From an uncultured Kordia sp. (GTDB taxonomy: Bacteria > Bacteroidota > Bacteroidia > Flavobacteriales > Flavobacteriaceae), in assembly GCF_947489565.1 (NCBI RefSeq), contig NZ_CANLEA010000024.1, positions 1 through 64,000 on the forward strand: a stretch of DNA of 64,000 bases. The letters run 5' to 3'. The notes under the pieces are model-generated. The model searched no databases. It had not been told where the DNA came from and was given only the letters and a program-made list of their open reading frames with translations. The translations under genes were made by a program, and so were the position numbers. Positions 1 to 64,000 of the stretch are shown in pieces. Within the stretch, counting starts at the first letter, position 1; the number at the start of each line of letters is the position of its first letter.

Positions 1-444
1 TGCGCTTTGGTATCGCTTCGCTCTTAGACGCGGCTTTGCCTTTTAGTATTTTAGTAGCTGGCTAATTTGTTTTTCTACGTTGGTTTGAATATCTAAACTG
101 CTAAACTTATAAACACTTAAACTTTTTAGATTGTTAGACACGCTTGCGCTTTGGTATCGCTTCGCTCTTAGACGCGGCTTTGCCTTTTAGTATTTTAGTA
201 GCTGGCTAATTTGTTTTTCTATGTTGGTTTGAATATCTAAACTGCTAAACTTATAAACACTTAAACTTTTTAGATTGTTAGTATTGCTTCGCCTTTTAGA
301 CACGCTTGCGCTTTGGTATCACTTCGCTCTTAGACGCGGCTTTGCCTTTTAGTAGCTGGCTAATTTGTTTTTCTATGTTGGTTTGAATACTTAAACTGCT
401 AAACTTATAAACACTTAAACTTTTTAGATTGTTAGACACGCTAT
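1..444. repeat. Three tandem direct-repeat units, about 140-160 bp each
   Basis: Three near-identical units begin at about 1, 145 and 307, each opening with TGCGCTTTGGTATC and ending near ACTTTTTAGATTGTTAGA. The second unit carries about 18-30 extra bases, and the third lacks a short TAGTATTT segment. I see no gene here. The same vocabulary (CGCTTCGCTCTTAGA) recurs at 36632-36706, so this is a dispersed family. The array is cut by the window edge, so more units may lie upstream. Confidence 0.85.
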
Positions 445-486
445 TGTTTTGTGTGATTTCTTTCAACATTCAACATTTTTCAAAGC

Positions 487-548
487 GTCACTTCGAGTGA
501 TTTTTCGTAATAGCATGAAGAAAAATTGTATCGAGAAGTACTTTGAAA
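487..548 (+). repeat. Dispersed hairpin repeat, copy A
   Basis: This copy starts GTCACTTCGAGTGA and ends GTATCGAGAAGTAC, with a variable middle. The ends can pair (ACTTCGA with TCGAGAAGT, one bulge). Related copies lie at 16331-16375 and 33711-33760 (both minus) and at 49871-49923 (plus). All are intergenic. Confidence 0.75.
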
Positions 549-585
549 CTGAACTTTTTTACTCGCTCTGAAAGTAACTAAAAAC

Positions 586-621
586 AAAAAAGCCGAACAA
601 AGATCACTTCATTCAGCTTTT
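586..621 (-). terminator. Terminator after the pyrE-SRPBCC pair
   Basis: Read on the minus strand, AAGCTGAA pairs with TTCGGCTT (one G-T pair) around a 14-base loop and is followed by a T-rich run. It lies directly downstream of the minus-strand gene ending at 643. Confidence 0.6.
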
Positions 622-642
622 ATAAAAGTATGTGTTTTTATA

Positions 643-1035
643 TTATAATTTGCTCATATTTTCAGCAAGTGTGTTTACAAATTTTCCAATAGGTCCTTTG
701 ATCATCATAGACATCATTGGATTAAATTTTCCTTCAAACACTAACTGTGCGTCACTTTTTCCTTCTCCAGCATCTTCAATATTACCTGTAAGTGTAAAAG
801 GTAATTTGTCGGAAGCAGCACCTAAAACAACTTGATTTGGCGGTGTGCTTTCTTTTAATTTTAATACAATTTCTGGCATTCCTTTTAATGCAAAAAGAAA
901 TTTCCCTTCTGCCAATACCTCAAATTTACTAATATTTTCAGGCATTAATTTTTCAAAATTTTCAACATTCGTCAAAAAATCGTAAAGTTCTTGGGGAGAC
1001 TTATTTACGCTTACTTTCGGGCTTTCTATGTTCAT
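643..1035 (-). CDS. SRPBCC (START-like) family protein
   Basis: This is a small soluble 130-residue protein without a signal peptide. Its overall pattern fits the SRPBCC/polyketide-cyclase-like fold that binds hydrophobic ligands: an N-terminal strand, then a helix with ELYDFLTNVENFEKLMP, alternating strands, and a long amphipathic C-terminal helix. No catalytic residues can be assigned, so the ligand is unknown. It lies 24 bases downstream of pyrE on the same strand and is probably cotranscribed. A terminator follows at 586-621. The family call rests on fold-like sequence pattern and resemblance to flavobacterial homologues, so it is moderate. Confidence 0.7.
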   Translation of the reverse strand: MNIESPKVSVNKSPQELYDFLTNVENFEKLMPENISKFEVLAEGKFLFALKGMPEIVLKLKESTPPNQVVLGAASDKLPFTLTGNIEDAGEGKSDAQLVFEGKFNPMMSMMIKGPIGKFVNTLAENMSKL

Positions 1036-1059
1036 TTATTGTTATTTTTCAGTAATTAA

Positions 1060-1704
1060 TCAATTAGCATTCCAATTTGCAGGATCTTTTCTCCAATTTT
1101 GTAAAGTTTCTAATTCTGCAGTAGTAATATAATTGGTGTCTAGTGCTTGTTCTAAAAGATTTTCATAGTTGCTTAAGGTGTGTAGATTGACACCTGCATT
1201 TTCAAAATTTTCCTTAGAAATATCAAAATTATACGAAAAAATGGCAACCATTCCTTTTACATTAACTTCGGCAGCATCTAATGCTTTTACGGCATTTAAA
1301 CTACTTTTTCCTGTGCTAATCAAATCTTCAACAACGACTACATTTTGTCCTTTTTGAATAAATCCTTCAATTTGGTTTTGTCGTCCGTGCTTTTTAGCTT
1401 CAGGTCTAACATATACAAAAGGAACTCCCATATATTCGGCTACTAAAATTCCAATTCCAATAGCGCCAGTAGCTACACCAGCAATAACATCGGGCTTTCC
1501 GTATTCTTTATCAATGTGTTTTGCAAACTGCTCTCTTAGGTAATTTCGTATCGGTGGAAACGATAGCGTAATTCGGTTATCACAGTATATTGGCGATTTC
1601 CAACCAGATGCCCATGTAAAAGGTTCTTGTGGTTGTAATTTAATTGCGTTAATTTGCAACAACAATTCGGCAGTCTTTTTAGCTGTATTCTTATCAAAAA
1701 TCAT
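1060..1704 (-). CDS. pyrE: Orotate phosphoribosyltransferase
   Basis: PyrE converts orotate and PRPP to orotidine 5'-phosphate in de novo pyrimidine synthesis. The 214-residue length is normal for the family. The PRPP-binding signature VVVVEDLISTGKSS lies at residues 122-134. The substrate-loop region with YVRPEAKKHGRQNQIEG is at about 98-114. I chose the ATG at 1704 (MIFDKNTAKK); a longer frame to 1731 adds nine residues unlike the family and would overlap the divergent NUDIX gene. Only seven bases separate the two start codons. A -7 element (TACATTTG on the minus strand, 1716-1709) lies just upstream, implying an almost leaderless transcript. Confidence 0.95.
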   Translation of the reverse strand: MIFDKNTAKKTAELLLQINAIKLQPQEPFTWASGWKSPIYCDNRITLSFPPIRNYLREQFAKHIDKEYGKPDVIAGVATGAIGIGILVAEYMGVPFVYVRPEAKKHGRQNQIEGFIQKGQNVVVVEDLISTGKSSLNAVKALDAAEVNVKGMVAIFSYNFDISKENFENAGVNLHTLSNYENLLEQALDTNYITTAELETLQNWRKDPANWNAN

Positions 1705-1708
1705 AGTG

Positions 1709-1716
1709 CAAATGTA
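1709..1716 (-). promoter_or_regulatory. -7 promoter element for pyrE, inside the NUDIX start
   Basis: TACATTTG on the minus strand matches the Bacteroidota -7 consensus TAnnTTTG. Four bases separate it from the pyrE ATG, so transcription would begin at or next to the start codon. The element overlaps the ATG (1712) of the divergent NUDIX gene. No well-spaced TTG -33 element is visible. Confidence 0.5.
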
Positions 1717-2293
1717 TAAAGTTTTTATCAATGAGAAGCTTATTATTCTATCAAATGAAGTTCAAAAGAGTGAAATTTCCGACACTTTTTTGTTGAAAGA
1801 TGTTGATTTAGAGTGGCTTATAGGAAAATTGAATAATGGGAAAATAGATAAAGCGATACTTTATCACGATAACGGGGAAGAATTACTGCCTTTACTGTAT
1901 ACAAAGCTGCCTTTGGTAGAAGCGGCGGGCGGTTTGGTGAAAAATGACAAAGATGAAACCTTGTTTATTTTTAGAAATGGAAAGTGGGATCTGCCGAAAG
2001 GAAAGACCGAAAAAGGCGAAAATATAGAGGAAACTGCTGTCAGAGAAGTCGAAGAAGAAACCGGCGTAAAAAATTTGACAATTACTGAATTTTTAATGCA
2101 GACCTATCATATTTTTAAACGAAATGGAGAGTATCGATTGAAATTAACGCATTGGTATAAGATGGAAACTACATACGATGGCGAGTTGCTTCCGCAAATA
2201 GAAGAAGATATTATGGAAGTCGTTTGGAAAAATGATGCAGCTGCCAAAATCGCATTGCAAAATTCTTATGAAAATATAAAGTTACTGTTTTAA
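1712..2293 (+). CDS. NUDIX hydrolase
   Basis: NUDIX enzymes hydrolyse nucleoside diphosphates linked to another moiety. This 193-residue protein has a complete NUDIX box, from GKTEKGENIEE to REVEEETGV at about residues 98-120, so the metal-binding glutamates are present. The about 65-residue N-terminal segment before the domain is typical of flavobacterial homologues and carries no recognised motif. The frame can open with GTG at 1706, but ATG at 1712 is the normal start. The substrate cannot be deduced. It is divergent from pyrE with almost no intergenic space, so its promoter must lie inside pyrE coding DNA. Confidence 0.9.
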   Translation: MYKVFINEKLIILSNEVQKSEISDTFLLKDVDLEWLIGKLNNGKIDKAILYHDNGEELLPLLYTKLPLVEAAGGLVKNDKDETLFIFRNGKWDLPKGKTEKGENIEETAVREVEEETGVKNLTITEFLMQTYHIFKRNGEYRLKLTHWYKMETTYDGELLPQIEEDIMEVVWKNDAAAKIALQNSYENIKLLF

Positions 2294-2359
2294 TCTAGAC
2301 TATAAGACTTATTAGATTTTTAGATGATTAGACTTTTTAATTTTGATCTAACAATCTAA

Positions 2360-4111
2360 CTAATCAACAATTCTAAAAATCGGATAGCGTAAATGTGCTT
2401 TTTCGTAATGATTAGATTTTTTGTAAATCCAACGTAATTGTTGAGAAGCACTTTCTGCAAATTCTTTATTGTTGGCTTTCATTTCGTCAAACTCAGCTTT
2501 CCACGCAGGATTTTTAGCCAATAATTCTTTTGCTTCATCTTCAAAAACGTACGGAGAAAAACCTTCTTTTTGTTGTAAAATGGTATCAAAGAAATTCCAA
2601 TTAAAGAACGAGTCAACAGCTTCAGGTTCGAGTGTTTCTAGCAAATAGCGAAAAGCAGTTTGATTTGTATTTACAATAAAATCACCTTGTTTGAAACCTA
2701 TTTTTTGCAAGCTTTTGGTAACTTCTGTATTGTAATGTGTATAATGGCCTTCAAACGGATTTGTATAGGTTTTAAAATCTTTGATATGATAGACTTCTAC
2801 GTCAATGATAGTGTCATTTTCAATAAGCTTCATTTCCACATGATTCAATTTTAATAAATCAATTATATGATGCCAACCTTGCGGAATAATGTATGCTTTT
2901 GGCACAGAAACTTCTTTTGTTGCTTTGAAATAATTATAATAACTCACTTCTTTGGTAAACGGCTTGCTAACATCATATTTTAAACGTTTCTGACCTGTCA
3001 AATCGCTATCTACAAAAGTGCCTTCATATCCTTTAAAATTTAGTTTGGTTTCTTGTTCTCTATCCAATTTCCATTGTACAGGATACGTTTTAGCATTTAC
3101 AAAAGATGCATGTGTTTTTTTACGAATCGATTTGATATCTGAATGATGTTTGGTTTCAATATTTTCAATCAAAGCTTCCATTAAAGCATAGGTTCCTTCT
3201 ACACGTTGTTTATACGGTTTTAGCATGTGTGTTTCTACCATTAAACCTAAAGTATTAAACAAAGTGGTGTATCCTGTAGAGTAGCGCGGCGAATCCATAA
3301 ATTGAGAAAATCCACTATCCGGCGTACGCCCAAAAACATTTACATACGGCGTAATGTCCCAATTATTTTTTAGTAAAGTCGCTTCTAAATCAGGCATCAT
3401 GGTATTGTGTAGAAAATCTCCCGCTTCATGACCTAATTTGTTATGTTGTGTAAATAAATGTGTCAATGTATATTGATAATCGGCACCATTACTCACATGA
3501 TTGTCTACAAAAACATCGGGCTGTACTTTGTGAAATATTTCGGCAAAGGCTTTTGCATTTCGGGTATCTGACTTTATAAAATCACGATTCAAGTCATAAT
3601 TCTGTGCATTTCCACGAAAACCATATGCTTCTGGACCATTTTGATTGGCTCTTGTGCCTGAATTTCGGTTCAAACTTCCACCAACATTATACACAGGAAT
3701 TGCTGCAATAACAACATTTTTAGGTGCTTCTTTTTGTCCGTTTGCTAAATCGCGCACAAGCATCATGGTGGCATCAATTCCATCGCTTTCGCCAGGATGA
3801 ATTCCATTATTTACGAGCAGAATTGTTTTTTCTTTTCGAATAGCATCAAAATCAAACTTCCCGTCAGGATTAAAAGTGACCAAATGTAACGGTTTGCCAG
3901 CATCTGTATTTCCAATAGTTTCCAAATGAATTTCATCATATTGCTCGGCTAAATTCTCATAAAAAGTAATGACTTCTGGATACGTTGGTGTTTGCGTTCC
4001 TTTAGATGTTTCAAATGTAGTTGTAAAATCGTAGGTAGTTTTCGTTTCTTTCTTTTCAGAAGTACAGGAAATAAAAATAGAAATAAAGAAAATGAATAGA
4101 AGTTTTTTCAT
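2360..4111 (-). CDS. M14-family zinc carboxypeptidase, lipoprotein
   Basis: This is a 583-residue exported protein with a lipoprotein signal (FFISIFISC, lipidated Cys about residue 16). Zinc-site motifs of the M14 family are visible: HPGESDG (H and E ligands) near residue 104, then NYDLNRDF, and DNHVSNGADYQY carrying the third ligand near residue 205. The C-terminal half (about 320-583) is a family-specific extension. It probably trims peptides at the outer membrane or in the periplasm. It is transcribed alone; a -7 element lies at 4132-4139. Confidence 0.88.
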   Translation of the reverse strand: MKKLLFIFFISIFISCTSEKKETKTTYDFTTTFETSKGTQTPTYPEVITFYENLAEQYDEIHLETIGNTDAGKPLHLVTFNPDGKFDFDAIRKEKTILLVNNGIHPGESDGIDATMMLVRDLANGQKEAPKNVVIAAIPVYNVGGSLNRNSGTRANQNGPEAYGFRGNAQNYDLNRDFIKSDTRNAKAFAEIFHKVQPDVFVDNHVSNGADYQYTLTHLFTQHNKLGHEAGDFLHNTMMPDLEATLLKNNWDITPYVNVFGRTPDSGFSQFMDSPRYSTGYTTLFNTLGLMVETHMLKPYKQRVEGTYALMEALIENIETKHHSDIKSIRKKTHASFVNAKTYPVQWKLDREQETKLNFKGYEGTFVDSDLTGQKRLKYDVSKPFTKEVSYYNYFKATKEVSVPKAYIIPQGWHHIIDLLKLNHVEMKLIENDTIIDVEVYHIKDFKTYTNPFEGHYTHYNTEVTKSLQKIGFKQGDFIVNTNQTAFRYLLETLEPEAVDSFFNWNFFDTILQQKEGFSPYVFEDEAKELLAKNPAWKAEFDEMKANNKEFAESASQQLRWIYKKSNHYEKAHLRYPIFRIVD

Positions 4112-4131
4112 GAAAATGATTTTTGGCTTTT

Positions 4132-4139
4132 CAAACTTA
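4132..4139 (-). promoter_or_regulatory. -7 promoter element for the M14 peptidase
   Basis: TAAGTTTG on the minus strand fits TAnnTTTG, 20 bases upstream of the peptidase ATG. No clear TTG -33 box was found. Confidence 0.45.
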
Positions 4140-4271
4140 GGTAAAAAAATAGAAAAAATAGGAGTGTGTGATTATTCATCGTTTCTAAAGTAAAAAAGCA
4201 ATACAATTTTACCAATAATGAGCTCAATTGTTATGAAATGGTTGTTATGACTTATTTCGTATTCCTAAAAC

Positions 4272-4301
4272 TTGCCAAAAGAAATAATAACTGTATTTTT
4301 G
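4272..4301 (+). promoter_or_regulatory. Promoter of the SulP gene
   Basis: TTG at 4272-4274, 19 bases, then TATTTTTG at 4294-4301 is a textbook Bacteroidota -33/-7 pair. The expected start site is near 4307, giving a leader of about 30 bases before the ATG at 4340. Confidence 0.7.
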
Positions 4302-4339
4302 CCGCTTCTTATTTTTAAGAATTACAAGAGCAAAGAATT

Positions 4340-5983
4340 ATGACTGAGTTTATTAGAAAACGTACGGCAAATGCCAAGAATGATATTTTAAGTGGATTAA
4401 CAGTCGCGTTGGCATTAGTGCCAGAAGCGGTTGCCTTTGCCTTTGTAGCAGGTATTCCGCCAATGGTTGGTTTGTACGGAGCGTTTATGATGGGAATTAT
4501 CACTGCCATTTTTGGTGGACGTCCAGGAATGATTTCAGGTGCAACAGGCGCCATGGCAGTTGTAATGGTAGCTTTAGTTGCTAAAGGAAATGCGTTTGGA
4601 ATTGATGCTGGCATGGGCGAGCAAGGCTTGCAATTTTTGTTTATTACGTTGTTGATGGTTGGTGTTATTCAAGCAATGGCTGGAGCTTTTAAACTTGGAA
4701 AATTTGTTCGATTGATTCCGCATCCTGTGATGATGGGATTTGTAAATGGTTTGGCAATTGTGATTTTTATGTCGCAGTTAGAAATGTTCCCTCAAATAGC
4801 TCCAGAAGGAATATCTTTTTGGTCAAATATGGGCGAATGGTTTACTTCGCTATTCAATAATACAAGATTCTTACTGATGCTTGGTTTGGTAGGATTGACG
4901 ATGTTGATTATGTGGGGATTGCCAAAAATAACGAAGAAATTACCGGAAGCTTTGATTGCTATTATTGTGGTTTCTGCGATTGTTATTTTAGGAAATTTTG
5001 ATGATGTTGCTACCGTAAAATCATTTATTGTAGAAGGTAGTAATGGAGAAAGCACAGGTTTAAAAGGTGGTTTGCCACAATTTCAAACAGGTATATTTTC
5101 TGCTGAATTGTGGAGTTTGAAAAACCTGTTAGTCATGGCACCATATGCATTTATTTTAGCAGCCATTGGATTGATAGAATCATTAATGACTTTGAATTTA
5201 GTGGACGAATTGACAGAAACTCGTGGAAACGGAAACCGTGAATGTTTGGCTCAAGGTGGCGCGAATATTTTAAACGGACTTTTCGGTGGAATGGGAGGTT
5301 GCGCTATGATTGGACAATCAATCATTAACATAAAAGGTGGCGGACGCGGAAGACTTTCTGGAGTTGTTGCAGCGGTTGCATTATTATGTTTTATTCTTTT
5401 TGCTTCTGGATTGATAGAACAAGTACCAATTGCAGCGTTAGTTGGTGTAATGTTTATGGTAGTAATTGGAACCTTTGCTTGGAGTAGTTTTAGAATTTTA
5501 AACAAAATACCAATTAGTGATGCCATTGTATTAATTGCAGTTTCTTTAATTACGGTATGGAAAGATTTAGCTGTTGCAGTAATTGCAGGTGTAATTATTT
5601 CAGCCTTGGTATTTTCATGGGAAAATGCAAAACGCATTCGTGCACGCAAAAAAGTATTGGAAAATGGAACTAAAGTATACGAAATTTTTGGACCTTTATT
5701 CTTTGGAAGCATTCAAGCTTTCAATAGTAAATTTGATGTAAAAAATGATCCAGAAATAGTCGTGGTAGATTTTATGGAATCAAGAGTTTCAGACCATTCT
5801 GCATTGGAAGCTATTTTTAACTTAACACAAAAATACGAAGCAGTAGGAAAGCAATTGCGAATCAAACATTTAAGCGAAGATTGTAAAGCCTTAATGATTA
5901 AAGCTTCTCCTAAATTGGCAAATGTTATCGAAGATGCTGTAGATGATCCTCGATACTATGTCATGATGGATCTACAAAAATAA
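4340..5983 (+). CDS. SulP family inorganic anion transporter
   Basis: This 547-residue inner-membrane protein has the SulP layout: about 10-14 hydrophobic segments over residues 15-430, then a cytoplasmic STAS domain (about 440-547, with VVDFMESRVSDHSALEAI). The family signature region with GGRPGMISGATGAMAVV lies near residues 55-75. SulP proteins move sulfate, bicarbonate or other anions; the substrate cannot be told from sequence. No carbonic anhydrase gene lies next to it. It has its own promoter and is followed by the kinase cluster. Confidence 0.92.
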   Translation: MTEFIRKRTANAKNDILSGLTVALALVPEAVAFAFVAGIPPMVGLYGAFMMGIITAIFGGRPGMISGATGAMAVVMVALVAKGNAFGIDAGMGEQGLQFLFITLLMVGVIQAMAGAFKLGKFVRLIPHPVMMGFVNGLAIVIFMSQLEMFPQIAPEGISFWSNMGEWFTSLFNNTRFLLMLGLVGLTMLIMWGLPKITKKLPEALIAIIVVSAIVILGNFDDVATVKSFIVEGSNGESTGLKGGLPQFQTGIFSAELWSLKNLLVMAPYAFILAAIGLIESLMTLNLVDELTETRGNGNRECLAQGGANILNGLFGGMGGCAMIGQSIINIKGGGRGRLSGVVAAVALLCFILFASGLIEQVPIAALVGVMFMVVIGTFAWSSFRILNKIPISDAIVLIAVSLITVWKDLAVAVIAGVIISALVFSWENAKRIRARKKVLENGTKVYEIFGPLFFGSIQAFNSKFDVKNDPEIVVVDFMESRVSDHSALEAIFNLTQKYEAVGKQLRIKHLSEDCKALMIKASPKLANVIEDAVDDPRYYVMMDLQK

Positions 5984-6063
5984 TCTACGTAAGTGATGTT
6001 AAAAATTAAAAAGATGCACTAATTTTTGTATCTTTTGCCCTGATTATAGCCTACTTACTACAC

Positions 6064-8280
6064 ATGACTGCCTTACGAGTGTTTTTATTGCTTATTGTCT
6101 ATGCATCAACATTGCATGGACAAACAGATCGTACGATCACTAAAGATAGCATAATCAAGCTTCAGGTAGCTGCAAAAAAGCTTTCTTCAAAACGAAAATT
6201 TAGCAAAGCAATTCGATACAGCGAACGCGCATTAAAACAAGCGACACTTGCAACAAACGATAGTCTTATCGCAGAAAGTTATTGTACACTAGGTATTGTA
6301 TATGTTCATATGCGCTATAAGGAACGCGCCATAGAAAATTACAACAAAGCCATTGTATACTTCACGAAAAAAAATAATGAAAAGCGCTTAATGCAAATTC
6401 ATAGTGATATTGGGTATTATTTGTTTAAAAATGAAGAATTGGTAGCTGCAGAATCACACTTGCAGTTAAGTTTGGAGCTTTCAAAAAAGTTTGCGGATGA
6501 TATCAATTCCATAAAACCAAAATATCATATTGGACAATTGCACGTAATTAAAGGTGCTTACGAGAAAGCAAAAGAATGCTTTGAAAAGGTAATTAATTTT
6601 TGTGTTAACAGTCCAGATTATCCGCCAAATGCAGATATGTTACAAGGTGCATATTATTACAGCGGAAAATCGGCGCTCTTACAAGGAAAAATAGACGAAG
6701 CAGAAGCACATTATAAAGATGCAATTTCCATGTGTGATGATTCTCATAAAGAACATTTGGAATTATTAGCTTTTGCTCACAAAGACTTAGCGGCAATTTA
6801 TGCGCAACAAGGAAAAAAACGATTAGAGTTAGAAGCACTTGCCAAGCATATTGAGTCTTATGAATCCTACAATTTGCATAAAAAAGAAGAATTGCTTTCT
6901 GAGATTGTCTTGAAATACGGAATTGATGAATACGAAGATCGATTGGAAACTATTGAAAAAGATCAAGAAGACAAAGAATTGTATATTTCCAATTATAAAA
7001 AACTGACTACAATTTTTGTTATTATTTTAGTGGTTTTGGTCTTGTTAACTGGTGTTTTTTATCTAAATCAACGTGCAAGAGTTCGTACCAATGCATTGTT
7101 GAGTGGACAAAATAAGCAATTGATTGAAGCAAAAAAGCAAATTGAAAACGTATCTAAAATCCGCACAAATTTCTTCTCGTTAATCAGTCATGAGTTGCGT
7201 ACACCTTTGTATGCAATTATCGGAATGACTAATTTATTACTGTTGGAAAAACCCGAAAAATTCCAAGAACGGTACTTAAAATCATTAAAATTTTCGGGCG
7301 AACATTTATTAGCAATCATTAACAATATTCTTCAAATGAATAAGGTGGAAGCTAGCAAAATGGAAGCCATTGAAGAAAATATTGATCTGCGTAAAAACGT
7401 AAAAAATGTAATTACTTCCGTGAATTTTCTCGTGAAGGAAAATCGCAATAATATTGATGTAAAGATCGATCAAAAAATTCCAACTCAATTGTTGGGCGAC
7501 AGTCTAAAGATTTCGCAAATTCTTTTCAATCTATTGGACAATGCGGTTCGGTATAATATGGAATCGAATATACGATTAAGAATTGGTCAAATAGGAGAAA
7601 CCAATGAAACGATTCGATTAAAATTTTCAGTAAAAGACAACGGTTTAGGCATTCCACAACAGAAAAAACATGTCGTTTTTGAAAACCTCGCCAAAGGAAT
7701 TGTATTAAACGAAAACAACGGATATCTTGACTTAGGTTTAGGATTGACAACAGTAAACAATCTATTAAAAGTATTAAAATCAAAACTCCATTTACGAAGT
7801 GTATTAAACAGAGGAACAGAATTTTACTTTGAATTGGAATTGCGAAAAATTGTTGGAACTGAAGTAGAAGATGAGATTGAATATGAAAATAAAACCTATA
7901 ATTTTGAAGGTTTAAGCATTTTGATTGTAGATGACAACGCCGTGAACGGACTGTTGACACAGAAAATTTTGGAACGCCAACAAATAGACACCAAAGTAGT
8001 GCTGAGTGGTTTTTCTGCACTTGATATTATAGAAAAGCAAGATTTCGACCTTATTCTAATGGACATGTTTATGCCAAAATTAAACGGTTTGGAAACCATT
8101 CAGAAAATTAGAGAAAACAATAATAATATTCCGATTATTTTATTGACGGCCATGGAAATTTCGGATGCGTATTCGAAAGTTGTAGATACAAAAATTAGTG
8201 GTGTCATTAGCAAACCTTTTGAGCCTGAACTATTATATGATAAAATTGACTACGTAATACATCAATCAAATGAAGAATAG
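6064..8280 (+). CDS. TPR hybrid sensor histidine kinase 1 (divergent catalytic domain)
   Basis: In order, this 738-residue protein has a signal peptide (1-20), periplasmic TPR-type helical repeats (about 25-290), one membrane helix (about 316-337), HisKA with SHELRTPLY (His376), HATPase_c, and a C-terminal receiver domain with LILMDMFMP (Asp667) and a conserved Lys in SKPF. The kinase part is less conserved than in its two neighbours: the F-box is altered (FENLAKG) and the G2 box reads LDLGLGL instead of GSGLGL. No output domain is present, so a separate phosphotransfer protein or regulator must follow. Its stop overlaps the next gene by 11 bases, indicating an operon and translational coupling. 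Confidence 0.9.
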   Translation: MTALRVFLLLIVYASTLHGQTDRTITKDSIIKLQVAAKKLSSKRKFSKAIRYSERALKQATLATNDSLIAESYCTLGIVYVHMRYKERAIENYNKAIVYFTKKNNEKRLMQIHSDIGYYLFKNEELVAAESHLQLSLELSKKFADDINSIKPKYHIGQLHVIKGAYEKAKECFEKVINFCVNSPDYPPNADMLQGAYYYSGKSALLQGKIDEAEAHYKDAISMCDDSHKEHLELLAFAHKDLAAIYAQQGKKRLELEALAKHIESYESYNLHKKEELLSEIVLKYGIDEYEDRLETIEKDQEDKELYISNYKKLTTIFVIILVVLVLLTGVFYLNQRARVRTNALLSGQNKQLIEAKKQIENVSKIRTNFFSLISHELRTPLYAIIGMTNLLLLEKPEKFQERYLKSLKFSGEHLLAIINNILQMNKVEASKMEAIEENIDLRKNVKNVITSVNFLVKENRNNIDVKIDQKIPTQLLGDSLKISQILFNLLDNAVRYNMESNIRLRIGQIGETNETIRLKFSVKDNGLGIPQQKKHVVFENLAKGIVLNENNGYLDLGLGLTTVNNLLKVLKSKLHLRSVLNRGTEFYFELELRKIVGTEVEDEIEYENKTYNFEGLSILIVDDNAVNGLLTQKILERQQIDTKVVLSGFSALDIIEKQDFDLILMDMFMPKLNGLETIQKIRENNNNIPIILLTAMEISDAYSKVVDTKISGVISKPFEPELLYDKIDYVIHQSNEE

Positions 8281-10450
8281 ATATATCGTACATATCATCC
8301 TTTGTTTGTTTGCTTTTGCACAATTAAATGCGCAAGAAGTATCAACCGATAGTATCAATACACTCAATGATGAAGCGTTTGGACTTGCAAGAAGTTTTAG
8401 TTTTGGAAAAGCATTATCCTATAGTTATATCGCTATTCAGCATGCGACCAACAATGAAGACGATGGCGCACTAGCATATTCTTATTACACATTAGCTTTT
8501 ACCTACAAGCGAATGCAATATGTAGATAAGGCAAAAAAGTACTATGAAAAATCCCTCAAAATTCACAAAGAATTAGGTAATAAACGCCAGGTTGTATTTA
8601 TATATCATGATTTGGTTCGAATGATGATGAATCAAGAGAACTATAGAGAAGCACATGATTATCTCAAAACTGGATATGCCATTGCAAAAAGTACACGAAA
8701 AGTAGAAGATGTACTGATTTTAGATTGGGGAAAGATAGCTTTGCTGCAAGCTGAAAAACGCTATAAAAGTGTGTTGAAACTTGTTTCAGAAGTAGAAGAA
8801 CGTGTCAAATTATCTACAGATGAAAAAATCTTTTTTGTAGCTCGAATGAACTATTTAGAGTTTACAAAAGGTGATGCTTATTATAATTTGGACGATTTTG
8901 AAAATGCACAAACGTTCTTAGAGAAACATATCAACAACGAATATGTACATGTCAATGATTTGGCGACTTCCTATAAACAATTAGCCGAAATCTATAAATC
9001 GAAAGGTGAAATTGATAAAGAAAAAGAAGCCATACTTAAGTATCAAGAAAATCTAAAAAAAGGATTAGACAAAGATCGTTCTAGCTTGCAAGAAGAATTA
9101 TTGGCAAATTATAGTTTGACCAAAGATCAAATGAAACTCGATGTTTTAGAAGAGAAAAACTATCAAAAAAGCATTATTGTTAACCGATTCAAAGTCGTTC
9201 TTGCTATTATTGTTTTGTTGTTGTTGGGTTGTATTTTTTTAGGCGCATTAATCATCAAAGCAATCTATAAAAAGATAAAAAGTAATAAGCTTTTACGAAT
9301 AAAATATAACAAACTAGAAGAAGCAAAATTGAAGGCTGAAATGACTTCAAAAACGAAATCGAACTTCTTCTCCATGATGAGTCATGAATTGCGGACACCT
9401 TTGTATGCAGTGACTGGAATTACGCATTTGCTCTTAGAGGAAAATCCGAGAACTTCACAAAAGCAATATTTAAAATCGTTGAAATTTTCGGGCGATCATT
9501 TATTGTCATTAGTGAATAATATTCTGCAAGCCAATAAGCTGGAAGATAATACCATTACGATTGGAGCTTCGACGTTTAATTTAAAAGCGAATATTGACAA
9601 TATCATTAAATCGTTTGATCTGTTGATAAAAGACAGAGAAAATGAACTCAATATTGCTTACGATACTGAAATTCCAGAATTATTAGTAGGAGATAGTTTG
9701 AAAATTTCTCAAATACTGATCAACCTTATTAGTAATGCCATTAAGTTTACAAAAAAAGGAACCATTCGCTTAAGTGTTGAAAAAGTTGATGAAACTGACG
9801 AAGATGTGCAATTGCATTTTTGTGTTCAAGATACTGGAATTGGAATTCCGAAAGAGAAGCAAGAAAAGGTATTTGAAATGTTTTCGCAAAACCACGATGC
9901 AGTAAACGAAGAATATCAAGGTTCTGGTTTGGGATTGTCAATTGTAAAAAAATTACTAGAAGTATACAATAGTGACATTCAGTTAGAAAGTAAAGAAAAC
10001 GTAGGAACCACATTTACATTTGACATTCGTTTTCCAAAAGCGACTGAAAATATTGATCCGAATATCGAAGTTCATATTGATGATGTAGATTTCAGTCATT
10101 TAAAAATGTTAGTGGTTGATGATAATAAAATCAATCAGATGTTGACGAAAAAAATTCTTTCGACCAAAAAAATTACGTCTGATATTGTCACCAGTGGCGC
10201 AGAAGCCATTGAAATTGTAAAAAACAATCATTACGATTTGATTTTGATGGACATACATATGCCAGAAATGGATGGTTATGAGGCAACTACAGCCATTCGA
10301 AAATTCAACAAAGAAGTGCCGATTATTGCTTTTACAGCAGTTTCTTTAGACGATAGTTTGCCTAAAATTATCAACTCTGGAATGAACGACATGATTATAA
10401 AACCTTTTGAAGCGACACAATTATTTGCATTGATCCATAAATATATGTAG
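8270..10450 (+). CDS. TPR hybrid sensor histidine kinase 2
   Basis: This 726-residue paralogue of both flanking genes has the same order: signal peptide, periplasmic TPR-like repeats (about 25-290), one membrane helix (about 308-328), HisKA (SHELRTPLY, His372), HATPase with intact N, G1 (DTGIGI) and G2 (GSGLGLSIV) boxes, and a receiver with LILMDIHMP (Asp661) and KPF. All phosphotransfer residues are present. The ATG lies inside the end of kinase 1 (ATGAAGAATAG overlap). The ligand is unknown; TPR repeats suggest protein or peptide binding, or dimer signalling. Confidence 0.92.
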   Translation: MKNRYIVHIILCLFAFAQLNAQEVSTDSINTLNDEAFGLARSFSFGKALSYSYIAIQHATNNEDDGALAYSYYTLAFTYKRMQYVDKAKKYYEKSLKIHKELGNKRQVVFIYHDLVRMMMNQENYREAHDYLKTGYAIAKSTRKVEDVLILDWGKIALLQAEKRYKSVLKLVSEVEERVKLSTDEKIFFVARMNYLEFTKGDAYYNLDDFENAQTFLEKHINNEYVHVNDLATSYKQLAEIYKSKGEIDKEKEAILKYQENLKKGLDKDRSSLQEELLANYSLTKDQMKLDVLEEKNYQKSIIVNRFKVVLAIIVLLLLGCIFLGALIIKAIYKKIKSNKLLRIKYNKLEEAKLKAEMTSKTKSNFFSMMSHELRTPLYAVTGITHLLLEENPRTSQKQYLKSLKFSGDHLLSLVNNILQANKLEDNTITIGASTFNLKANIDNIIKSFDLLIKDRENELNIAYDTEIPELLVGDSLKISQILINLISNAIKFTKKGTIRLSVEKVDETDEDVQLHFCVQDTGIGIPKEKQEKVFEMFSQNHDAVNEEYQGSGLGLSIVKKLLEVYNSDIQLESKENVGTTFTFDIRFPKATENIDPNIEVHIDDVDFSHLKMLVVDDNKINQMLTKKILSTKKITSDIVTSGAEAIEIVKNNHYDLILMDIHMPEMDGYEATTAIRKFNKEVPIIAFTAVSLDDSLPKIINSGMNDMIIKPFEATQLFALIHKYM

Positions 10451-10504
10451 CTTAACATAAGCTAAGTAAAAAAGATAGGTAAATACTACAATAATCAGGT
10501 TTGA

Positions 10505-12658
10505 ATGAAGAGGAATTGCATGAATAAAATGTCGATATTTTGGATTTTTGTATTACTCTTTGTGCTTGTTTCTTCGGCACAAACGGATAAAAAAAAGTTA
10601 CGAGACAGTACTGTTTTATTACTGGAAAAATCATTTTTATTAGGTGAAAAATATCAATTATCTGCTTCTTTAGATTATGCACTTATTGCCTTAGAAAAAG
10701 CCAAAAAATTACAGAATGATACCTTAATCGCAAGAGGTTACAATACACTTGGTGTTACCTATGCCAGACTCTTTGAACGAGATAAAGCATACGAATATAT
10801 GCTGAAAGCTTCTGAGATTCAAACTAGAATAAACGATTCCATTCAATTATCGAGAACACTCAATAACTTGGGAATTCTTCATTACTACAAAAAAGAATAC
10901 AGTAAAGCTTTAGGTTTTTTGGGAAGAGCATTGAACATTGCCACTTTGAAGGAAGATATTACTGCTTCAGCAGATCCATTATTCAATTCGGGCAGGGTTT
11001 ATTTAGATCAAAATAATCTAGAGGAAGCCATTCTGTACTTCAATAAAAGTATTGAAATAAGCAAACAAATACCACGGCGTAAGCGTAATTTGGCATACAG
11101 TCATTTATTATTAGGAGAAGCATTATACCGACAAAAACGATATGAAGAAGCGATTGAATCCTTAGGGAAAGCAATTAAAATAAATGATGAAGGAGAATAT
11201 TACGATTTAAACGCAATGTCTTATGAAATATATTACAACATTTACAAGGAGCAAAATGAACTCACAAAAGCAAATGAAGCGCTTTCTCAACATGTATTTT
11301 ATGTAAAGAAAAGTTATGATATAGAAAAAACAACCACTGCCGAGCGTTTAAAATTAGTCTACCAAATACAAGAAGGAGAAGAGAGAATGGCCATTGTTGA
11401 AAATGAAAAAGAACAACAAGCACGAACCATTCAAAAATTTAAAATACTGACGCTGGTAATTATTGTACTACTAATGTCGCTGCTGATCATTGTATATCAA
11501 TTGCACAAAAAGAAAAACGAACTTGCGTTGGCGAAGCAAAAATCGGAACAAGCTTCGCAGATCAAAGCAAACTTTTTCTCTGTAATAACGCATGAATTAC
11601 GAACACCATTATATGCAGTAATTGGTTTGTCCGACATATTATTGAAAGAAAGCCCAAGAGAAGATCAAGAAGAATATTTGACTTCCTTAAATTTTTCAGG
11701 AAAACATTTATTAGCCTTAATTAATAACGTGTTGCAAATCAATAAAATTGATGCAGAAAAAATAGAAGTAGAATCTATTTCCTTTGATTTAAGAACCTTG
11801 ATTGGTGATATTGTTGATTCTTTACGAATTTCCACTAATAATAACGGAAATACCATAAAAATCGACCTAGATGAAAGAATTCCTAAAAGAGTAAAAGGCG
11901 ATTCACTAAAAATTTCTCAAATATTGATTAACCTTATCGGAAATGCTATAAAATTTACAAAAAATGGAGAAATCATCATAGCAATAGAAACATTAGAAGA
12001 AAAAGACACGACTGTAGGATTGTTTTTTAAAATAATCGATGATGGAATAGGAGTTTCTAAAGAAAAACAACAACTAATTTTTGATGATTTCTCGCAAGAA
12101 TCCATGAAAGTGAATCGTAAATATGGCGGGACTGGACTTGGATTGGCAATTGTGAAAAAGTTACTAAATGTGTTAGGAAGTGATATCCTAATAGAAAGTG
12201 AAGAAGGCAAAGGTTCTATTTTTCACTTTCAGCTGACTTTAGAAAAAGATTTTTCTGCACCAGAAGTTGAAAAAGAAGAAAATCATGAGGTGTTAAAAGG
12301 TTTGAGAATATTAATTGTTGATGATAATAAAATCAATCAGTTGTTAACCCAAAAAATACTCACGAAAAAAGAAGTGATTTGCTGCATTACAAACAATGGT
12401 TTTGATGCGATTAAAAAGTTACAAGAAGAAGAATTTGATGCAATTCTTATGGACATTCATATGCCCGAATTAGATGGATATGCAACTACTCGAGAAATTC
12501 GAAAATTCAATCCAAAAGTGCCAATTATAGCTCTGACAGCAAGTAAATTAGAAGACACTGCGGAAAAGATAAAATCTGCTGGAATGAACGATTATATTTC
12601 TAAACCATTTGTTACAGAAGAATTCTATAAGAAAATATCGGAACTAGCTTCAAAATAA
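10505..12658 (+). CDS. TPR hybrid sensor histidine kinase 3
   Basis: This is the third tandem paralogue, 717 residues, with identical architecture: signal peptide, TPR repeats with clear NNLGILHYYKKEYSKAL-type units, a membrane helix (about 317-337), HisKA (THELRTPLY, His363), HATPase (DDGIGV, GTGLGLAIV) and a receiver (LMDIHMPELDG, Asp650). All catalytic residues look intact. ATG at 10520 is a possible alternative start. It lies 54 bases after kinase 2 on the same strand. It ends seven bases from the convergent coaD, with no terminator visible between them. Confidence 0.92.
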   Translation: MKRNCMNKMSIFWIFVLLFVLVSSAQTDKKKLRDSTVLLLEKSFLLGEKYQLSASLDYALIALEKAKKLQNDTLIARGYNTLGVTYARLFERDKAYEYMLKASEIQTRINDSIQLSRTLNNLGILHYYKKEYSKALGFLGRALNIATLKEDITASADPLFNSGRVYLDQNNLEEAILYFNKSIEISKQIPRRKRNLAYSHLLLGEALYRQKRYEEAIESLGKAIKINDEGEYYDLNAMSYEIYYNIYKEQNELTKANEALSQHVFYVKKSYDIEKTTTAERLKLVYQIQEGEERMAIVENEKEQQARTIQKFKILTLVIIVLLMSLLIIVYQLHKKKNELALAKQKSEQASQIKANFFSVITHELRTPLYAVIGLSDILLKESPREDQEEYLTSLNFSGKHLLALINNVLQINKIDAEKIEVESISFDLRTLIGDIVDSLRISTNNNGNTIKIDLDERIPKRVKGDSLKISQILINLIGNAIKFTKNGEIIIAIETLEEKDTTVGLFFKIIDDGIGVSKEKQQLIFDDFSQESMKVNRKYGGTGLGLAIVKKLLNVLGSDILIESEEGKGSIFHFQLTLEKDFSAPEVEKEENHEVLKGLRILIVDDNKINQLLTQKILTKKEVICCITNNGFDAIKKLQEEEFDAILMDIHMPELDGYATTREIRKFNPKVPIIALTASKLEDTAEKIKSAGMNDYISKPFVTEEFYKKISELASK

Positions 12659-12665
12659 ATTACAA

Positions 12666-13118
12666 TTACACGCGAACGGAATCTGGAACCAACAAAGTAT
12701 AATCTCCATGATGTCTGATAACTTCACGAACAATAGAAGAGGAAATATACGAAGTACTTGCAGCCGTTAGTAAAAAGATGGTTTCTACAGGTGCTAAATC
12801 GCGATTGGTATGCGCAATGGCTTTTTCGAACTCAAAATCGGCAGGATTTCGCAATCCGCGTAAAATAAAATCTACATTGTGCTTTTGACAAAAATCTACA
12901 GTCAAACCTTCATAAGTTACTACAGTTACATTCGGTTCATCCTTAAAAGAATCTTCAATAAATTGCTTTCGTTGCTCCAAACTAAACATGTATTTCTTTG
13001 CAGAATTTACACCAATTGCCACAATAACCTCATCAAACAATTTGATTCCGCGTTTAATAATATCGTAATGTCCTAAGGTAATAGGATCAAAAGATCCTGG
13101 AAAAATAGCTCGTTTCAT
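12666..13118 (-). CDS. coaD: Phosphopantetheine adenylyltransferase
   Basis: CoaD transfers AMP from ATP to 4'-phosphopantetheine, the penultimate step of coenzyme A synthesis. The 150-residue protein has the nucleotidyltransferase signature GSFDPITLGH at residues 8-17, with the T/H-x-G-H ATP site. ISSSIVRE near residue 130 is also typical. Length and motifs are complete. It lies 35 bases downstream of ddl on the same strand, probably in one transcript. Confidence 0.96.
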   Translation of the reverse strand: MKRAIFPGSFDPITLGHYDIIKRGIKLFDEVIVAIGVNSAKKYMFSLEQRKQFIEDSFKDEPNVTVVTYEGLTVDFCQKHNVDFILRGLRNPADFEFEKAIAHTNRDLAPVETIFLLTAASTSYISSSIVREVIRHHGDYTLLVPDSVRV

Positions 13119-13153
13119 GGTATATAATTGTGTGTAAAAACTAGGACAAGGTA

Positions 13154-14134
13154 CTACTTTTTGTCCAAAGCTAAGGCAACTGCATTCCCAAATAATGCTT
13201 CAAGAGAAATACCCGCTTCTTTTGCTTGCTGCGGTAAAATACTTTCTTCGGTCATTCCGGGAACGGTATTCACTTCTAACAAATAAGGTTCATCATCTTT
13301 AAAAATAAATTCACTTCGCGAAAAGCCTTCCATTTTTAGAATTTCATAAATACTTTTGGCCACTTTTGCTACTTTTTCAGTGAGTTCAGGAGAAATTCGT
13401 GCAGGTGTAATTTCCTGTGATTGCCCTAAATACTTCGCTTCGTAATCAAAGAAATCATTTTCCGAAACAATTTCAGTAATTGGCAATACTGTAACTTTTC
13501 CTTTATAATTAATTACGCCAACCGAAACTTCGACACCATCCAAAAACGATTCAATAATCACTTCGTCATCTTCCTTCAGAGCAACGGCAACGGCATTTTG
13601 TATTTCCTCTATTTTATGAACTTTAGAAACTCCAAAACTACTTCCAGCTTTGTTTGCTTTAACAAAACATGGTAATCCTACTTTTTCAACAATCGCAGTT
13701 TCATCAATAACGTCACCTGCATTCAAATAATACGAAGTGGCACACTTAATTCCATACGGTTTCAAAGTAGATAATAAATCACGTTTATTAAACGTCAAGG
13801 CAGCTTGATACATGCCACAACTTGTATGCGGAATTCCTAAAAGTTCCAAATATCCTTGAATATAACCATCTTCGCCAGGCGTTCCGTGAATGGCATTAAA
13901 AACACAATCAAAAGTAATTTTGAGATCGTCAATAGTTACAGAAAAATCATTTTTATCTATGGGAAACTCTTTGTTGTCGGTAGTTACACAAACCCACTTA
14001 TCTCTAAAAATATGTATTTTAAATGCGTTGTATAATGCTTTGTCTAAATGTTTGTATACAACTTCTCCAGTTTTCAATGAAATGGCGTATTCACTGGAAT
14101 AACCGCCCATTATGATGGCTACATTTTTCTTCAT
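13154..14134 (-). CDS. ddl: D-alanine--D-alanine ligase
   Basis: Ddl makes the D-Ala-D-Ala dipeptide of peptidoglycan using ATP. The 326-residue ATP-grasp protein has the N-terminal GGYSSEYAISLKTG loop, FNAIHGTPGEDGYIQG, the central KANKAGSSFGVSKV ATP-binding segment, and the C-terminal metal-binding EVNTVPGMTEES. The family size is normal. It is divergent from the PASTA/pseudouridine synthase pair and upstream of coaD. This ddl-coaD/PASTA/RluA neighbourhood is common in Flavobacteriia. Confidence 0.96.
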   Translation of the reverse strand: MKKNVAIIMGGYSSEYAISLKTGEVVYKHLDKALYNAFKIHIFRDKWVCVTTDNKEFPIDKNDFSVTIDDLKITFDCVFNAIHGTPGEDGYIQGYLELLGIPHTSCGMYQAALTFNKRDLLSTLKPYGIKCATSYYLNAGDVIDETAIVEKVGLPCFVKANKAGSSFGVSKVHKIEEIQNAVAVALKEDDEVIIESFLDGVEVSVGVINYKGKVTVLPITEIVSENDFFDYEAKYLGQSQEITPARISPELTEKVAKVAKSIYEILKMEGFSRSEFIFKDDEPYLLEVNTVPGMTEESILPQQAKEAGISLEALFGNAVALALDKK

Positions 14135-14226
14135 TTTTATAAGAAATAACTCAAATAAACGTTATAAAAACGAAAGTAAATGTATTTGAGGACAAATCAA
14201 AGTAGAATAATAGTAATAATAGTATG

Positions 14227-14234
14227 TATATTTG
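14227..14234 (+). promoter_or_regulatory. -7 promoter element for the PASTA gene
   Basis: TATATTTG matches TAnnTTTG, 21 bases upstream of the ATG at 14256, so the leader would be about 15 bases. No convincing -33 box was seen. Confidence 0.5.
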
Positions 14235-14255
14235 TCCCATAAAAACGTAACAGAG

Positions 14256-14885
14256 ATGAGTTTTTCTAATTTTTTAGGTAAGGTTAAAGGCTTTTTTAAC
14301 CGATTTCCATTATTAAAAGTAATTTCAAAGCAAGCAGGAATTGCCATTGTAATTGTGATTGTCTTGGTTTTTTTAATTACCAAATGGCTTGATTTTTCAA
14401 CGAATCACGGAGAGTTTAAAACGGTACCAGATTTGGCAAAACTTTCTTTTGAAGATGCCAAAGTCAAATTGGAAGAAAATGAACTGAACTATTTTATTCA
14501 AGATACGATAAACTATAATCCTGATTTTCCAGCATTTTCTATTATTGAACAACATCCTGTTGCGGGAAAAAAAGTAAAAGAAGGACGAAAAATATACCTA
14601 AAAATCAATCCGTCTAAATATAGAGAAGTATCTATTCCGCATGTAATTCAAATTACCAGAAGAACCGCAGAATCTACGTTGAATGCAGTTGGATTTACGG
14701 TAGAGAAAGTTACTTACAAAGACAATATTGGAAAAGATATGGTCTTAGGATTAAAATACAAAGGCAAGTCGATCAAACCGAATGACAGACTTCCAAAAAT
14801 GTCAAAAATAGAATTGATTTTAGGAAACGGAAAGCGTCCAGGCGCAAGCAATACTGACGAAAACGAAAACAATGCAGGAGAATAA
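14256..14885 (+). CDS. PASTA domain membrane protein
   Basis: This 209-residue protein has a cytoplasmic N-terminus, one membrane helix (AIVIVIVLVFLI, about residues 27-42), and two to three PASTA repeats outside (FKTVPDLAKLSFEDAKVKL and SIPHVIQITRRTAESTLNAVGF). PASTA domains bind peptidoglycan fragments or peptidoglycan-modifying enzymes. There is no kinase domain. I chose ATG at 14256; the frame extends to a TTG at 14232, but that falls in the -7 element. The gene overlaps the next by 14 bases, so they are translated together. Its position opposite ddl suggests a cell-wall role. Confidence 0.9.
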   Translation: MSFSNFLGKVKGFFNRFPLLKVISKQAGIAIVIVIVLVFLITKWLDFSTNHGEFKTVPDLAKLSFEDAKVKLEENELNYFIQDTINYNPDFPAFSIIEQHPVAGKKVKEGRKIYLKINPSKYREVSIPHVIQITRRTAESTLNAVGFTVEKVTYKDNIGKDMVLGLKYKGKSIKPNDRLPKMSKIELILGNGKRPGASNTDENENNAGE

Positions 14886-15912
14886 TTTTCCACAACCACA
14901 AGAAGAATCTGACGATTTATACGAGCACTATTCATTTACTGCCGAAAAAGGACAGCAACCATTACGTATAGATAAATATTTAATGAATTTTATTGAAGGT
15001 GCCACTCGAAATAAAATTCAGCAAGCAGCAAAAGATGGTAATATTTATGTGAATGATAAACCCGTAAAATCCAATTACAAAGTAAAAGGAAACGACGTTA
15101 TCAAGGTATTATTTGCATATCCGCCGTACGAGAATTTATTGATTGGAGAAAATATTCCGATTGATGTTGTGTATGAAGATGATGATTTGTTGGTAGTCAA
15201 TAAACCAGCAGGAATGGTAGTGCATCCGGGACACGGAAACTACTCAGGGACATTAATAAATGCATTGATTTATCATTTTGACAATCTTCCAAAAAACTCC
15301 AATGAACGTCCAGGTTTGGTACACAGAATTGATAAAGATACCAGCGGATTATTAGTGGTAGCCAAAACGGAAGAAGCCATGACACATTTGGCAAAACAAT
15401 TCTTTAATAAAACTTCTGAGCGCATATATTACGCACTTGTTTGGGGAAATGTGGAAGAAGAAGAAGGTACTGTAGAAGGTAATATTGGCCGTCATCCTAA
15501 AAACAGATTGCAAAATACGGTATTTTTTGGCGATGATGCCGATAAAGGAAAGCCAGCAGTGACGCATTACAAAGTCATTGAACGTTTTGGATATGTAACC
15601 TTAGTTTCTTGTCAACTAGAAACTGGTCGTACACACCAAATTCGCGTACACATGAAGCACATTGGTCATACTTTATTCAATGATGAACGTTATGGTGGCG
15701 AGCGCATTTTAAAAGGAACTACCTTTACCAAATACAAACAATTTGTAGAAAACTGTTTCAAAATTTTACCGCGACAAGCATTACATGCCAAAACACTTGG
15801 ATTCATTCATCCAACCACTGGAGAAAAGATGAGTTTCAATTCAGAAGTTCCTAGTGATATCACTGATTGTGTTGAAAAATGGCGTAACTATGCGAAACAT
15901 GTGGATATGTAG
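14872..15912 (+). CDS. RluA-family 23S rRNA pseudouridine synthase (RluD-like)
   Basis: This enzyme converts uridines in rRNA to pseudouridine. The 346-residue protein has an N-terminal S4 RNA-binding domain (about 27-85, LRIDKYLMNFIEGATRNKIQ) and the RluA catalytic domain with RPGLVHRIDKDTSGLLVVAKT carrying the catalytic Asp, then TGRTHQIRVHMKHIGHTL. The domain layout matches RluD, but the exact target uridines cannot be read from sequence. It starts inside the PASTA gene. Confidence 0.93.
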   Translation: MQENNFPQPQEESDDLYEHYSFTAEKGQQPLRIDKYLMNFIEGATRNKIQQAAKDGNIYVNDKPVKSNYKVKGNDVIKVLFAYPPYENLLIGENIPIDVVYEDDDLLVVNKPAGMVVHPGHGNYSGTLINALIYHFDNLPKNSNERPGLVHRIDKDTSGLLVVAKTEEAMTHLAKQFFNKTSERIYYALVWGNVEEEEGTVEGNIGRHPKNRLQNTVFFGDDADKGKPAVTHYKVIERFGYVTLVSCQLETGRTHQIRVHMKHIGHTLFNDERYGGERILKGTTFTKYKQFVENCFKILPRQALHAKTLGFIHPTTGEKMSFNSEVPSDITDCVEKWRNYAKHVDM

Positions 15913-16036
15913 TATGTAGGTGTTAGGTGTTAGGTTTTGGGTCTTAGGTTTTTGGTGTTTTTAGTTTTGAGACATAAGCAAGAACCTACAAGTCTAAAAA
16001 TCTAAGAAGTCTAACAATCTAAGTAAGTCTAAAAAA

Positions 16037-16201
16037 TCACTTTTTCTCTTGTTGATGTAACTCGTAATATCCATAAATTAAACTCGTTCCGCAAATAAGT
16101 CCTAACAGCTTATTGGTCAACTCTTCGCCTTTAATTATCATGTGAACAGAAGCGGCAATGGACAATATCCCGATTACTAATAAAATATACTTTGATTTCA
16201 T
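16037..16201 (-). CDS. Small two-helix membrane protein, unknown function
   Basis: From the ATG at 16201 this encodes 54 residues with two hydrophobic segments (YILLVIGILSIAASVHMII and LLGLICGTSLIYGYYEL) and a charged C-terminus. A longer frame to 16285 adds 28 residues with no helical or signal character and is unlikely. I do not recognise the family. Flanking DNA is repeat-rich. Confidence 0.55.
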   Translation of the reverse strand: MKSKYILLVIGILSIAASVHMIIKGEELTNKLLGLICGTSLIYGYYELHQQEKK

Positions 16202-16330
16202 AGATTCAGTTGTTTTAGTTGTTGAGTTAGTATCAAAAACAACGAAAACGTTACGAATGTGAATGTTAGAAGGCAAAAAAATCACTTCAAATTGAATTGA
16301 ATAATTTTTCAGAATGTTTGAAATTGGAGT

Positions 16331-16375
16331 AGTTCTCGATACAAAATTTCTTTTGAAATTTCACTCGAACTGACG
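16331..16375 (-). repeat. Dispersed hairpin repeat, copy D
   Basis: On the minus strand this reads GTCAGTTCGAGTGA, then a variable stem, then GTATCGAGAACTAC. Compared with copies A, B and C, both stem arms differ by one base, in a compensating way. Confidence 0.65.
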
Positions 16376-16400
16376 TTTCAATCATCAAAAAAATGTAGTT

Positions 16401-16454
16401 TCTAACAAGTCTAACAAGTCTAACAAGTCTAACAAGTCTAACAAGTCTAACAAT
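16401..16454. repeat. Array of a 9-bp tandem repeat (TCTAACAAG)
   Basis: Five exact copies of TCTAACAAG are followed by one variant (TCTAACAAT). Similar TCTAACAA and TTAGAC vocabulary occurs in other gaps (about 2290-2355, 15975-16030, 41970-42035). Slippage could make the copy number vary. Confidence 0.85.
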
Positions 16455-16481
16455 CTAGATTGAGCGAAGTTGAAATCAAAA

Positions 16482-16925
16482 TCACTTCTTCACCTCAAAC
16501 ATCAACGATTTATTCTTAAAATCAAGTTGAACCTGCGTATATTTTTTTCGTTTAATGAAGTTGAGTTCTTTCTTAGAAATTTCAAAACTAACTTGTGTCA
16601 ACCAACGATTGAAAAGATCTGAAAATTCAGAGTTTACTTCTTTCGTGTCAGAATCTAAGGTTAATTGATTATCACCCAAAAACTTTAGCGAAATACCTTT
16701 AAACGTTTTAATCTTTGTAGTATCTAAAATAACCAATTCCATAAACACATAACCATTCAATTCTTGAATTCCAGCCCAAATTCCACCAGCTTCAGAAGCT
16801 GCGATTTGTTCACCAGGAATCTGTTTTGTTTTTTCGACAGTCAAAGGTTCATTATAAGCACGTTCTGTAGCTTTAGAACTTCCCATACGAGCCAATACTT
16901 TATCAACGGATTTGAATAGTTTCAT
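16482..16925 (-). CDS. Hypothetical protein, 147 aa
   Basis: This soluble protein has no signal peptide. Its N-terminus is basic (MKLFKSVDKVLARMG) and the rest alternates strands, with LDFKNKSLMFEV at the end. I do not recognise a family or catalytic motif. It points the same way as the broken gene and the secreted protein upstream, but with about 100-base gaps between them. Codon use looks like its neighbours and the frame is intact, so it is probably real. Confidence 0.6.
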   Translation of the reverse strand: MKLFKSVDKVLARMGSSKATERAYNEPLTVEKTKQIPGEQIAASEAGGIWAGIQELNGYVFMELVILDTTKIKTFKGISLKFLGDNQLTLDSDTKEVNSEFSDLFNRWLTQVSFEISKKELNFIKRKKYTQVQLDFKNKSLMFEVKK

Positions 16926-17031
16926 CGGTTTCTATTTTAAGCGCGCAAGATAGTATTTTTTATGAAGTTGAGAAGTGTATGAGTTTATAAGTTTGGTGGT
17001 TTATTTTAAATCTCTGAATAACAACTCGTAA

Positions 17032-17583
17032 TTACATATTCAATAGCTTTTCAAAAATATCAAAATGTAATTTTTCACTTCTTAATTCAATGATCAATTT
17101 GCCATTTTTTACTTCAATCGTATAAATTTCTTTTACCATAAAAAGTGGTTGTAAAATGGCTAATAACTGCATAAAGAATTTTAAATGTGATCCATCAGTT
17201 TTCATAACGTATGCAGAATGATTTTCTAATGTTACAAAAGATGGTCTCATGAAATCCAATAGTTTTTTTCTTCGAATTAAGAAACTCGTATTCTTAAATG
17301 CTACATCGCTGACTGTCCATTTTGCTAACGCTAAAAAGTTTTGAGATTTTGATGAAAATCAAACACTAATTGTACCAGAATATACTGTGCGTTTATATTG
17401 TAAATCCCATGTTTTAGGAGCTTCAATTTTTCCATAAATAGCGTAACTCCATGCATTAAACGTTCCTTTAATAAAACCATTTTTAGTTGCCATGAAATGT
17501 TCAAACTCTTGACAGAAGTTTTTATGTTTTATATAAAAAGGTGATGTTACCTCGTGTGGCGCTGCATTGGATTTGATTTTCAT
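17032..17583 (-). pseudogene. Gene interrupted by a single in-frame TGA
   Basis: Two minus-strand frames, 17583-17359 (74 codons to the stop) and 17259-17032, lie in the same reading frame. The 33 codons between them (17358-17260) contain no further stop. Reading through the TGA at 17361-17359 gives one continuous protein of about 183 residues. After the stop it continues FSSKSQNFLALAKWTVSDVA. One substitution (for example from CGA, GGA or TGG) would explain the break. I do not recognise the family; no signal peptide is seen. A sequencing error or TGA read-through cannot be excluded, but nothing specific supports read-through. Confidence 0.7.
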
Positions 17584-17637
17584 ATACCAAATTAGAGTAT
17601 TAAAGTGAAAGTTTGTTACACAATCACTATTGAAAAA

Positions 17638-18369
17638 TCAGGATTCAAAACCTAACTTTTTTAATAAATAACGCTTGTCGATTGTTTGTAAACTTAAAGA
17701 ACTTTTGATTTCTTTTTTGATGTTTCCCGATTGAATTTTATACGTATACAAATAAATTCCGCCAATCGTATCTCCATATGTTGCTTTTACGGCAGCTCCA
17801 TGAAGTCGTAATTTTTTCTCAAATCGTATGATGTCATTCAAGTGTGCTGAATTTAAAACTCGATACTTTACAACGCGCTCATACTTTTTCTTTTGAGAAA
17901 CATATTTTGAAAACACATATTTGGCAACAAAGCTGTCTTTTTTAGGGAAAATTACAATTTTAGAAGTGTGCCGACCACTACAACCTACGGTTTCCAGATT
18001 CAATTTCCAACGTGCTTTTTTCTTGATAGCATGCTCGATACAAGTTTCTTCTAAATCATCTTTAAAACGATCTAAGCACAAACGGAAAGTAGTAGTGTTT
18101 TTATCTTTTAGAATGAAAACTGTATCTAGTTGTTGATCGTATAAATTTTGATAGCGCACTTTTATTTGATTTGTAGCCGTTTTAAAAATAATTTCATCAG
18201 GAAATTTTTCAATAATTTCATGTTCCGAAAGAATATCGACGCTTTGTCTTGAAGAGAGAAGGTTATCTTCTAAATCACAATCAATCAGTTTGAGTGTATA
18301 CGTCTGTTGTGCATAAGCGCTTAAACACATTGTCAATACTACAATAATACAGTTTAGCTTGGTTCTCAT
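17638..18369 (-). CDS. Hypothetical secreted protein, 243 aa
   Basis: A cleavable signal peptide is clear (LNCIIVVLTMCLSAYAQQ, cut after about residue 20), so the product is periplasmic or secreted. The remainder is rich in Lys and beta-type sequence, with four scattered cysteines that could form disulfides. I do not recognise a domain. The gene is immediately upstream of the broken gene on the same strand. Confidence 0.65.
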   Translation of the reverse strand: MRTKLNCIIVVLTMCLSAYAQQTYTLKLIDCDLEDNLLSSRQSVDILSEHEIIEKFPDEIIFKTATNQIKVRYQNLYDQQLDTVFILKDKNTTTFRLCLDRFKDDLEETCIEHAIKKKARWKLNLETVGCSGRHTSKIVIFPKKDSFVAKYVFSKYVSQKKKYERVVKYRVLNSAHLNDIIRFEKKLRLHGAAVKATYGDTIGGIYLYTYKIQSGNIKKEIKSSLSLQTIDKRYLLKKLGFES

Positions 18370-18538
18370 ATTTCACTTTAAAAGATAAATATAGTAGGGA
18401 ATGAATTATTGTAAAATAAGCAATGAGTAAACCTTCGTTTTTAATGAGTTAAGCACGTATAAACAAATCTTATTTCAATATAAAATATAACTTTTTAGAA
18501 CGCTACTAAATCACGGTGAAAAGCCGTAATTTTAAACT

Positions 18539-19195
18539 ATGCAAATTAGCGAATTAACTCTTTTTACGACGAATTTGGAAGCACAGCAGCATTTCTATAC
18601 GCAAGTGTTAGAACTGCCTTTGGTTGCTGCCGATACGGAAAATTTCACGGTAAAAATTGGTGTTTCTTCTTTAACTTTTGTGAAATCGGAACGTGCAAAT
18701 CCTGCACATTTTGCGATCAATATTTCTTCGTATAAAATTCAACAAGCGTTGCAATGGATTCAAAAGCGTGTAGCTGTTTTATTGTGTGAAGGAGAAGCTA
18801 TTGCTGATTTTTCAAATTGGAATGCAGAAGCATTATATTTTTATGATAAAGATGGAAACATTGTCGAATTTATTGCAAGAAAAGATTTAGATGTCATCAA
18901 TACACATCCTTTTTCGGCATCTGATTTAGTAAGCATCAGCGAAATTGGAATTGTTTCTACAGATAACAAAGCAATCTATGAGCAGCTAAATGCCATGCGT
19001 CCAATAGAAGTTTATGACGGAAATTTTGAACGATTTTGCGCACTAGGAAATGCCGAAGGTTTGTTCATTTTGGTAAATAATACAAAGAAAAAATGGTATC
19101 CAACATTAGAAGAAGCATATCCAGCTGATTTTCATATCAAAGGTGACTATAATTTTGCCTTTCTAAACGGAACAATAGTCACAGAAAAAGTGTAA
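18539..19195 (+). CDS. VOC (glyoxalase/dioxygenase fold) family protein
   Basis: This 218-residue protein starts with the VOC pattern ISELTLFTTNLEAQQHFYTQVLELPL and carries FYDKDGNIVEFIARKDL near residue 105, the usual metal-ligand Glu region. A second half-domain follows (ISEIGIVSTDNKAIYEQL). Such proteins bind metals and act on small substrates or give resistance; the substrate is unknown. It is 31 bases upstream of yaaA on the same strand and probably cotranscribed. Confidence 0.82.
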   Translation: MQISELTLFTTNLEAQQHFYTQVLELPLVAADTENFTVKIGVSSLTFVKSERANPAHFAINISSYKIQQALQWIQKRVAVLLCEGEAIADFSNWNAEALYFYDKDGNIVEFIARKDLDVINTHPFSASDLVSISEIGIVSTDNKAIYEQLNAMRPIEVYDGNFERFCALGNAEGLFILVNNTKKKWYPTLEEAYPADFHIKGDYNFAFLNGTIVTEKV

Positions 19196-19226
19196 ATTTA
19201 ACATCCTAAAAAACGAAAAAGATAAA

Positions 19227-19985
19227 ATGAAGATTGTTATCTCACCAGCAAAGTCACTAGACTTAGAAAGAAGTATTCCAACAGAAAAATATACAGAAGC
19301 TTGTTTTTTAAAAGAAGCAGAACGATTGAGTAAAGTTTTAAAGAAAAAGTCTCGAAAAAGTCTATCGAAATTAATGCATATTTCGGATGCTTTGGCAGAT
19401 TTAAATTACCAACGAAATCAAGAATGGGGATTACCATTTACTCCAGAAAATTCGCGACCAAGTATTTATACATTTAGTGGCGCTGTTTTTCAAGGATTAA
19501 GTGCGTTTACACTTCCAGAAGATAAAATTGATACGTTACAAAGTAGTTTGCGAATTCTTTCAGGACAATACGGTTTGCTAAAACCATTGGATTTAATGCA
19601 ACCCTATCGTTTGGAAATGGGGACAAAACTTCCGGTTGGGAAAAATAAAAACTTGTACGAATTCTGGAAAAAGAAAATCACGACACAATTAAATGCTGAA
19701 TTGGAAGAAGGTGAATTGTTTGTAAACTTAGCCAGCAATGAATATTACAAAGCTGTAGATGCAAAAGCATTAAAAGTTCCAGTAATTACACCAGTTTTCA
19801 AAGATTTTAAAAATGGTCAATATAAAACCATCATGACCTTTGCAAAATTGGCAAGAGGTTATATGACACGTTATATTATTGATACTGATGCTAAAACGAT
19901 TGACGATTTAAAAGGATTTAACTATGAAGGTTATGGTTTTAGTGAAGAAATGTCTAGCGACAACGAATTAGTGTTTACGCGCTAA
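19227..19985 (+). CDS. yaaA: Peroxide stress protein YaaA (DUF328)
   Basis: This 252-residue protein matches the YaaA family across its length: MKIVISPAKSLDLE at the start, GLPFTPENSRPSIYTFSGAVFQGL in the middle, and VNLASNEYYKAVD and FKDFKNGQYKTIMTFAKLARG further on. In E. coli YaaA limits intracellular iron and DNA damage during peroxide stress, and it binds DNA. Four bases separate it from the next gene, a uracil-DNA-glycosylase relative, suggesting a shared repair role. Confidence 0.93.
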   Translation: MKIVISPAKSLDLERSIPTEKYTEACFLKEAERLSKVLKKKSRKSLSKLMHISDALADLNYQRNQEWGLPFTPENSRPSIYTFSGAVFQGLSAFTLPEDKIDTLQSSLRILSGQYGLLKPLDLMQPYRLEMGTKLPVGKNKNLYEFWKKKITTQLNAELEEGELFVNLASNEYYKAVDAKALKVPVITPVFKDFKNGQYKTIMTFAKLARGYMTRYIIDTDAKTIDDLKGFNYEGYGFSEEMSSDNELVFTR

Positions 19986-19989
19986 TTCT

Positions 19990-20715
19990 ATGTTCTTTCA
20001 CAAACATCCATACCAACCTTTTATTCAGTCGGATACTGAAAAACTGATTGTCGGCACATTACCGCCACCGCGATTTTCCACAGGAGAATTACTCGAAAAA
20101 GATGTCAATTTCTGTTATGGAAGTTACTATAACTCTTTATGGTTGTTTATTGATGAAATATACAATCTGAAATTGCGATACGACAACTCTCAAGAAGCGA
20201 TCGATCAGCGAAAAGAATTCTTTATACAACATAAAATTGGCGTTTGCGATATTGTAGACAGTTGCGAACGCCAAAAAATTGATGCTTCCGATTTGGGCAT
20301 GCAAAACATACAATTACGCGACGTGATTGGGTATTTGCAAAAATTTCCAAGCATTCATACCATTCTCTTCACGGGAGGAAACTCTAAAAATGGTCCAGAA
20401 TATTTCTTTCGAAAGCATATCAAACCTTATCATCTAAAACTAGAAGTCGTTTCGAATACAGTTCCCAGAATTCATCAATTTGATTTGAGTTTAGCGAAGA
20501 ATCAAAATCGTCATGCTGAAACTGATTCGGCATCAGAAAATACATTGTCACATCGAGCGCAGTCGAGATGGATAAAAACCGTTTCCTTGACCTCATCTTC
20601 TGGAGCTGCCAATCGTGCTATTGGAAGCATTCCATTATACAAAAAACTCAAAAAAGAAAACCCGAAATTCACTACGTTTGACTTTCGTGTTTTGCAGTAT
20701 CGTGAGTTTTTTTAA
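19990..20715 (+). CDS. Uracil-DNA glycosylase family protein with an in-frame repeat insertion
   Basis: This 241-residue protein has the UDG-superfamily start (LIVGTLPPPRFSTG, then DVNFCYGSYYNSLW) and a downstream KTVSLTSSSGAANRAIG segment in the position of the DNA-intercalating loop. It should remove a damaged or misincorporated base from DNA. Residues about 174-194 (20509-20570) are translated from DNA that looks like intergenic palindromic repeats and probably form a surface loop added to the normal fold. The frame stays open. It sits four bases after yaaA, in an apparent operon. Confidence 0.8.
   Translation: MFFHKHPYQPFIQSDTEKLIVGTLPPPRFSTGELLEKDVNFCYGSYYNSLWLFIDEIYNLKLRYDNSQEAIDQRKEFFIQHKIGVCDIVDSCERQKIDASDLGMQNIQLRDVIGYLQKFPSIHTILFTGGNSKNGPEYFFRKHIKPYHLKLEVVSNTVPRIHQFDLSLAKNQNRHAETDSASENTLSHRAQSRWIKTVSLTSSSGAANRAIGSIPLYKKLKKENPKFTTFDFRVLQYREFF
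20509..20570. repeat. Palindromic intergenic-type repeat inside a coding sequence
   Basis: CGTCATGCTGAAACTGATTC followed by GGCATC forms one hairpin (TGCTGAA with TTCGGCA, one G-T pair). TTGTCACATCGAGCGCAG followed by TCGAGATG forms a second (TCGA...TCGA). Both modules resemble repeats normally found between genes in Flavobacteriia. The 62 bases are translated without a stop. Confidence 0.65.
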
Positions 20716-20849
20716 AGAAGAAAATTTCCTTTGTTTTCAAGCCTTCTTTTTAGACTGTTGAAATTTTGTAAAAAATAGCTGATCCCTTGTGTGTTCTGTA
20801 GTTGCAGTAGGTAAGGCGCCATATTTTTCATCACACGAAAGCGATGAAT

Positions 20850-20857
20850 TATCTTTG
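20850..20857 (+). promoter_or_regulatory. -7 promoter element for the beta-helix protein
   Basis: TATCTTTG fits TAnnTTTG and lies 25 bases upstream of the ATG at 20883. No TTG box with good spacing was seen. Confidence 0.45.
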
Positions 20858-20882
20858 TAATAGTTAAAAAATAAAGATAAAA

Positions 20883-22772
20883 ATGATGAAAAAAACACTT
20901 AAAATTTTATTGTTAGCATTCGGTTTACTATGCTTTAATTGCATGTCTGCAAATGCTACAATAACAAAGAAAATGGAATCTGTAATGAATGATTATGCAG
21001 TGCTGCCATCGAACTTCGATTGGTCGCAAGCAGCATCTTTTTCACCAAATATTGTATGGGTGATTCGTTCTGATTTTGACTTAGGCGGAATTACAGTAAA
21101 TATGCCGGTAAATGTAACACTTCGTTTTGAAGGCGGAATGTTGTTAAATGGAACTTTAAGAGGAGATAACACTAAAATTGAAGCGCCATTAGTTCAAATT
21201 TTTGAAACTTCTATAGCGTTATCAGGCACTATTATCTACGATACATTTTATCCAGAATGGTATGGTGCCAAGGGTGATCTTTCTGTAGATGATTATGCAG
21301 CCATCAATGCAGCATGTCAAAATGCTGATCATGTGACATTATCTCAAGAATATTTAATGGCAACAAATCAACGTATTCTTATAGATAGAACTGGAGATTT
21401 TACCTTACTTGGCTATGGAAGCTTAATTACAAATACGACAACGACTCATATAAATGTTGAGATGTTTCAATTTATGAATTTAGATGCTTTGACGATAAAA
21501 GGAGCTACGATTGATGGTCGTCAAAAAATTGCAACTGCTTTTAAAATAGAAAATGTAGATAATGTAACACTTACTGATGTAACGATTTCAAATTTATTAA
21601 CAGTTACAGCAGGCTTTAGAGCAGCAGGAATACATTTAGAGATTATAGATGGTAGTGTTGTAAATGGAGATAATTTACGAATTTCAGAGATTGGAGGAGG
21701 ACAAGATAATAGTATCAATGAAGGAGTCGGTATTGGTAGAGCATTGTTTTGTAATCTTAATTATTCAAATATCTTAACAGGACCAGAAAGGACAAAAGTT
21801 ACCATGACAAATTCTGTTTTTGAATGGGTGTATGGAGACGATGGAGATATCATTCATATTGTAGATCAAAATTATATTTCAGATGCCGCACATCGTTTTA
21901 TTTTTGATAATTGTACGATTCGTTATGCTTCGCGTAGATTGGTAAAAGGCTCTGCAAGTGGAATTCAATATTACAATTGTAAGTTTGATACTGCTAATGA
22001 AGCAGATCTTAGTGATCGTATGGAAGGAAATACTCCACAACCTTCTGGTGGTGTGAATTTTAGAAATGAAAACCCAGATGATTTTCCTGATTTTAGAAAC
22101 ATGTATGGAAAAATGATTAATTGTGAATACCGAAACTCTGGAAAACTTACCATAGGATCAGGAAGTAGATTATTAGTAGCTTATACTGATGGAGTGGAAC
22201 TTAGAGGGAATAACTTCTACAATATGGGCGTGAAACTTCAAAATGGTTGTGGAAATGCAAAAATAGTTGGGAATACATTTCACAATACCAGTATTCAGGT
22301 ATTTGTTGACTCATGGGATAATGGAAGAACTTATATTACAGATAATATTGGATATTATATATCTCCTGTAACAGCAGATCATCCTGCATTCATAAATGTA
22401 AAAAGTGATTTTCAAAACGTAACTGTTCGTGGTAATAAAATATTTTCTGATGAGACTTTTGTTGAAGGAGTTTCAACTTCAAGTTATTTAGGTTTGATTA
22501 GACATACACTAAATGTAAACACAGGAATTCCAACTACAGCTTCAGAAGTGTACGTTTCTCAAAATCAAGTTGTCAGAACGAATACAAGTAGAAGTGAATT
22601 GATGTATTCCAATCAGCTTTGGGATAGTAGTTGTAAAGTCTTTGATAATTTTAATAATAGAACAGGCTTAGGAGCAAGATTTAATTATGTAGGACCAGTA
22701 GATACTGCTGGAAATGTCTTCTTTCTTTCATGGGGAAATATTGACGGAAATGGAAATCCAATAAATAATTAA
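20883..22772 (+). CDS. Secreted right-handed beta-helix protein (pectate-lyase-like fold)
   Basis: This 629-residue exported protein has a signal peptide (about 1-26, LLLAFGLLCFNCMSANA). Residues about 120-145 read YPEWYGAKGDLSVDDYAAINAA, the hallmark start of the Pectate_lyase_3/tailspike beta-helix. Many short parallel-beta repeats follow, such as NVDNVTLTDVTISNL and GCGNAKIVGNTFHNT. It may bind or cleave polysaccharide; no catalytic set can be assigned. It has no T9SS C-terminal domain that I can recognise. It is monocistronic, with a strong terminator at 22785-22817. Confidence 0.8.
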   Translation: MMKKTLKILLLAFGLLCFNCMSANATITKKMESVMNDYAVLPSNFDWSQAASFSPNIVWVIRSDFDLGGITVNMPVNVTLRFEGGMLLNGTLRGDNTKIEAPLVQIFETSIALSGTIIYDTFYPEWYGAKGDLSVDDYAAINAACQNADHVTLSQEYLMATNQRILIDRTGDFTLLGYGSLITNTTTTHINVEMFQFMNLDALTIKGATIDGRQKIATAFKIENVDNVTLTDVTISNLLTVTAGFRAAGIHLEIIDGSVVNGDNLRISEIGGGQDNSINEGVGIGRALFCNLNYSNILTGPERTKVTMTNSVFEWVYGDDGDIIHIVDQNYISDAAHRFIFDNCTIRYASRRLVKGSASGIQYYNCKFDTANEADLSDRMEGNTPQPSGGVNFRNENPDDFPDFRNMYGKMINCEYRNSGKLTIGSGSRLLVAYTDGVELRGNNFYNMGVKLQNGCGNAKIVGNTFHNTSIQVFVDSWDNGRTYITDNIGYYISPVTADHPAFINVKSDFQNVTVRGNKIFSDETFVEGVSTSSYLGLIRHTLNVNTGIPTTASEVYVSQNQVVRTNTSRSELMYSNQLWDSSCKVFDNFNNRTGLGARFNYVGPVDTAGNVFFLSWGNIDGNGNPINN

Positions 22773-22784
22773 GATAGAAAATGT

Positions 22785-22817
22785 AAAACCTCCAAAATTT
22801 ACTTTTGGAGGTTTTTA
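22785..22817 (+). terminator. Terminator after the beta-helix gene
   Basis: AAAACCTCCAAAA pairs with TTTTGGAGGTTTT around a short loop, followed by T-rich DNA. The symmetric A/T flanks let it also serve the convergent lipoprotein gene. Confidence 0.85.
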
Positions 22818-22855
22818 TTTTTATCATCTTTAACTCATAGAGATAAAAGTAACGT

Positions 22856-23536
22856 TTACTTTTCTCTCTCCGCATTTTTCTCACGAATTTCCCTAATCTT
22901 TTTATTCTCTATTCTACTATGATATACAATATCCGAAATTGTTATAATATCAATTGCTCTGTATACTCTTGTATTATAGTCTCCAAATTTTGTAGGAGCT
23001 TCAAGTGTTTCTTTTTCTTGATTATAATTTGTGAGCAATGGTGGATATAAAAAGTTGCTAGAAGTTCCTGTAGTTTTAATATGATTTATATATTCTTTGA
23101 GTTTAGGATCTTTGTTCCCGAGTAATTCAATATAATTCATAAACTTTCTTTCGTAAGCCATGGTAATTTCTCTAGTAGAATCTTTTAAAACAAAATTATA
23201 CCCTTTGATATAAGACCAAATGTTATTAAAAGTACCTTTGTCTATTGTGTTATAAAGCTTTTCAACTTCTTCATAATTAAATAGATCAAATTTATTAGGT
23301 AGGTTTTCCAAATTATCTTTTATAAATAACTGAAAAGCCTTGTCAATATCTTTGGTGTCGCTATTTTTTAATAATTTATCTTCAACAACAGATACCAACA
23401 TTTCAATGTCTTTGAGTTCTTGTTCATTAAAAATTTGCGTCAATTCTGGACTTGTTCGTTGTTGGTCTTCTTTCTGACAAGAAAAAATACAAAGAGAACT
23501 GACCAAAAGCAGTGTGTATGCGATAATTTTTTTCAT
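22856..23536 (-). CDS. Hypothetical lipoprotein, 226 aa
   Basis: The N-terminus is a lipoprotein signal with lipobox LCIFSC (Cys about residue 20). The mature part is helical and highly charged, with no recognised motif. The last 30 residues are very basic and acidic (ENKKIREIREKNAEREK), probably a helix. The family is unknown. It stands alone, convergent with the beta-helix gene. Confidence 0.65.
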   Translation of the reverse strand: MKKIIAYTLLLVSSLCIFSCQKEDQQRTSPELTQIFNEQELKDIEMLVSVVEDKLLKNSDTKDIDKAFQLFIKDNLENLPNKFDLFNYEEVEKLYNTIDKGTFNNIWSYIKGYNFVLKDSTREITMAYERKFMNYIELLGNKDPKLKEYINHIKTTGTSSNFLYPPLLTNYNQEKETLEAPTKFGDYNTRVYRAIDIITISDIVYHSRIENKKIREIREKNAEREK

Positions 23537-23650
23537 ACTAAAATGGTTTTAGAACTATTAGAAATCTATGTGGTGAGATTGTGTAATAGTAGTTAATGTT
23601 ATAATATCAGTATGAAAATACAGCGCAGTTGTTACAATCTTTGATGAAAA

Positions 23651-24577
23651 CTACTGAAAAGACCAAACCACGATCCGGCTTATTTTGTTTCCTTGTCCCA
23701 TCGGAATGGTGTGTGCAGTTGTAGCATTTACACGTTTTAAAGCATCATAAATAGCAGGTAAATTCACTTCTTTAGAAACTAAGGTTGTAAACCATTGGCA
23801 TTGTTTTGAGAACTGTTTACTTTCTTTAATCATGTTTTTGATGAACTTCTTTTCGCCACCTTTGCACCACAATTCATTGCTTTGTCCTCCAAAATTCAAT
23901 GCAGCTTTTACAGGTTTTTTTCCTTGTAAATTTTGCAATTTTCGCTGTGTTCCTGCTTGTGCTTCTTTGGCAGATTTATGAAAAGGCGGATTGCAAAGCG
24001 TCATGGTAATTTGCTCTTTTGATTTGATGATTCCCTTAAAGATTTGATTCGGATTTTTTTGTAAACGAACCTCAATGCGATCTTTTAACTTATGATTTCT
24101 GCGGATGATTTCTTTAGCATTCTCCATAGAAACAATATCAATATCGGAAGCCACAAATGACCAACCATATTCTTGCGTACCAATAATTGGATAAATGCAA
24201 TTAGCGCCTGTACCAATATCTAAACAAGTAATTTTTTCTCCTTTCGGAATGTTTCCTTGATGCTGTGTAGCTAGAAACGTTGCCAAATGATGAATATAAT
24301 CCGCTCTGCCTGGAATGGGCGGACACAAATAGTTGTTAGGAATGTCCCAATATTCAATTCCGTACTGCTGTTTTAACAATGCTTTGTTGAGCATTTTAAC
24401 AGCTTTCGGATCAAAAAAATCAATAGATTCGTCGCCAAACTTGTTCACTGAAACAAACGGTTTTAACTCAGGACAAGCTTTTGTCAATGCATTAAAATTG
24501 TAACGTCCTTGATGTTTGTTTAACGGATGTAATTTTGATTTCTTTACTGAACGCTGTTGCTGTTTTTTTGAATCCAT
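23651..24577 (-). CDS. rlmF: 23S rRNA (adenine-N6)-methyltransferase RlmF
   Basis: RlmF methylates A1618 of 23S rRNA with S-adenosylmethionine. The 308-residue protein has the Rossmann SAM motif CLDIGTGANCIYPIIG (about 120-135), the catalytic NPPFHKS motif typical of N6-adenine enzymes, and the family features HPLNKHQGRYNF near the start and GGQSNELWCKGGEKKFI. Length fits. Its start overlaps the end of the upstream DUF885 gene by 34 bases, so the two are cotranscribed. Confidence 0.92.
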   Translation of the reverse strand: MDSKKQQQRSVKKSKLHPLNKHQGRYNFNALTKACPELKPFVSVNKFGDESIDFFDPKAVKMLNKALLKQQYGIEYWDIPNNYLCPPIPGRADYIHHLATFLATQHQGNIPKGEKITCLDIGTGANCIYPIIGTQEYGWSFVASDIDIVSMENAKEIIRRNHKLKDRIEVRLQKNPNQIFKGIIKSKEQITMTLCNPPFHKSAKEAQAGTQRKLQNLQGKKPVKAALNFGGQSNELWCKGGEKKFIKNMIKESKQFSKQCQWFTTLVSKEVNLPAIYDALKRVNATTAHTIPMGQGNKISRIVVWSFQ

Positions 24578-26334
24578 GCGTTGATTTTATCTTCTAACAA
24601 TTGCAGCGGAATACAACCTGTACTCAATACTTGATTGTGGAATTCTTTAATGTCAAATTTGTCACCCAAAGCTTCTGTAGCTTTAGCACGTAATTCGCGA
24701 ATTTTTAATTGACCTATTTTATAAGACAATGCTTGCCCAGGATTTGCCATATAACGCTCAATCTCAGAAATAATGCTCGCTTCACTCTCTGCTTCGTTAT
24801 TCAATGAATATTCTATAGCTTGCTCACGTGTCCAACCTTTGGCATGCATGCCTGTATCAACTACCAAACGAATGGCACGATGCATTTCCATACCCAACAT
24901 TCCAAAATATTGATACGGATCTTCATACAAGCCCAATTCTTTTCCTAAAGATTCGGTATACAAAGCCCAACCTTCACCATAGGCACTATACCAAAGTGTT
25001 TTTCTAAAATCGGGTAATGTTGTATTTTCTTGTGTCAATGAAATTTGATAATGATGTCCTGGAATGGCTTCGTGTAAAAACAAAGCTTCATCCGAAAAGA
25101 CATTGTATTTTGTAGCGTCAGGAATTGGCGTATAAAAAATACCTGGACGTGTTCCATCTAAAGAACCTGGATTGTATTCTGCACTTGCAGATGCTTCTCT
25201 GAAGGCTTCTGTTTGGCGGACTTCAAAAGCCGTTTTTGGTTTTAAATCGAATAATTTTTCAATCTGAGGCTTCATTTTATCATGAATCGCATTAAAATTA
25301 TCAATAATCTGTTGCGGTTCTGTATACGGCATTAAATCTTTATGTTCGCGTACATAATTGAAAAATGACTTTAAATCGCCTTTATAACCAACTTGCTTTT
25401 TTACTTTCTCCATTTCCGATAAAATTCGTGCAACTTCTTTCAAACCAAGTTCATGAATTTCATCCGCAGTCATATTCGTTGTTGTATAATTTTTGATAGC
25501 ATACTCATAATACGCATCTCCATAAGGAGTTCCATCAATTCCGCTACTTTCTCTACCTGCGTTGAGATAATCAGTTTTTAAAAATTGATGCATTTCATTG
25601 AATGATGGCACTAATTTCTCTGTTAAAAATGATGAATATGCTTTTGTTAATTCTTCTTTGTCTTGATCTGAAAAATCTGCTGGAAAGTTTTTAATTGGTG
25701 TATAAAACAAATGATCTTGAAGATTTGTTGAAGCCAATACTTCAAACTGTGGAATTATCTTTTTGATCAACGATTTTGGCAATACAAACTCCGTTGAAAT
25801 TCCTTCTTTCATATTCTCTTTAGCGGTTTTGAGCCATTCATTATAACCTTCCAAACGCTTCAGCCAATTATTGTAATCTTCAGCCGTATTGAATGGTTGT
25901 GCAGAAGATCCGCTTGCCAATTGGCCGACCACTAAATTTACAGACCACATTTGATCGATAGGCATCAAACGTGCATTTTTAAAGCTTAATGCTCGTAAAT
26001 TCATGTCGCAATCCCAATACAAAATTTCTTTGCTCATGGCTTCACCTTCCTTCAAATTTGTTTCATCAAAGTTTTTCAAGGTGTCTTTATATTTGGTGTA
26101 ATACGCTTTAGCTTTTTCATGATATTCCTCAGATAGTAAATTCGGAAATTGATCATCATAGGTATTATCACCAGCAAACGTAGCATTTAATGGATTGAGC
26201 GCTAAGCCTTCCTGATAGTAAGCTTCTAAAACACCTGCGAACGATAGTTCACTTTTTGGAACAATGGTTTCTTTCTTATCGCTTCCGCAAGAAATACAAA
26301 ATACTAGGGCAAGAATAAAAGCGTATTTTTTCAT
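24544..26334 (-). CDS. DUF885 family lipoprotein (putative metallopeptidase)
   Basis: This 596-residue protein has a lipoprotein signal (FILALVFCISC, Cys about 16). The DUF885 hallmark HEAIPGHHYQ, a zinc-binding HExxxGH-type motif, is present near residue 420. ALYTESLGKELGLYEDPYQ and the C-terminal ELRAKATEALGDKFDIKEFH complete the family pattern. Members are thought to be zinc peptidases of the periplasm or surface; the substrate is unknown. It precedes rlmF with a 34-base overlap. Confidence 0.88.
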   Translation of the reverse strand: MKKYAFILALVFCISCGSDKKETIVPKSELSFAGVLEAYYQEGLALNPLNATFAGDNTYDDQFPNLLSEEYHEKAKAYYTKYKDTLKNFDETNLKEGEAMSKEILYWDCDMNLRALSFKNARLMPIDQMWSVNLVVGQLASGSSAQPFNTAEDYNNWLKRLEGYNEWLKTAKENMKEGISTEFVLPKSLIKKIIPQFEVLASTNLQDHLFYTPIKNFPADFSDQDKEELTKAYSSFLTEKLVPSFNEMHQFLKTDYLNAGRESSGIDGTPYGDAYYEYAIKNYTTTNMTADEIHELGLKEVARILSEMEKVKKQVGYKGDLKSFFNYVREHKDLMPYTEPQQIIDNFNAIHDKMKPQIEKLFDLKPKTAFEVRQTEAFREASASAEYNPGSLDGTRPGIFYTPIPDATKYNVFSDEALFLHEAIPGHHYQISLTQENTTLPDFRKTLWYSAYGEGWALYTESLGKELGLYEDPYQYFGMLGMEMHRAIRLVVDTGMHAKGWTREQAIEYSLNNEAESEASIISEIERYMANPGQALSYKIGQLKIRELRAKATEALGDKFDIKEFHNQVLSTGCIPLQLLEDKINAWIQKNSNSVQ

Positions 26335-26381
26335 TTGATTGAGATTTTAATAATTTTTAAAAATACTATTTTTTTAAAGTA

Positions 26382-26389
26382 CAAAAGTA
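26382..26389 (-). promoter_or_regulatory. -7 promoter element for the DUF885-rlmF operon
   Basis: TACTTTTG on the minus strand fits TAnnTTTG, 47 bases upstream of the DUF885 start codon. Confidence 0.45.
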
Positions 26390-26549
26390 GGTTTTAAGTG
26401 TATTTAACATAGATGAAACATCTGAGTTTGATGCGGTTTATTAAAAATATTACTTTTTCATTTGATTTTAAACGAAATTCATTTAGGTTTAGTGATCATA
26501 GAAGTAATAGAAATTCCTGTTATACCTAGGATGTAACGCATACAAGAAA

Positions 26550-27188
26550 ATGATAACTAACATTAAAACATTGTCTTTAATTATGTTGATTTTGACAGTA
26601 TTTAGTTGTCAAAATGCAGAACAGAAATCAATACAATTCATAGAAAAAGAATACGGAATTTTCGAAAATGAAAATAACAGTATTGGAGTTGAATTAAAAC
26701 TGAACGAATTTGATAATTGGAAAGATTTACTGGAACGAACCGAAAGAATTGCATGTAGTGATAGTTTGCCAAAACTGATCTTAAAATCAGCTACAAATAT
26801 TAAAACTGTTTATTTTAGAAATCCTTGTTGGGAAAATTATGGTTGTATATTAATCAAACATAAAAACACCATTCAAATACATAATGATACAATTAGTAAA
26901 TCTGACAGGTTTCATTATCCGTTAGATAGTTTGGCAACTGTATTGAAAAAAGACTTTGAGAATAATGGTAAAATTCCATCGTGGAGCGCTAGTCCAGAAA
27001 AATTAATGATTTTTATTTCTTATGACAATGGTCAAATGGAAAACTTCCCAAAAACATTGCGCAGTGTGGTTCATGAATATGAAAAGTTAACAGACAATGT
27101 GGTGTTAAAAATATGGCTGAATGAAAAGCTTAATATTCCACCGCCGCCACCGCCTCCTCCTGCGAATTGGAAAGAGGAAACAGAATAA
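26550..27188 (+). CDS. Hypothetical lipoprotein with C-terminal polyproline tract
   Basis: This 212-residue protein has a lipoprotein signal (SLIMLILTVFSC, Cys about 20). The mature part is of unknown family, with two close cysteines (CWENYGC). Near the end there are eight consecutive prolines followed by ANWKEETE. A run of this length is expected to stall ribosomes unless EF-P acts. It lies 41 bases upstream of the next unknown gene on the same strand. Confidence 0.65.
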   Translation: MITNIKTLSLIMLILTVFSCQNAEQKSIQFIEKEYGIFENENNSIGVELKLNEFDNWKDLLERTERIACSDSLPKLILKSATNIKTVYFRNPCWENYGCILIKHKNTIQIHNDTISKSDRFHYPLDSLATVLKKDFENNGKIPSWSASPEKLMIFISYDNGQMENFPKTLRSVVHEYEKLTDNVVLKIWLNEKLNIPPPPPPPPANWKEETE

Positions 27189-27229
27189 AATTATATAAAT
27201 GCATCCTTCAAATTTGATACATACTATAA

Positions 27230-28210
27230 ATGACCAATTCAAATAAAGACATATTACGAACAAGATTGAATGATTTATTTGAAAAACCTGTTTACACGAG
27301 TTTAAAAATATATACCAAAGGGAATAAGATATATGTGCTTAAATATGTAAACTTCAAGGTGTATATATTGATCATTCCTCAAGCGCCATTGAATGAAAAT
27401 CAAAGAAGTGCTTTACTAAATTTCGGATATAAGGAATTATGGGAAAAGATCAATTATGAAAAATATAGTAATTATTCGGATGCTTCTTCACAAAATCAAC
27501 TCATTGATACGATTGATTCTATTTTTACTGAAGTTTTTAAGGTTGAACCCGAACGCACATGGCGGTATACATTAAATACTGGAATGGCAGTTCTTAAGGA
27601 CAATAAAACTCCTTTATTAACAGTATCAGAAAGACTTGAAAGAAACAAAAGAAAAAGAAAATTATTAAAAATAGTATACAATGATTTTACATATTCTTTA
27701 GTGTTATCAGTACTTATATTCCTTGTGTTTTTTTATGAAAACTTGCTTAACTCTTTAACAATAAAGACAAGTTTAATTATAGTTGGAATTTCTTTTATGA
27801 TCATTAAAATCAGTCAATTTGTGATGAAACTAAAGATTCCATCTTTTGGAAAGAAACGATTTATGAGCGAAGAGTATTCGAATTATTTCAAGCGAAACGG
27901 ATTCCATAAAAAGGGAGATAGATATCATGGAAATATACAAGGTTTTTCAGTAGAGTTAATGTTTTCTGGGTATCATCATAATATGATAACTGTGTACCAT
28001 AAAGAGATTGGCTGGGATAAAGTTTTAGAAATGCCTAAAGGAAAACGCTTTAGCAGTACTTCCTATAATTGGACAGGAAAGTTCTATTCTCAAAAATTAA
28101 TCAAGCTCAGATTGCCAAAGGAGAAAATACTACAAGAAGCCAAAGAATTTGTTGAATTCATAATAAGTCACAAAATTGAAAAGAGACATACTGCCAAAAC
28201 TCAGTATTAA
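27230..28210 (+). CDS. Hypothetical membrane protein, 326 aa
   Basis: Two adjacent hydrophobic helices (about 160-178 and 183-201) lie between a soluble N-terminal half and a C-terminal half with many basic residues. No family is recognised. The C-terminal part (FSVELMFSGYHHNMITVYHKEIGW) looks like a beta-rich domain. The ORF is intact, and a hairpin spans its stop codon. Confidence 0.6.
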   Translation: MTNSNKDILRTRLNDLFEKPVYTSLKIYTKGNKIYVLKYVNFKVYILIIPQAPLNENQRSALLNFGYKELWEKINYEKYSNYSDASSQNQLIDTIDSIFTEVFKVEPERTWRYTLNTGMAVLKDNKTPLLTVSERLERNKRKRKLLKIVYNDFTYSLVLSVLIFLVFFYENLLNSLTIKTSLIIVGISFMIIKISQFVMKLKIPSFGKKRFMSEEYSNYFKRNGFHKKGDRYHGNIQGFSVELMFSGYHHNMITVYHKEIGWDKVLEMPKGKRFSSTSYNWTGKFYSQKLIKLRLPKEKILQEAKEFVEFIISHKIEKRHTAKTQY

Positions 28211-28234
28211 GAATAGCTACTAAATACTGAGTTT
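28197..28234. terminator. Hairpin at the convergent ends of the unknown gene and trpA
   Basis: AAACTCAGTATT and AATACTGAGTTT form a perfect 12-bp stem around a 14-base loop. The stem includes the stop codon of the plus-strand gene. The A/T flanks are short, so it is a plausible bidirectional terminator. Confidence 0.6.
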
Positions 28235-28308
28235 AGAAATAGTTTCTTGTGTATAGTACGTCCATAATTTTAAATTCGTCTTTTAAAATATAAAATTAGT
28301 GTACTCTA

Positions 28309-29076
28309 TTAGTTGCCTAAAACACCATTTACAAAGGTATCAATGGTTTTTGTTCCGTTTTTCGTCAAATGTTTGATAAAAGCGCTTCCAATAATAGCAC
28401 CTTTTGCTTTGTTGGTTGCTTGTGTAAACGTTTCATGATTGGAAATTCCGAAACCAACAATCTGCGGATTTTTCAAGTTCATATTTCCAATGCGGTCAAA
28501 ATAGGTTTCTTGGGTATTTCCAAAACTATTTTTAGCGCCCGTAGTTCCTGCCGAACTTACCATATAAATAAATCCGTCAGAAATACTATCGATAAATCGG
28601 ATGCGTTCTTCAGAAGTTTGCGGTGTAATTAAAAATACATTGATGAGACCGTACTTTTCAAAAATGGCTTGGTATTGTTCATGATACACATTTACTGGCA
28701 TATCAGGAATAATCAATCCGTCAATACCAACTTCTTGACATTTGGCGCAGAAAGCTTCAATTCCGTATTGCATCATCGGATTCAAATATCCCATAATAAT
28801 CAAAGGAATAGAAACGGTTTCGCGAATATTTGTGAGTTGACTAAAGAGTAATTCACTCGTCATTCCGTTTTCCAAAGCCTGTGTAGAACTTGCTTGAATC
28901 GTTGGTCCGTCTGCCAAAGGATCGCTAAACGGCAATCCAATTTCGATCATATCAACGCCGCTTTTCTCCAAATCTTCAATCACACCAACAGTATCATTCA
29001 AACTCGGATAACCTGCTGTAAAATATATAGATAATAACTTTTTGTCTTCTTGTAATTTTTGGTTAATTCTATTCAT
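28309..29076 (-). CDS. trpA: Tryptophan synthase alpha subunit
   Basis: TrpA cleaves indole-3-glycerol phosphate to indole and glyceraldehyde 3-phosphate and passes indole to TrpB. The 255-residue TIM barrel has the catalytic Glu45 (MIEIGLPFSDP) and Asp56 (PLADGP), and GFGISNHETF in the phosphate-binding region. Length is slightly short but usual for Bacteroidota. It is the last gene of the trp operon, 82 bases after trpB. Confidence 0.97.
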   Translation of the reverse strand: MNRINQKLQEDKKLLSIYFTAGYPSLNDTVGVIEDLEKSGVDMIEIGLPFSDPLADGPTIQASSTQALENGMTSELLFSQLTNIRETVSIPLIIMGYLNPMMQYGIEAFCAKCQEVGIDGLIIPDMPVNVYHEQYQAIFEKYGLINVFLITPQTSEERIRFIDSISDGFIYMVSSAGTTGAKNSFGNTQETYFDRIGNMNLKNPQIVGFGISNHETFTQATNKAKGAIIGSAFIKHLTKNGTKTIDTFVNGVLGN

Positions 29077-29158
29077 GGTAATAGTATTGTGTATTGAGTT
29101 TTTAGTAGTGAGATGTGTGTTTTATATTGTCTCATATCTCATTGCTAATATCTCACAA

Positions 29159-30346
29159 CTATAATTTAAAATAATCAATATATGTGTTTAAGTCCTTGTC
29201 TCCACGACCTGATAAATTCAGCACGACAATTTCGTCTTCTTTGAATTTTCTCGTGTCAAAAACGGCTAATGCATGTGACGTTTCAATAGCAGGAATAATT
29301 CCTTCGAGTTGCGATAATTCCAAACCTGCAGTCATAGCTTCATCATCTGTGATTGAAATAAATTCAGCACGTTTACTTGCATATAAATGTGCGTGCATTG
29401 GACCAACTCCAGGATAATCTAAACCAGCCGAAATGGAATACGGTTCTGTGATTTGTCCGTCTTTGGTTTGCATCAACAATGTTCTACTTCCGTGAATAAT
29501 TCCATCTTCACCTAAAACAGAAGTCGCTGCACTTTCACCAGAATGAATTCCTTTTCCGGCGGCTTCTACTGCAATTAAATTCACACGTTCATCATCTAAA
29601 TACTGATAAAAAGCACCAGCAGCATTGCTTCCGCCACCGACACATGCAATTACATGATCTGGATACGAACGACCTTCTTTTTCTTGTAATTGCCATTCCA
29701 TTTCTTCTGAAATCACCGCTTGAAAACGAGCTACCATATCTGGATACGGATGTGGACCTACTACCGAACCAATAATATAATGTGTGTTTACAGGATTGCT
29801 AATCCAATCGCGAATAGCTTCGTTGGTGGCATCTTTTAAGGTTCTACTTCCAGACATTGCTGCACGAACCTCAGCGCCTAACATTTTCATTCGTGCTACA
29901 TTTGGTGCCTGACGTGCAATGTCAATTTCCCCCATGTATACAATACATTCCATGCCCATGAGCGCACAAACTGTTGCTGTGGCTACACCATGTTGTCCTG
30001 CACCTGTTTCTGCGATAATTCGGGTTTTCCCCAAACGTTTCGCCATCAAAATTTGTCCAATCGTGTTGTTTACTTTGTGTGCGCCTGTATGGTTTAAATC
30101 TTCTCTTTTTAGATAGATTTTTGTATTGTATTTCGCAGACAAACGTTCTGCAAAAAATAGTGGAGAAGGTCTGCCTACATAATCTTTTAGTAACTGTTTG
30201 AATTCTTTTTGAAAAGAATCTTCATACATGATTTCCAAATACTTTTGACGTAATTCTTCGACATTCGGATATAACATTTCAGGAATGTAAGCACCGCCAA
30301 ATGTGCCGTAATATCCTTTTTCGTTAACGTGATAGGTCTTTTTCAT
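29159..30346 (-). CDS. trpB: Tryptophan synthase beta subunit
   Basis: TrpB joins indole and serine to make tryptophan using pyridoxal phosphate. The 395-residue protein has the Schiff-base lysine in HTGAHKVNN (Lys91), the phosphate-binding GGGSNA motif, and the C-terminal LSGRGDKD. All are intact. It sits between trpF (33-base gap) and trpA. Confidence 0.98.
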
Positions 30347-30379
30347 GTTTTCAACGTTCTCGCGTAAGCGGGAATCTTT

Positions 30380-31024
30380 TTATTTAGTTATAATATTTTC
30401 TTTAAACTCTCTTAATGCTTCAATATTCTTCAATCCGGGAACGATTTCAAATTTACTATTTACATCCAAGGCATAACAATATGTTGAAGCGTTACTTTTC
30501 ATAAAATCGTTCAATTTTGTGATTGTTTCCAAACCAATGCCGCCACTTAGAAAAAACGGTGTTGTGGATGGATAATTTTCCAATACAGTCCAATCAAACG
30601 TAACACCATTTCCGCCAGGCAATTTCCCTTTGGTATCAAACAAAAAATAGTCAACGCAAGATTCATATGGCTTCAAAGTGGCAAAATCAAATTCGTCTTT
30701 TATCGAAAATACTTTGATGATTTCAATTTGATGACTGAATTCTAAATGACATATTCTATTTAATTCTTGACAAAACTCTGGACTTTCATTTCCGTGTAAT
30801 TGCACAGCTTGTAAATCGTGTAATCTTATTTTTTTGAAAATATCTTCTATGGAAGCATTGACAAAAACACCAGTTTTCTTAATTCCTTTTGGAATTTCAG
30901 GAATGACCGTGTCAAAAAAACGTGATGATTTTCTGTAAAATATAAAACCCAAATAATCAGGCTGTAATGCGCTTACAGCTTTCATATTGTCTTCATATTT
31001 CATTCCGCATATTTTGAGTTTCAT
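30380..31024 (-). CDS. trpF: Phosphoribosylanthranilate isomerase
   Basis: TrpF isomerises phosphoribosylanthranilate. The 214-residue TIM barrel begins MKLKICGMKYEDN with the catalytic Cys of the KICGM motif and carries the catalytic Asp in FLFDTKGKLPGGNG, then FFLSGGIGLE and ALDVNSKFE. It is separate from trpC, as is usual in Bacteroidota. A palindromic repeat fills the gap to trpC. Confidence 0.96.
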   Translation of the reverse strand: MKLKICGMKYEDNMKAVSALQPDYLGFIFYRKSSRFFDTVIPEIPKGIKKTGVFVNASIEDIFKKIRLHDLQAVQLHGNESPEFCQELNRICHLEFSHQIEIIKVFSIKDEFDFATLKPYESCVDYFLFDTKGKLPGGNGVTFDWTVLENYPSTTPFFLSGGIGLETITKLNDFMKSNASTYCYALDVNSKFEIVPGLKNIEALREFKENIITK

Positions 31025-31085
31025 CCTAAAACTTGTTTTTACATTCCCGAGAAATTGGGAAACTGTTTTAATCTTTTTATTTTCT

Positions 31086-31140
31086 TATGGATTCCTGCCT
31101 ACGCAGGAATGACAATCTGAATTCTTATTGTCATTCTGCA
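31086..31140. repeat. Palindromic repeats between trpC and trpF
   Basis: ATTCCTGCCTACGCAGGAAT is a near-perfect palindrome. It is followed by GACAATC...ATTGTC and by GTCATTCTGCATTTG. The same ATTCC-type palindromes occur near 30356-30377 and 31945-31963, and twice in 38911-38975. Confidence 0.65.
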
Positions 31141-31153
31141 TTTGTTGCGGAAT

Positions 31154-31939
31154 CTACTTCTTCAAATCCTTAATAAACTCCAAAGCACTGTCGCCTGGGT
31201 TTTCTGTTTTCATAAAATTTTCACCAATTAGAAAACCTTGATATCCATATGGTTGTAAATCTTTGATAGCTGCTACCGAACTAATGCCGCTTTCCGATAC
31301 TTTTACAAAGTCGTTAGGAATATGCGTCGATAATTCTTTACTAATATCAGTACTTACTTCGAAGGTTTTTAGGTTTCTATTGTTTACACCTAACATGTCT
31401 AAAGATGGCATGATTGATTTTTGCAATTCTTCTAAATTGTGCACTTCCAATAGAACATCTAAGCCTAAACTTTTGGCTGTTTCTGATAAGTTTTTAATTT
31501 CATCTCTAGTCAATACGGCTGCGATCAATAAAATGACATCGGCGCCATAAGATTTTGCTTCAATGATTTGGTATTCATCAATGATAAATTCCTTTCGTAA
31601 AATTGGTAATTGTGCACTTGCTCTTGCTAATAATACATCGTCAAGCGAACCACCAAAATACTTTCCATCTGTTAATACCGACATGCCACAAACTCCTGCA
31701 TTTTCATATCCTGTAGCGACGTCTTGCACGCTTGCACTTTGATTGATAACAGCTTTGGAAGGAGAACGTCTTTTAAATTCTGAAATGATACCTGTGTTAC
31801 TGACTTTTAATGCCGCAGATAAAGAAGAAGTCTCACGATCGAATAATGTCGAACGCTCCAAATGCGACACTGGTACGATACTTTTTTTCAGTGAAACTTC
31901 TTTGTACTTATCTGCTATGATTTTATCTAAAATTGTCAT
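31154..31939 (-). CDS. trpC: Indole-3-glycerol phosphate synthase
   Basis: TrpC closes the indole ring of CdRP. The 261-residue barrel carries the family motifs SEFKRRSPSKAVI (catalytic Lys region), LTDGKYFGGS, LRKEFIIDEYQI, EVHNLEEL, LGVNNRNLKTF and VSESGI. It is single-function, not fused to trpF. It is 31 bases downstream of trpD. Confidence 0.97.
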   Translation of the reverse strand: MTILDKIIADKYKEVSLKKSIVPVSHLERSTLFDRETSSLSAALKVSNTGIISEFKRRSPSKAVINQSASVQDVATGYENAGVCGMSVLTDGKYFGGSLDDVLLARASAQLPILRKEFIIDEYQIIEAKSYGADVILLIAAVLTRDEIKNLSETAKSLGLDVLLEVHNLEELQKSIMPSLDMLGVNNRNLKTFEVSTDISKELSTHIPNDFVKVSESGISSVAAIKDLQPYGYQGFLIGENFMKTENPGDSALEFIKDLKK

Positions 31940-31970
31940 ATTTATTTGCCGCGAAAGCGGTAATCTTTTG

Positions 31971-32963
31971 TTACTTACTCAATTCTTGTAATTTCTTCAA
32001 TACTTGCAACGCTTTTCCAGATTGCAAAGATTCTTTAGCAATTTCAAAACCTTCTTTCGCTTCCAAACCTTGTACCGTAGCAATGGCCATTGCGGCATTG
32101 GCACAAACGACATTATTTTGCGGACCCGTTCCGTTCCCTTCTAAAATATCAGTAAAGATTTTGGCAGCAGAAGCCACAGAATCTCCACCGTAAATGGCAG
32201 CTTGCGTATGTTGTGGAACTCCAAAATCTTCAGGAGTTAGCATTTCTTCCGAATTGTTTCGGATGGCTTTTGTCGGTCCTGTTAGTGAAATTTCATCATA
32301 GCCGTCTAACGCATGCAAAATGGTGTAGTTTTTATCGGTGTTTTGGTATAAATAACCATACATTCTCGCCAATTCTAAGTTGAATACACCAACCATTTGA
32401 TTTTTTGGGAAGGACGGATTTACCATAGGTCCTAGCATATTAAAGAATGTTTTGATTCCCAATGCTCTACGAATAGGTGCTACATTTTTCATGGCTGGAT
32501 GAAATAATGGTGCATGTAATACACAAATTCCAGCTTTGTCAATAGACTTCTCTAAGAAATCAATATCATTGGTAAATTTGATACCTAAATGTTCCATCAC
32601 GTTTGAAGAACCACTTACCGAAGAAACACCGTAGTTTCCATGTTTTGCTACTTTTACACCTGCACCAGCTGTGATAAAGGATGCTAATGTGGAAATGTTG
32701 AACGTATCTTTTCCATCGCCGCCGGTTCCGCATAAATCAATAGCATTATATGCTGATAAATCTACCGGAATGCAGAGTTCTAATAACGCATCACGGAAAC
32801 CTTTTAATTCTGCCAAAGTTACGCTTCGCATCATAAAAACAGTTAAGAACGAAGCAATCTGACTAGGATTGTACATGTCTTTGGAAATATTGACCAATAC
32901 TTGTTTGGCTTCTGTTTCAGAAATGTTTTCCTGATTAATAAGTCTATTTAATAATTTTTTCAT
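31971..32963 (-). CDS. trpD: Anthranilate phosphoribosyltransferase
   Basis: TrpD joins anthranilate and PRPP. The 330-residue protein has the PRPP loop DLCGTGGDGKDTFNIST, KHGNYGVSSVSGSSNVMEHLG, and HPAMKNVAPIRRALGIKTFFN. All expected elements are present and length is normal. It is not fused to trpG, which lies 122 bases upstream. Confidence 0.97.
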   Translation of the reverse strand: MKKLLNRLINQENISETEAKQVLVNISKDMYNPSQIASFLTVFMMRSVTLAELKGFRDALLELCIPVDLSAYNAIDLCGTGGDGKDTFNISTLASFITAGAGVKVAKHGNYGVSSVSGSSNVMEHLGIKFTNDIDFLEKSIDKAGICVLHAPLFHPAMKNVAPIRRALGIKTFFNMLGPMVNPSFPKNQMVGVFNLELARMYGYLYQNTDKNYTILHALDGYDEISLTGPTKAIRNNSEEMLTPEDFGVPQHTQAAIYGGDSVASAAKIFTDILEGNGTGPQNNVVCANAAMAIATVQGLEAKEGFEIAKESLQSGKALQVLKKLQELSK

Positions 32964-33085
32964 TTGTTTTTTATTAAAAGATTGAAAAATTCAATGATTG
33001 AAAGCTTCAAGTTTTATATTTAGGTGGGAGAGAAGTATTGAGTTTCGAGAAAAATCCTAACTATTAACATCTATTTTACCCAATA

Positions 33086-33652
33086 CTAGTTTCTCACCCA
33101 GTTTTCTAATATTTGTTTTCCGTGTGGCGTCAATACAGATTCTGGATGGTATTGTACACCACGCACGTCATATTCTTTGTGACGAAGGGACATGATTTGT
33201 CCGTTTTCATCATACGAAGTAGCTTCTAAACTGTCTGGTAATGGACTGGCAACAATCCAAGAATGGTAACGTCCGACTTCAAAGTTTTTTGGTAAATCTT
33301 TAAATAACGATTCGTCATCTACAGAAACTTCAACCTTTGTGGCAACACCATGATATACTTCTGCAAGATTTGATAGTGAGCCACCAAAAACTTCACCAAT
33401 AGCTTGTTGCCCTAAACAAACACCAAGAATACTTTTCGTCGGTGCATATTCCGCAATGATTGGTTTTAATAAACCTGCTTCATCAGGAATTCCTGGACCT
33501 GGAGAAAGTATGATTTTTTCATATGCATCAACTTCTTCCAACGAAAGTTGATCGTTTCTTTTGACTGTTACATCACAACCTAAATCTTCCAAATAATGTA
33601 CAAGATTATAAGTGAAGCTATCGTAATTATCTATGACTAGTATTTTTTTCAT
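33086..33652 (-). CDS. trpG: Anthranilate synthase component II (glutamine amidotransferase)
   Basis: TrpG releases ammonia from glutamine for TrpE. The 188-residue class I amidotransferase has the triad Cys79 (GVCLGQQAIGE), His169 and Glu171 (QYHPES), and the oxyanion motif SPGPGIP. In some bacteria the same subunit also serves p-aminobenzoate synthase; no pabB lies nearby to test that. It is separated from trpE by 217 bases of repeat-rich DNA. Confidence 0.95.
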   Translation of the reverse strand: MKKILVIDNYDSFTYNLVHYLEDLGCDVTVKRNDQLSLEEVDAYEKIILSPGPGIPDEAGLLKPIIAEYAPTKSILGVCLGQQAIGEVFGGSLSNLAEVYHGVATKVEVSVDDESLFKDLPKNFEVGRYHSWIVASPLPDSLEATSYDENGQIMSLRHKEYDVRGVQYHPESVLTPHGKQILENWVRN

Positions 33653-33710
33653 TTTTTATTGGCTTTTCGCTTCTAGCCTTTAGCTATTGGCTTTTTTACT
33701 TTTTATTTTC

Positions 33711-33838
33711 AAAGTACTTCTCGATACTATTTTCTTTTAGAAAATCACTCGAAGTGACGATTTGGTTTTTCTTTTAGGTTCAAAATGGTTCTCATGAGCT
33801 ACGCTCGGTATCTACGATAATGCTCGAACTGACATTTG
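33711..33838 (-). repeat. Dispersed hairpin repeats (copy C and a diverged relative) in the trpE-trpG gap
   Basis: On the minus strand, 33760-33711 reads GTCACTTCGAGTGA ... GTATCGAGAAGTAC, the same as copies A and B. At 33835-33788 a related but longer element starts GTCAGTTCGAGC and ends GAGAACC. Both lie inside the trp operon and would be part of its mRNA. Confidence 0.65.
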
Positions 33839-33869
33839 ATATTAATTTAAAATTTAGCATTTAAAATTC

Positions 33870-35264
33870 CTAAATCGTTTCAGCAATTTCTAGCGCTGTA
33901 TTCAACGCTCTCAATTTGTTATATACTTCTTGATTTTCGTTTTCTTCTGATGATTTCGCCACAATTCCTGCTCCAGCTTGGTAATGCAATTTGTGATTTT
34001 TACTTAGAAATGTTCGAATCATAATGGCATGATTAAAGTTTCCGTGAAAATCCATAAACCCAATAGCGCCACCATAAAAATCACGGTTGGAAGTTTCATA
34101 CTTTTCAATGAGTTGCATGGCTTTGTGTTTTGGAGCGCCGCTTAGTGTTCCTGCTGGAAATGTATCTGCTACAACTTGCATAGTTGGAACTTCCGTATGT
34201 TTTTGTGCCGTTACTTTGGATACTAAGTGAATGACATGCGAGAAAAACTGTAATTCTTTATACGTTTCTACTTTGACTTGATTTCCGTTTCGGCTTAAGT
34301 CGTTTCGAGCCAAATCAACTAACATCACATGTTCTGCATTTTCTTTTGGGTCGTCAAAGAGTCTTTTGGCAGCATCGGCATCTTCTTCGTCATTTCCAGT
34401 ACGTTTAAAGGTTCCTGCAATTGGGTGAATTTCGGTATGATTGTCTTTGACAACTAATTGTGCTTCTGGTGAAGAACCGAAGATTTTAAAATCGCCATAA
34501 TCAAAATAGAATAAGTATGGAGAAGGATTAATGCTTCGTAAAGCGCGATACACATTAAATTCGTCTCCTTTAAATTTTTGAATGAACCTTCTTGAGAGTA
34601 CCAATTGAAAAACGTCTCCGCGATAGCAATGTTTTTTTGCCAAAGCTACATTTTGTTTGAACTGTTCGTCATCTAAATTCGATTCGCGTTCACCGTCAAT
34701 TTGAAAGCTATACGTGGTGAAGTTTTTAGAATTTAATAAGTGTTCAATAGTCGCAATATTGTCTTCTTTCTCATAACAATGCGAAAAGATGTACGCTTCA
34801 TTCTTAAAGTGATTGAATGCAATGATATTTTGGTAAATCGCATAGTACATATCTGGAATGTCAAGCGATTGCTCTTTTTTAGAGATTTCTACCGATTCAA
34901 AGTAGCGAACAGCATCATAAGCGATATAGCCAAATAAACCACTATTGATGAATTTAAAATCGTTTTCATCGGTTTCAAACTGTTTTGAAAACTCATGAAT
35001 CAACCCAGGAACATCAGTTGTTGCAGTAATAGGAATGCTATCTTTTTTACCATCTGGAAATTCGCGCGTAAGCGTTTCATTTTCCACCTTTATACTCGCA
35101 ATAGGATTGCAACATACATACGAAAAACTGTTGTCGTTGGCATGGTAGTCACTACTTTCTAGAAGTAAGCTATTTGGGAATTTGTCCCTAATTTTTAAGT
35201 ATACACTTACTGGCGTAATGGTGTCCGCTAATATTTTTTTATGTGTAGTTTTTAATGTGTACAT
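33870..35264 (-). CDS. trpE: Anthranilate synthase component I
   Basis: TrpE converts chorismate and ammonia to anthranilate. The 464-residue protein has the N-terminal SLLLESSDYHAN (the LLES tryptophan feedback site) and the chorismate-binding domain with FGSSPEAQLVV, IHPIAGTFKRTGNDEEDA, LVDLARNDLSRNG and TFPAGTLSGAPKHKAM. All are intact, so both feedback inhibition and attenuation should operate. It is the first structural gene after the leader peptide and terminator at 35283-35405. Confidence 0.97.
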   Translation of the reverse strand: MYTLKTTHKKILADTITPVSVYLKIRDKFPNSLLLESSDYHANDNSFSYVCCNPIASIKVENETLTREFPDGKKDSIPITATTDVPGLIHEFSKQFETDENDFKFINSGLFGYIAYDAVRYFESVEISKKEQSLDIPDMYYAIYQNIIAFNHFKNEAYIFSHCYEKEDNIATIEHLLNSKNFTTYSFQIDGERESNLDDEQFKQNVALAKKHCYRGDVFQLVLSRRFIQKFKGDEFNVYRALRSINPSPYLFYFDYGDFKIFGSSPEAQLVVKDNHTEIHPIAGTFKRTGNDEEDADAAKRLFDDPKENAEHVMLVDLARNDLSRNGNQVKVETYKELQFFSHVIHLVSKVTAQKHTEVPTMQVVADTFPAGTLSGAPKHKAMQLIEKYETSNRDFYGGAIGFMDFHGNFNHAIMIRTFLSKNHKLHYQAGAGIVAKSSEENENQEVYNKLRALNTALEIAETI

Positions 35265-35282
35265 GGTTCAGTTTGTTTCAAA

Positions 35283-35316
35283 AAAAAAGACTTGTCGTGA
35301 TTGACAAGTCTTTTTT
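35283..35316 (-). terminator. trp attenuator terminator
   Basis: On the minus strand GACTTGTC and GACAAGTC pair around a six-base loop, extended by A6/T6 to about 14 bp, and are followed by a T-run of nine. It lies between the leader peptide and trpE. A competing upstream segment (35351-35341, GAGCAAAGTC) can pair with the 5' arm with two bulges. Confidence 0.9.
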
Positions 35317-35347
35317 ATATATCTATTATTTGTAAATAGGGACTTTG

Positions 35348-35370
35348 CTCACGATTCCGAAGTTCGTAAG
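35348..35370 (-). promoter_or_regulatory. trp leader 1:2 hairpin
   Basis: CTTACGA (35370-35364) pairs with TCGTGAG (35354-35348) around a nine-base loop: seven pairs, one of them G-T. The 5' arm begins two bases after the three Trp codons. A stalled ribosome would cover it and free the 3' arm for antitermination. Confidence 0.75.
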
Positions 35371-35405
35371 TTCCACCACCAAGTATTTACTAAATTTTTA
35401 TACAT
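35349..35405 (-). CDS. trpL: trp operon leader peptide
   Basis: This short ORF starts with ATG at 35405 and encodes 18 residues, MYKNLVNTWWWNLRTSES, ending in TGA. Three consecutive TGG codons lie at 35381-35373. It is followed by a hairpin, a Rho-independent terminator and trpE. Low charged tRNA-Trp would stall the ribosome at the Trp codons and favour the antiterminator. The peptide itself probably has no other function. Confidence 0.92.
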   Translation of the reverse strand: MYKNLVNTWWWNLRTSES

Positions 35406-35422
35406 CTTTGTTTTTGTTGTTA

Positions 35423-35430
35423 CAAATATA
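35423..35430 (-). promoter_or_regulatory. -7 promoter element of the trp operon
   Basis: TATATTTG on the minus strand fits TAnnTTTG and ends 17 bases before the leader-peptide ATG, predicting a leader start near 35417. The -33 box is not obvious. The promoter begins about 30 bases after the stop of the YceI gene. Confidence 0.65.
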
Positions 35431-35459
35431 TAGAAATGAATTTTAGAATAAAAAATATT

Positions 35460-36026
35460 TTAAAATTTTAATTCTACCTGTAAGTCAAATTCGTCATTAA
35501 TTGCTTTGTCTTTTAGTCCATCAAAGAAAGAAGCCGAACCGTACTTAATTCCATATTTTGTGCGGTCTACCTTGAATTTTGTTTCCGCAGAATTACTTTC
35601 CAATTCAATGTTAAAAGCTACAGGAGATTTAATTCCTTTAATCGTTAAATCGGCAGCAACTCTGTATACATTGTCATCAGTTTCTACTACTTTTCTAAAG
35701 CTTAAGGTTGCTGTAGGATGCTTTGCTACTCCAAAAAAGTCATCAGATTTTAAGTGTCCATCTAGGTTTTCTTTTCCGCCACCACTTATATCTGTAGTAT
35801 TGATGGTGCTCATGTCAATAGTAAAAGTTCCATTCACTAATTTCCCATCTTTAAACTCTAAGGTTCCATCTTTAAAATCAATAGTTCCTTCGTGCTGACC
35901 TAATACTTTGTATCCAGTCCAAGTCACTTTACTTTCTTTAACGTTGATTTTCTTGTCTTGTGCAACTGCTGTTGAAACGGTAGCAAATACAAACAATGCT
36001 ACTAATGTTAAAATACGTGTTTTCAT
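35460..36026 (-). CDS. YceI family protein, periplasmic
   Basis: YceI proteins are lipocalin-like barrels that bind polyprenyl or other hydrophobic molecules in the periplasm. The 188-residue protein has a signal peptide (LTLVALFVFATVSTAVAQ, about 1-22), VTWTGYKVLGQHEGTIDFKDG and the C-terminal KYGSASFFDGLKDKAINDEF, all typical. It lies 45 bases downstream of the MarR gene on the same strand, so it is probably under MarR control. The trp promoter follows it directly. Confidence 0.92.
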   Translation of the reverse strand: MKTRILTLVALFVFATVSTAVAQDKKINVKESKVTWTGYKVLGQHEGTIDFKDGTLEFKDGKLVNGTFTIDMSTINTTDISGGGKENLDGHLKSDDFFGVAKHPTATLSFRKVVETDDNVYRVAADLTIKGIKSPVAFNIELESNSAETKFKVDRTKYGIKYGSASFFDGLKDKAINDEFDLQVELKF

Positions 36027-36071
36027 TTTTTTGTTTTTTTAATGTACGTCGATAGTGTTTTTAGGGCAATT

Positions 36072-36536
36072 TTATTCGGATTGCGAACCTCTTAATTTTT
36101 CTAATAATGTATTTAAAGTTTCTGCTTCTTCTATCGTAAGTGGTTGCATCATTTGGTCTTCTAGCTCATTTAAAGGTGTATCGATTTCATCTAATAAATG
36201 CAATCCACTTTTTGTGATGATGATTTCCACTTTTCTACGATTTTCTGGACAAACAGTACGTTCTACCAATCCTTTTAAAATCAGCTTATCAATCAGTCGT
36301 GTTGTATTGCTATTTTTATGCACCATTCGCTCTTGAATCGTAGCTAAATTGGCAGGTTTTCCTTTCTGACCTTTTAAAATGCGCAACACATTAAACTGTT
36401 GTAATGATAAATCGTATTGTTTAAAAAGATATGCATACTCTTTTAACAATATGTTGTTAGTGATAAAGAAATTAATAGCAATTTTCTTTGCCAATGGCAA
36501 TGCTGCGTTACTTTTTAATACTTCTTCTAACTTCAT
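36072..36536 (-). CDS. MarR family transcriptional regulator
   Basis: This 154-residue winged-helix protein fits MarR throughout: QYDLSLQQFNVLRILKG, NLATIQERMVHKNSNTTRLIDKLILKGLVERTVCPENRRKVEIIITKSG shows the recognition helix and wing. The ligand is unknown. A perfect 16-bp palindrome lies just upstream (36552-36567) and touches its -7 element, so autoregulation is likely. It is followed by the YceI gene in one transcript. Confidence 0.93.
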   Translation of the reverse strand: MKLEEVLKSNAALPLAKKIAINFFITNNILLKEYAYLFKQYDLSLQQFNVLRILKGQKGKPANLATIQERMVHKNSNTTRLIDKLILKGLVERTVCPENRRKVEIIITKSGLHLLDEIDTPLNELEDQMMQPLTIEEAETLNTLLEKLRGSQSE

Positions 36537-36551
36537 AATTGTATGTACAAT

Positions 36552-36567
36552 ATTTGTATATACAAAT
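36552..36567. promoter_or_regulatory. Candidate MarR operator
   Basis: ATTTGTATATACAAAT is a perfect 16-bp palindrome, 16 bases upstream of the MarR start codon. It overlaps the -7 element (TACATTTG on the minus strand, 36570-36563). Size and placement fit repression by a MarR dimer. Confidence 0.6.
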
Positions 36568-36631
36568 GTAATACTATTTTGAAATTGAAAAAGCGGAGTA
36601 GTGTTAAAATTTCATTAAATGTTTTTAGAAG

Positions 36632-36710
36632 GTTAGACGCGCTTTGCTTTTAGATCGCTTTCGCTCTTAGATATTAGATCGCTTCGCTCTTAGATTTTAG
36701 ACATGTTCGA
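36632..36710. repeat. Degenerate TTAGA/CGCTTCGCTCTTAGA repeats
   Basis: Short repeated phrases (TTAGACGCGCTTTGC, TAGATCGCTTTCGCTC, TAGATCGCTTCGCTCTTAGA) match the vocabulary of the direct repeats at 1-444. No gene is seen in this gap. Confidence 0.6.
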
Positions 36711-36797
36711 TATATTGTTGTGAATTTCCTTGAAATTCGCAACAATCAGTTTGTTTAAAGCATAAATTTAAATTGAACTTGTCTCAATTCTAATATC

Positions 36798-37235
36798 TCA
36801 ATCCTCATTACTTTTAAAATCAGTAATCTCAAGGTAGCCATTTTTATAGTGTTCATATTCATAGCTAAAAGACCCCGAATATCCTAAGTGCCATTTGTCA
36901 AAAAGATAATAGAAATTGAGATTGGAGCCTATGAGTTTCTTTTTCTCATATCTCTTTTTGGGATTTACACGTTTGATTTCTAAATTATCATTGTCTTTAG
37001 GTTTGTAGTCAAAGTCAAATAGATTTTTTGAATTGAGTTCTTTTAGAATTTTTTCTGCAGATAATTCATCAAGTTGTGTAGGATCGTCCATGACAAGTCC
37101 GTCCATCGCAAAATCACTAATTCCAGATACACGCTCAATAGTCCAAACATAATAAATGCTTTTTAAATGCTTCGTTGCTGCTGCTAGTTTATCTGAACAA
37201 CTGCAAAATTTGATTTGTTGTGATATTTGACACAT
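36798..37235 (-). CDS. Hypothetical protein, 145 aa
   Basis: This is a soluble protein with no signal peptide and an N-terminal CSC motif (residues 11-13). The C-terminal part has many aromatic residues (FYYLFDKWHLGYSGSFSYEYEHY), suggesting a beta-rich fold. No family is recognised. It stands alone between repeat-bearing gaps. Confidence 0.6.
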   Translation of the reverse strand: MCQISQQIKFCSCSDKLAAATKHLKSIYYVWTIERVSGISDFAMDGLVMDDPTQLDELSAEKILKELNSKNLFDFDYKPKDNDNLEIKRVNPKKRYEKKKLIGSNLNFYYLFDKWHLGYSGSFSYEYEHYKNGYLEITDFKSNED

Positions 37236-37535
37236 AATTTGACTTTTTATGGTTTTACTCTTGAACTGTTGTTAAAGTTTCACTAAATGTTTTTAGATAA
37301 TAGCTATTGCTTCGCTTTTGGTATTGCTTTTGTGTGCATACTGTTCTTTGAAATGTATTTGAGATGATTTTACAATAAGCTAATTTCTCTCTTAAAATTA
37401 CATACGTTACATTTTAAATACAAGAATTTGTTTAAACGACATTCAATCTACAATACTAAAATCTTAGTGTTGTTTTTAGGAATACCAAATTAAACTTTTT
37501 CTACGTTTTACAGTCATACTCACAAATCGATTATT
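37236..37535. other. Gene-free stretch between two divergent genes
   Basis: I see no ORF or RNA gene in these 300 bases. There is a short GCTATTGCTTCGCTTTTGG phrase of the dispersed repeat type near 37305. A near-consensus -7 (TACGTTTT, 37502-37509) lies shortly before the DUF1800 start codon. Confidence 0.5.
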
Positions 37536-38909
37536 ATGATCTTACAAGAAATTGTGCATTTATACAATAGAGTTGGATTTGGAATTTCACCTTCTGAAGC
37601 CAAATTATTGCAAAAGCAATCACGAACAGAAATTGTTACACAGTTGTTTGATGCTTCTCGTAATGCTGAACCTTTATCGATTGAACTTACAGAGTTAATC
37701 ACAACTTTGAAAGGTTTAAAGATGAAAGATCGAAAAAAAATCCGTGCACTTTTTAAAGAAAGTGCTAAAAAAATCCACGAAATGAACATTGCTTGGCTGT
37801 ACAAACTTGCAAGTACAGAGCAATTATTAGTAGAGAAAATGACGCTTTTTTGGGCGAATCATTTTGTGTGTAATGATAAAAATATCGTTCATTTTCAAGA
37901 CTATCAAAATACACTTCGCAAACATGCATTGGGAAATTTCAAAGAATTTGTCATTGCTATTTCGAAAGAAGCTTCTATGATGAAGTATTTAAATACAAGA
38001 CAAAATAAGAAGCAAAAACCTAATGAGAATTTTGCTCGTGAGTTGATGGAATTGTTTACACTTGGCCGCGATCAATATTCTGAAAAAGATATTAAAGAAG
38101 CGGCACGCGCATTTACCGGTTGGAATCATGATATCATGGGAAATTTTCGTTTGCGCCGTCGTCAACACGATTATGGAGAGAAAACCTTTTTAGGGAAAAC
38201 AGGAAATTTTGATGGAGATGCCATTATTGATATCATTTTAGCGGAAAAGCAATGTGCGCAATTTATCTGTGAAAAAATCTATCGTTATTTTGTGAATGAT
38301 CAAATAGATACTTTGCACGTAAGTGAAATGACCGAACTGTTTTATAAAGATTATGACATTGGAAAGCTGATGCGTTTTGTATTGACAGCAGATTGGTTTT
38401 ACGATGAAAAAAATATTGGAACAAAAATAAAATCGCCTGTCGAATTCTTAATTGGAATCCACAGAATCGTGCCAATGCAGTTTGAAAAAGAACGCGAATT
38501 AGTGTATTTGCAAAAACTTTTAGGACAACATTTATTGTTTCCACCAAATGTTGCAGGTTGGAAAGGCGGACGCACGTGGATCAATCCAAATACAATGATG
38601 TTGCGTTTGCGATTGCCTTCAGTACTATTGGCAAAAGGTGAAATTGCATTAGATGAAAAAGGAGAGTTTGAAGATGATTTTCAGCGTTTCAATGATAAGC
38701 GAAATCGTCAGCGAAGACTGAAAGTTACTCCAGATTGGGAAGCATTCAAATTGAATCATAAGAATATTACAAATAAACAATTGCAGGAAACCTTATTGGT
38801 GAGTCCGTTGAATCGCGGCACAAAACAATATTTGGACAAACTCGCAGATCAAGATTTGCCACAGTATTGCATTCAACTCATGTCGTTACCTGAATATCAA
38901 TTGTGTTAG
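37536..38909 (+). CDS. DUF1800 domain protein
   Basis: This 457-residue protein carries family marks including LYNRVGFGISPSEA at the start, KMTLFWANHFV, NENFARELMELFTLGRDQYSEKDIKEAARAFTGW, and FPPNVAGWKGGRTWINP. DUF1800 proteins are large helical proteins of unknown activity. They are nearly always next to a DUF1501 gene, as here (80 bases upstream). No signal peptide is evident in this one. Confidence 0.92.
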   Translation: MILQEIVHLYNRVGFGISPSEAKLLQKQSRTEIVTQLFDASRNAEPLSIELTELITTLKGLKMKDRKKIRALFKESAKKIHEMNIAWLYKLASTEQLLVEKMTLFWANHFVCNDKNIVHFQDYQNTLRKHALGNFKEFVIAISKEASMMKYLNTRQNKKQKPNENFARELMELFTLGRDQYSEKDIKEAARAFTGWNHDIMGNFRLRRRQHDYGEKTFLGKTGNFDGDAIIDIILAEKQCAQFICEKIYRYFVNDQIDTLHVSEMTELFYKDYDIGKLMRFVLTADWFYDEKNIGTKIKSPVEFLIGIHRIVPMQFEKERELVYLQKLLGQHLLFPPNVAGWKGGRTWINPNTMMLRLRLPSVLLAKGEIALDEKGEFEDDFQRFNDKRNRQRRLKVTPDWEAFKLNHKNITNKQLQETLLVSPLNRGTKQYLDKLADQDLPQYCIQLMSLPEYQLC

Positions 38910-38910
38910 A

Positions 38911-38975
38911 TTCCTGTTTTCATAGGAATGATAAGAATAATTAAATGAGATTCCCGCTTTTACGGGAATACAAAA
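38911..38975. repeat. Two palindromic repeats between DUF1800 and DUF1501
   Basis: ATTCCTGTTTTCATAGGAAT and ATTCCCGCTTTTACGGGAAT are two related hairpins about 35 bases apart. They match the palindrome family seen in the trp operon gaps. Confidence 0.7.
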
Positions 38976-38989
38976 AATAAATTTTTTGT

Positions 38990-40180
38990 ATGAAAAGAAG
39001 AGATTTTTTAAAACAAGCCTCCTTAGCAAGTACAGCGATGTTTTTGCCTAAATTTGTTTCAGGATTTAACCTGATTGATGACGCAATTGCAACTGGTAAA
39101 AAACTGGTGATTATTCAGCTTTCTGGAGGAAATGACGGTTTAAATACGGTCGTGCCTTTTAGAAATGATATCTATTATAAAAAACGTCCTTCGTTGGCAC
39201 AGCAAAAATCAAATTTGATTGGAATTACAGATGAAATTGGATTCCACGAAAGTCTCATCGCGCATAGCAATTTATACCATAACGGAGAACTCTGTGTCAT
39301 TAATAATGTTGGATATCCAAATCCGAATCGTTCACATTTTCGCGCTACAGATATTTGGCATACGGCAAGTGACGCAAACGAATATTTACAATCTGGTTGG
39401 ATCGGTCGCTATTTAGACATGACCAAAAGCAAATCTTTGGATGCTATTGAAGTTGATGATAGTTTGTCGTTAGTGATGAAAGGTGAAACTATGGATGGAA
39501 TTGCTACGAAGAATCCGCAATTATTTTACAGAACCACACACGATCCTTATTTTAAAAATGTAGTTTCTCATCATGACGATGCGCATTTGAGCGAACATAA
39601 TCTAGGATATTTATATAAAACCATGGTAACGGCTACTTCGTCTGCAAAATACATCTATGAAACATCTAAAACATATACTACAAATACAGAATATCCGAAG
39701 AATGAGTTTTCCAAGCAATTAAAGCAAGTCGCACAATTCATCAATTCAGGATTGCAAACGAAAGTTTATTACACATCACTTGGCGGATTTGATACACATG
39801 CCAATCAAATCAATAAACAAAAGCGTTTGTTAAAAATTTACGATGAAGCAATGGCGGCATTTATCAAAGATTTAAAGCAACAAGATACTTTTAAGGATAC
39901 ATTAATTTTGACTTTTTCAGAGTTTGGACGTCGTGTGCAACAAAATGCAGCTAATGGAACTGACCATGGAACAGCGAATCAAGTATTTGTCATAGGAAAA
40001 CAATTGAAAAAGCAGGGTTTTTACAATCCGATGGCAAATTTATCGAATTTAGATAACAATGGCGATTTAAAATATGATATTGACTTTCGAGAAATTTATA
40101 CGTCCGTGTTAAATAATTGGCTGGAAGTAGATGCCTCGAAAGTCATTAATAAGTCATTTGCTGGCGTGAATATTGTTTAA
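38990..40180 (+). CDS. DUF1501 domain protein, Tat-type signal
   Basis: This 396-residue protein starts MKRRDFLKQASLASTAMFLP, a twin-arginine-like export signal, so a folded product may be exported. DUF1501 marks include IIQLSGGNDGLNTVVP, SHFRATDIWHTAS, GWIGRYLD, GGFDTHANQ, and FSEFGRRVQQNAANGTDHG. The fold is related to alkaline phosphatase/sulfatase enzymes, but activity is unproven. It pairs with DUF1800 upstream and overlaps the convergent small precursor gene by four bases. Confidence 0.92.
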   Translation: MKRRDFLKQASLASTAMFLPKFVSGFNLIDDAIATGKKLVIIQLSGGNDGLNTVVPFRNDIYYKKRPSLAQQKSNLIGITDEIGFHESLIAHSNLYHNGELCVINNVGYPNPNRSHFRATDIWHTASDANEYLQSGWIGRYLDMTKSKSLDAIEVDDSLSLVMKGETMDGIATKNPQLFYRTTHDPYFKNVVSHHDDAHLSEHNLGYLYKTMVTATSSAKYIYETSKTYTTNTEYPKNEFSKQLKQVAQFINSGLQTKVYYTSLGGFDTHANQINKQKRLLKIYDEAMAAFIKDLKQQDTFKDTLILTFSEFGRRVQQNAANGTDHGTANQVFVIGKQLKKQGFYNPMANLSNLDNNGDLKYDIDFREIYTSVLNNWLEVDASKVINKSFAGVNIV

Positions 40181-40368
40181 ATGTCTCCGCATACAGGAAC
40201 TTCTCCAGATTGCGAAGTAGAAATACATGTACATGAAGGTGCATATGTGTCATTGTAACATATAATGCATGTGTCAATTCTACCAGATTCTTTTCCCCCT
40301 TTCGTATTTTTCAAATTGGAAATTGATGTTTTGTTTAGGTTAAAATTTTTAATATTTCTTTTTTTCAT
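40177..40368 (-). CDS. Putative lanthipeptide-type RiPP precursor 1
   Basis: This 63-residue peptide has a basic N-terminal leader (KKRNIKNFNLNKTSISNLKN) ending in Gly-Gly at 24-25, like the leaders of Bacteroidota class I lanthipeptide precursors (LNKxTIxxL pattern). The core after GG has five Cys (34, 37, 46, 48, 60) and ten Ser/Thr, suitable for thioether rings. It lies 15 bases downstream of a second small precursor on the same strand. No LanB, LanC, radical-SAM or peptidase-transporter gene is in the window, so modification would need enzymes elsewhere. The alternative is an unmodified Cys-rich secreted peptide. Confidence 0.65.
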   Translation of the reverse strand: MKKRNIKNFNLNKTSISNLKNTKGGKESGRIDTCIICYNDTYAPSCTCISTSQSGEVPVCGDI

Positions 40369-40383
40369 AACTTAAAATTTAAT

Positions 40384-40530
40384 TTACTTTCTAGCGCAAC
40401 ATTCAATTCTTGTTCCAGCACTACAATAGCTTATTTCTGAACCACCAGCCGCTAAACCGCCGCTAATTGTATCTAACTTAGAAATTACATTTTTTACAAG
40501 TTTGATTTTCTTTAAAGGTATTTTTTTCAT
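40384..40530 (-). CDS. Putative RiPP precursor 2 (48 aa)
   Basis: A short ORF from ATG at 40530 to TAA at 40384 encodes 48 residues. The leader is KKIPLKKIKLVKNVISKLDT, followed by ISGG with Gly-Gly at 24-25, exactly the same positions as in the neighbouring precursor. A second GG lies at 29-30. The core has three Cys (36, 44, 45) and a few Ser/Thr. Length, leader charge, GG position and tandem arrangement support a precursor peptide. It is unrelated in core sequence to precursor 1, so the pair could be a two-peptide product. Confidence 0.6.
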   Translation of the reverse strand: MKKIPLKKIKLVKNVISKLDTISGGLAAGGSEISYCSAGTRIECCARK

Positions 40531-40597
40531 GATCTTATAAATTTATAATTCATAACAATATAGAAAAGTAGTTTGAAACAATTGTAAGGTAAAACCG

Positions 40598-40605
40598 TAT
40601 TTTTG
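40598..40605 (+). promoter_or_regulatory. -7 promoter candidate for the thioredoxin-like pair
   Basis: TATTTTTG fits TAnnTTTG. TTTG at 40572-40575 lies 22 bases upstream, slightly wide. The leader to the ATG at 40722 would be about 110 bases. Confidence 0.35.
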
Positions 40606-40721
40606 ATTTGTATTTTCAATCATTTTAAAATGTAGCTATAGATTTTAAAATCTTAAAATTTGTTAAATAAAAAAGCTATCCGATAGAGTTTTAGTATTTT
40701 TAAGGATAATTATACGCTATC

Positions 40722-41276
40722 ATGAAAAAAGTATTATTTATCTTTTGCTTTGCAGTGTTGATTTCCTGTAAAAGCGAAACAAAATCTACTAAATCAGAAA
40801 TTTCTACTGATACAGCATCTAACGTGGAAAAAGTAGAAGTAAGCTCAGAAGTTACTATAGAATCTGAAATTCCAGTATTAGATTTTGAAGGGTTTGAAAA
40901 ATACCTCAATATTGATGATGATAATGTTCATGTGGTCAACTTTTGGGCAACTTGGTGTGCGCCTTGTGTAAAAGAATTGCCATACTTTGAAGCTGTTAAC
41001 GAAGAATACAAAGATAAAAACGTGAAAGTATTGTTGGTGAGTTTAGATTTTAATTTGAAAAAACTGAATTCATTTTTAGCAAAACACGAATTAAACTCTG
41101 AAAAAGTACTTTTAGACGATCCCGATCAAAACGCATGGATTCCGAAAGTATCTCAACAATGGTCAGGCGCTATTCCGGCAACGGTCATTTATAAAAAAGG
41201 AAAACGAAAATTCTACGAGCGTTCCTTTACCAAAGCGGAACTTGAAAAAGAATTAAAAAATTTTATAAACCTATAA
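40722..41276 (+). CDS. TlpA-like thioredoxin family lipoprotein
   Basis: This 184-residue protein has a lipoprotein signal (LFIFCFAVLISC, Cys about 16), then a Ser/Thr/Glu-rich linker, then a thioredoxin fold with NFWATWCAPCVKELPYFE (the redox WCAPC site). It is anchored outside the cytoplasm and probably reduces or forms disulfides. It lies 17 bases upstream of a second redoxin. Its closeness to the Cys-rich precursors may be chance, as they are on the opposite strand. Confidence 0.9.
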   Translation: MKKVLFIFCFAVLISCKSETKSTKSEISTDTASNVEKVEVSSEVTIESEIPVLDFEGFEKYLNIDDDNVHVVNFWATWCAPCVKELPYFEAVNEEYKDKNVKVLLVSLDFNLKKLNSFLAKHELNSEKVLLDDPDQNAWIPKVSQQWSGAIPATVIYKKGKRKFYERSFTKAELEKELKNFINL

Positions 41277-41293
41277 CTTAAAAACCCACTAAA

Positions 41294-41968
41294 ATGAAAA
41301 CGATAAAATTAGCAGTACTAGCGTTACTTTTCATGACGGTTTCTTGTGCTGAAAAGAAAAAGAAAGAAGCAGAAAAAACGTCAACAAAAGCAATCGCTGA
41401 AAATGTCTCAACACCAAAAAAAGAAGTAACAGATGGTTACAAAGTTGGTGATATTGTCAAAGACTTTTCTTTGAAAAACGTAGATGGAAAAATGGTTTCT
41501 ATGAGCGATTTTAAAGATGCAAAAGGATTCATTCTTACGTTTACATGCAATACGTGTCCGTATTCTGTAGCGTATGAAGACAGATTGATTGCATTGGATA
41601 AGAAATATGCTAGCAAAGGCTATCCGGTAATTGCTATCAATCCAAACAGTCCAGAAGCAAGGCCAGACGATAGTTTTGAAAAAATGCAAGTAAGAGCCAA
41701 AGAAAAAGGATTTACATTTCCATACATGTTAGATGTTGGACAAAAAGTATATCCAGAATTTGGAGCAACACGTACGCCACACATGTATGTAATTGCAAAA
41801 ACGCCAAAAGGACACCAAGTAAAATACATTGGAGCTATTGACGATAACTACAAAGATGCTTCTGCGGTATCAAAGCGTTATATTGAAGATGCTGTTGATG
41901 CATTATTGGCAGGAGAAGAAGTAAAGGTGAAAAATACAAAAGCGATTGGTTGTTCTATTAAAGTTTAA
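41294..41968 (+). CDS. Thioredoxin family (AhpC/TSA-like redoxin) lipoprotein
   Basis: This 224-residue protein has a lipoprotein signal (VLALLFMTVSC, Cys about 18). The redoxin domain reads GDIVKDFSLKNVDGKMVSMSDF, then LTFTCNTCPYSVAYEDR with a CNTC motif, then GATRTPHMYVIAKT. Such proteins act as periplasmic or surface thiol peroxidase-like or disulfide enzymes. It follows the TlpA-like gene in one operon. Repeat-rich DNA follows. Confidence 0.88.
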   Translation: MKTIKLAVLALLFMTVSCAEKKKKEAEKTSTKAIAENVSTPKKEVTDGYKVGDIVKDFSLKNVDGKMVSMSDFKDAKGFILTFTCNTCPYSVAYEDRLIALDKKYASKGYPVIAINPNSPEARPDDSFEKMQVRAKEKGFTFPYMLDVGQKVYPEFGATRTPHMYVIAKTPKGHQVKYIGAIDDNYKDASAVSKRYIEDAVDALLAGEEVKVKNTKAIGCSIKV

Positions 41969-42103
41969 TTTTAGACAACTTAGACTTTTAGACTAGCTTA
42001 GATTTTTAGACTTGCTTAGATAGTTAGACATGTTTAACTAACTTTACTATAAAAGATAAAAGCATTCACCACAAAAAAATAAAGGCATGACTATTGCCTG
42101 CAC

Positions 42104-42135
42104 AAAGCCGAAGTGAAGAACTTCGGCTTTTTTTT
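42104..42135 (+). terminator. Terminator between the redoxin and rhodanese genes
   Basis: AGCCGAAGT and ACTTCGGCT pair perfectly around a four-to-five-base loop, flanked by A3 and T8. It ends the redoxin operon. The preceding stretch (41970-42035) holds TTAGAC-type repeats. Confidence 0.9.
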
Positions 42136-42199
42136 GAATAATTTCTACTGAAAAGTTTAACTTTGAAATAAAATAACAAACAACACTATTTAATAAGCT

Positions 42200-42511
42200 A
42201 TGGCAGATTTAACACAACAAGAATGGCAAGAGCAACTTACAAACGATGCAAATGCTGTAATTCTAGACGTTCGCACACAAGACGAAGTGGATGAAGGACA
42301 CATTCCGAACGCAAAACATATTGATATCTTTTTAGGGCAAGGTTTTATTGATGAGGTAAAAAAATTAGATGCTTCTAAAAACTATTATGTATACTGTCGC
42401 TCAGGCGGAAGAAGCGCTCAGGCATGCGCTGTAATGAATAGTGTAGGATTTGAAAATACGTACAACTTAATGGGCGGATTTTCAGAATGGCAAGGCGCTA
42501 AAACAAACTAA
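42200..42511 (+). CDS. Rhodanese-like domain protein, cytoplasmic
   Basis: This 103-residue single rhodanese domain has VILDVRTQDEVDEGHIPNAKHIDI and the active-site loop YCRSGGRSAQA with catalytic Cys. It should carry sulfur as a persulfide. No signal peptide is present. It is 11 bases upstream of a second, exported rhodanese. Confidence 0.93.
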   Translation: MADLTQQEWQEQLTNDANAVILDVRTQDEVDEGHIPNAKHIDIFLGQGFIDEVKKLDASKNYYVYCRSGGRSAQACAVMNSVGFENTYNLMGGFSEWQGAKTN

Positions 42512-42522
42512 ATTAAGTTTGT

Positions 42523-42921
42523 ATGAAAACCAAAAAACTAACCCTCGTAATTTGTATGTTGTCTTCAATTTTATCTTTTTTTGGATGTAACAATTTCCCA
42601 AAGGAGAATAACGTAACGGTCACAGAGCTTCACGATGTCGTAAACAATCCTGAAGTCATTGTGTTGGATGTGCGTACACCAAAAGAAATAGCACAAGGAA
42701 AAATAAAAAGTGATGCTTTGGAAGCAGATTTTTTTGAAAATGACTTTGTTGCAAAAGTAACAGCGCAACTTCCAAAAGATAAAGATGTATACGTGTATTG
42801 CAAAGGCGGAACACGAAGTGCAAAAGCAGTCATTAAATTACGAGAGTTAGGATATTTAAAAACCCACAATGTAGAAGGTGGTATCAATGCCTGGAAAGCC
42901 AAAGGGTATAAAGTAGAGTAG
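42523..42921 (+). CDS. Rhodanese-like domain lipoprotein
   Basis: This 132-residue protein has a lipoprotein-type signal (MLSSILSFFGC, Cys about 22) followed by a rhodanese domain with VIVLDVRTPKEIAQGKI and the active loop YCKGGTRSAKAV (catalytic Cys). It is the exported partner of the cytoplasmic rhodanese just upstream. A short GATTGAGCGAAGTCGAAATC repeat follows at 42953-42972. Confidence 0.9.
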   Translation: MKTKKLTLVICMLSSILSFFGCNNFPKENNVTVTELHDVVNNPEVIVLDVRTPKEIAQGKIKSDALEADFFENDFVAKVTAQLPKDKDVYVYCKGGTRSAKAVIKLRELGYLKTHNVEGGINAWKAKGYKVE

Positions 42922-42969
42922 TTTCTTTCTTTTTAAAGGAATAGCAGTGTAGATTGAGCGAAGTCGAAA

Positions 42970-43836
42970 TCACACATGCTGATCTATAATCTTCAATAAG
43001 GTAGTTGGTTCAGGACGTATGCGGTAATTATCCGTTTGATTGGTATAGATAATCTTTTCATTAGAATCCGTAATAATCACTGTTGGCATGGTAGTATGCG
43101 ATTTAAATCCGAAAATCTGGAAGCCAAACGGCAAACCGTTTTCAGCAAAAATGTCTAACTGTTTCGAAACTTTCCCGTCGACATCTACCAAGAATTGAAA
43201 ATCTAAAGGATATTTTTTTGTTAAGTTCTTACTGAATCCATGCGGTTGCGAACTAATAAAAACCGTATTGATATTTCTATCGGTCAACTCTTCATGTTTG
43301 GAAACCATTTCTTTGATTTGCGCCATGCAAAACGGACACCAATTACCACGATAAAAAATAAAAATGCTTGGCGTTCCCGCAAATTTTTCTGTAGTGATTT
43401 CTTCTTTCGAAGCATTTTCAAACTTTAATAATGGAAGTGTGTTACCTACTTTCAAAACGGTATTATTTGCAGCATTTCGTTTCTGAAAAAAAGAATACCA
43501 AAGCAAATATAAAATCCAGCCAACTGTCAAGATCAGGTTGTATACAATCGCAATACTTCTAGAGTTTGTTTCTTCCTGTAAATAACCAGCCAACAAACTC
43601 ATCAAACAACCTAGAAACACACAAAATGTATACACTATTAAAACACTATCGGTACGTGGTAGCGGTTTTATAAAAACTCTCACAAAAAAGAAAACAATAC
43701 TTGTGGACGTCAGTAAATGAGCCATATGTTGCAAGCAGATTCCCGATTGAGACATATACCACAAACTATCTATCATTGCAACAAGTGCAAAAACAGGAAA
43801 TGCAGAAATGAAAATTGACTTACTTAGGGAGTTCAT
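42970..43836 (-). CDS. Four-helix membrane protein fused to a peroxiredoxin-like domain
   Basis: This 288-residue protein has four membrane helices in residues about 8-120 and a C-terminal AhpC/TSA-type redoxin domain (about 128-288) with FIFYRGNWCPFCMAQIKEMV. The WCPFC site is a plausible redox motif. It may be a membrane-bound thiol enzyme facing the periplasm, since the soluble domain follows a fourth helix. It is transcribed away from the DUF2851 gene. Confidence 0.82.
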   Translation of the reverse strand: MNSLSKSIFISAFPVFALVAMIDSLWYMSQSGICLQHMAHLLTSTSIVFFFVRVFIKPLPRTDSVLIVYTFCVFLGCLMSLLAGYLQEETNSRSIAIVYNLILTVGWILYLLWYSFFQKRNAANNTVLKVGNTLPLLKFENASKEEITTEKFAGTPSIFIFYRGNWCPFCMAQIKEMVSKHEELTDRNINTVFISSQPHGFSKNLTKKYPLDFQFLVDVDGKVSKQLDIFAENGLPFGFQIFGFKSHTTMPTVIITDSNEKIIYTNQTDNYRIRPEPTTLLKIIDQHV

Positions 43837-43915
43837 TTAGTAAAATATTCAACTCAAAATGGCTTTTACCATTAATTAGTGTCGGACAATTTATAAAATA
43901 ATATGTAAAAAAGTA

Positions 43916-43923
43916 TATTTTTG
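43916..43923 (+). promoter_or_regulatory. -7 promoter element for the DUF2851 gene
   Basis: TATTTTTG fits TAnnTTTG and lies 75 bases before the ATG at 43999. No good -33 box was seen. Confidence 0.45.
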
Positions 43924-43998
43924 TAGTATTAATCTTGTTAGGAATAGTAAACCACACCCTTCTCATTGAAATTATTATGAACTTAATAATTATCAATT

Positions 43999-45273
43999 AT
44001 GACCATACGAGAAGATTTTTTGTACTATTTGTGGAAATTTGGAAAACTACATTTACAAAAATTACAAACAGCCAAAGACGAACTTATCGAAATTATAAAT
44101 CTAGGAATACATAACCATCATACAGGTCCAGATTTTTTTAATGCGCGATTAAAAATAGCAAATCAAATTTGGGCAGGGAACGTGGAAATGCATGTAAATT
44201 CCTCAGATTGGTTTGTCCACAATCATGAAAATGATGCCAACTATGACAATGTGATTTTGCATGTTGTGTGGAATCATGATATTGAAATTCATCGCAAAGA
44301 CAATTCGGTCATTCCTACACTAGTGCTCAAAAAATATAGTGATTCAGCCTTAGTAAATCGTTATAAAAACTTATTAGATACTCCAAAACAATGGATTTCC
44401 TGTGAAGCAAATTTTCCAGTATTGAACAATTTTGAATTGGAAAATTGGTTGGAACGTGTATATATTGAGCGATTGGAATTGAAAGCTGCTGAAATAACAA
44501 AATTAGTTGAAAAAACTGCCTACGATTGGGAAGCGGTTTTATTTAGATTGCTAGCCAAAGGCTTTGGACTCAAACTCAATAGTGATGTATTCTTTGAAGC
44601 TGCCTGTTCGGTTGATTTTGGAGTTATTCGGAAATTGAGCTCAAAAAGAGGTTCGTTGGAAGCTTTTCTCTTTGGAATTTTTGGATTGCTTTCGCAAGAA
44701 GCATCTCAAGAAAAATACTATGAAGAATTGCAAGAAGAATTCAAATATCTCTGTCACAAATTCCAATACACAAAAGAAGTACACATTCCATTGCAATTCT
44801 TTCGAACACGTCCTGCAAACTTTCCAACCATTCGCGCTTCTCAATTGGGAACATTATATCATCAACAAAGTAATTTATTCTCAAAAATAGTTGCGACAAC
44901 TTCGCTAGAAGAATTGTATCTTTTATTACAAGTAGAAACAAGTACATTTTGGCAAACACATTATACTTTTGAGAAACATTCGCCAAAGCGGATTAAAAAA
45001 GTTTCTAAAAAATTCATTGACGTATTGCTTATCAATAGTATTTTGCCGCTTAAATATTGTTATGAAAAATACTTAGGCAAACCTAATATAGAAAGTCTGC
45101 TGACACTTTTGCGAACCATCACACCAGAAAACAATTCGATCATTCAAAAATTCAACACAAAAAACATCACCATTGAAAACGCATTGCATACACAAGCATT
45201 GCTAGAATTGAAGAAAAATTATTGTGACAAGCAACAATGTTTGGAATGTGCTATTGGAAATAAATTATTATGA
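43999..45273 (+). CDS. DUF2851 family protein
   Basis: This 424-residue protein is characteristic of Bacteroidota: it starts FLYYLWKFGKLHLQKLQTA, continues HNHHTGPDFFNARLKIANQIWAGNVEMHVNSSDW, and ends KKNYCDKQQCLECAIGN with a Cys cluster. The function is unknown; the N-terminal part hints at a nuclease-like fold (inference only). It is monocistronic, with a weak terminator at 45287-45318. Confidence 0.9.
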   Translation: MTIREDFLYYLWKFGKLHLQKLQTAKDELIEIINLGIHNHHTGPDFFNARLKIANQIWAGNVEMHVNSSDWFVHNHENDANYDNVILHVVWNHDIEIHRKDNSVIPTLVLKKYSDSALVNRYKNLLDTPKQWISCEANFPVLNNFELENWLERVYIERLELKAAEITKLVEKTAYDWEAVLFRLLAKGFGLKLNSDVFFEAACSVDFGVIRKLSSKRGSLEAFLFGIFGLLSQEASQEKYYEELQEEFKYLCHKFQYTKEVHIPLQFFRTRPANFPTIRASQLGTLYHQQSNLFSKIVATTSLEELYLLLQVETSTFWQTHYTFEKHSPKRIKKVSKKFIDVLLINSILPLKYCYEKYLGKPNIESLLTLLRTITPENNSIIQKFNTKNITIENALHTQALLELKKNYCDKQQCLECAIGNKLL

Positions 45274-45286
45274 TAAGTGCTATATT

Positions 45287-45318
45287 AAAACACGAGTAAT
45301 TTGCAAATCAGGTGTTTT
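45287..45318 (+). terminator. Weak terminator after DUF2851
   Basis: AAAACAC and GTGTTTT pair over an 18-base loop and are followed by TTAATTTTATTT. The loop is long, so confidence is modest. Confidence 0.4.
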
Positions 45319-45480
45319 TAATTTTATTTGAAAGAAAAATCTGTAACAGTTGTTTTTTTTTCTTGGCATTAACTTGAAATATAGTTTATTCATCGAAAAG
45401 TGAATAATTCTGTAGTAAAAAACTTATTTTATCGGTAGCTTTAGTTTATTATTAACCCAATAAAGACCAAAAATTTCATT

Positions 45481-46308
45481 ATGAAAACAAAAAAACTTCT
45501 ACTTATGATTGCTGTATTTGCAGTGGTATTTACAGCATGTCAATCAGATCAAGCAGCGGAACCTTTACAAGAAGAAAGTAAGCTGAGTCCAGAAATTTTA
45601 GCGAAGCTAGATGCAGCTTTGTTTGATACTTCAACTGCCTTTGTAACGAACTTTATGGGAGAAGATGGTGTCGCTGTTGAAGACATGTTCTTTTCTTTTG
45701 AGCAAATTAATGAACTAGAACCTGCAGATCCGTTAGCAAAACATTACCGAACTTCTAATTTGGTTAGCAAATTACCAAGAGCTATTACTATTAGTGTCGA
45801 TCCAGACTTAGGAGTATTAGGTTCAGATGCATTAGATGAAACCATACAAATGTATAATGATTTAGGAATTCGCCTTACTTTTACAAGAGTTGCATTTGGA
45901 CAAAGAGGAAGAAATAAGGCAGACATTGAAGTAACCGAGTTTTATGAATTAGAATCTGGAGGATTTATTACATTAGGAAGAGCAGCAGGTTTCCCATCAC
46001 GTAAAGGAGATCCAGCTAGAGGATTTGGAATCAACAGTCGTTGGTTCGAATTGTCAATTGCTCCAAACGTAAGTGAATTAGCAGGAACTATGGCACACGA
46101 AATAGGACACTGTATAGGTTTGCGTCATACAGACTATCAAACACGTGAAAGTTGTGGGCAAAATGTAAACGAAGGAAGTGCAGGAGTAGGTGCTATCTAT
46201 ATTTCAGGAACACCAACAGGTTCAGACGCTTCTTCAATTATGCAATCATGCGGACCAGCAATAGATTTCAACGGAAACGATATTACAGCTCTTGAGGTAA
46301 TCTATTAA
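45481..46308 (+). CDS. M57-family metalloprotease, lipoprotein
   Basis: This 275-residue protein has a lipoprotein signal (FAVVFTAC, Cys about 20) and the zinc motif HEIGHCIGLRHTDY near residues 210-223, the hallmark of dual-action HEIGH metallopeptidases (Peptidase_M57). GSDASSIMQSCG includes the Met-turn. The propeptide-like N-terminal region is about residues 20-95. It is probably surface-attached and degrades protein. It is monocistronic, with a strong terminator. Confidence 0.92.
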   Translation: MKTKKLLLMIAVFAVVFTACQSDQAAEPLQEESKLSPEILAKLDAALFDTSTAFVTNFMGEDGVAVEDMFFSFEQINELEPADPLAKHYRTSNLVSKLPRAITISVDPDLGVLGSDALDETIQMYNDLGIRLTFTRVAFGQRGRNKADIEVTEFYELESGGFITLGRAAGFPSRKGDPARGFGINSRWFELSIAPNVSELAGTMAHEIGHCIGLRHTDYQTRESCGQNVNEGSAGVGAIYISGTPTGSDASSIMQSCGPAIDFNGNDITALEVIY

Positions 46309-46330
46309 AAAAACAAGCGCTCAAAAAATG

Positions 46331-46360
46331 AAAAGTCACTATGTTTTAGTGACTTTTTTT
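46331..46360 (+). terminator. Terminator after the M57 gene
   Basis: AAAGTCACTA and TAGTGACTTT pair around a short loop and are followed by seven T. Strong Rho-independent form. Confidence 0.92.
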
Positions 46361-46405
46361 ATGCGAAAAAGCGTTATCTTGCAGTTCTATTAGAAAAAGC
46401 GAAAA

Positions 46406-46639
46406 ATGAAGCTAAAGTTTATGTCTAAATTGCGTTACTTTTTTGAGAAACATGGTTTCGGAGCGTTATCTCGATTGGCAGAACGTTTGGGAATGCGCGC
46501 CAAAAATGTACGTTTGTTCTTCATTTATGTCACCTTTGCAACTCTAGGCTTTAGTTTTGCATTATATCTTACCTTAGCTTTTATTTTAAGATTAAAAGAC
46601 TTAATTTACACCAAACGAACTTCTGTATTTGACTTATAA
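46406..46639 (+). CDS. PspC-like small membrane protein
   Basis: This 77-residue protein has an N-terminal amphipathic region, one or two hydrophobic helices (VRLFFIYVTFATLGFSFALYLTLAFIL) and the C-terminal tail KDLIYTKRTSVFDL seen in flavobacterial PspC-family proteins. These are envelope-stress proteins or homologues of unknown role. ATG at 46421 is a possible alternative start. It is two bases upstream of the potassium channel gene, so they are translated together. Confidence 0.75.
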   Translation: MKLKFMSKLRYFFEKHGFGALSRLAERLGMRAKNVRLFFIYVTFATLGFSFALYLTLAFILRLKDLIYTKRTSVFDL

Positions 46640-46641
46640 AT

Positions 46642-47649
46642 ATGTTTAGATTCTTCCGGTCAAAATTTTATATTGCTTTAGCGCTACTAGTCTTAGTTTT
46701 GACTATTGGTGTTGTAGGATTTATGTCCATATCAGGAAGTAATTGGATTGACTCCATATATATGACTGTCATTACCATTACAACAGTAGGTTTTAAAGAA
46801 GTAGTAGTCTTAGACGATCAGGGAAAATTATTTACGGTATTCTTAATCATCATAAGTGTTTTTGTATTTGCATATGCGATTTCTGTCATAACCGAATATA
46901 TTTTGAGCAGAAGTACGATGCGAAACATCATACAACGAAAGACTTTAAAAAAAATCAGACGCATGGAAAATCATATCATTATTTGCGGATTTGGACGCAA
47001 TGGAAGACAAGCTGCTGAAAAATTGTATACGCACAATCAGGAATTTGTGATTATTGAAAAAGACAGAACTGTGATTGAACGATATGAAAGTTCTGAGTTT
47101 CCGTTTGTAGAAGGAAATGCCAGTGAAGATGAAGTATTAGAACGCGCAGGAATTCATAATGCAAAATGTTTAATTACAGCGCTTCCAAGTGATGCAGATA
47201 ACTTATATGTAGTACTTTCTGCCAGACAGATAAATGACAGGCTGCTAATTATTAGCAGAGCTTCGCAAGAATCGTCCTATAAAAAACTAAAATTAGCAGG
47301 TGCCGATAATGTAATTATGCCTGATAAAATTGGCGGCGAACATATGGCTTCTTTAGTCGTTGTGCCTGACTTGGTAGAATTTATTGATAATCTTTCTATC
47401 AGTGGAAAAAACACGACCAATGTTGAAGAAATCCGAACGGAAGACATTACAAACTTTGAAAAAGAAATTACACTCAAAGAGTTAGACCTGCGAAAAAAAA
47501 CGGGATGTACCGTAATTGGTTACAAAACACCAGATGGAGAATATATTATCAATCCAGGAGCAGAATTAAAATTACTGAAAGAATCCAAGATAATTGTCTT
47601 AGGTCGTCCTGAGCAGATAGAAGTATTAAAACAAAAATACAATCTCTAA
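46642..47649 (+). CDS. Two-helix potassium channel with TrkA-type RCK domains
   Basis: This 335-residue protein has TM1 (about 8-30), a pore helix and a selectivity filter TTVGF at residues 47-51, TM2 (about 64-90), then RCK_N with the nucleotide-binding GFGRNGRQAAEKL, and RCK_C (about 255-335). The filter has Phe in place of the usual Tyr (TVGF), which is still seen in K+ channels. It forms a tetrameric MthK-like channel gated by ligands of the RCK ring. It is cotranscribed with the PspC-like gene. Confidence 0.9.
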   Translation: MFRFFRSKFYIALALLVLVLTIGVVGFMSISGSNWIDSIYMTVITITTVGFKEVVVLDDQGKLFTVFLIIISVFVFAYAISVITEYILSRSTMRNIIQRKTLKKIRRMENHIIICGFGRNGRQAAEKLYTHNQEFVIIEKDRTVIERYESSEFPFVEGNASEDEVLERAGIHNAKCLITALPSDADNLYVVLSARQINDRLLIISRASQESSYKKLKLAGADNVIMPDKIGGEHMASLVVVPDLVEFIDNLSISGKNTTNVEEIRTEDITNFEKEITLKELDLRKKTGCTVIGYKTPDGEYIINPGAELKLLKESKIIVLGRPEQIEVLKQKYNL

Positions 47650-47682
47650 AACGGTTGAAAAGTCTATTTGACGAGTGAAAAC

Positions 47683-47712
47683 TTGATGAATTCATTGTTT
47701 TTCATATTTTTG
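47683..47712 (+). promoter_or_regulatory. Promoter of the helix-hairpin-helix gene
   Basis: TTG at 47683-47685, 19 bases, then TATTTTTG at 47705-47712: ideal Bacteroidota spacing. The ATG is at 47796, giving a leader of about 75 bases. Confidence 0.65.
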
Positions 47713-47795
47713 TAATGATAGTCTACACGATTATCGTAGAATAATAAACACCCAACATAAATATTCATGTGACGATACATTAAAACATCGAAAGC

Positions 47796-48674
47796 ATGAA
47801 AAACATCAAATCTCACTTTACATTTCTCAAAGCAGAACGTAGTGGGATTTTGTGTATTATACTCCTAATCTTTATAGTGCAAGGAATCTATTTTTACACA
47901 AATCCCGCAAAAATTACATCAAATCTATTTTCAAATGCGCAGATTTCAGTCTATCAACAACAGATTGATTCCTTAAAACTGTTAGCACTCAACACAAAGC
48001 CGAAACGATATCCGTTCAATCCGAATTTTATTTCCGATTACAAAGGCTTTACATTAGGCATGTCTACAGAAGAAATAGATCGATTGCATACATTTAGAGC
48101 TAAAAACAAGTATGTAAATTCAGCAAAGGAATTTCAAACAATAACCAAAGTTTCAGATTCACTGCTCAACGAAATCAAGCCCTATTTCAAATTCCCCGAA
48201 TGGGTTCAACATAAAAAAAAGAAAAAACGAAACTATCAGCAGAAGAAATATTCCAAAAAAGAAGAGATTGTTTTTAAAAAGATAGACATCAATAAAGCAA
48301 CAATAGCAGAACTCAGAAAAGTATATGGGATTGGAGAAAAACTTTCTGCACGAATCGTAAAATATAGAACAAAACTCAATGGATTTGTGGTAGAATCGCA
48401 GTTGAATGATGTATATGGACTCCAACCAGAAGTCATACAAAAACTATGGAAACGTTTCTATCTAGAAAAACCAATCGTCACAAAAATCAATCTCAATACC
48501 TGTACTTTGGAAGCGTTGCAAAAAGTTCCATATATAAATTATGAACTGGCAGATGAAATCTTGAATCAGCGAACACTGCGCGAAGGATTTAAAGATTTTG
48601 AAGAATTGACAAAAATTCGAAACTTTCCATCGGATAAATTAGAGATAATTGAAGTATATTTGCATATTGAATAG
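47796..48674 (+). CDS. ComEA-like helix-hairpin-helix protein
   Basis: This 292-residue protein has an N-terminal membrane anchor (GILCIILLIFIVQGIYFY, about 16-33), a coiled and very basic stretch (KKKKRNYQQKKYSKKE), then repeated HhH motifs: KIDINKATIAELRKVYGIGEKLSARIVKYR and KINLNTCTLEALQKVPYINYELADEIL. HhH domains bind DNA without sequence preference. It may be a DNA-uptake or membrane DNA-binding protein, but there is no competence gene beside it. It lies 22 bases upstream of the acyl-CoA dehydrogenase. Confidence 0.85.
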   Translation: MKNIKSHFTFLKAERSGILCIILLIFIVQGIYFYTNPAKITSNLFSNAQISVYQQQIDSLKLLALNTKPKRYPFNPNFISDYKGFTLGMSTEEIDRLHTFRAKNKYVNSAKEFQTITKVSDSLLNEIKPYFKFPEWVQHKKKKKRNYQQKKYSKKEEIVFKKIDINKATIAELRKVYGIGEKLSARIVKYRTKLNGFVVESQLNDVYGLQPEVIQKLWKRFYLEKPIVTKINLNTCTLEALQKVPYINYELADEILNQRTLREGFKDFEELTKIRNFPSDKLEIIEVYLHIE

Positions 48675-48696
48675 AAAAAACTAAAAATTGCTATAT

Positions 48697-49863
48697 ATGG
48701 AGAGCATTTACTTTAATGAAGAACATAAACTTTTTAGAGAAAGTTTGAGAGATTTTTTAAAGAAAGAAGTCGTTCCGCACATTGAAAAATGGGAGAAAAC
48801 AGGAACTATTGATCGTTTTATTTGGGAGAAATTTGGTGAAATGGGATATTTCGGATTAGCCTATCCTGAAGAATACGGCGGAATGGATTTAGATCTTTTC
48901 TATACAGTAATTCTTTTAGAAGAACTACAACGCATCAACTCTGGAGGTTTTGCAGCAGCTATTTGGGCACATGCATATCTTGCGATGACACATGTAAATA
49001 AAGAAGGAAATCACGATATTAAAGAACGTTATTTGGCACCTAGTATTACAGGTGAAAAAATTGGATGTTTATGTATTACGGAACCTTTTGGCGGATCGGA
49101 TGTAGCAGGAATGCGCACAACAGCTGTTAAAAAAGGTGATAAGTACATCATCAATGGTTCAAAAACGTTTATTACAAACGGTGTATATAGTGATTATTTA
49201 GTGGTAGCGGCAAAAACAAGTCCTGAGTTAGGAAACAAAGGAATCAGCATTTTTATCATTGATAGAGACATGCCAGGCGTTTCTGCTACGAAACTTGACA
49301 AACTAGGTTGGAGAGCTTCTGATACGGGAGAAATCGCTTTTGATAATGTTGAGATTCCTGTAGAAAACTTAATGGGTGAAGAAAATATGGGATTCCCATA
49401 CATCATGCAGCATTTTGCATTGGAAAGACTCATCATGGGAATCAATGCACACGCTAGATCTGAATTTGCAATTGAATACACGCTTAAATATATGTCTGAG
49501 CGTGAAGCATTTGGTAGAACAATTGATAGATTTCAAGCGTTGCGCCATACAATGTCAGACTTAGCTACGGAAGTAGAAATCTGTAAAACATTCAATTATA
49601 CGGTTGCATACAGACTTAACAATAAAGAATATGTAGTAAAAGAGGCAAGTATGTCTAAACTACAATCCACAAAGGTAGCAGACAATGTTATCTACCAATG
49701 TTTACAAATGTTAGGTGGATACGGATACATAGAAGAATATCCATTGGCACGTTTACTACGAGACAGTCGTTTAGGACCTATTGGAGGTGGAACTTCGGAG
49801 ATATTGCGCGAAATCATTGCCAAAATGATTATTGACGGTAAGGATTATAAGCCTGCAACGTAA
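48697..49863 (+). CDS. Acyl-CoA dehydrogenase
   Basis: This 388-residue FAD enzyme of acyl-CoA beta-oxidation is complete. It shows the FAD/substrate motif CITEPFGGSDVAGMRT, SKTFITNGVYSDYLVV, and the C-terminal LQMLGGYGYIEEYPLARLLRDSRLGPIGGGTSEI with the usual catalytic Glu region. The substrate chain length cannot be deduced. I chose ATG at 48697; the frame extends nine bases to a TTG. A hairpin repeat and a strong terminator follow. Confidence 0.93.
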   Translation: MESIYFNEEHKLFRESLRDFLKKEVVPHIEKWEKTGTIDRFIWEKFGEMGYFGLAYPEEYGGMDLDLFYTVILLEELQRINSGGFAAAIWAHAYLAMTHVNKEGNHDIKERYLAPSITGEKIGCLCITEPFGGSDVAGMRTTAVKKGDKYIINGSKTFITNGVYSDYLVVAAKTSPELGNKGISIFIIDRDMPGVSATKLDKLGWRASDTGEIAFDNVEIPVENLMGEENMGFPYIMQHFALERLIMGINAHARSEFAIEYTLKYMSEREAFGRTIDRFQALRHTMSDLATEVEICKTFNYTVAYRLNNKEYVVKEASMSKLQSTKVADNVIYQCLQMLGGYGYIEEYPLARLLRDSRLGPIGGGTSEILREIIAKMIIDGKDYKPAT

Positions 49864-49870
49864 AATAAAA

Positions 49871-49923
49871 CGTCACTTCGAGTAGCGAATCTACGATTCG
49901 TTGTATCGAGAAGTACTTCGAAA
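49871..49923 (+). repeat. Dispersed hairpin repeat, copy B
   Basis: It starts CGTCACTTCGAGT and ends GTATCGAGAAGTACTTCGAAA. The middle is itself a hairpin (CGAAT with ATTCG). It follows the stop of the acyl-CoA dehydrogenase by eight bases. Confidence 0.75.
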
Positions 49924-49949
49924 CACAACATAAAAAACTATTATACATC

Positions 49950-49980
49950 AAAAGACCACTTGTACAAGTGGTCTTTTTTT
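49950..49980 (+). terminator. Terminator after the acyl-CoA dehydrogenase
   Basis: AAAGACCACTTG and CAAGTGGTCTTT form a perfect palindrome followed by seven T. Very strong. Confidence 0.95.
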
Positions 49981-50041
49981 ATGCCCTAAAGTAACGCTTT
50001 CTTCTTACGGTAAAACCGTATAAATAACAAACTTATCAACA

Positions 50042-50055
50042 CGAAAACGTTTTCG
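50042..50055. promoter_or_regulatory. LacI-type operator palindrome upstream of alpha-amylase
   Basis: CGAAAACGTTTTCG is a perfect 14-bp palindrome with a central CG, the form bound by LacI/GalR-family sugar regulators. It lies 76 bases upstream of the amylase ATG. No LacI-type gene is present in the window, so the regulator would be elsewhere. Confidence 0.6.
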
Positions 50056-50131
50056 GTATATCACCAATTATTACAGACTGAAATAAATATTTACATTGAA
50101 AAAGAACACTAATTTTTAAACCAAAAACACC

Positions 50132-51514
50132 ATGAAAAAAAATCAAATATTTTATTTCTTATTGATTAGTCTATTCATTGTAAGCTGTTCAACAGATGAA
50201 ATTACTCAAGACAATGAACAAAGCAAAGAACCTACAAAACAAACCATCACCGCAAAAAACAGAGCCAATTTAAAGCCGATAGGTTCTGGAGTCATGATGC
50301 AAGCCTTCTATTGGGACGTGCCAGCAGGCGGAACTTGGTGGAATGTAGTAAAAGGAAAAGTGGACGATTGGAGCAATGCAGGAATCGATGCCATTTGGCT
50401 TCCGCCAGTATCCAAAGCACAAAACGGACCTTTTTCTATGGGATACGATCCGTTTGACTACTTCGATTTTGGAGAATACGACCAAATGGGAAGTGTAGAA
50501 ACACGTTTCGGTTCTACGGCCGAGCTTCAAAGTCTCATCAATACAGCACATAACAATCGATTAAGTGTCATTGCAGATATCGTGTTAAATCACAACAGTG
50601 GTGGAAACAGCGAATACAATCCGTTCAAAGGAACAAATACATATACTGACTATCAGCCGTTATCAGGTAAATTCAACAGAAGTTACTATGATTTCCATCC
50701 AAATGATCTACAAGCAAATGACGAAGGTGTATTTGGAGGTTTTGCCGATTTATCGCATGGAAAAGCTTATGTGCAAGATTGGTTGTGGAGAACTCCTAAC
50801 TCAGTCGCACAATACTATAAAAATGTAGTTGGTTTTGACGGTTGGCGTTTCGATTATGTAAAAGGTTTTGCTCCTTGGGTAGTAAAAGAATGGAAAAACA
50901 CAGTAGGCGGATTCTCTGTTGGTGAATATTGGGACGGAAATGCAGCTACACTCGATTGGTGGTCTGGACAAGCAGAAGTAAGTGCTTTTGACTTTGCTTG
51001 CTACTACAGAATGCGAGATGCTTTTCAAGGAAACAATCTAAACCGATTAAACGATGATATGTTGTGGAAACGCAATGCGTCTAAAGCGGTAACATTTGTG
51101 GCAAACCATGATACGGATGAAATCATCAACAATAAAATACTAGCATACGCATACATTCTAACGCATGAAGGATATCCAACAATCTTCTATCGCGATTATG
51201 AAGAATGGCTCAACAAAGAACGCATGAACAATCTCATTTGGATTCATAACAACTTGGCTAGCGGAAATACATCCATACTATATACGGACAATGACGAATA
51301 TGTGGCAAGAAGAAATGGATACAATGGTCATGGATTGGTCGTATACATAAACAACTCCAACAACTGGCAGGAGCGTTGGGTAGAAACCAACTGGTCTAAT
51401 ACTAGAATCAAAGACTACACCGGACATTCTAGTTGGGAACCTGTAACACAAGGAGGAAAATGGGTTAAAATTCAAGCGCCACCAAAAAGCTACACAGTTT
51501 GGTCTGTTAAATAG
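50132..51514 (+). CDS. Alpha-amylase (GH13), archaeal-type, lipoprotein
   Basis: It hydrolyses internal alpha-1,4 bonds of starch. The 460-residue protein has a lipoprotein signal (LLISLFIVSC, Cys19) and a GH13 barrel beginning SGVMMQAFYWDVPAGG. Catalytic residues are Asp241 (GWRFDYVKGF), Glu265 (VGEYWDG) and Asp327 (VANHDTDE). PTIFYRDYEEWLNKERMNNL and the C-terminal beta domain (YTVWSVK) closely resemble the Pyrococcus-type alpha-amylases as I remember them. No SusC/SusD genes flank it. A LacI-type operator lies upstream. Surface location is likely. Confidence 0.93.
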   Translation: MKKNQIFYFLLISLFIVSCSTDEITQDNEQSKEPTKQTITAKNRANLKPIGSGVMMQAFYWDVPAGGTWWNVVKGKVDDWSNAGIDAIWLPPVSKAQNGPFSMGYDPFDYFDFGEYDQMGSVETRFGSTAELQSLINTAHNNRLSVIADIVLNHNSGGNSEYNPFKGTNTYTDYQPLSGKFNRSYYDFHPNDLQANDEGVFGGFADLSHGKAYVQDWLWRTPNSVAQYYKNVVGFDGWRFDYVKGFAPWVVKEWKNTVGGFSVGEYWDGNAATLDWWSGQAEVSAFDFACYYRMRDAFQGNNLNRLNDDMLWKRNASKAVTFVANHDTDEIINNKILAYAYILTHEGYPTIFYRDYEEWLNKERMNNLIWIHNNLASGNTSILYTDNDEYVARRNGYNGHGLVVYINNSNNWQERWVETNWSNTRIKDYTGHSSWEPVTQGGKWVKIQAPPKSYTVWSVK

Positions 51515-51836
51515 AAGGTCTTGGGTCTTTGGTTTTAGGTATTGGTGAGTTTCTAAAGAACAAAAAAACAAATTGACGAATTAACAAAGAAACAGATAAC
51601 CCATAGCAGACAACTGACAACAAAGCAAACCAGCCCGCAAGAGTAAGCAGCCAAATAAACAAATAACAAATCAACAAATTAACGAATTAGCAAGTAACAA
51701 ATCAACAAAAAGACAATAACGGCATACCGCAAAAAAAGCGGCCGCGCTTTCGGCTATATCTCCCGAGAAAATCGTGAGGATGCCGCGGCTGTCGCTAATG
51801 CAAAAATAAATTCATACTTAGTTTGAAATTAAAAAA
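51515..51836. other. Gene-free stretch between amylase and rpsU
   Basis: It holds low-complexity AACAAATCAACAAA-type repeats (about 51555-51720), then a GC-rich stem-loop at 51737-51796, then the rpsU promoter. No coding signal is seen. Confidence 0.6.
51737..51796. repeat. GC-rich imperfect stem-loop upstream of rpsU
   Basis: AGCGGCCGCG at 51737-51746 and CGCGGCTGTCGCT at 51784-51796 can pair with a three-base bulge. The interior holds GGCTATATCTCCCGAG. It stands out against AT-rich flanks. I recall similar GCTATATCT...AGGATGCCGC elements as recurrent intergenic repeats in Flavobacteriia, which I cannot verify here. Confidence 0.5.
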
Positions 51837-51851
51837 ATGTCTGTATATTTG
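51822..51851 (+). promoter_or_regulatory. rpsU promoter
   Basis: TTTG at 51822-51825, 18 bases, then TATATTTG at 51844-51851, extended to TTTGCAG. The start site would be about 51857, giving a leader of about 30 bases that contains the Shine-Dalgarno. Confidence 0.75.
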
Positions 51852-51872
51852 CAGCCACAAAATCTAAAAGAG

Positions 51873-51879
51873 AGGAGGT
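51873..51879 (+). promoter_or_regulatory. Strong Shine-Dalgarno of rpsU
   Basis: AGGAGGT ends eight bases before the ATG at 51888. No other gene here that I inspected has a comparable site. This decides the start codon of rpsU, and is the expected exception in Flavobacteriia. Confidence 0.85.
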
Positions 51880-51887
51880 TAAGTACT

Positions 51888-52082
51888 ATGTTAATTATAC
51901 CAGTAAAAGAAGGAGAGAATATAGACAGAGCGCTGAAACGTTTCAAAAGAAAATTTGATCGTACAGGAGGAATGCGTCAATTGAGAGCAAGAAAGCATTT
52001 CACAAAGCCATCAGTAGCTCGTAGAGCGCAAATACAAAAAGCGCAATATATCCAGCACCTTAGAGATCAAGAAGAAATCTAG
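51888..52082 (+). CDS. rpsU: 30S ribosomal protein bS21
   Basis: The 64-residue protein reads MLIIPVKEGENIDRALKRF at the start and is highly basic, as bS21 is. In Bacteroidota ribosomes bS21 helps cover the anti-Shine-Dalgarno end of 16S rRNA, so most mRNAs do not use Shine-Dalgarno pairing. Here the gene has a strong AGGAGGT eight bases before the ATG, which fits autoregulation: ribosomes lacking bS21 would favour this mRNA. A longer frame to 51837 is ruled out by the promoter and Shine-Dalgarno. A terminator follows. Confidence 0.96.
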   Translation: MLIIPVKEGENIDRALKRFKRKFDRTGGMRQLRARKHFTKPSVARRAQIQKAQYIQHLRDQEEI

Positions 52083-52102
52083 GTCGCTCACAACAAAAAA
52101 TA

Positions 52103-52133
52103 AAAAGGTTTCCATTTCGGAAGCCTTTTTTTA
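52103..52133 (+). terminator. Terminator after rpsU
   Basis: AAAAGGTTTCC and GGAAGCCTTTT pair (one G-T) and are followed by a run of T. It makes rpsU a monocistronic unit. Confidence 0.88.
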
Positions 52134-52516
52134 TGCGCAAAATTTTAATCTCCCAAACAACTTCACTAACTTTAATAAATTATGAAACCTCAGAAATTAG
52201 GTTTTTAAAGTAATAAGTTGCAAAAAAAATAAATCAACAAAAAATCAACAACGCACAACAGTAAAAGAAAAAGTTAGAGTGATTAACGAACAATTGACAA
52301 CCAACAAAGAACAGGAGTATAGCTATCAGCAAACAAGGGTTAAATCAAGAGCAAGAGTAAGCAACCAAATTAACAAAAGACAAATCAACAAAAAATAGAT
52401 AGCAAGGGCGCAGCGGCCAACCGACAACACTCAAAGCAAGAGTAAGCAACAAATCAACAAAAAGACAAACAAACAAATCAACAAATAACAAAAGCAAAGC
52501 GACCAAACCCAAAAAA
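52134..52516. other. Gene-free, low-complexity stretch before the recombinase
   Basis: It consists of AAATCAACAAA/CAAGAGTAAGCAACC-type repeats similar to 51555-51720 on the other side of rpsU. No RNA gene or convincing ORF is seen. A promoter for the recombinase is not recognisable. Confidence 0.55.
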
Positions 52517-53404
52517 ATGACCTTCACTTCTTTCATAGAATATCTACAATTAGAAAAAAACTACTCGGTACATACAGTAACTGCGTATGAAAATGATCTA
52601 CATTCCTTTTCTGATTTCTGTAAAGAAGAATATGAAGATGACAATATTATCAATGTACACTATGTGCAAATTCGTAATTGGATTGTTTCCTTAGTAGAAA
52701 GTGGGTTGCAAAATGCAACGATCAATCGAAAAATATCTTCATTAAAGACCTATTATAAGTTCTTGCTCAAAACAAAACAAATCGAAATTAATCCGCTAGC
52801 AAAACACAAAGCATTAAAAACGGCTAAAAAAGTGCAAGTACCATTCTCTGAAAAAGAAATGGAAACTGTATTAAGTGGAATGAAATTTACAAACAATTTT
52901 GAAGGCATTCGTAACAAAACTATTATTGAAATGTTTTACGCTACGGGAATGCGAAGGGCAGAACTCATCAATATAAAACAATCAGACATAGATTATGCCG
53001 CTAAAACAATTCGAATATTAGGTAAAAGAAACAAAGAACGAATAGTTCCGCTGCTAGAAAAATTAGAAATACAGCTAAAACAATATCAATCTTACAGAGA
53101 ACAAGTAGATGTGAATCAAGAAGAAGCACTTTTTTTAACATCAAAAGGAAATAAAATCTATTCTAACCTTGTATATCGTTTAATAAATGATTATTTTAGT
53201 ATAGCATCTACTAAAGTAAAAAAGAGTCCGCATATTCTAAGACACACCTTTGCGACTCACTTACTAAACCAAGGTGCAGACTTAAATGCTGTAAAAGAAT
53301 TACTTGGTCACGCTAGCCTCGCTTCAACACAAGTATACACACACAATAGTTTAGCCGAACTTAAAAATGTATATGCGAAAGCACACCCTAGAAACAAAAA
53401 GTAA
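52517..53404 (+). CDS. Tyrosine recombinase, XerC-like
   Basis: This 295-residue integrase-family protein has the N-terminal SAM-like DNA-binding domain (about 1-88, YLQLEKNYSVHTVTAYENDL) and the catalytic domain with Arg in ATGMRRAELINI, HILRHTFATHLLNQG (His-x-x-Arg), GHASLASTQVYTH (His, and Tyr nucleophile). It most likely resolves chromosome dimers as a Xer protein; a phage integrase is less likely given its place between rpsU and hpf, an order common in Flavobacteriia. Confidence 0.9.
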   Translation: MTFTSFIEYLQLEKNYSVHTVTAYENDLHSFSDFCKEEYEDDNIINVHYVQIRNWIVSLVESGLQNATINRKISSLKTYYKFLLKTKQIEINPLAKHKALKTAKKVQVPFSEKEMETVLSGMKFTNNFEGIRNKTIIEMFYATGMRRAELINIKQSDIDYAAKTIRILGKRNKERIVPLLEKLEIQLKQYQSYREQVDVNQEEALFLTSKGNKIYSNLVYRLINDYFSIASTKVKKSPHILRHTFATHLLNQGADLNAVKELLGHASLASTQVYTHNSLAELKNVYAKAHPRNKK

Positions 53405-53447
53405 TTCTCAAAACAAGCAGCTCAAACCTAAAATATAACCTATAAAA

Positions 53448-53756
53448 ATGCCGCGTATGAAAGTAAACATGCAGTCCGTAAACTTTACGGTAGATCGTAA
53501 GTTAGTAGATTTCATTCAAAGAAAAATGGATAAACTTGAAACGTACTATGATAAGATCATAGATGCAGATGTCTATTTAAAGGTAGAAAACACAAGCGCA
53601 AAAGAAAACAAAATCGCCGATGTAAGAGTGAATATTCCTGGAGACGATTTAATGGTGAAAAAGCAATGTAGAAGCTTTGAAGAAGCTATAGATGAAGTAA
53701 CAAGTACATTACAAAGAGCACTACTAAAAAGAAAAGAAAAAGTACGAGCACATTGA
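53448..53756 (+). CDS. hpf: Ribosome hibernation promoting factor (short HPF/RaiA type)
   Basis: HPF binds the ribosome decoding centre in slow growth and inactivates it. The product is 102 residues from ATG at 53448, or 99 from 53457 (MKVNMQSVNF), which matches homologue starts better. SVNFTVDRKLVDFIQRKMDKLETYYD and ADVRVNIPGDDLMVKKQCRSFEEAIDEVTSTLQRAL are typical. It is the short form, without the dimerising C-terminal domain. It is 43 bases after the recombinase. Confidence 0.92.
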   Translation: MPRMKVNMQSVNFTVDRKLVDFIQRKMDKLETYYDKIIDADVYLKVENTSAKENKIADVRVNIPGDDLMVKKQCRSFEEAIDEVTSTLQRALLKRKEKVRAH

Positions 53757-53780
53757 TCACTAAAAAAAAATTAAAAATAG

Positions 53781-53811
53781 TTTTGATTAAAAAAAATAAT
53801 CTATACATTTG
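53781..53811 (+). promoter_or_regulatory. Promoter of the tRNA-tuf cluster
   Basis: TTTTG at 53781-53785, 18 bases, then TACATTTG at 53804-53811, extended to TTTGCAG as in rpsU. The expected start site (about 53816) falls inside the hairpin at 53813-53834. Confidence 0.7.
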
Positions 53812-53812
53812 C

Positions 53813-53840
53813 AGTCCGTTAGAAATAGCGGACTTTTTTT
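53813..53840 (+). terminator. Terminator of the recombinase-hpf transcript
   Basis: AGTCCG at 53813-53818 pairs with CGGACT at 53829-53834 (extendable by T-A and T-G pairs) and is followed by seven T. It ends 10 bases before tRNA-Thr. Transcripts started at the overlapping promoter would lack most of the 5' arm and escape it. Confidence 0.8.
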
Positions 53841-53850
53841 ATGAGCAAAA

Positions 53851-53924
53851 GCCGATGTAGCTCAGCTGGCTAGAGCAGCTGATTTGTAATCAGCAGGTCG
53901 TGGGTTCGAGTCCCTCCATCGGCT
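53851..53924 (+). tRNA. tRNA-Thr (TGT)
   Basis: A 74-base cloverleaf. The acceptor GCCGATG pairs with CATCGGC, the discriminator is T. The anticodon arm GCTGA/TCAGC encloses TTTGTAA, so the anticodon is TGT (53885-53887), reading ACA. The T arm holds GGTTCGAGTCC. No CCA is encoded. Confidence 0.97.
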
Positions 53925-53976
53925 CAAAAAAAGCAAGTAAAATTGCTAAGGAACATTGAAATATTGATAATTTATT

Positions 53977-54059
53977 GGGGAGATACTCAAGCGGCCAACG
54001 AGGACAGACTGTAAATCTGTTGGTTTTTACCTTCGCAGGTTCGAATCCTGCTCTCCCCA
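53977..54059 (+). tRNA. tRNA-Tyr (GTA)
   Basis: An 83-base class II tRNA with a long variable arm. The acceptor GGGGAGA pairs with TCTCCCC, discriminator A. The anticodon arm ACAGA/TCTGT encloses CTGTAAA, anticodon GTA at 54011-54013. Confidence 0.97.
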
Positions 54060-54069
54060 CTAAATAAAA

Positions 54070-54142
54070 GCGAGAGTAGCTCAGTTGGTAGAGCGTCAGC
54101 CTTCCAAGCTGAATGTCGCCGGTTCGAACCCGGTCTCTCGCT
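54070..54142 (+). tRNA. tRNA-Gly (TCC)
   Basis: A 73-base tRNA. The acceptor GCGAGAG pairs with CTCTCGC. The anticodon arm TCAGC/GCTGA encloses CTTCCAA, anticodon TCC at 54103-54105. Confidence 0.97.
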
Positions 54143-54155
54143 CTATATATTTCTT

Positions 54156-54227
54156 GCCGATGTAGCTCAGGGGTAGAGTGTTTCCTTGGTAAGGAAGAGG
54201 TCACGGGTTCAAATCCCGTCATTGGCT
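54156..54227 (+). tRNA. tRNA-Thr (GGT)
   Basis: A 72-base tRNA. The acceptor GCCGATG pairs with CATTGGC (one G-T). The anticodon loop TTGGTAA gives anticodon GGT at 54188-54190, reading ACC/ACT. It complements the TGT isoacceptor upstream. Confidence 0.96.
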
Positions 54228-54284
54228 CATAGAATGTATAAATTGAACACTAATATATAACTAAGATTAAAAAATTATTAAATC

Positions 54285-55472
54285 ATGGCAAAGGAAACTT
54301 TTGATCGTTCCAAACCGCACTTAAATATTGGTACTATTGGACACGTAGATCACGGTAAAACTACTTTAACAGCTGCTATTACTAAAGTATTAGCTGATGC
54401 TGGTCTTTCTGAAGCAAGAGATTTCGATACTATCGATAACGCTCCTGAAGAAAAAGAAAGAGGTATTACAATTAATACTTCTCACGTAGAATACCAAACT
54501 GCAAATCGTCACTATGCACACGTTGACTGTCCAGGTCACGCCGATTACGTAAAGAACATGGTAACTGGAGCTGCTCAAATGGATGGTGCTATCTTGGTAG
54601 TTGCTGCTACTGATGGGCCAATGCCACAAACTCGTGAGCACATCCTATTAGGACGTCAGGTTGGAGTTCCAAGAATTGTAGTATTCTTGAACAAATGTGA
54701 TATGGTAGATGATGAGGAATTATTAGAACTTGTTGATATGGAAGTAAGAGATTTGCTTTCTTTCTATAAGTATGATGGTGATAACGGGCCAGTTATCCAA
54801 GGATCTGCTTTAGGAGCTTTAAATGGTGAGCAGCAATGGGTTGATACAGTTTTAGAATTAATGGAAGCTGTTGATAACTGGATTGAATTGCCAAAGAGAG
54901 ATGTTGAAAAAGACTTCTTAATGCCAATCGAAGATGTATTCTCTATTACAGGTCGTGGTACTGTTGCGACTGGTCGTATTGAAACTGGTGTAGCTAACAC
55001 AGGTGATGCTGTAGATATCATTGGTATGGGTGCTGAAAAATTAACTTCTACAATTACAGGAGTTGAGATGTTCCGTAAAATCTTAGATAGAGGAGAAGCT
55101 GGAGATAACGTAGGTATCTTATTAAGAGGTATTGAGAAAACTGAGATAAAAAGAGGAATGGTAATCTGTAAGCCAGGTTCTGTAACTCCACACAGTAAAT
55201 TCAAAGCTGAGGTATACGTTTTGAAAAAAGAAGAAGGTGGGCGTCACACTCCATTCCATAACAACTATCGTCCTCAGTTCTATGTACGTACAACTGACGT
55301 GACGGGAACTATCAACTTACCAGAAGGTGTTGAGATGGTAATGCCAGGAGATAACTTAACAATTACTGTTGATCTTATCAACGCAATTGCAATGAACGTT
55401 GGATTACGTTTCGCGATTCGTGAAGGTGGTAGAACTGTTGGTGCAGGTCAGGTAACTGAAATTCTTGAATAA
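54285..55472 (+). CDS. tuf: Elongation factor Tu
   Basis: EF-Tu brings aminoacyl-tRNA to the ribosome. The 395-residue protein has the P-loop GHVDHGKT (19-26), [22 protein letters not shown], and the C-terminal beta-barrel domains ending [15 protein letters not shown]. It is 57 bases after four tRNA genes and shares their transcript. A terminator follows at 55499-55525. Confidence 0.99.
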
Positions 55473-55498
55473 TCATTTAGATTAATATAAAAATGAGA

Positions 55499-55525
55499 GG
55501 TGTCCCGTTTTCGGGACGCCTTTTT
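55499..55525 (+). terminator. Terminator after tuf
   Basis: GGTGTCCCG and CGGGACGCC pair (one T-G) around a TTTT loop and are followed by five T. The tRNA-Trp gene begins eight bases later, so it and secE need their own promoter or read-through. I see no clear promoter in the gap. Confidence 0.85.
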
Positions 55526-55532
55526 ATGAAAT

Positions 55533-55605
55533 ACGGGTTTAGCTCAGTTGGTAGAGCACTGGTCTCCAAAACCAGGTGTCGGGAGTTCGAGCCTCTCAAC
55601 CCGTG
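55533..55605 (+). tRNA. tRNA-Trp (CCA)
   Basis: A 73-base tRNA. The acceptor ACGGGTT pairs with AACCCGT, discriminator G. The anticodon arm CTGGT/ACCAG encloses CTCCAAA, anticodon CCA at 55566-55568. It lies 16 bases upstream of secE, the usual order in Bacteroidota. Confidence 0.97.
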
Positions 55606-55621
55606 CTAATAAAATCGCAAT

Positions 55622-55825
55622 ATGGCTGGTATAGTAAATTACGTAAAAGAATCTTTCGAAGAATTAAGAACAAACGTTACATGGACACCTTGGGCTGAAG
55701 CACAGCGTCTAACAATTGTAGTGGCTGTTTTTTCTATAATTTTCTCATTAGCTATTTGGGGAGTTGATACTTTCTTTGCAAAGATATTGGGTTATATCTA
55801 TGATCTCGTATTAGGAAATATTTAA
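55622..55825 (+). CDS. secE: Preprotein translocase subunit SecE
   Basis: SecE is the essential clamp of the SecYEG channel. The 67-residue short form has an amphipathic helix (VNYVKESFEELRTNVTWTPW) and one membrane helix (about 31-58). It is 24 bases upstream of nusG. Confidence 0.93.
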   Translation: MAGIVNYVKESFEELRTNVTWTPWAEAQRLTIVVAVFSIIFSLAIWGVDTFFAKILGYIYDLVLGNI

Positions 55826-55849
55826 TCACCTCAAAAACTAAAGTTAATT

Positions 55850-56401
55850 ATGGCCGATTCTAATGTGAAGAAATGGTATGTTGTGAGAGCTGTCAGTGGG
55901 CAGGAAAATAAAGTTAAAACTTATATAGAAAGTGAAATCACTAGGCTTGGCTTAGAGGATTATGTTGAGGAAGTTTTAGTTCCAACGGAAAAAGTAATTC
56001 AAATCCGTAACGGAAAAAAAATTAATAAAGAAAGAGTGTACTTTCCAGGGTATATCATGATTAAAGCTAATCTAGCTGGAGAAGTTACACACGTTATAAA
56101 ATCAGTTACCAATGTAATAGGTTTTCTAGGGGAAGTAAAAGGAGGAGATCCTGTTCCTTTAAGACAATCTGAAGTAAATAGAATGTTAGGGAAAGTAGAT
56201 GAGTTGGCAGTGAAAACTGATAATGTAGCTATTCCATTTACATTAGGTGAGACTGTAAAAGTAATTGATGGTCCTTTCAACGGATTCAATGGAACTGTTG
56301 AAAAGATTAATGAAGAAAAACGTAAGTTGGAAGTAATGGTGAAAATTTTCGGAAGAAAAACTCCATTAGAGCTAAGTTACATGCAAGTAGAGAAAATATA
56401 A
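55850..56401 (+). CDS. nusG: Transcription termination/antitermination factor NusG
   Basis: NusG binds RNA polymerase and links it to Rho or the ribosome. The 183-residue protein has the NGN domain (KKWYVVRAVSGQENKVKTYIE, VYFPGYIMIKANL) and the C-terminal KOW domain (GETVKVIDGPFNGFNGTVEKIN). It has no long insertion. Confidence 0.97.
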   Translation: MADSNVKKWYVVRAVSGQENKVKTYIESEITRLGLEDYVEEVLVPTEKVIQIRNGKKINKERVYFPGYIMIKANLAGEVTHVIKSVTNVIGFLGEVKGGDPVPLRQSEVNRMLGKVDELAVKTDNVAIPFTLGETVKVIDGPFNGFNGTVEKINEEKRKLEVMVKIFGRKTPLELSYMQVEKI

Positions 56402-56425
56402 TTGTTACACATTATATATATAAGT

Positions 56426-56457
56426 AACACTTTTTAGCTTCCAAACAAAAAAGTGTT
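56426..56457 (+). promoter_or_regulatory. Stem-loop in the nusG-rplK gap
   Basis: AACACTTTTT (56426-56435) pairs with AAAAAGTGTT (56448-56457) around 12 bases, 20 bases before the rplK ATG. It may be a leader structure, perhaps for L1 feedback; this is inference from position. Confidence 0.45.
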
Positions 56458-56477
56458 GCGAAACCAAAAACAAGAAA

Positions 56478-56915
56478 ATGGCAAAAGAATTAAGTAAAGT
56501 AGTTAAGCTACAAGTTAGGGGAGGTGCAGCGAATCCGTCGCCACCGGTTGGACCCGCTTTAGGTGCTGCCGGTGTTAATATCATGGAGTTCTGTAAGCAG
56601 TTTAATGCAAGAACACAAGATAAACAAGGTAAGGTAGTTCCAGTTGTTATTTCTGTATACAAAGACAAGTCTTTTGACTTTGTAGTGAAAACAGCGCCAG
56701 CGGCAGTTCAGCTTTTGGAAGCGGCAAAGATTAAAAAAGGATCAGGAGAACCTAACCGAAAAAAGGTAGCAAGCGTTACTTGGGAACAAGTAAAAGCAAT
56801 TGCTGAAGACAAAATGCAAGATTTAAATGCATTTACAGTTGAGTCAGCAATGAGTATGGTTGCAGGGACTGCAAGATCTATGGGATTAACAGTATCTGGT
56901 GATAAACCTTTTTAA
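56478..56915 (+). CDS. rplK: 50S ribosomal protein L11
   Basis: The 145-residue protein has [40 protein letters not shown] at the start and [38 protein letters not shown] at the end, matching L11 throughout. It binds the GTPase-associated centre of 23S rRNA. It is 13 bases upstream of rplA. Confidence 0.98.
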
Positions 56916-56928
56916 ATCGTAAGAACAA

Positions 56929-57618
56929 ATGGCACGAGTAACAAAAAAGCAAAAAGAAGCTTTAGCTAAAGTTGATAAGAATAAATTATATTCTGTCGCT
57001 GAGGCATCAAGCTTAGTGAAAGAAATAACGAATGTAAAATTTGACGCGTCTGTAGATCTTGCTGTACGATTAGGTGTTGACCCTCGTAAAGCGAATCAAA
57101 TGGTAAGAGGAGTGGTAACATTACCACACGGAACAGGAAAAGATGTTAAAGTTTTAGCATTAGTAACTCCAGATAAAGAAGCAGAAGCTCAAGAAGCAGG
57201 AGCTGACTTTGTCGGATTAGATGAATTCCTTCAAAAAATTAAAGGAGGATGGACAGATGTTGATGTAATCATCACTATGCCAAGTGTAATGGGTAAATTA
57301 GGGCCTTTAGGTAGAATATTAGGGCCAAGAGGATTAATGCCAAACCCAAAGACTGGTACAGTAACTATGGACGTAGCTAAAGCTGTAAGAGAAGTGAAAG
57401 CTGGTAAAATTGACTTTAAAGTTGATAAAACTGGTATCGTTCATGCAGCAATTGGTAAGTCTTCATTCTCTGCTGATAAAATCGAAGGGAATGCAGCTGA
57501 ATTATTACAAACATTAATCAAATTAAAGCCAACTGCGGCAAAAGGTACATACATTAAGAGTATTTACATGTCTAGTACTATGAGCCCAAGTGTAGCTGTT
57601 GATCCAAAAACAGTTTAA
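56929..57618 (+). CDS. rplA: 50S ribosomal protein L1
   Basis: The 229-residue protein forms the L1 stalk. The motifs [24 protein letters not shown] and [25 protein letters not shown] are typical. In other bacteria L1 represses the rplKA message; an rplK leader hairpin is present here. It is cotranscribed with rplK. Confidence 0.98.
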
Positions 57619-57641
57619 TTGGTAGTTAAAAAGATTTTATC

Positions 57642-58163
57642 ATGACTAAAGAAGAAAAATCAGTAGTAATAGAAGAATTAACTGCACAGTTAGCTGAAAA
57701 CACTAATATTTACTTAACAGATATCTCTGGATTAAATGCTGAAGCAACTTCGGCTTTAAGAAGAGCTTGTTTTAAAGGAAATATTAAACTTGCAGTAATC
57801 AAGAACACATTGCTAGCTAAAGCAATGGAAGCTTCTGATAAAGATTTTGGAGAACTTCCTGAAGTATTAAAAGGGAACACTTCATTAATGCTTTCAGAAA
57901 CAGGAAACGCTCCTGCAAAGCTTATCAAAGAATTCAGAAAGAAAAGAAAAGCTGAAAAGCCAATCTTAAAAGGTGCATTCATTGAAACAGCAGTATTCGT
58001 TGGAGACGATCAATTAGAAGCCTTAGTTAATATCAAATCTAGAGAAGAGCTTATTGGAGAAATTGTTGGATTATTACAATCTCCTGCTAAGAACGTTGTT
58101 TCTGCACTTCAATCTGGAGGAGGAAAATTAGCTGGTATCTTAAAAACATTATCTGAAAGATAA
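57642..58163 (+). CDS. rplJ: 50S ribosomal protein L10
   Basis: The 173-residue protein anchors the L7/L12 stalk. The N-terminal domain has LTAQLAENTNIYLTDISGLNAEATSALRRACFKGN; the C-terminal helix (QSPAKNVVSALQSGGGKLAGILKTL) binds L12. It lies between rplA and rplL. Confidence 0.97.
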   Translation: MTKEEKSVVIEELTAQLAENTNIYLTDISGLNAEATSALRRACFKGNIKLAVIKNTLLAKAMEASDKDFGELPEVLKGNTSLMLSETGNAPAKLIKEFRKKRKAEKPILKGAFIETAVFVGDDQLEALVNIKSREELIGEIVGLLQSPAKNVVSALQSGGGKLAGILKTLSER

Positions 58164-58229
58164 TTTAAAAAGTACGCACTTAACAAAACAAATATTTAAC
58201 AAAAACACATTATTTTAAAACGATAGAAA

Positions 58230-58604
58230 ATGGCAGATTTAAAAGAATTCGCAGAACAATTAGTTAACTTAACAGTAAAGGAAGTTAACGAATTAGCAGA
58301 TATATTAAAAGCTGATTACGGTATTGAGCCAGCTGCTGCAGCTGTAGCTGTTGGACCTGCTGCTACTAACGATGGTGGTGGAGAAGACGAGCAAACTGAG
58401 TTTGACGTAATCTTAAAAGCTGCTGGTGGATCTAAATTAGCAGTAGTTAAATTAGTAAAAGAATTAACAGGTTTAGGTCTTAAAGACGCTAAAGGAGTTG
58501 TTGATTCAGCACCAGCTCCAATCAAAGAAGGAGTATCTAAAGATGAGGCTGAAGGTCTTAAAGCAGCTTTAGAAGAAGCAGGAGCAGAGGTTGAGCTTAA
58601 GTAA
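58230..58604 (+). CDS. rplL: 50S ribosomal protein L7/L12
   Basis: The 124-residue acidic protein has the N-terminal dimer domain, an Ala/Gly-rich hinge (about 33-52), and the C-terminal domain [38 protein letters not shown] that recruits factors. Complete. A long hairpin follows before rpoB. Confidence 0.98.
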
Positions 58605-58627
58605 GCTTACCAAGCTATAAAAACTTG

Positions 58628-58668
58628 GTTTAGGTCTTTGGGAATGTCCCCTAAGACCTAAACCCTTT
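58628..58668 (+). terminator. Hairpin (possible attenuator) between rplL and rpoB
   Basis: GTTTAGGTCTT pairs with AAGACCTAAAC over an inner GGG/CCC, followed by CCCTTTTG. The stem is strong but the T-run is only four, suggesting partial termination. An attenuator at this point is known in E. coli. Confidence 0.65.
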
Positions 58669-58729
58669 TGTGTATATAAGCGTGAATACGTTTTATTTTA
58701 TTTTATTTTAATCATAATATTGTCCATTG

Positions 58730-61700
58730 ATGTTCATAAATCAGACTGAAAGATTAAATTTCGCCTCGGCAAAACACACACCTGATTATCCAGATTTTCT
58801 AGATATTCAAATCAAATCATTCCAAGATTTCTTCCAGCTAGAGACGAAATCTGAAGAGCGTGGCGAAGAAGGATTATACAACACCTTCCAAGAAAATTTT
58901 CCAATTACAGACACTCGTAATCAATTCGTATTAGAATTTTTAGATTATTTCGTCGACCCACCACGATATAATATTCAAGAATGTATCGAAAGAGGATTAA
59001 CGTATAGTGTGCCGTTAAAAGCACGTTTAAAATTATACTGTACAGATCCAGAGCATGAAGATTTCGAAACAATTGTACAAGATGTATATTTAGGTACAAT
59101 TCCTTACATGACACCAAGTGGGACATTCTGTATCAATGGAGCTGAGCGTGTAGTAGTATCACAGTTACACCGTTCGCCAGGAGTCTTTTTTGGACAATCT
59201 TTCCATGCAAATGGAACTAAGCTATATTCTGCCAGAGTAATTCCTTTTAAAGGATCATGGATAGAATTTGCAACAGATATCAATAGTGTAATGTACGCAT
59301 ATATTGATAGAAAGAAAAAATTACCTGTAACTACATTATTTAGAGCTATTGGTTTCGAAAGCGATAAAGATATCCTTGAGATATTTGACCTTGCTGAAGA
59401 AGTGAAAGTTTCTAAAAGTGGACTTAAAAAAGTATTAGGTCGTAAGTTAGCAGCACGTGTATTAAATACATGGCATGAAGACTTCGTAGATGAAGATACA
59501 GGAGAAGTAGTATCAATCGAACGTAACGAAATCGTTTTGGATCGTGATACTATCTTAGAAAAAGAACACATAGAAGAAATCGTAGAAGCTGGTGTAAAAA
59601 TGATTCTTTTACACAAAGAAGAAAATCAAGCTGGTGATTACGCGATTATCCATAATACATTACAAAAAGACCCTACGAACTCTGAAAAAGAAGCCGTAGA
59701 ACATATTTATCGTCAACTTCGTAATGCTGAACCGCCAGATGAGGAAACAGCACGTGGTATTATCGATAAATTATTCTTCTCTGACCAACGTTACAACCTT
59801 GGTGGAGTAGGTCGTTACCGTATGAACAAAAAGTTAGGATTGAATATCGATATGGATAAGCAAGTCTTAACAAAAGAAGATATCATCACCATCATCAAGT
59901 ACTTAATTGAGTTGATTAACTCGAAAGCGGAAATTGATGATATTGATCACTTATCTAACAGACGTGTTCGTACAGTAGGAGAACAACTAGCACAACAATT
60001 CGGTGTTGGACTTGCGCGTATGGCAAGAACAATCCGTGAGCGTATGAACGTTAGAGATAACGAGGTATTTACACCAATCGATTTGATTAATGCAAAAACC
60101 TTATCATCTGTAATTAATTCATTCTTCGGAACGAATCAGTTGTCACAGTTTATGGATCAAACGAATCCATTAGCAGAGATTACACACAAACGTCGTTTAT
60201 CGGCTTTAGGACCTGGAGGACTTTCAAGAGAAAGAGCAGGTTTCGAGGTACGTGACGTTCACTATACACACTACGGACGTTTATGTCCTATTGAAACACC
60301 TGAAGGACCAAACATTGGATTGATATCTTCTCTTGGAGTATTTGCGAAAGTAAACTCTATGGGATTCTTAGAAACTCCATATCGTAAGGTTGAAGATGGA
60401 AAAGTTGATATCAACAAATTCTCATACTTAAGTGCTGAGGAAGAAGAAGGAATGAAAATTTCGCAAGCGAACATTCCAACAACTGAAGATGGTACTATAA
60501 GTGTTGAAAAAGTAATTGCACGTGAAGAAGGAGATTTCCCAGTGGTATCTCCATCTGAAATTGATTATACGGATGTTGCGCCAAACCAAATTGCATCAAT
60601 CTCTGCATCATTAATTCCTTTCTTGGAACATGATGATGCCAACCGTGCATTGATGGGATCAAACATGATGCGTCAAGCAGTACCATTATTACGTCCACAA
60701 TCACCAATCGTAGGAACTGGATTAGAGCGTCAAGTTGCTTCTGATTCAAGAGTATTAGTAAATGCTGAAGGCGATGGATTGGTAGAATATGTAGATGCTA
60801 ATAAAATTACAATTAAGTACGATCGTACGGAAGATGAAAGATTGGTAAGTTTTGATGGAGACTCAAAAACATACAACTTAATTAAATTCCGTAAAACCAA
60901 CCAAAGTACATCTATCAACTTAAAGCCAATTGTAAGAAGAGGTGATAGAGTTAAAAAAGGACAAGTACTTTGTGAAGGATATGCAACTCAAAAAGGAGAA
61001 TTGGCACTTGGACGTAACATGAAAGTTGCCTTCATGCCTTGGAAAGGATATAACTTTGAGGATGCAATTGTAATCTCTGAAAAAGTAGTTCGTGAAGATA
61101 TCTTTACGTCTATTCACATTGACGAATACTCAATGGATGTAAGAGATACAAAATTAGGAGCTGAAGAATTAACAAACGACATTCCTAACGTTTCAGAAGA
61201 GGCTACAAAAGACTTAGACGAAAACGGAATGATTAGAATTGGAGCCGAAGTAAAACCAGGTGACATTCTTATCGGTAAAATTACTCCAAAAGGAGAATCA
61301 GATCCTACACCAGAAGAAAAATTATTACGTGCAATCTTTGGAGATAAAGCAGGAGATGTAAAAGATGCTTCATTAAAAGCTTCGCCTTCTTTACACGGAG
61401 TTGTAATTAATAAAAAATTATTCTCAAGAGCAATCAAAGACAAGCGTAAGAGAGCTAAAGATAAAGAGGAAATTGCAACCTTAGAATTAGAATATGCTTC
61501 TAAATTCGAAGAGTTAAGAGGAATCTTAATTGATAAGTTATTTACAATTGTAAATGGAAAAACTTCGCAAGGAGTTCAAAATGATCTTGGAGAAGAAGTA
61601 TTGCCAAAAGGGAAGAAGTTTACCTTAAAAATGTTAAATGCTGTAGAAGATTACGCGCATTTAACAGGAGGAACTTGGACTACGGATGATGATACTAACA

Positions 61701-62539
61701 GTGCAGTAGCAGATTTAGTACACAACTATAAAATCAAACTTAATGACCTTCAAGGAGCATTAAGAAGAGATAAGTTTACCATCTCAGTTGGAGACGAATT
61801 ACCAGCAGGAATCTTAAAACTTGCAAAAGTTTACATCGCTAAAAAGCGTAAACTAAAAGTAGGAGATAAGATGGCAGGTCGTCACGGTAACAAAGGTATC
61901 GTAGCGCGTATCGTTCGTCAAGAAGATATGCCATTCTTAGAAGATGGAACGCCAGTTGATATTGTATTAAATCCATTAGGTGTACCTTCTCGTATGAATA
62001 TCGGTCAGATTTATGAAACGGTATTAGGATGGGCAGGAGAAAAACTAGACCGTAAATATGCAACGCCAATCTTTGATGGTGCTTCTTTAGATCAGATTAA
62101 CGAAATCACTGATGAAGCAGGAATTCCAAGATTTGGACATACATATCTTTATGACGGTGGAACAGGAGAACGTTTTGATCAGCCAGCAACAGTAGGTATT
62201 ATTTACATGCTGAAACTTGGTCACATGGTAGATGACAAGATGCACGCACGTTCAATTGGACCATACTCATTAATTACGCAACAGCCATTAGGTGGTAAAG
62301 CACAATTTGGAGGTCAGCGTTTTGGAGAGATGGAAGTTTGGGCACTAGAAGCATACGGTGCATCTAGCACACTTAGAGAAATACTGACTGTAAAATCGGA
62401 TGATGTTATTGGTAGAGCTAAAACGTACGAAGCAATCGTAAAAGGAGAACCAATGCCAGAACCAGGATTACCAGAATCATTCAATGTATTAATGCATGAA
62501 TTGAAAGGTCTTGGATTAGACATCAGATTAGAGGAATAA
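58730..62539 (+). CDS. rpoB: DNA-directed RNA polymerase subunit beta
   Basis: The 1269-residue beta subunit is complete. It starts [27 protein letters not shown], has the rifampicin-region motif [34 protein letters not shown] (with unmutated-looking Gln, Asp, His and Ser positions), and ends with [27 protein letters not shown] chose ATG at 58730; a TTG three bases earlier is not needed. It is followed 66 bases later by rpoC. Confidence 0.99.
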
Positions 62540-62548
62540 AATAAAAAT

Positions 62549-64000
<1,452 letters not shown>

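Follow-up and report, generated by a model that had tools for sequence, protein, structure and literature searches.

Two dispersed GG-leader peptides of Kordia as candidate precursors of a trans-acting class I lanthipeptide system

The P1/P2 precursor pair and its site

The window (the whole 64,000-nucleotide stretch that was analyzed) comprises positions 1-64000 of contig C24 in the 6.42-Mb, 100-contig assembly of an uncultured Kordia, referred to below as G000. On its minus strand, two tandem small open reading frames, P1 and P2, lie between a DUF1501 gene and a gene of the TlpA/redoxin type. The DUF1501 gene (38990-40180) is convergent and overlaps the P1 stop by four bases. The best relatives of the redoxin-like neighbor protein are from Kordia, with 91, 82 and 74% identity (among the best 80 loci). 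The pair comprises the following features.

40531..40721, minus strand: region upstream of P2, the expected promoter site; predicted from its position, with a start context that fits the family
40384..40530, minus strand: P2 precursor ORF (48 aa), which comes first in the presumed pair; leader-HMM score 32.8 bits
40456..40530, minus strand: P2 leader, 25 aa, IxLxKxxIxxL ... GG, from the leader alignment
40387..40455, minus strand: P2 core, 23 aa with three Cys, from the comparison of relatives' cores
40177..40368, minus strand: P1 precursor ORF, 63 aa; 39.4 bits to the leader HMM
40294..40368, minus strand: P1 leader, 25 aa, FxLxKxxIxxL ... GG, from the leader alignment
40180..40293, minus strand: P1 core, 38 aa with five Cys; a distant core relative lies in L034

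The two frames are as an earlier note on this DNA had described them: 63 and 48 residues, separated by 15 bases (40369-40383), with Gly-Gly at residues 24-25 of both peptides and with cores that contain Ser/Thr together with five Cys in P1 and three in P2. The leaders share an identical register (L11, K13, I16 and L19). Their central stretches, FNLNKTSISNL in P1 and IKLVKNVISKL in P2, correspond to LxLxKx5L with F or I in place of the first L. This motif, followed by GG and associated with a C39 protease, has been published for class I LanA leaders of Bacteroidetes (Walker et al. 2020, PMC7268733; this and the other papers cited by PMC number are represented here by extracts). The assignment of the leaders to the Bacteroidota class I lanthipeptide type is thereby supported, and the idea of a new precursor type, also raised earlier, is set aside because such a leader had already been described.

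Model searches were less informative. Neither P1 nor P2 matched NCBIfam or Pfam at E<=10, so that the comparison with RiPP precursor models suggested in the note gave no NCBIfam hit. NF038153 was unmatched by either peptide at this threshold, and seven sibling peptides scored 11.7-16.5 bits, under its 22-bit cut-off. TIGR04149 was likewise unmatched by P1 and P2, and one of the seven siblings was weakly alike (11.1 bits vs a cut-off of 25). We rejected an anti-phage role by family match, as P1 and P2 had no PADLOC match at E<=1.

We compared the site in relatives. Two other Kordia (G005 and G007) have a single P2-type peptide between the same DUF1501 and TlpA genes, and the G007 peptide is that of Kordia TARA_039 (L060). 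G010 has two P2-type peptides next to its TlpA gene, and the same peptides occur in K. zhangzhouensis (L061), where 12.7 kb contained no DUF1501 or DUF1800 match. In Kordia ALOHA (L059) the site is empty: 65 bases (5369-5433) separate the DUF1501 and TlpA genes, and no P2-type peptide was seen in this gap. The DUF1501 (92%) and redoxin-like (91%) proteins of L059 are the closest to those of the window among the named loci compared. The copy number at the site varies between species, and P1 has no orthologue there in the relatives compared. We therefore rejected the proposal that P1 and P2 form a two-component product, because other Kordia (G005, G007/L060 and G010/L061) have P2-type peptides but no P1 alongside, and the pair represents two members of a very large family.

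Conservation of Cys and Ser positions between species, which the note had named as a check, was found for P2. The pattern S-x-C-x2-G-[ST]-x3-CCA is common to the P2 core and four distinct peptides of relatives from three other Kordia. It was not found for P1, which has only a distant core relative in L034 of G001 (45% over 31 aa, E 5.6e-5 in a small core set) and weak likeness to L048, L037 and L038.

A large and dispersed leader family

Homologous GG-leader peptides, expected in relatives if P1 and P2 were genuine precursors, are abundant. Searching G000 itself with P1 by tblastn gave at least 125 matches at E<=10, from 150 scored candidates out of 160. At E<=1, we found 52-113 matches per genome in 11 out of 11 Kordia; the counts for G000 and G009 are lower bounds, as the best 150 candidates were scored in each. 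For a more sensitive model, 99 leaders were picked by regular expression, of which 68 were aligned, none of them from the lan locus described below. The resulting leader HMM has the consensus MKKxNLKxLxLNKxSISNLxxxxxxGG, and searches with it scored 56 and 21 of 310 candidates in G000, so that these counts are also lower bounds. Because both P1 and P2 are among the 68 aligned leaders, their own HMM scores are not independent; support that is independent of the HMM comes from the P1 tblastn matches in all 11 Kordia and from the P2-type peptides beside the TlpA-type gene in three other Kordia.

We scanned 1.557 Mb of G000 (24%), picked round matches and including the window, using stop-to-stop segments of at least 25 aa. 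Among 31,757 segments, 202 reached at least 15 bits. A residue-shuffled control of the same size gave seven segments at >=10 bits and none at >=12 bits. An ATG stands at the leader start in 198 of the 202 segments and is absent in four. We refer to these 198 as members, a lower bound for G000 because the DNA read was chosen round matches. GG is present in 186 members, 154 of which have a leader of 25-28 residues, and the median core length is 38 aa. A relaxed form of the motif fits 190 of the 198 members and the strict LxLxKx5L fits 120, figures that are partly circular because the HMM itself holds the motif.

Leaders are conserved and nearly Cys-free, and cores are variable. For the 186 GG members, Cys makes up 11.3% of core vs 0.06% of leader residues, and Ser+Thr 19.3% of the cores; across 740 long frames taken from this DNA, the corresponding values are 0.86% for Cys and 12.9% for Ser+Thr. 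Nearly all GG cores (183 of 186) contain both Cys and Ser/Thr. In one five-GG-peptide array (L193, G000 C7:95107-96362) the cores are nearly Cys-free, and three of its five peptides are the only Cys-less cores among the 186.

The members are spread over 115 sites on 32 contigs. Close neighbors usually share a strand (81 of 83), and many siblings resemble local duplicates. Only one of the 198 members lies in the lan-locus stretch. An unbiased count came from G006: we read 800 kb of its 5.48 Mb as 40 stretches of 20 kb at even spacing and found 29 members, in 11 of the stretches. This extrapolates to about 199 members per genome (bootstrap 95% 89-329). GG was present in 27 of the 29, and all 27 such cores had both Cys and Ser/Thr.

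Upstream of the members, TAnnTTTG was not enriched overall (29 of 198, vs a shuffled mean of 23.9 and maximum of 36). TAnnTT[TC] occurs 25-45 bases upstream of 82 of 167 members vs 209 of 718 other genes. The start context of members is uniform, with A at -12 (93%), A at -3 (89%) and T at -2 (80%), and first genes also have A at -13 and C or T at -1. The ATC directly before the P2 ATG (start at 40530) agrees with this context. We take the excess of upstream motif and start context as only a hint because the control starts are first ATGs and are partly wrong.

The lan locus of Kordia and the leader type in other genomes

Contig C24 carries none of the genome's matches to LanB (one), C39 (four), SPASM (four) or LanM-N (one), which bears out, for the families searched, the earlier remark that no enzyme lies near the pair. 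The sole LanB match is on contig C2, where LanB, LanC and a C39 exporter are found together; the search for lanB and lanC elsewhere in the genome, which the note had recommended, thus succeeded. Because the only LanB match lies on another contig, modification in trans, one of the options offered earlier, is the best explanation. LanB (PF04738) is present exactly once per genome in all 11 Kordia.

In G000, the gene order is a sigma-factor-like gene, a TPR gene, LanC, the LanB N-part, a separate LanB C-part, a TPR/AraC-type regulator, GG precursors, HlyD and C39-ABC. The domains over cut-off are PF05147 (LanC), PF04738 (LanB N-part), PF14028 (LanB C-part) and, for the exporter, PF03412 with ABC domains; the sigma-factor-like protein scores 23.7 with PF04542, slightly under the cut-off of 24. 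The whole-locus domain search covered G000, and the other ten genomes were judged by sequence likeness, which indicates the same gene order. Homologues of the sigma-factor-like, regulator and HlyD genes are present in all 11 loci (one sigma gene is cut by the end of its stretch), and in each of them a distance of 7.0-9.8 kb, measured edge to edge, separates lanB from a C39 gene.

The alignment of LanB with NisB (4wd9) has an E value of 3.5e-23, and that with 9g04 is stronger (E 1.7e-49); RxxxRxTPFGLF is kept. LanC aligns with NisC (2g02), with WCYG and CHG kept. We presume these to be catalytic or zinc-binding motifs. The exporter has a full-length match to PCAT1 (4ry2), over 2-728.

The lan locus has precursors of its own. 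Those of the KLxLxKSRIAEL type score 12.4-19.4 bits with the leader HMM (best per locus) in 10 of the 11 loci. The eleventh, in G003, showed none of this type and has one segment at 15.4 bits without a clear ATG start. A second type (KSLKLKKVKISRIGNPHILFGGA) has a different leader that scores about 4-12 bits; therefore, not all lan-locus precursors resemble P1 and P2, and the locus may prefer another tag than the dispersed leaders. In the lan loci of G006, G001, G005 and G007 (L145, L148, L150 and L151) the TPR/AraC-type regulator occurs twice, and in several of these a regulator copy is followed by a KSLKLKKVKISRIGNPHILFGGA-type precursor.

A separate RiPP-like locus of G000 (L255/L256, C5:255000-293000) has C39-ABC exporter genes, LanM-N (PF13575) and very large neighbors; its annotation is by sequence likeness, save the PF13575 and PF03412 matches. 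Small proteins there resemble nitrile-hydratase-leader peptides, as read by eye from the sequence.

Beyond Kordia, we compared the leader type with lanB in 397 genomes of the same taxonomic family. The leader HMM (E<=1e-3) gave 15 positive genomes, and lanB is present in 14 of these; the lone lanB-negative positive (G239) has a weak match in a 192-aa frame. Overall, 36 genomes carry lanB (in one of these, G285, only a fragment) and 22 of them are leader-negative. The co-occurrence has a Fisher p of 2.5e-15, or 2.8e-12 without the three Kordia. An initial sample of 149 genomes, which overlaps the 397 in part, gave four positives, all of them among its 15 lanB-positive genomes (p 6.9e-5); two matches of lower strength (E 0.004 and 0.009) were in lanB-negative genomes. 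We note that these p values are optimistic because related genomes are not independent.

A leader match lies within 10 kb of lanB in eight of the 11 non-Kordia lanB-positive positives (13 of the 48 matches listed). The flanks of seven fetched loci among these eight contain LanC-like frames in five, a LanB-C-like frame in one and a HlyD-like frame in one, as judged by motif and likeness. As leader matches adjoin lanB in other genera, the leader type belongs to class I clusters. Two genomes of genus g78, G087 and G297, have at least 10 and at least 18 leader matches, none of those listed being within 69 kb of the single lanB, which looks like a second dispersed library.

A candidate one-machine peptide library and its relation to known systems

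We consider it fairly likely that P1 and P2 belong to a set of about 200 dispersed precursors of a trans-acting class I lanthipeptide system in Kordia. The leader (MKKxNLKxLxLNKxSISNL, a spacer and GG) would be the recognition tag for the sole class I machinery, which would consist of the LanB N-part, the separate LanB C-part and LanC. In cores that differ widely, Ser/Thr residues would be dehydrated by these enzymes and then linked to Cys in thioether rings. Cleavage behind GG and secretion would fall to the C39-ABC exporter encoded next to lanB, acting with HlyD. As every site contributes a core of its own, the genome would be a library of cyclic peptides made by one machine. For the dispersed peptides, we infer that they are expressed, form rings, are cleaved and exported, and act as secreted antagonists or signals.

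Some observations count against this reading: NF038153 is not reached, P1, P2 and nearly all siblings are unlinked to lanB, 22 of the 36 lanB-positive genomes lack the leader, P1 has no orthologue at its site and three of 186 cores have no Cys. For P1 and P2 themselves, which neither reach the NF038153 cut-off nor lie near LanB, lanthipeptide-like function is putative, and we rate it as reasonably probable. We lean slightly toward the broader proposal that every Kordia has roughly 100-300 unlinked class I precursors, all of which are processed by one split LanB/LanC/C39-exporter locus, a system larger than the prochlorosins and independently evolved in a different phylum and enzyme class, with sites gained and lost while the machine stays single-copy.

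The dispersed peptides might instead be only cut and exported by C39-ABC, as disulfide-bonded, microcin-like products, with LanB and LanC serving the lan-locus precursors alone. A GG leader is all that C39 export requires of the dispersed members, the leaders that dominate in the lan locus are partly unlike those of the dispersed peptides, and the enrichment of cores in Cys (11.3% vs 0.86%) is greater than that in Ser+Thr (19.3% vs 12.9%). We nonetheless find this unlikely: the leader HMM tracks lanB across genomes although C39 genes also occur widely outside this group (8 of 14 control genomes), its matches adjoin lanC/lanB in other genera, and the leaders bear the published LanA motif in addition to GG.

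Modification by another maturase elsewhere in the genome (radical-SAM/SPASM, LanM or ATP-grasp) appears improbable, as judged from searches for SPASM and LanM-N. SPASM proteins occur in all 11 Kordia, at 1-7 each, but their number does not track family size (one in G009 vs at least 106 tblastn matches; seven in G003 vs 52). In favor of such a maturase, one of seven siblings is weakly like the rSAM-target leader TIGR04149 (11.1 of 25 bits), and part of the Kordia precursors have been classed as rSAM-modified (PMC11118758). As for the LanM locus of G000, we rejected it as an unlikely modifier because no leader-HMM match of >=10 bits lies in the 38 kb round the copy and LanM-N, present in 4 of 11 Kordia, is missing in the other seven. 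Finally, it is very improbable that P1 and P2 lack a working product and are mere remnants, decaying or selfish, of a family of spreading genes: despite the empty site in L059, a copy number at the site that differs between species and the many siblings that resemble local duplicates, the reading frames are unbroken, start contexts are uniform, only 4 of 202 segments lack the leader-start ATG, and the S, C, G and CCA of the P2 core are kept in three other Kordia.

If a single class I machine does accept about 200 unlike cores, the Kordia LanB and LanC would be an exceptionally tolerant ring-forming pair of use for peptide engineering. The question of why bacteria keep large one-enzyme peptide libraries would become testable in a second phylum. 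The leader HMM together with lanB is a simple marker for further libraries, as in G087 and G297.

Parts of this system have been described before. In K. algicida OT-1, a LanABC cluster with one named LanA was reported (Marsh et al. 2010, PMC3091789); compared by description, it is probably the same lan locus as here, and dispersed precursors are unmentioned in the extract of that report. Other work describes an antiSMASH lanthipeptide cluster in K. antarctica (PMC7477175) and a proteusin-like cluster in Kordia (PMC10734526). TrRiPP mining named Kordia as RiPP-rich and predicted as many as 176 precursors for one genome of Bacteroidota; its extract proposes neither a single trans-acting LanB/LanC/exporter nor a shared leader family (PMC11118758). 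The RiPP richness of Kordia is thus already known, and what seems new is the connection with a single lan locus: in the extracts of open-access literature, we found no paper that assigns dispersed precursors of Kordia or of Bacteroidota to one LanB.

Compared with the class I LanAs of Bacteroidetes, P1 and P2 have the same motif (with the first L replaced by F or I), the GG end, a Ser/Thr/Cys core and a C39 protease in the system (PMC7268733). However, those LanAs were taken within seven genes of LanC (PMC7268733), whereas P1, P2 and nearly all siblings are unlinked to lanB/lanC, and the cut-off of NF038153, the model for Bacteroidetes class I precursors, is not reached by P1 and P2. That LanC-adjacent mining overlooks dispersed precursors has been stated for the prochlorosins (PMC7268733). 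These products of ProcM in marine cyanobacteria are alike in that one synthetase serves many precursors, many of them encoded at a distance from it, with a common leader, unlike cores and GG cleavage (PMC12328550, PMC7268733). The same layout is found here, with one LanB, 198 members at 115 sites, a conserved leader and a variable core. The prochlorosins differ in using a class II LanM and Nif11-type leaders, with a quoted 29 precursors for ProcM (PMC12328550, PMC7268733), whereas Kordia has class I split LanB plus LanC, other leaders and a family several times as large. The Kordia system would thus combine a prochlorosin-like layout with class I chemistry.
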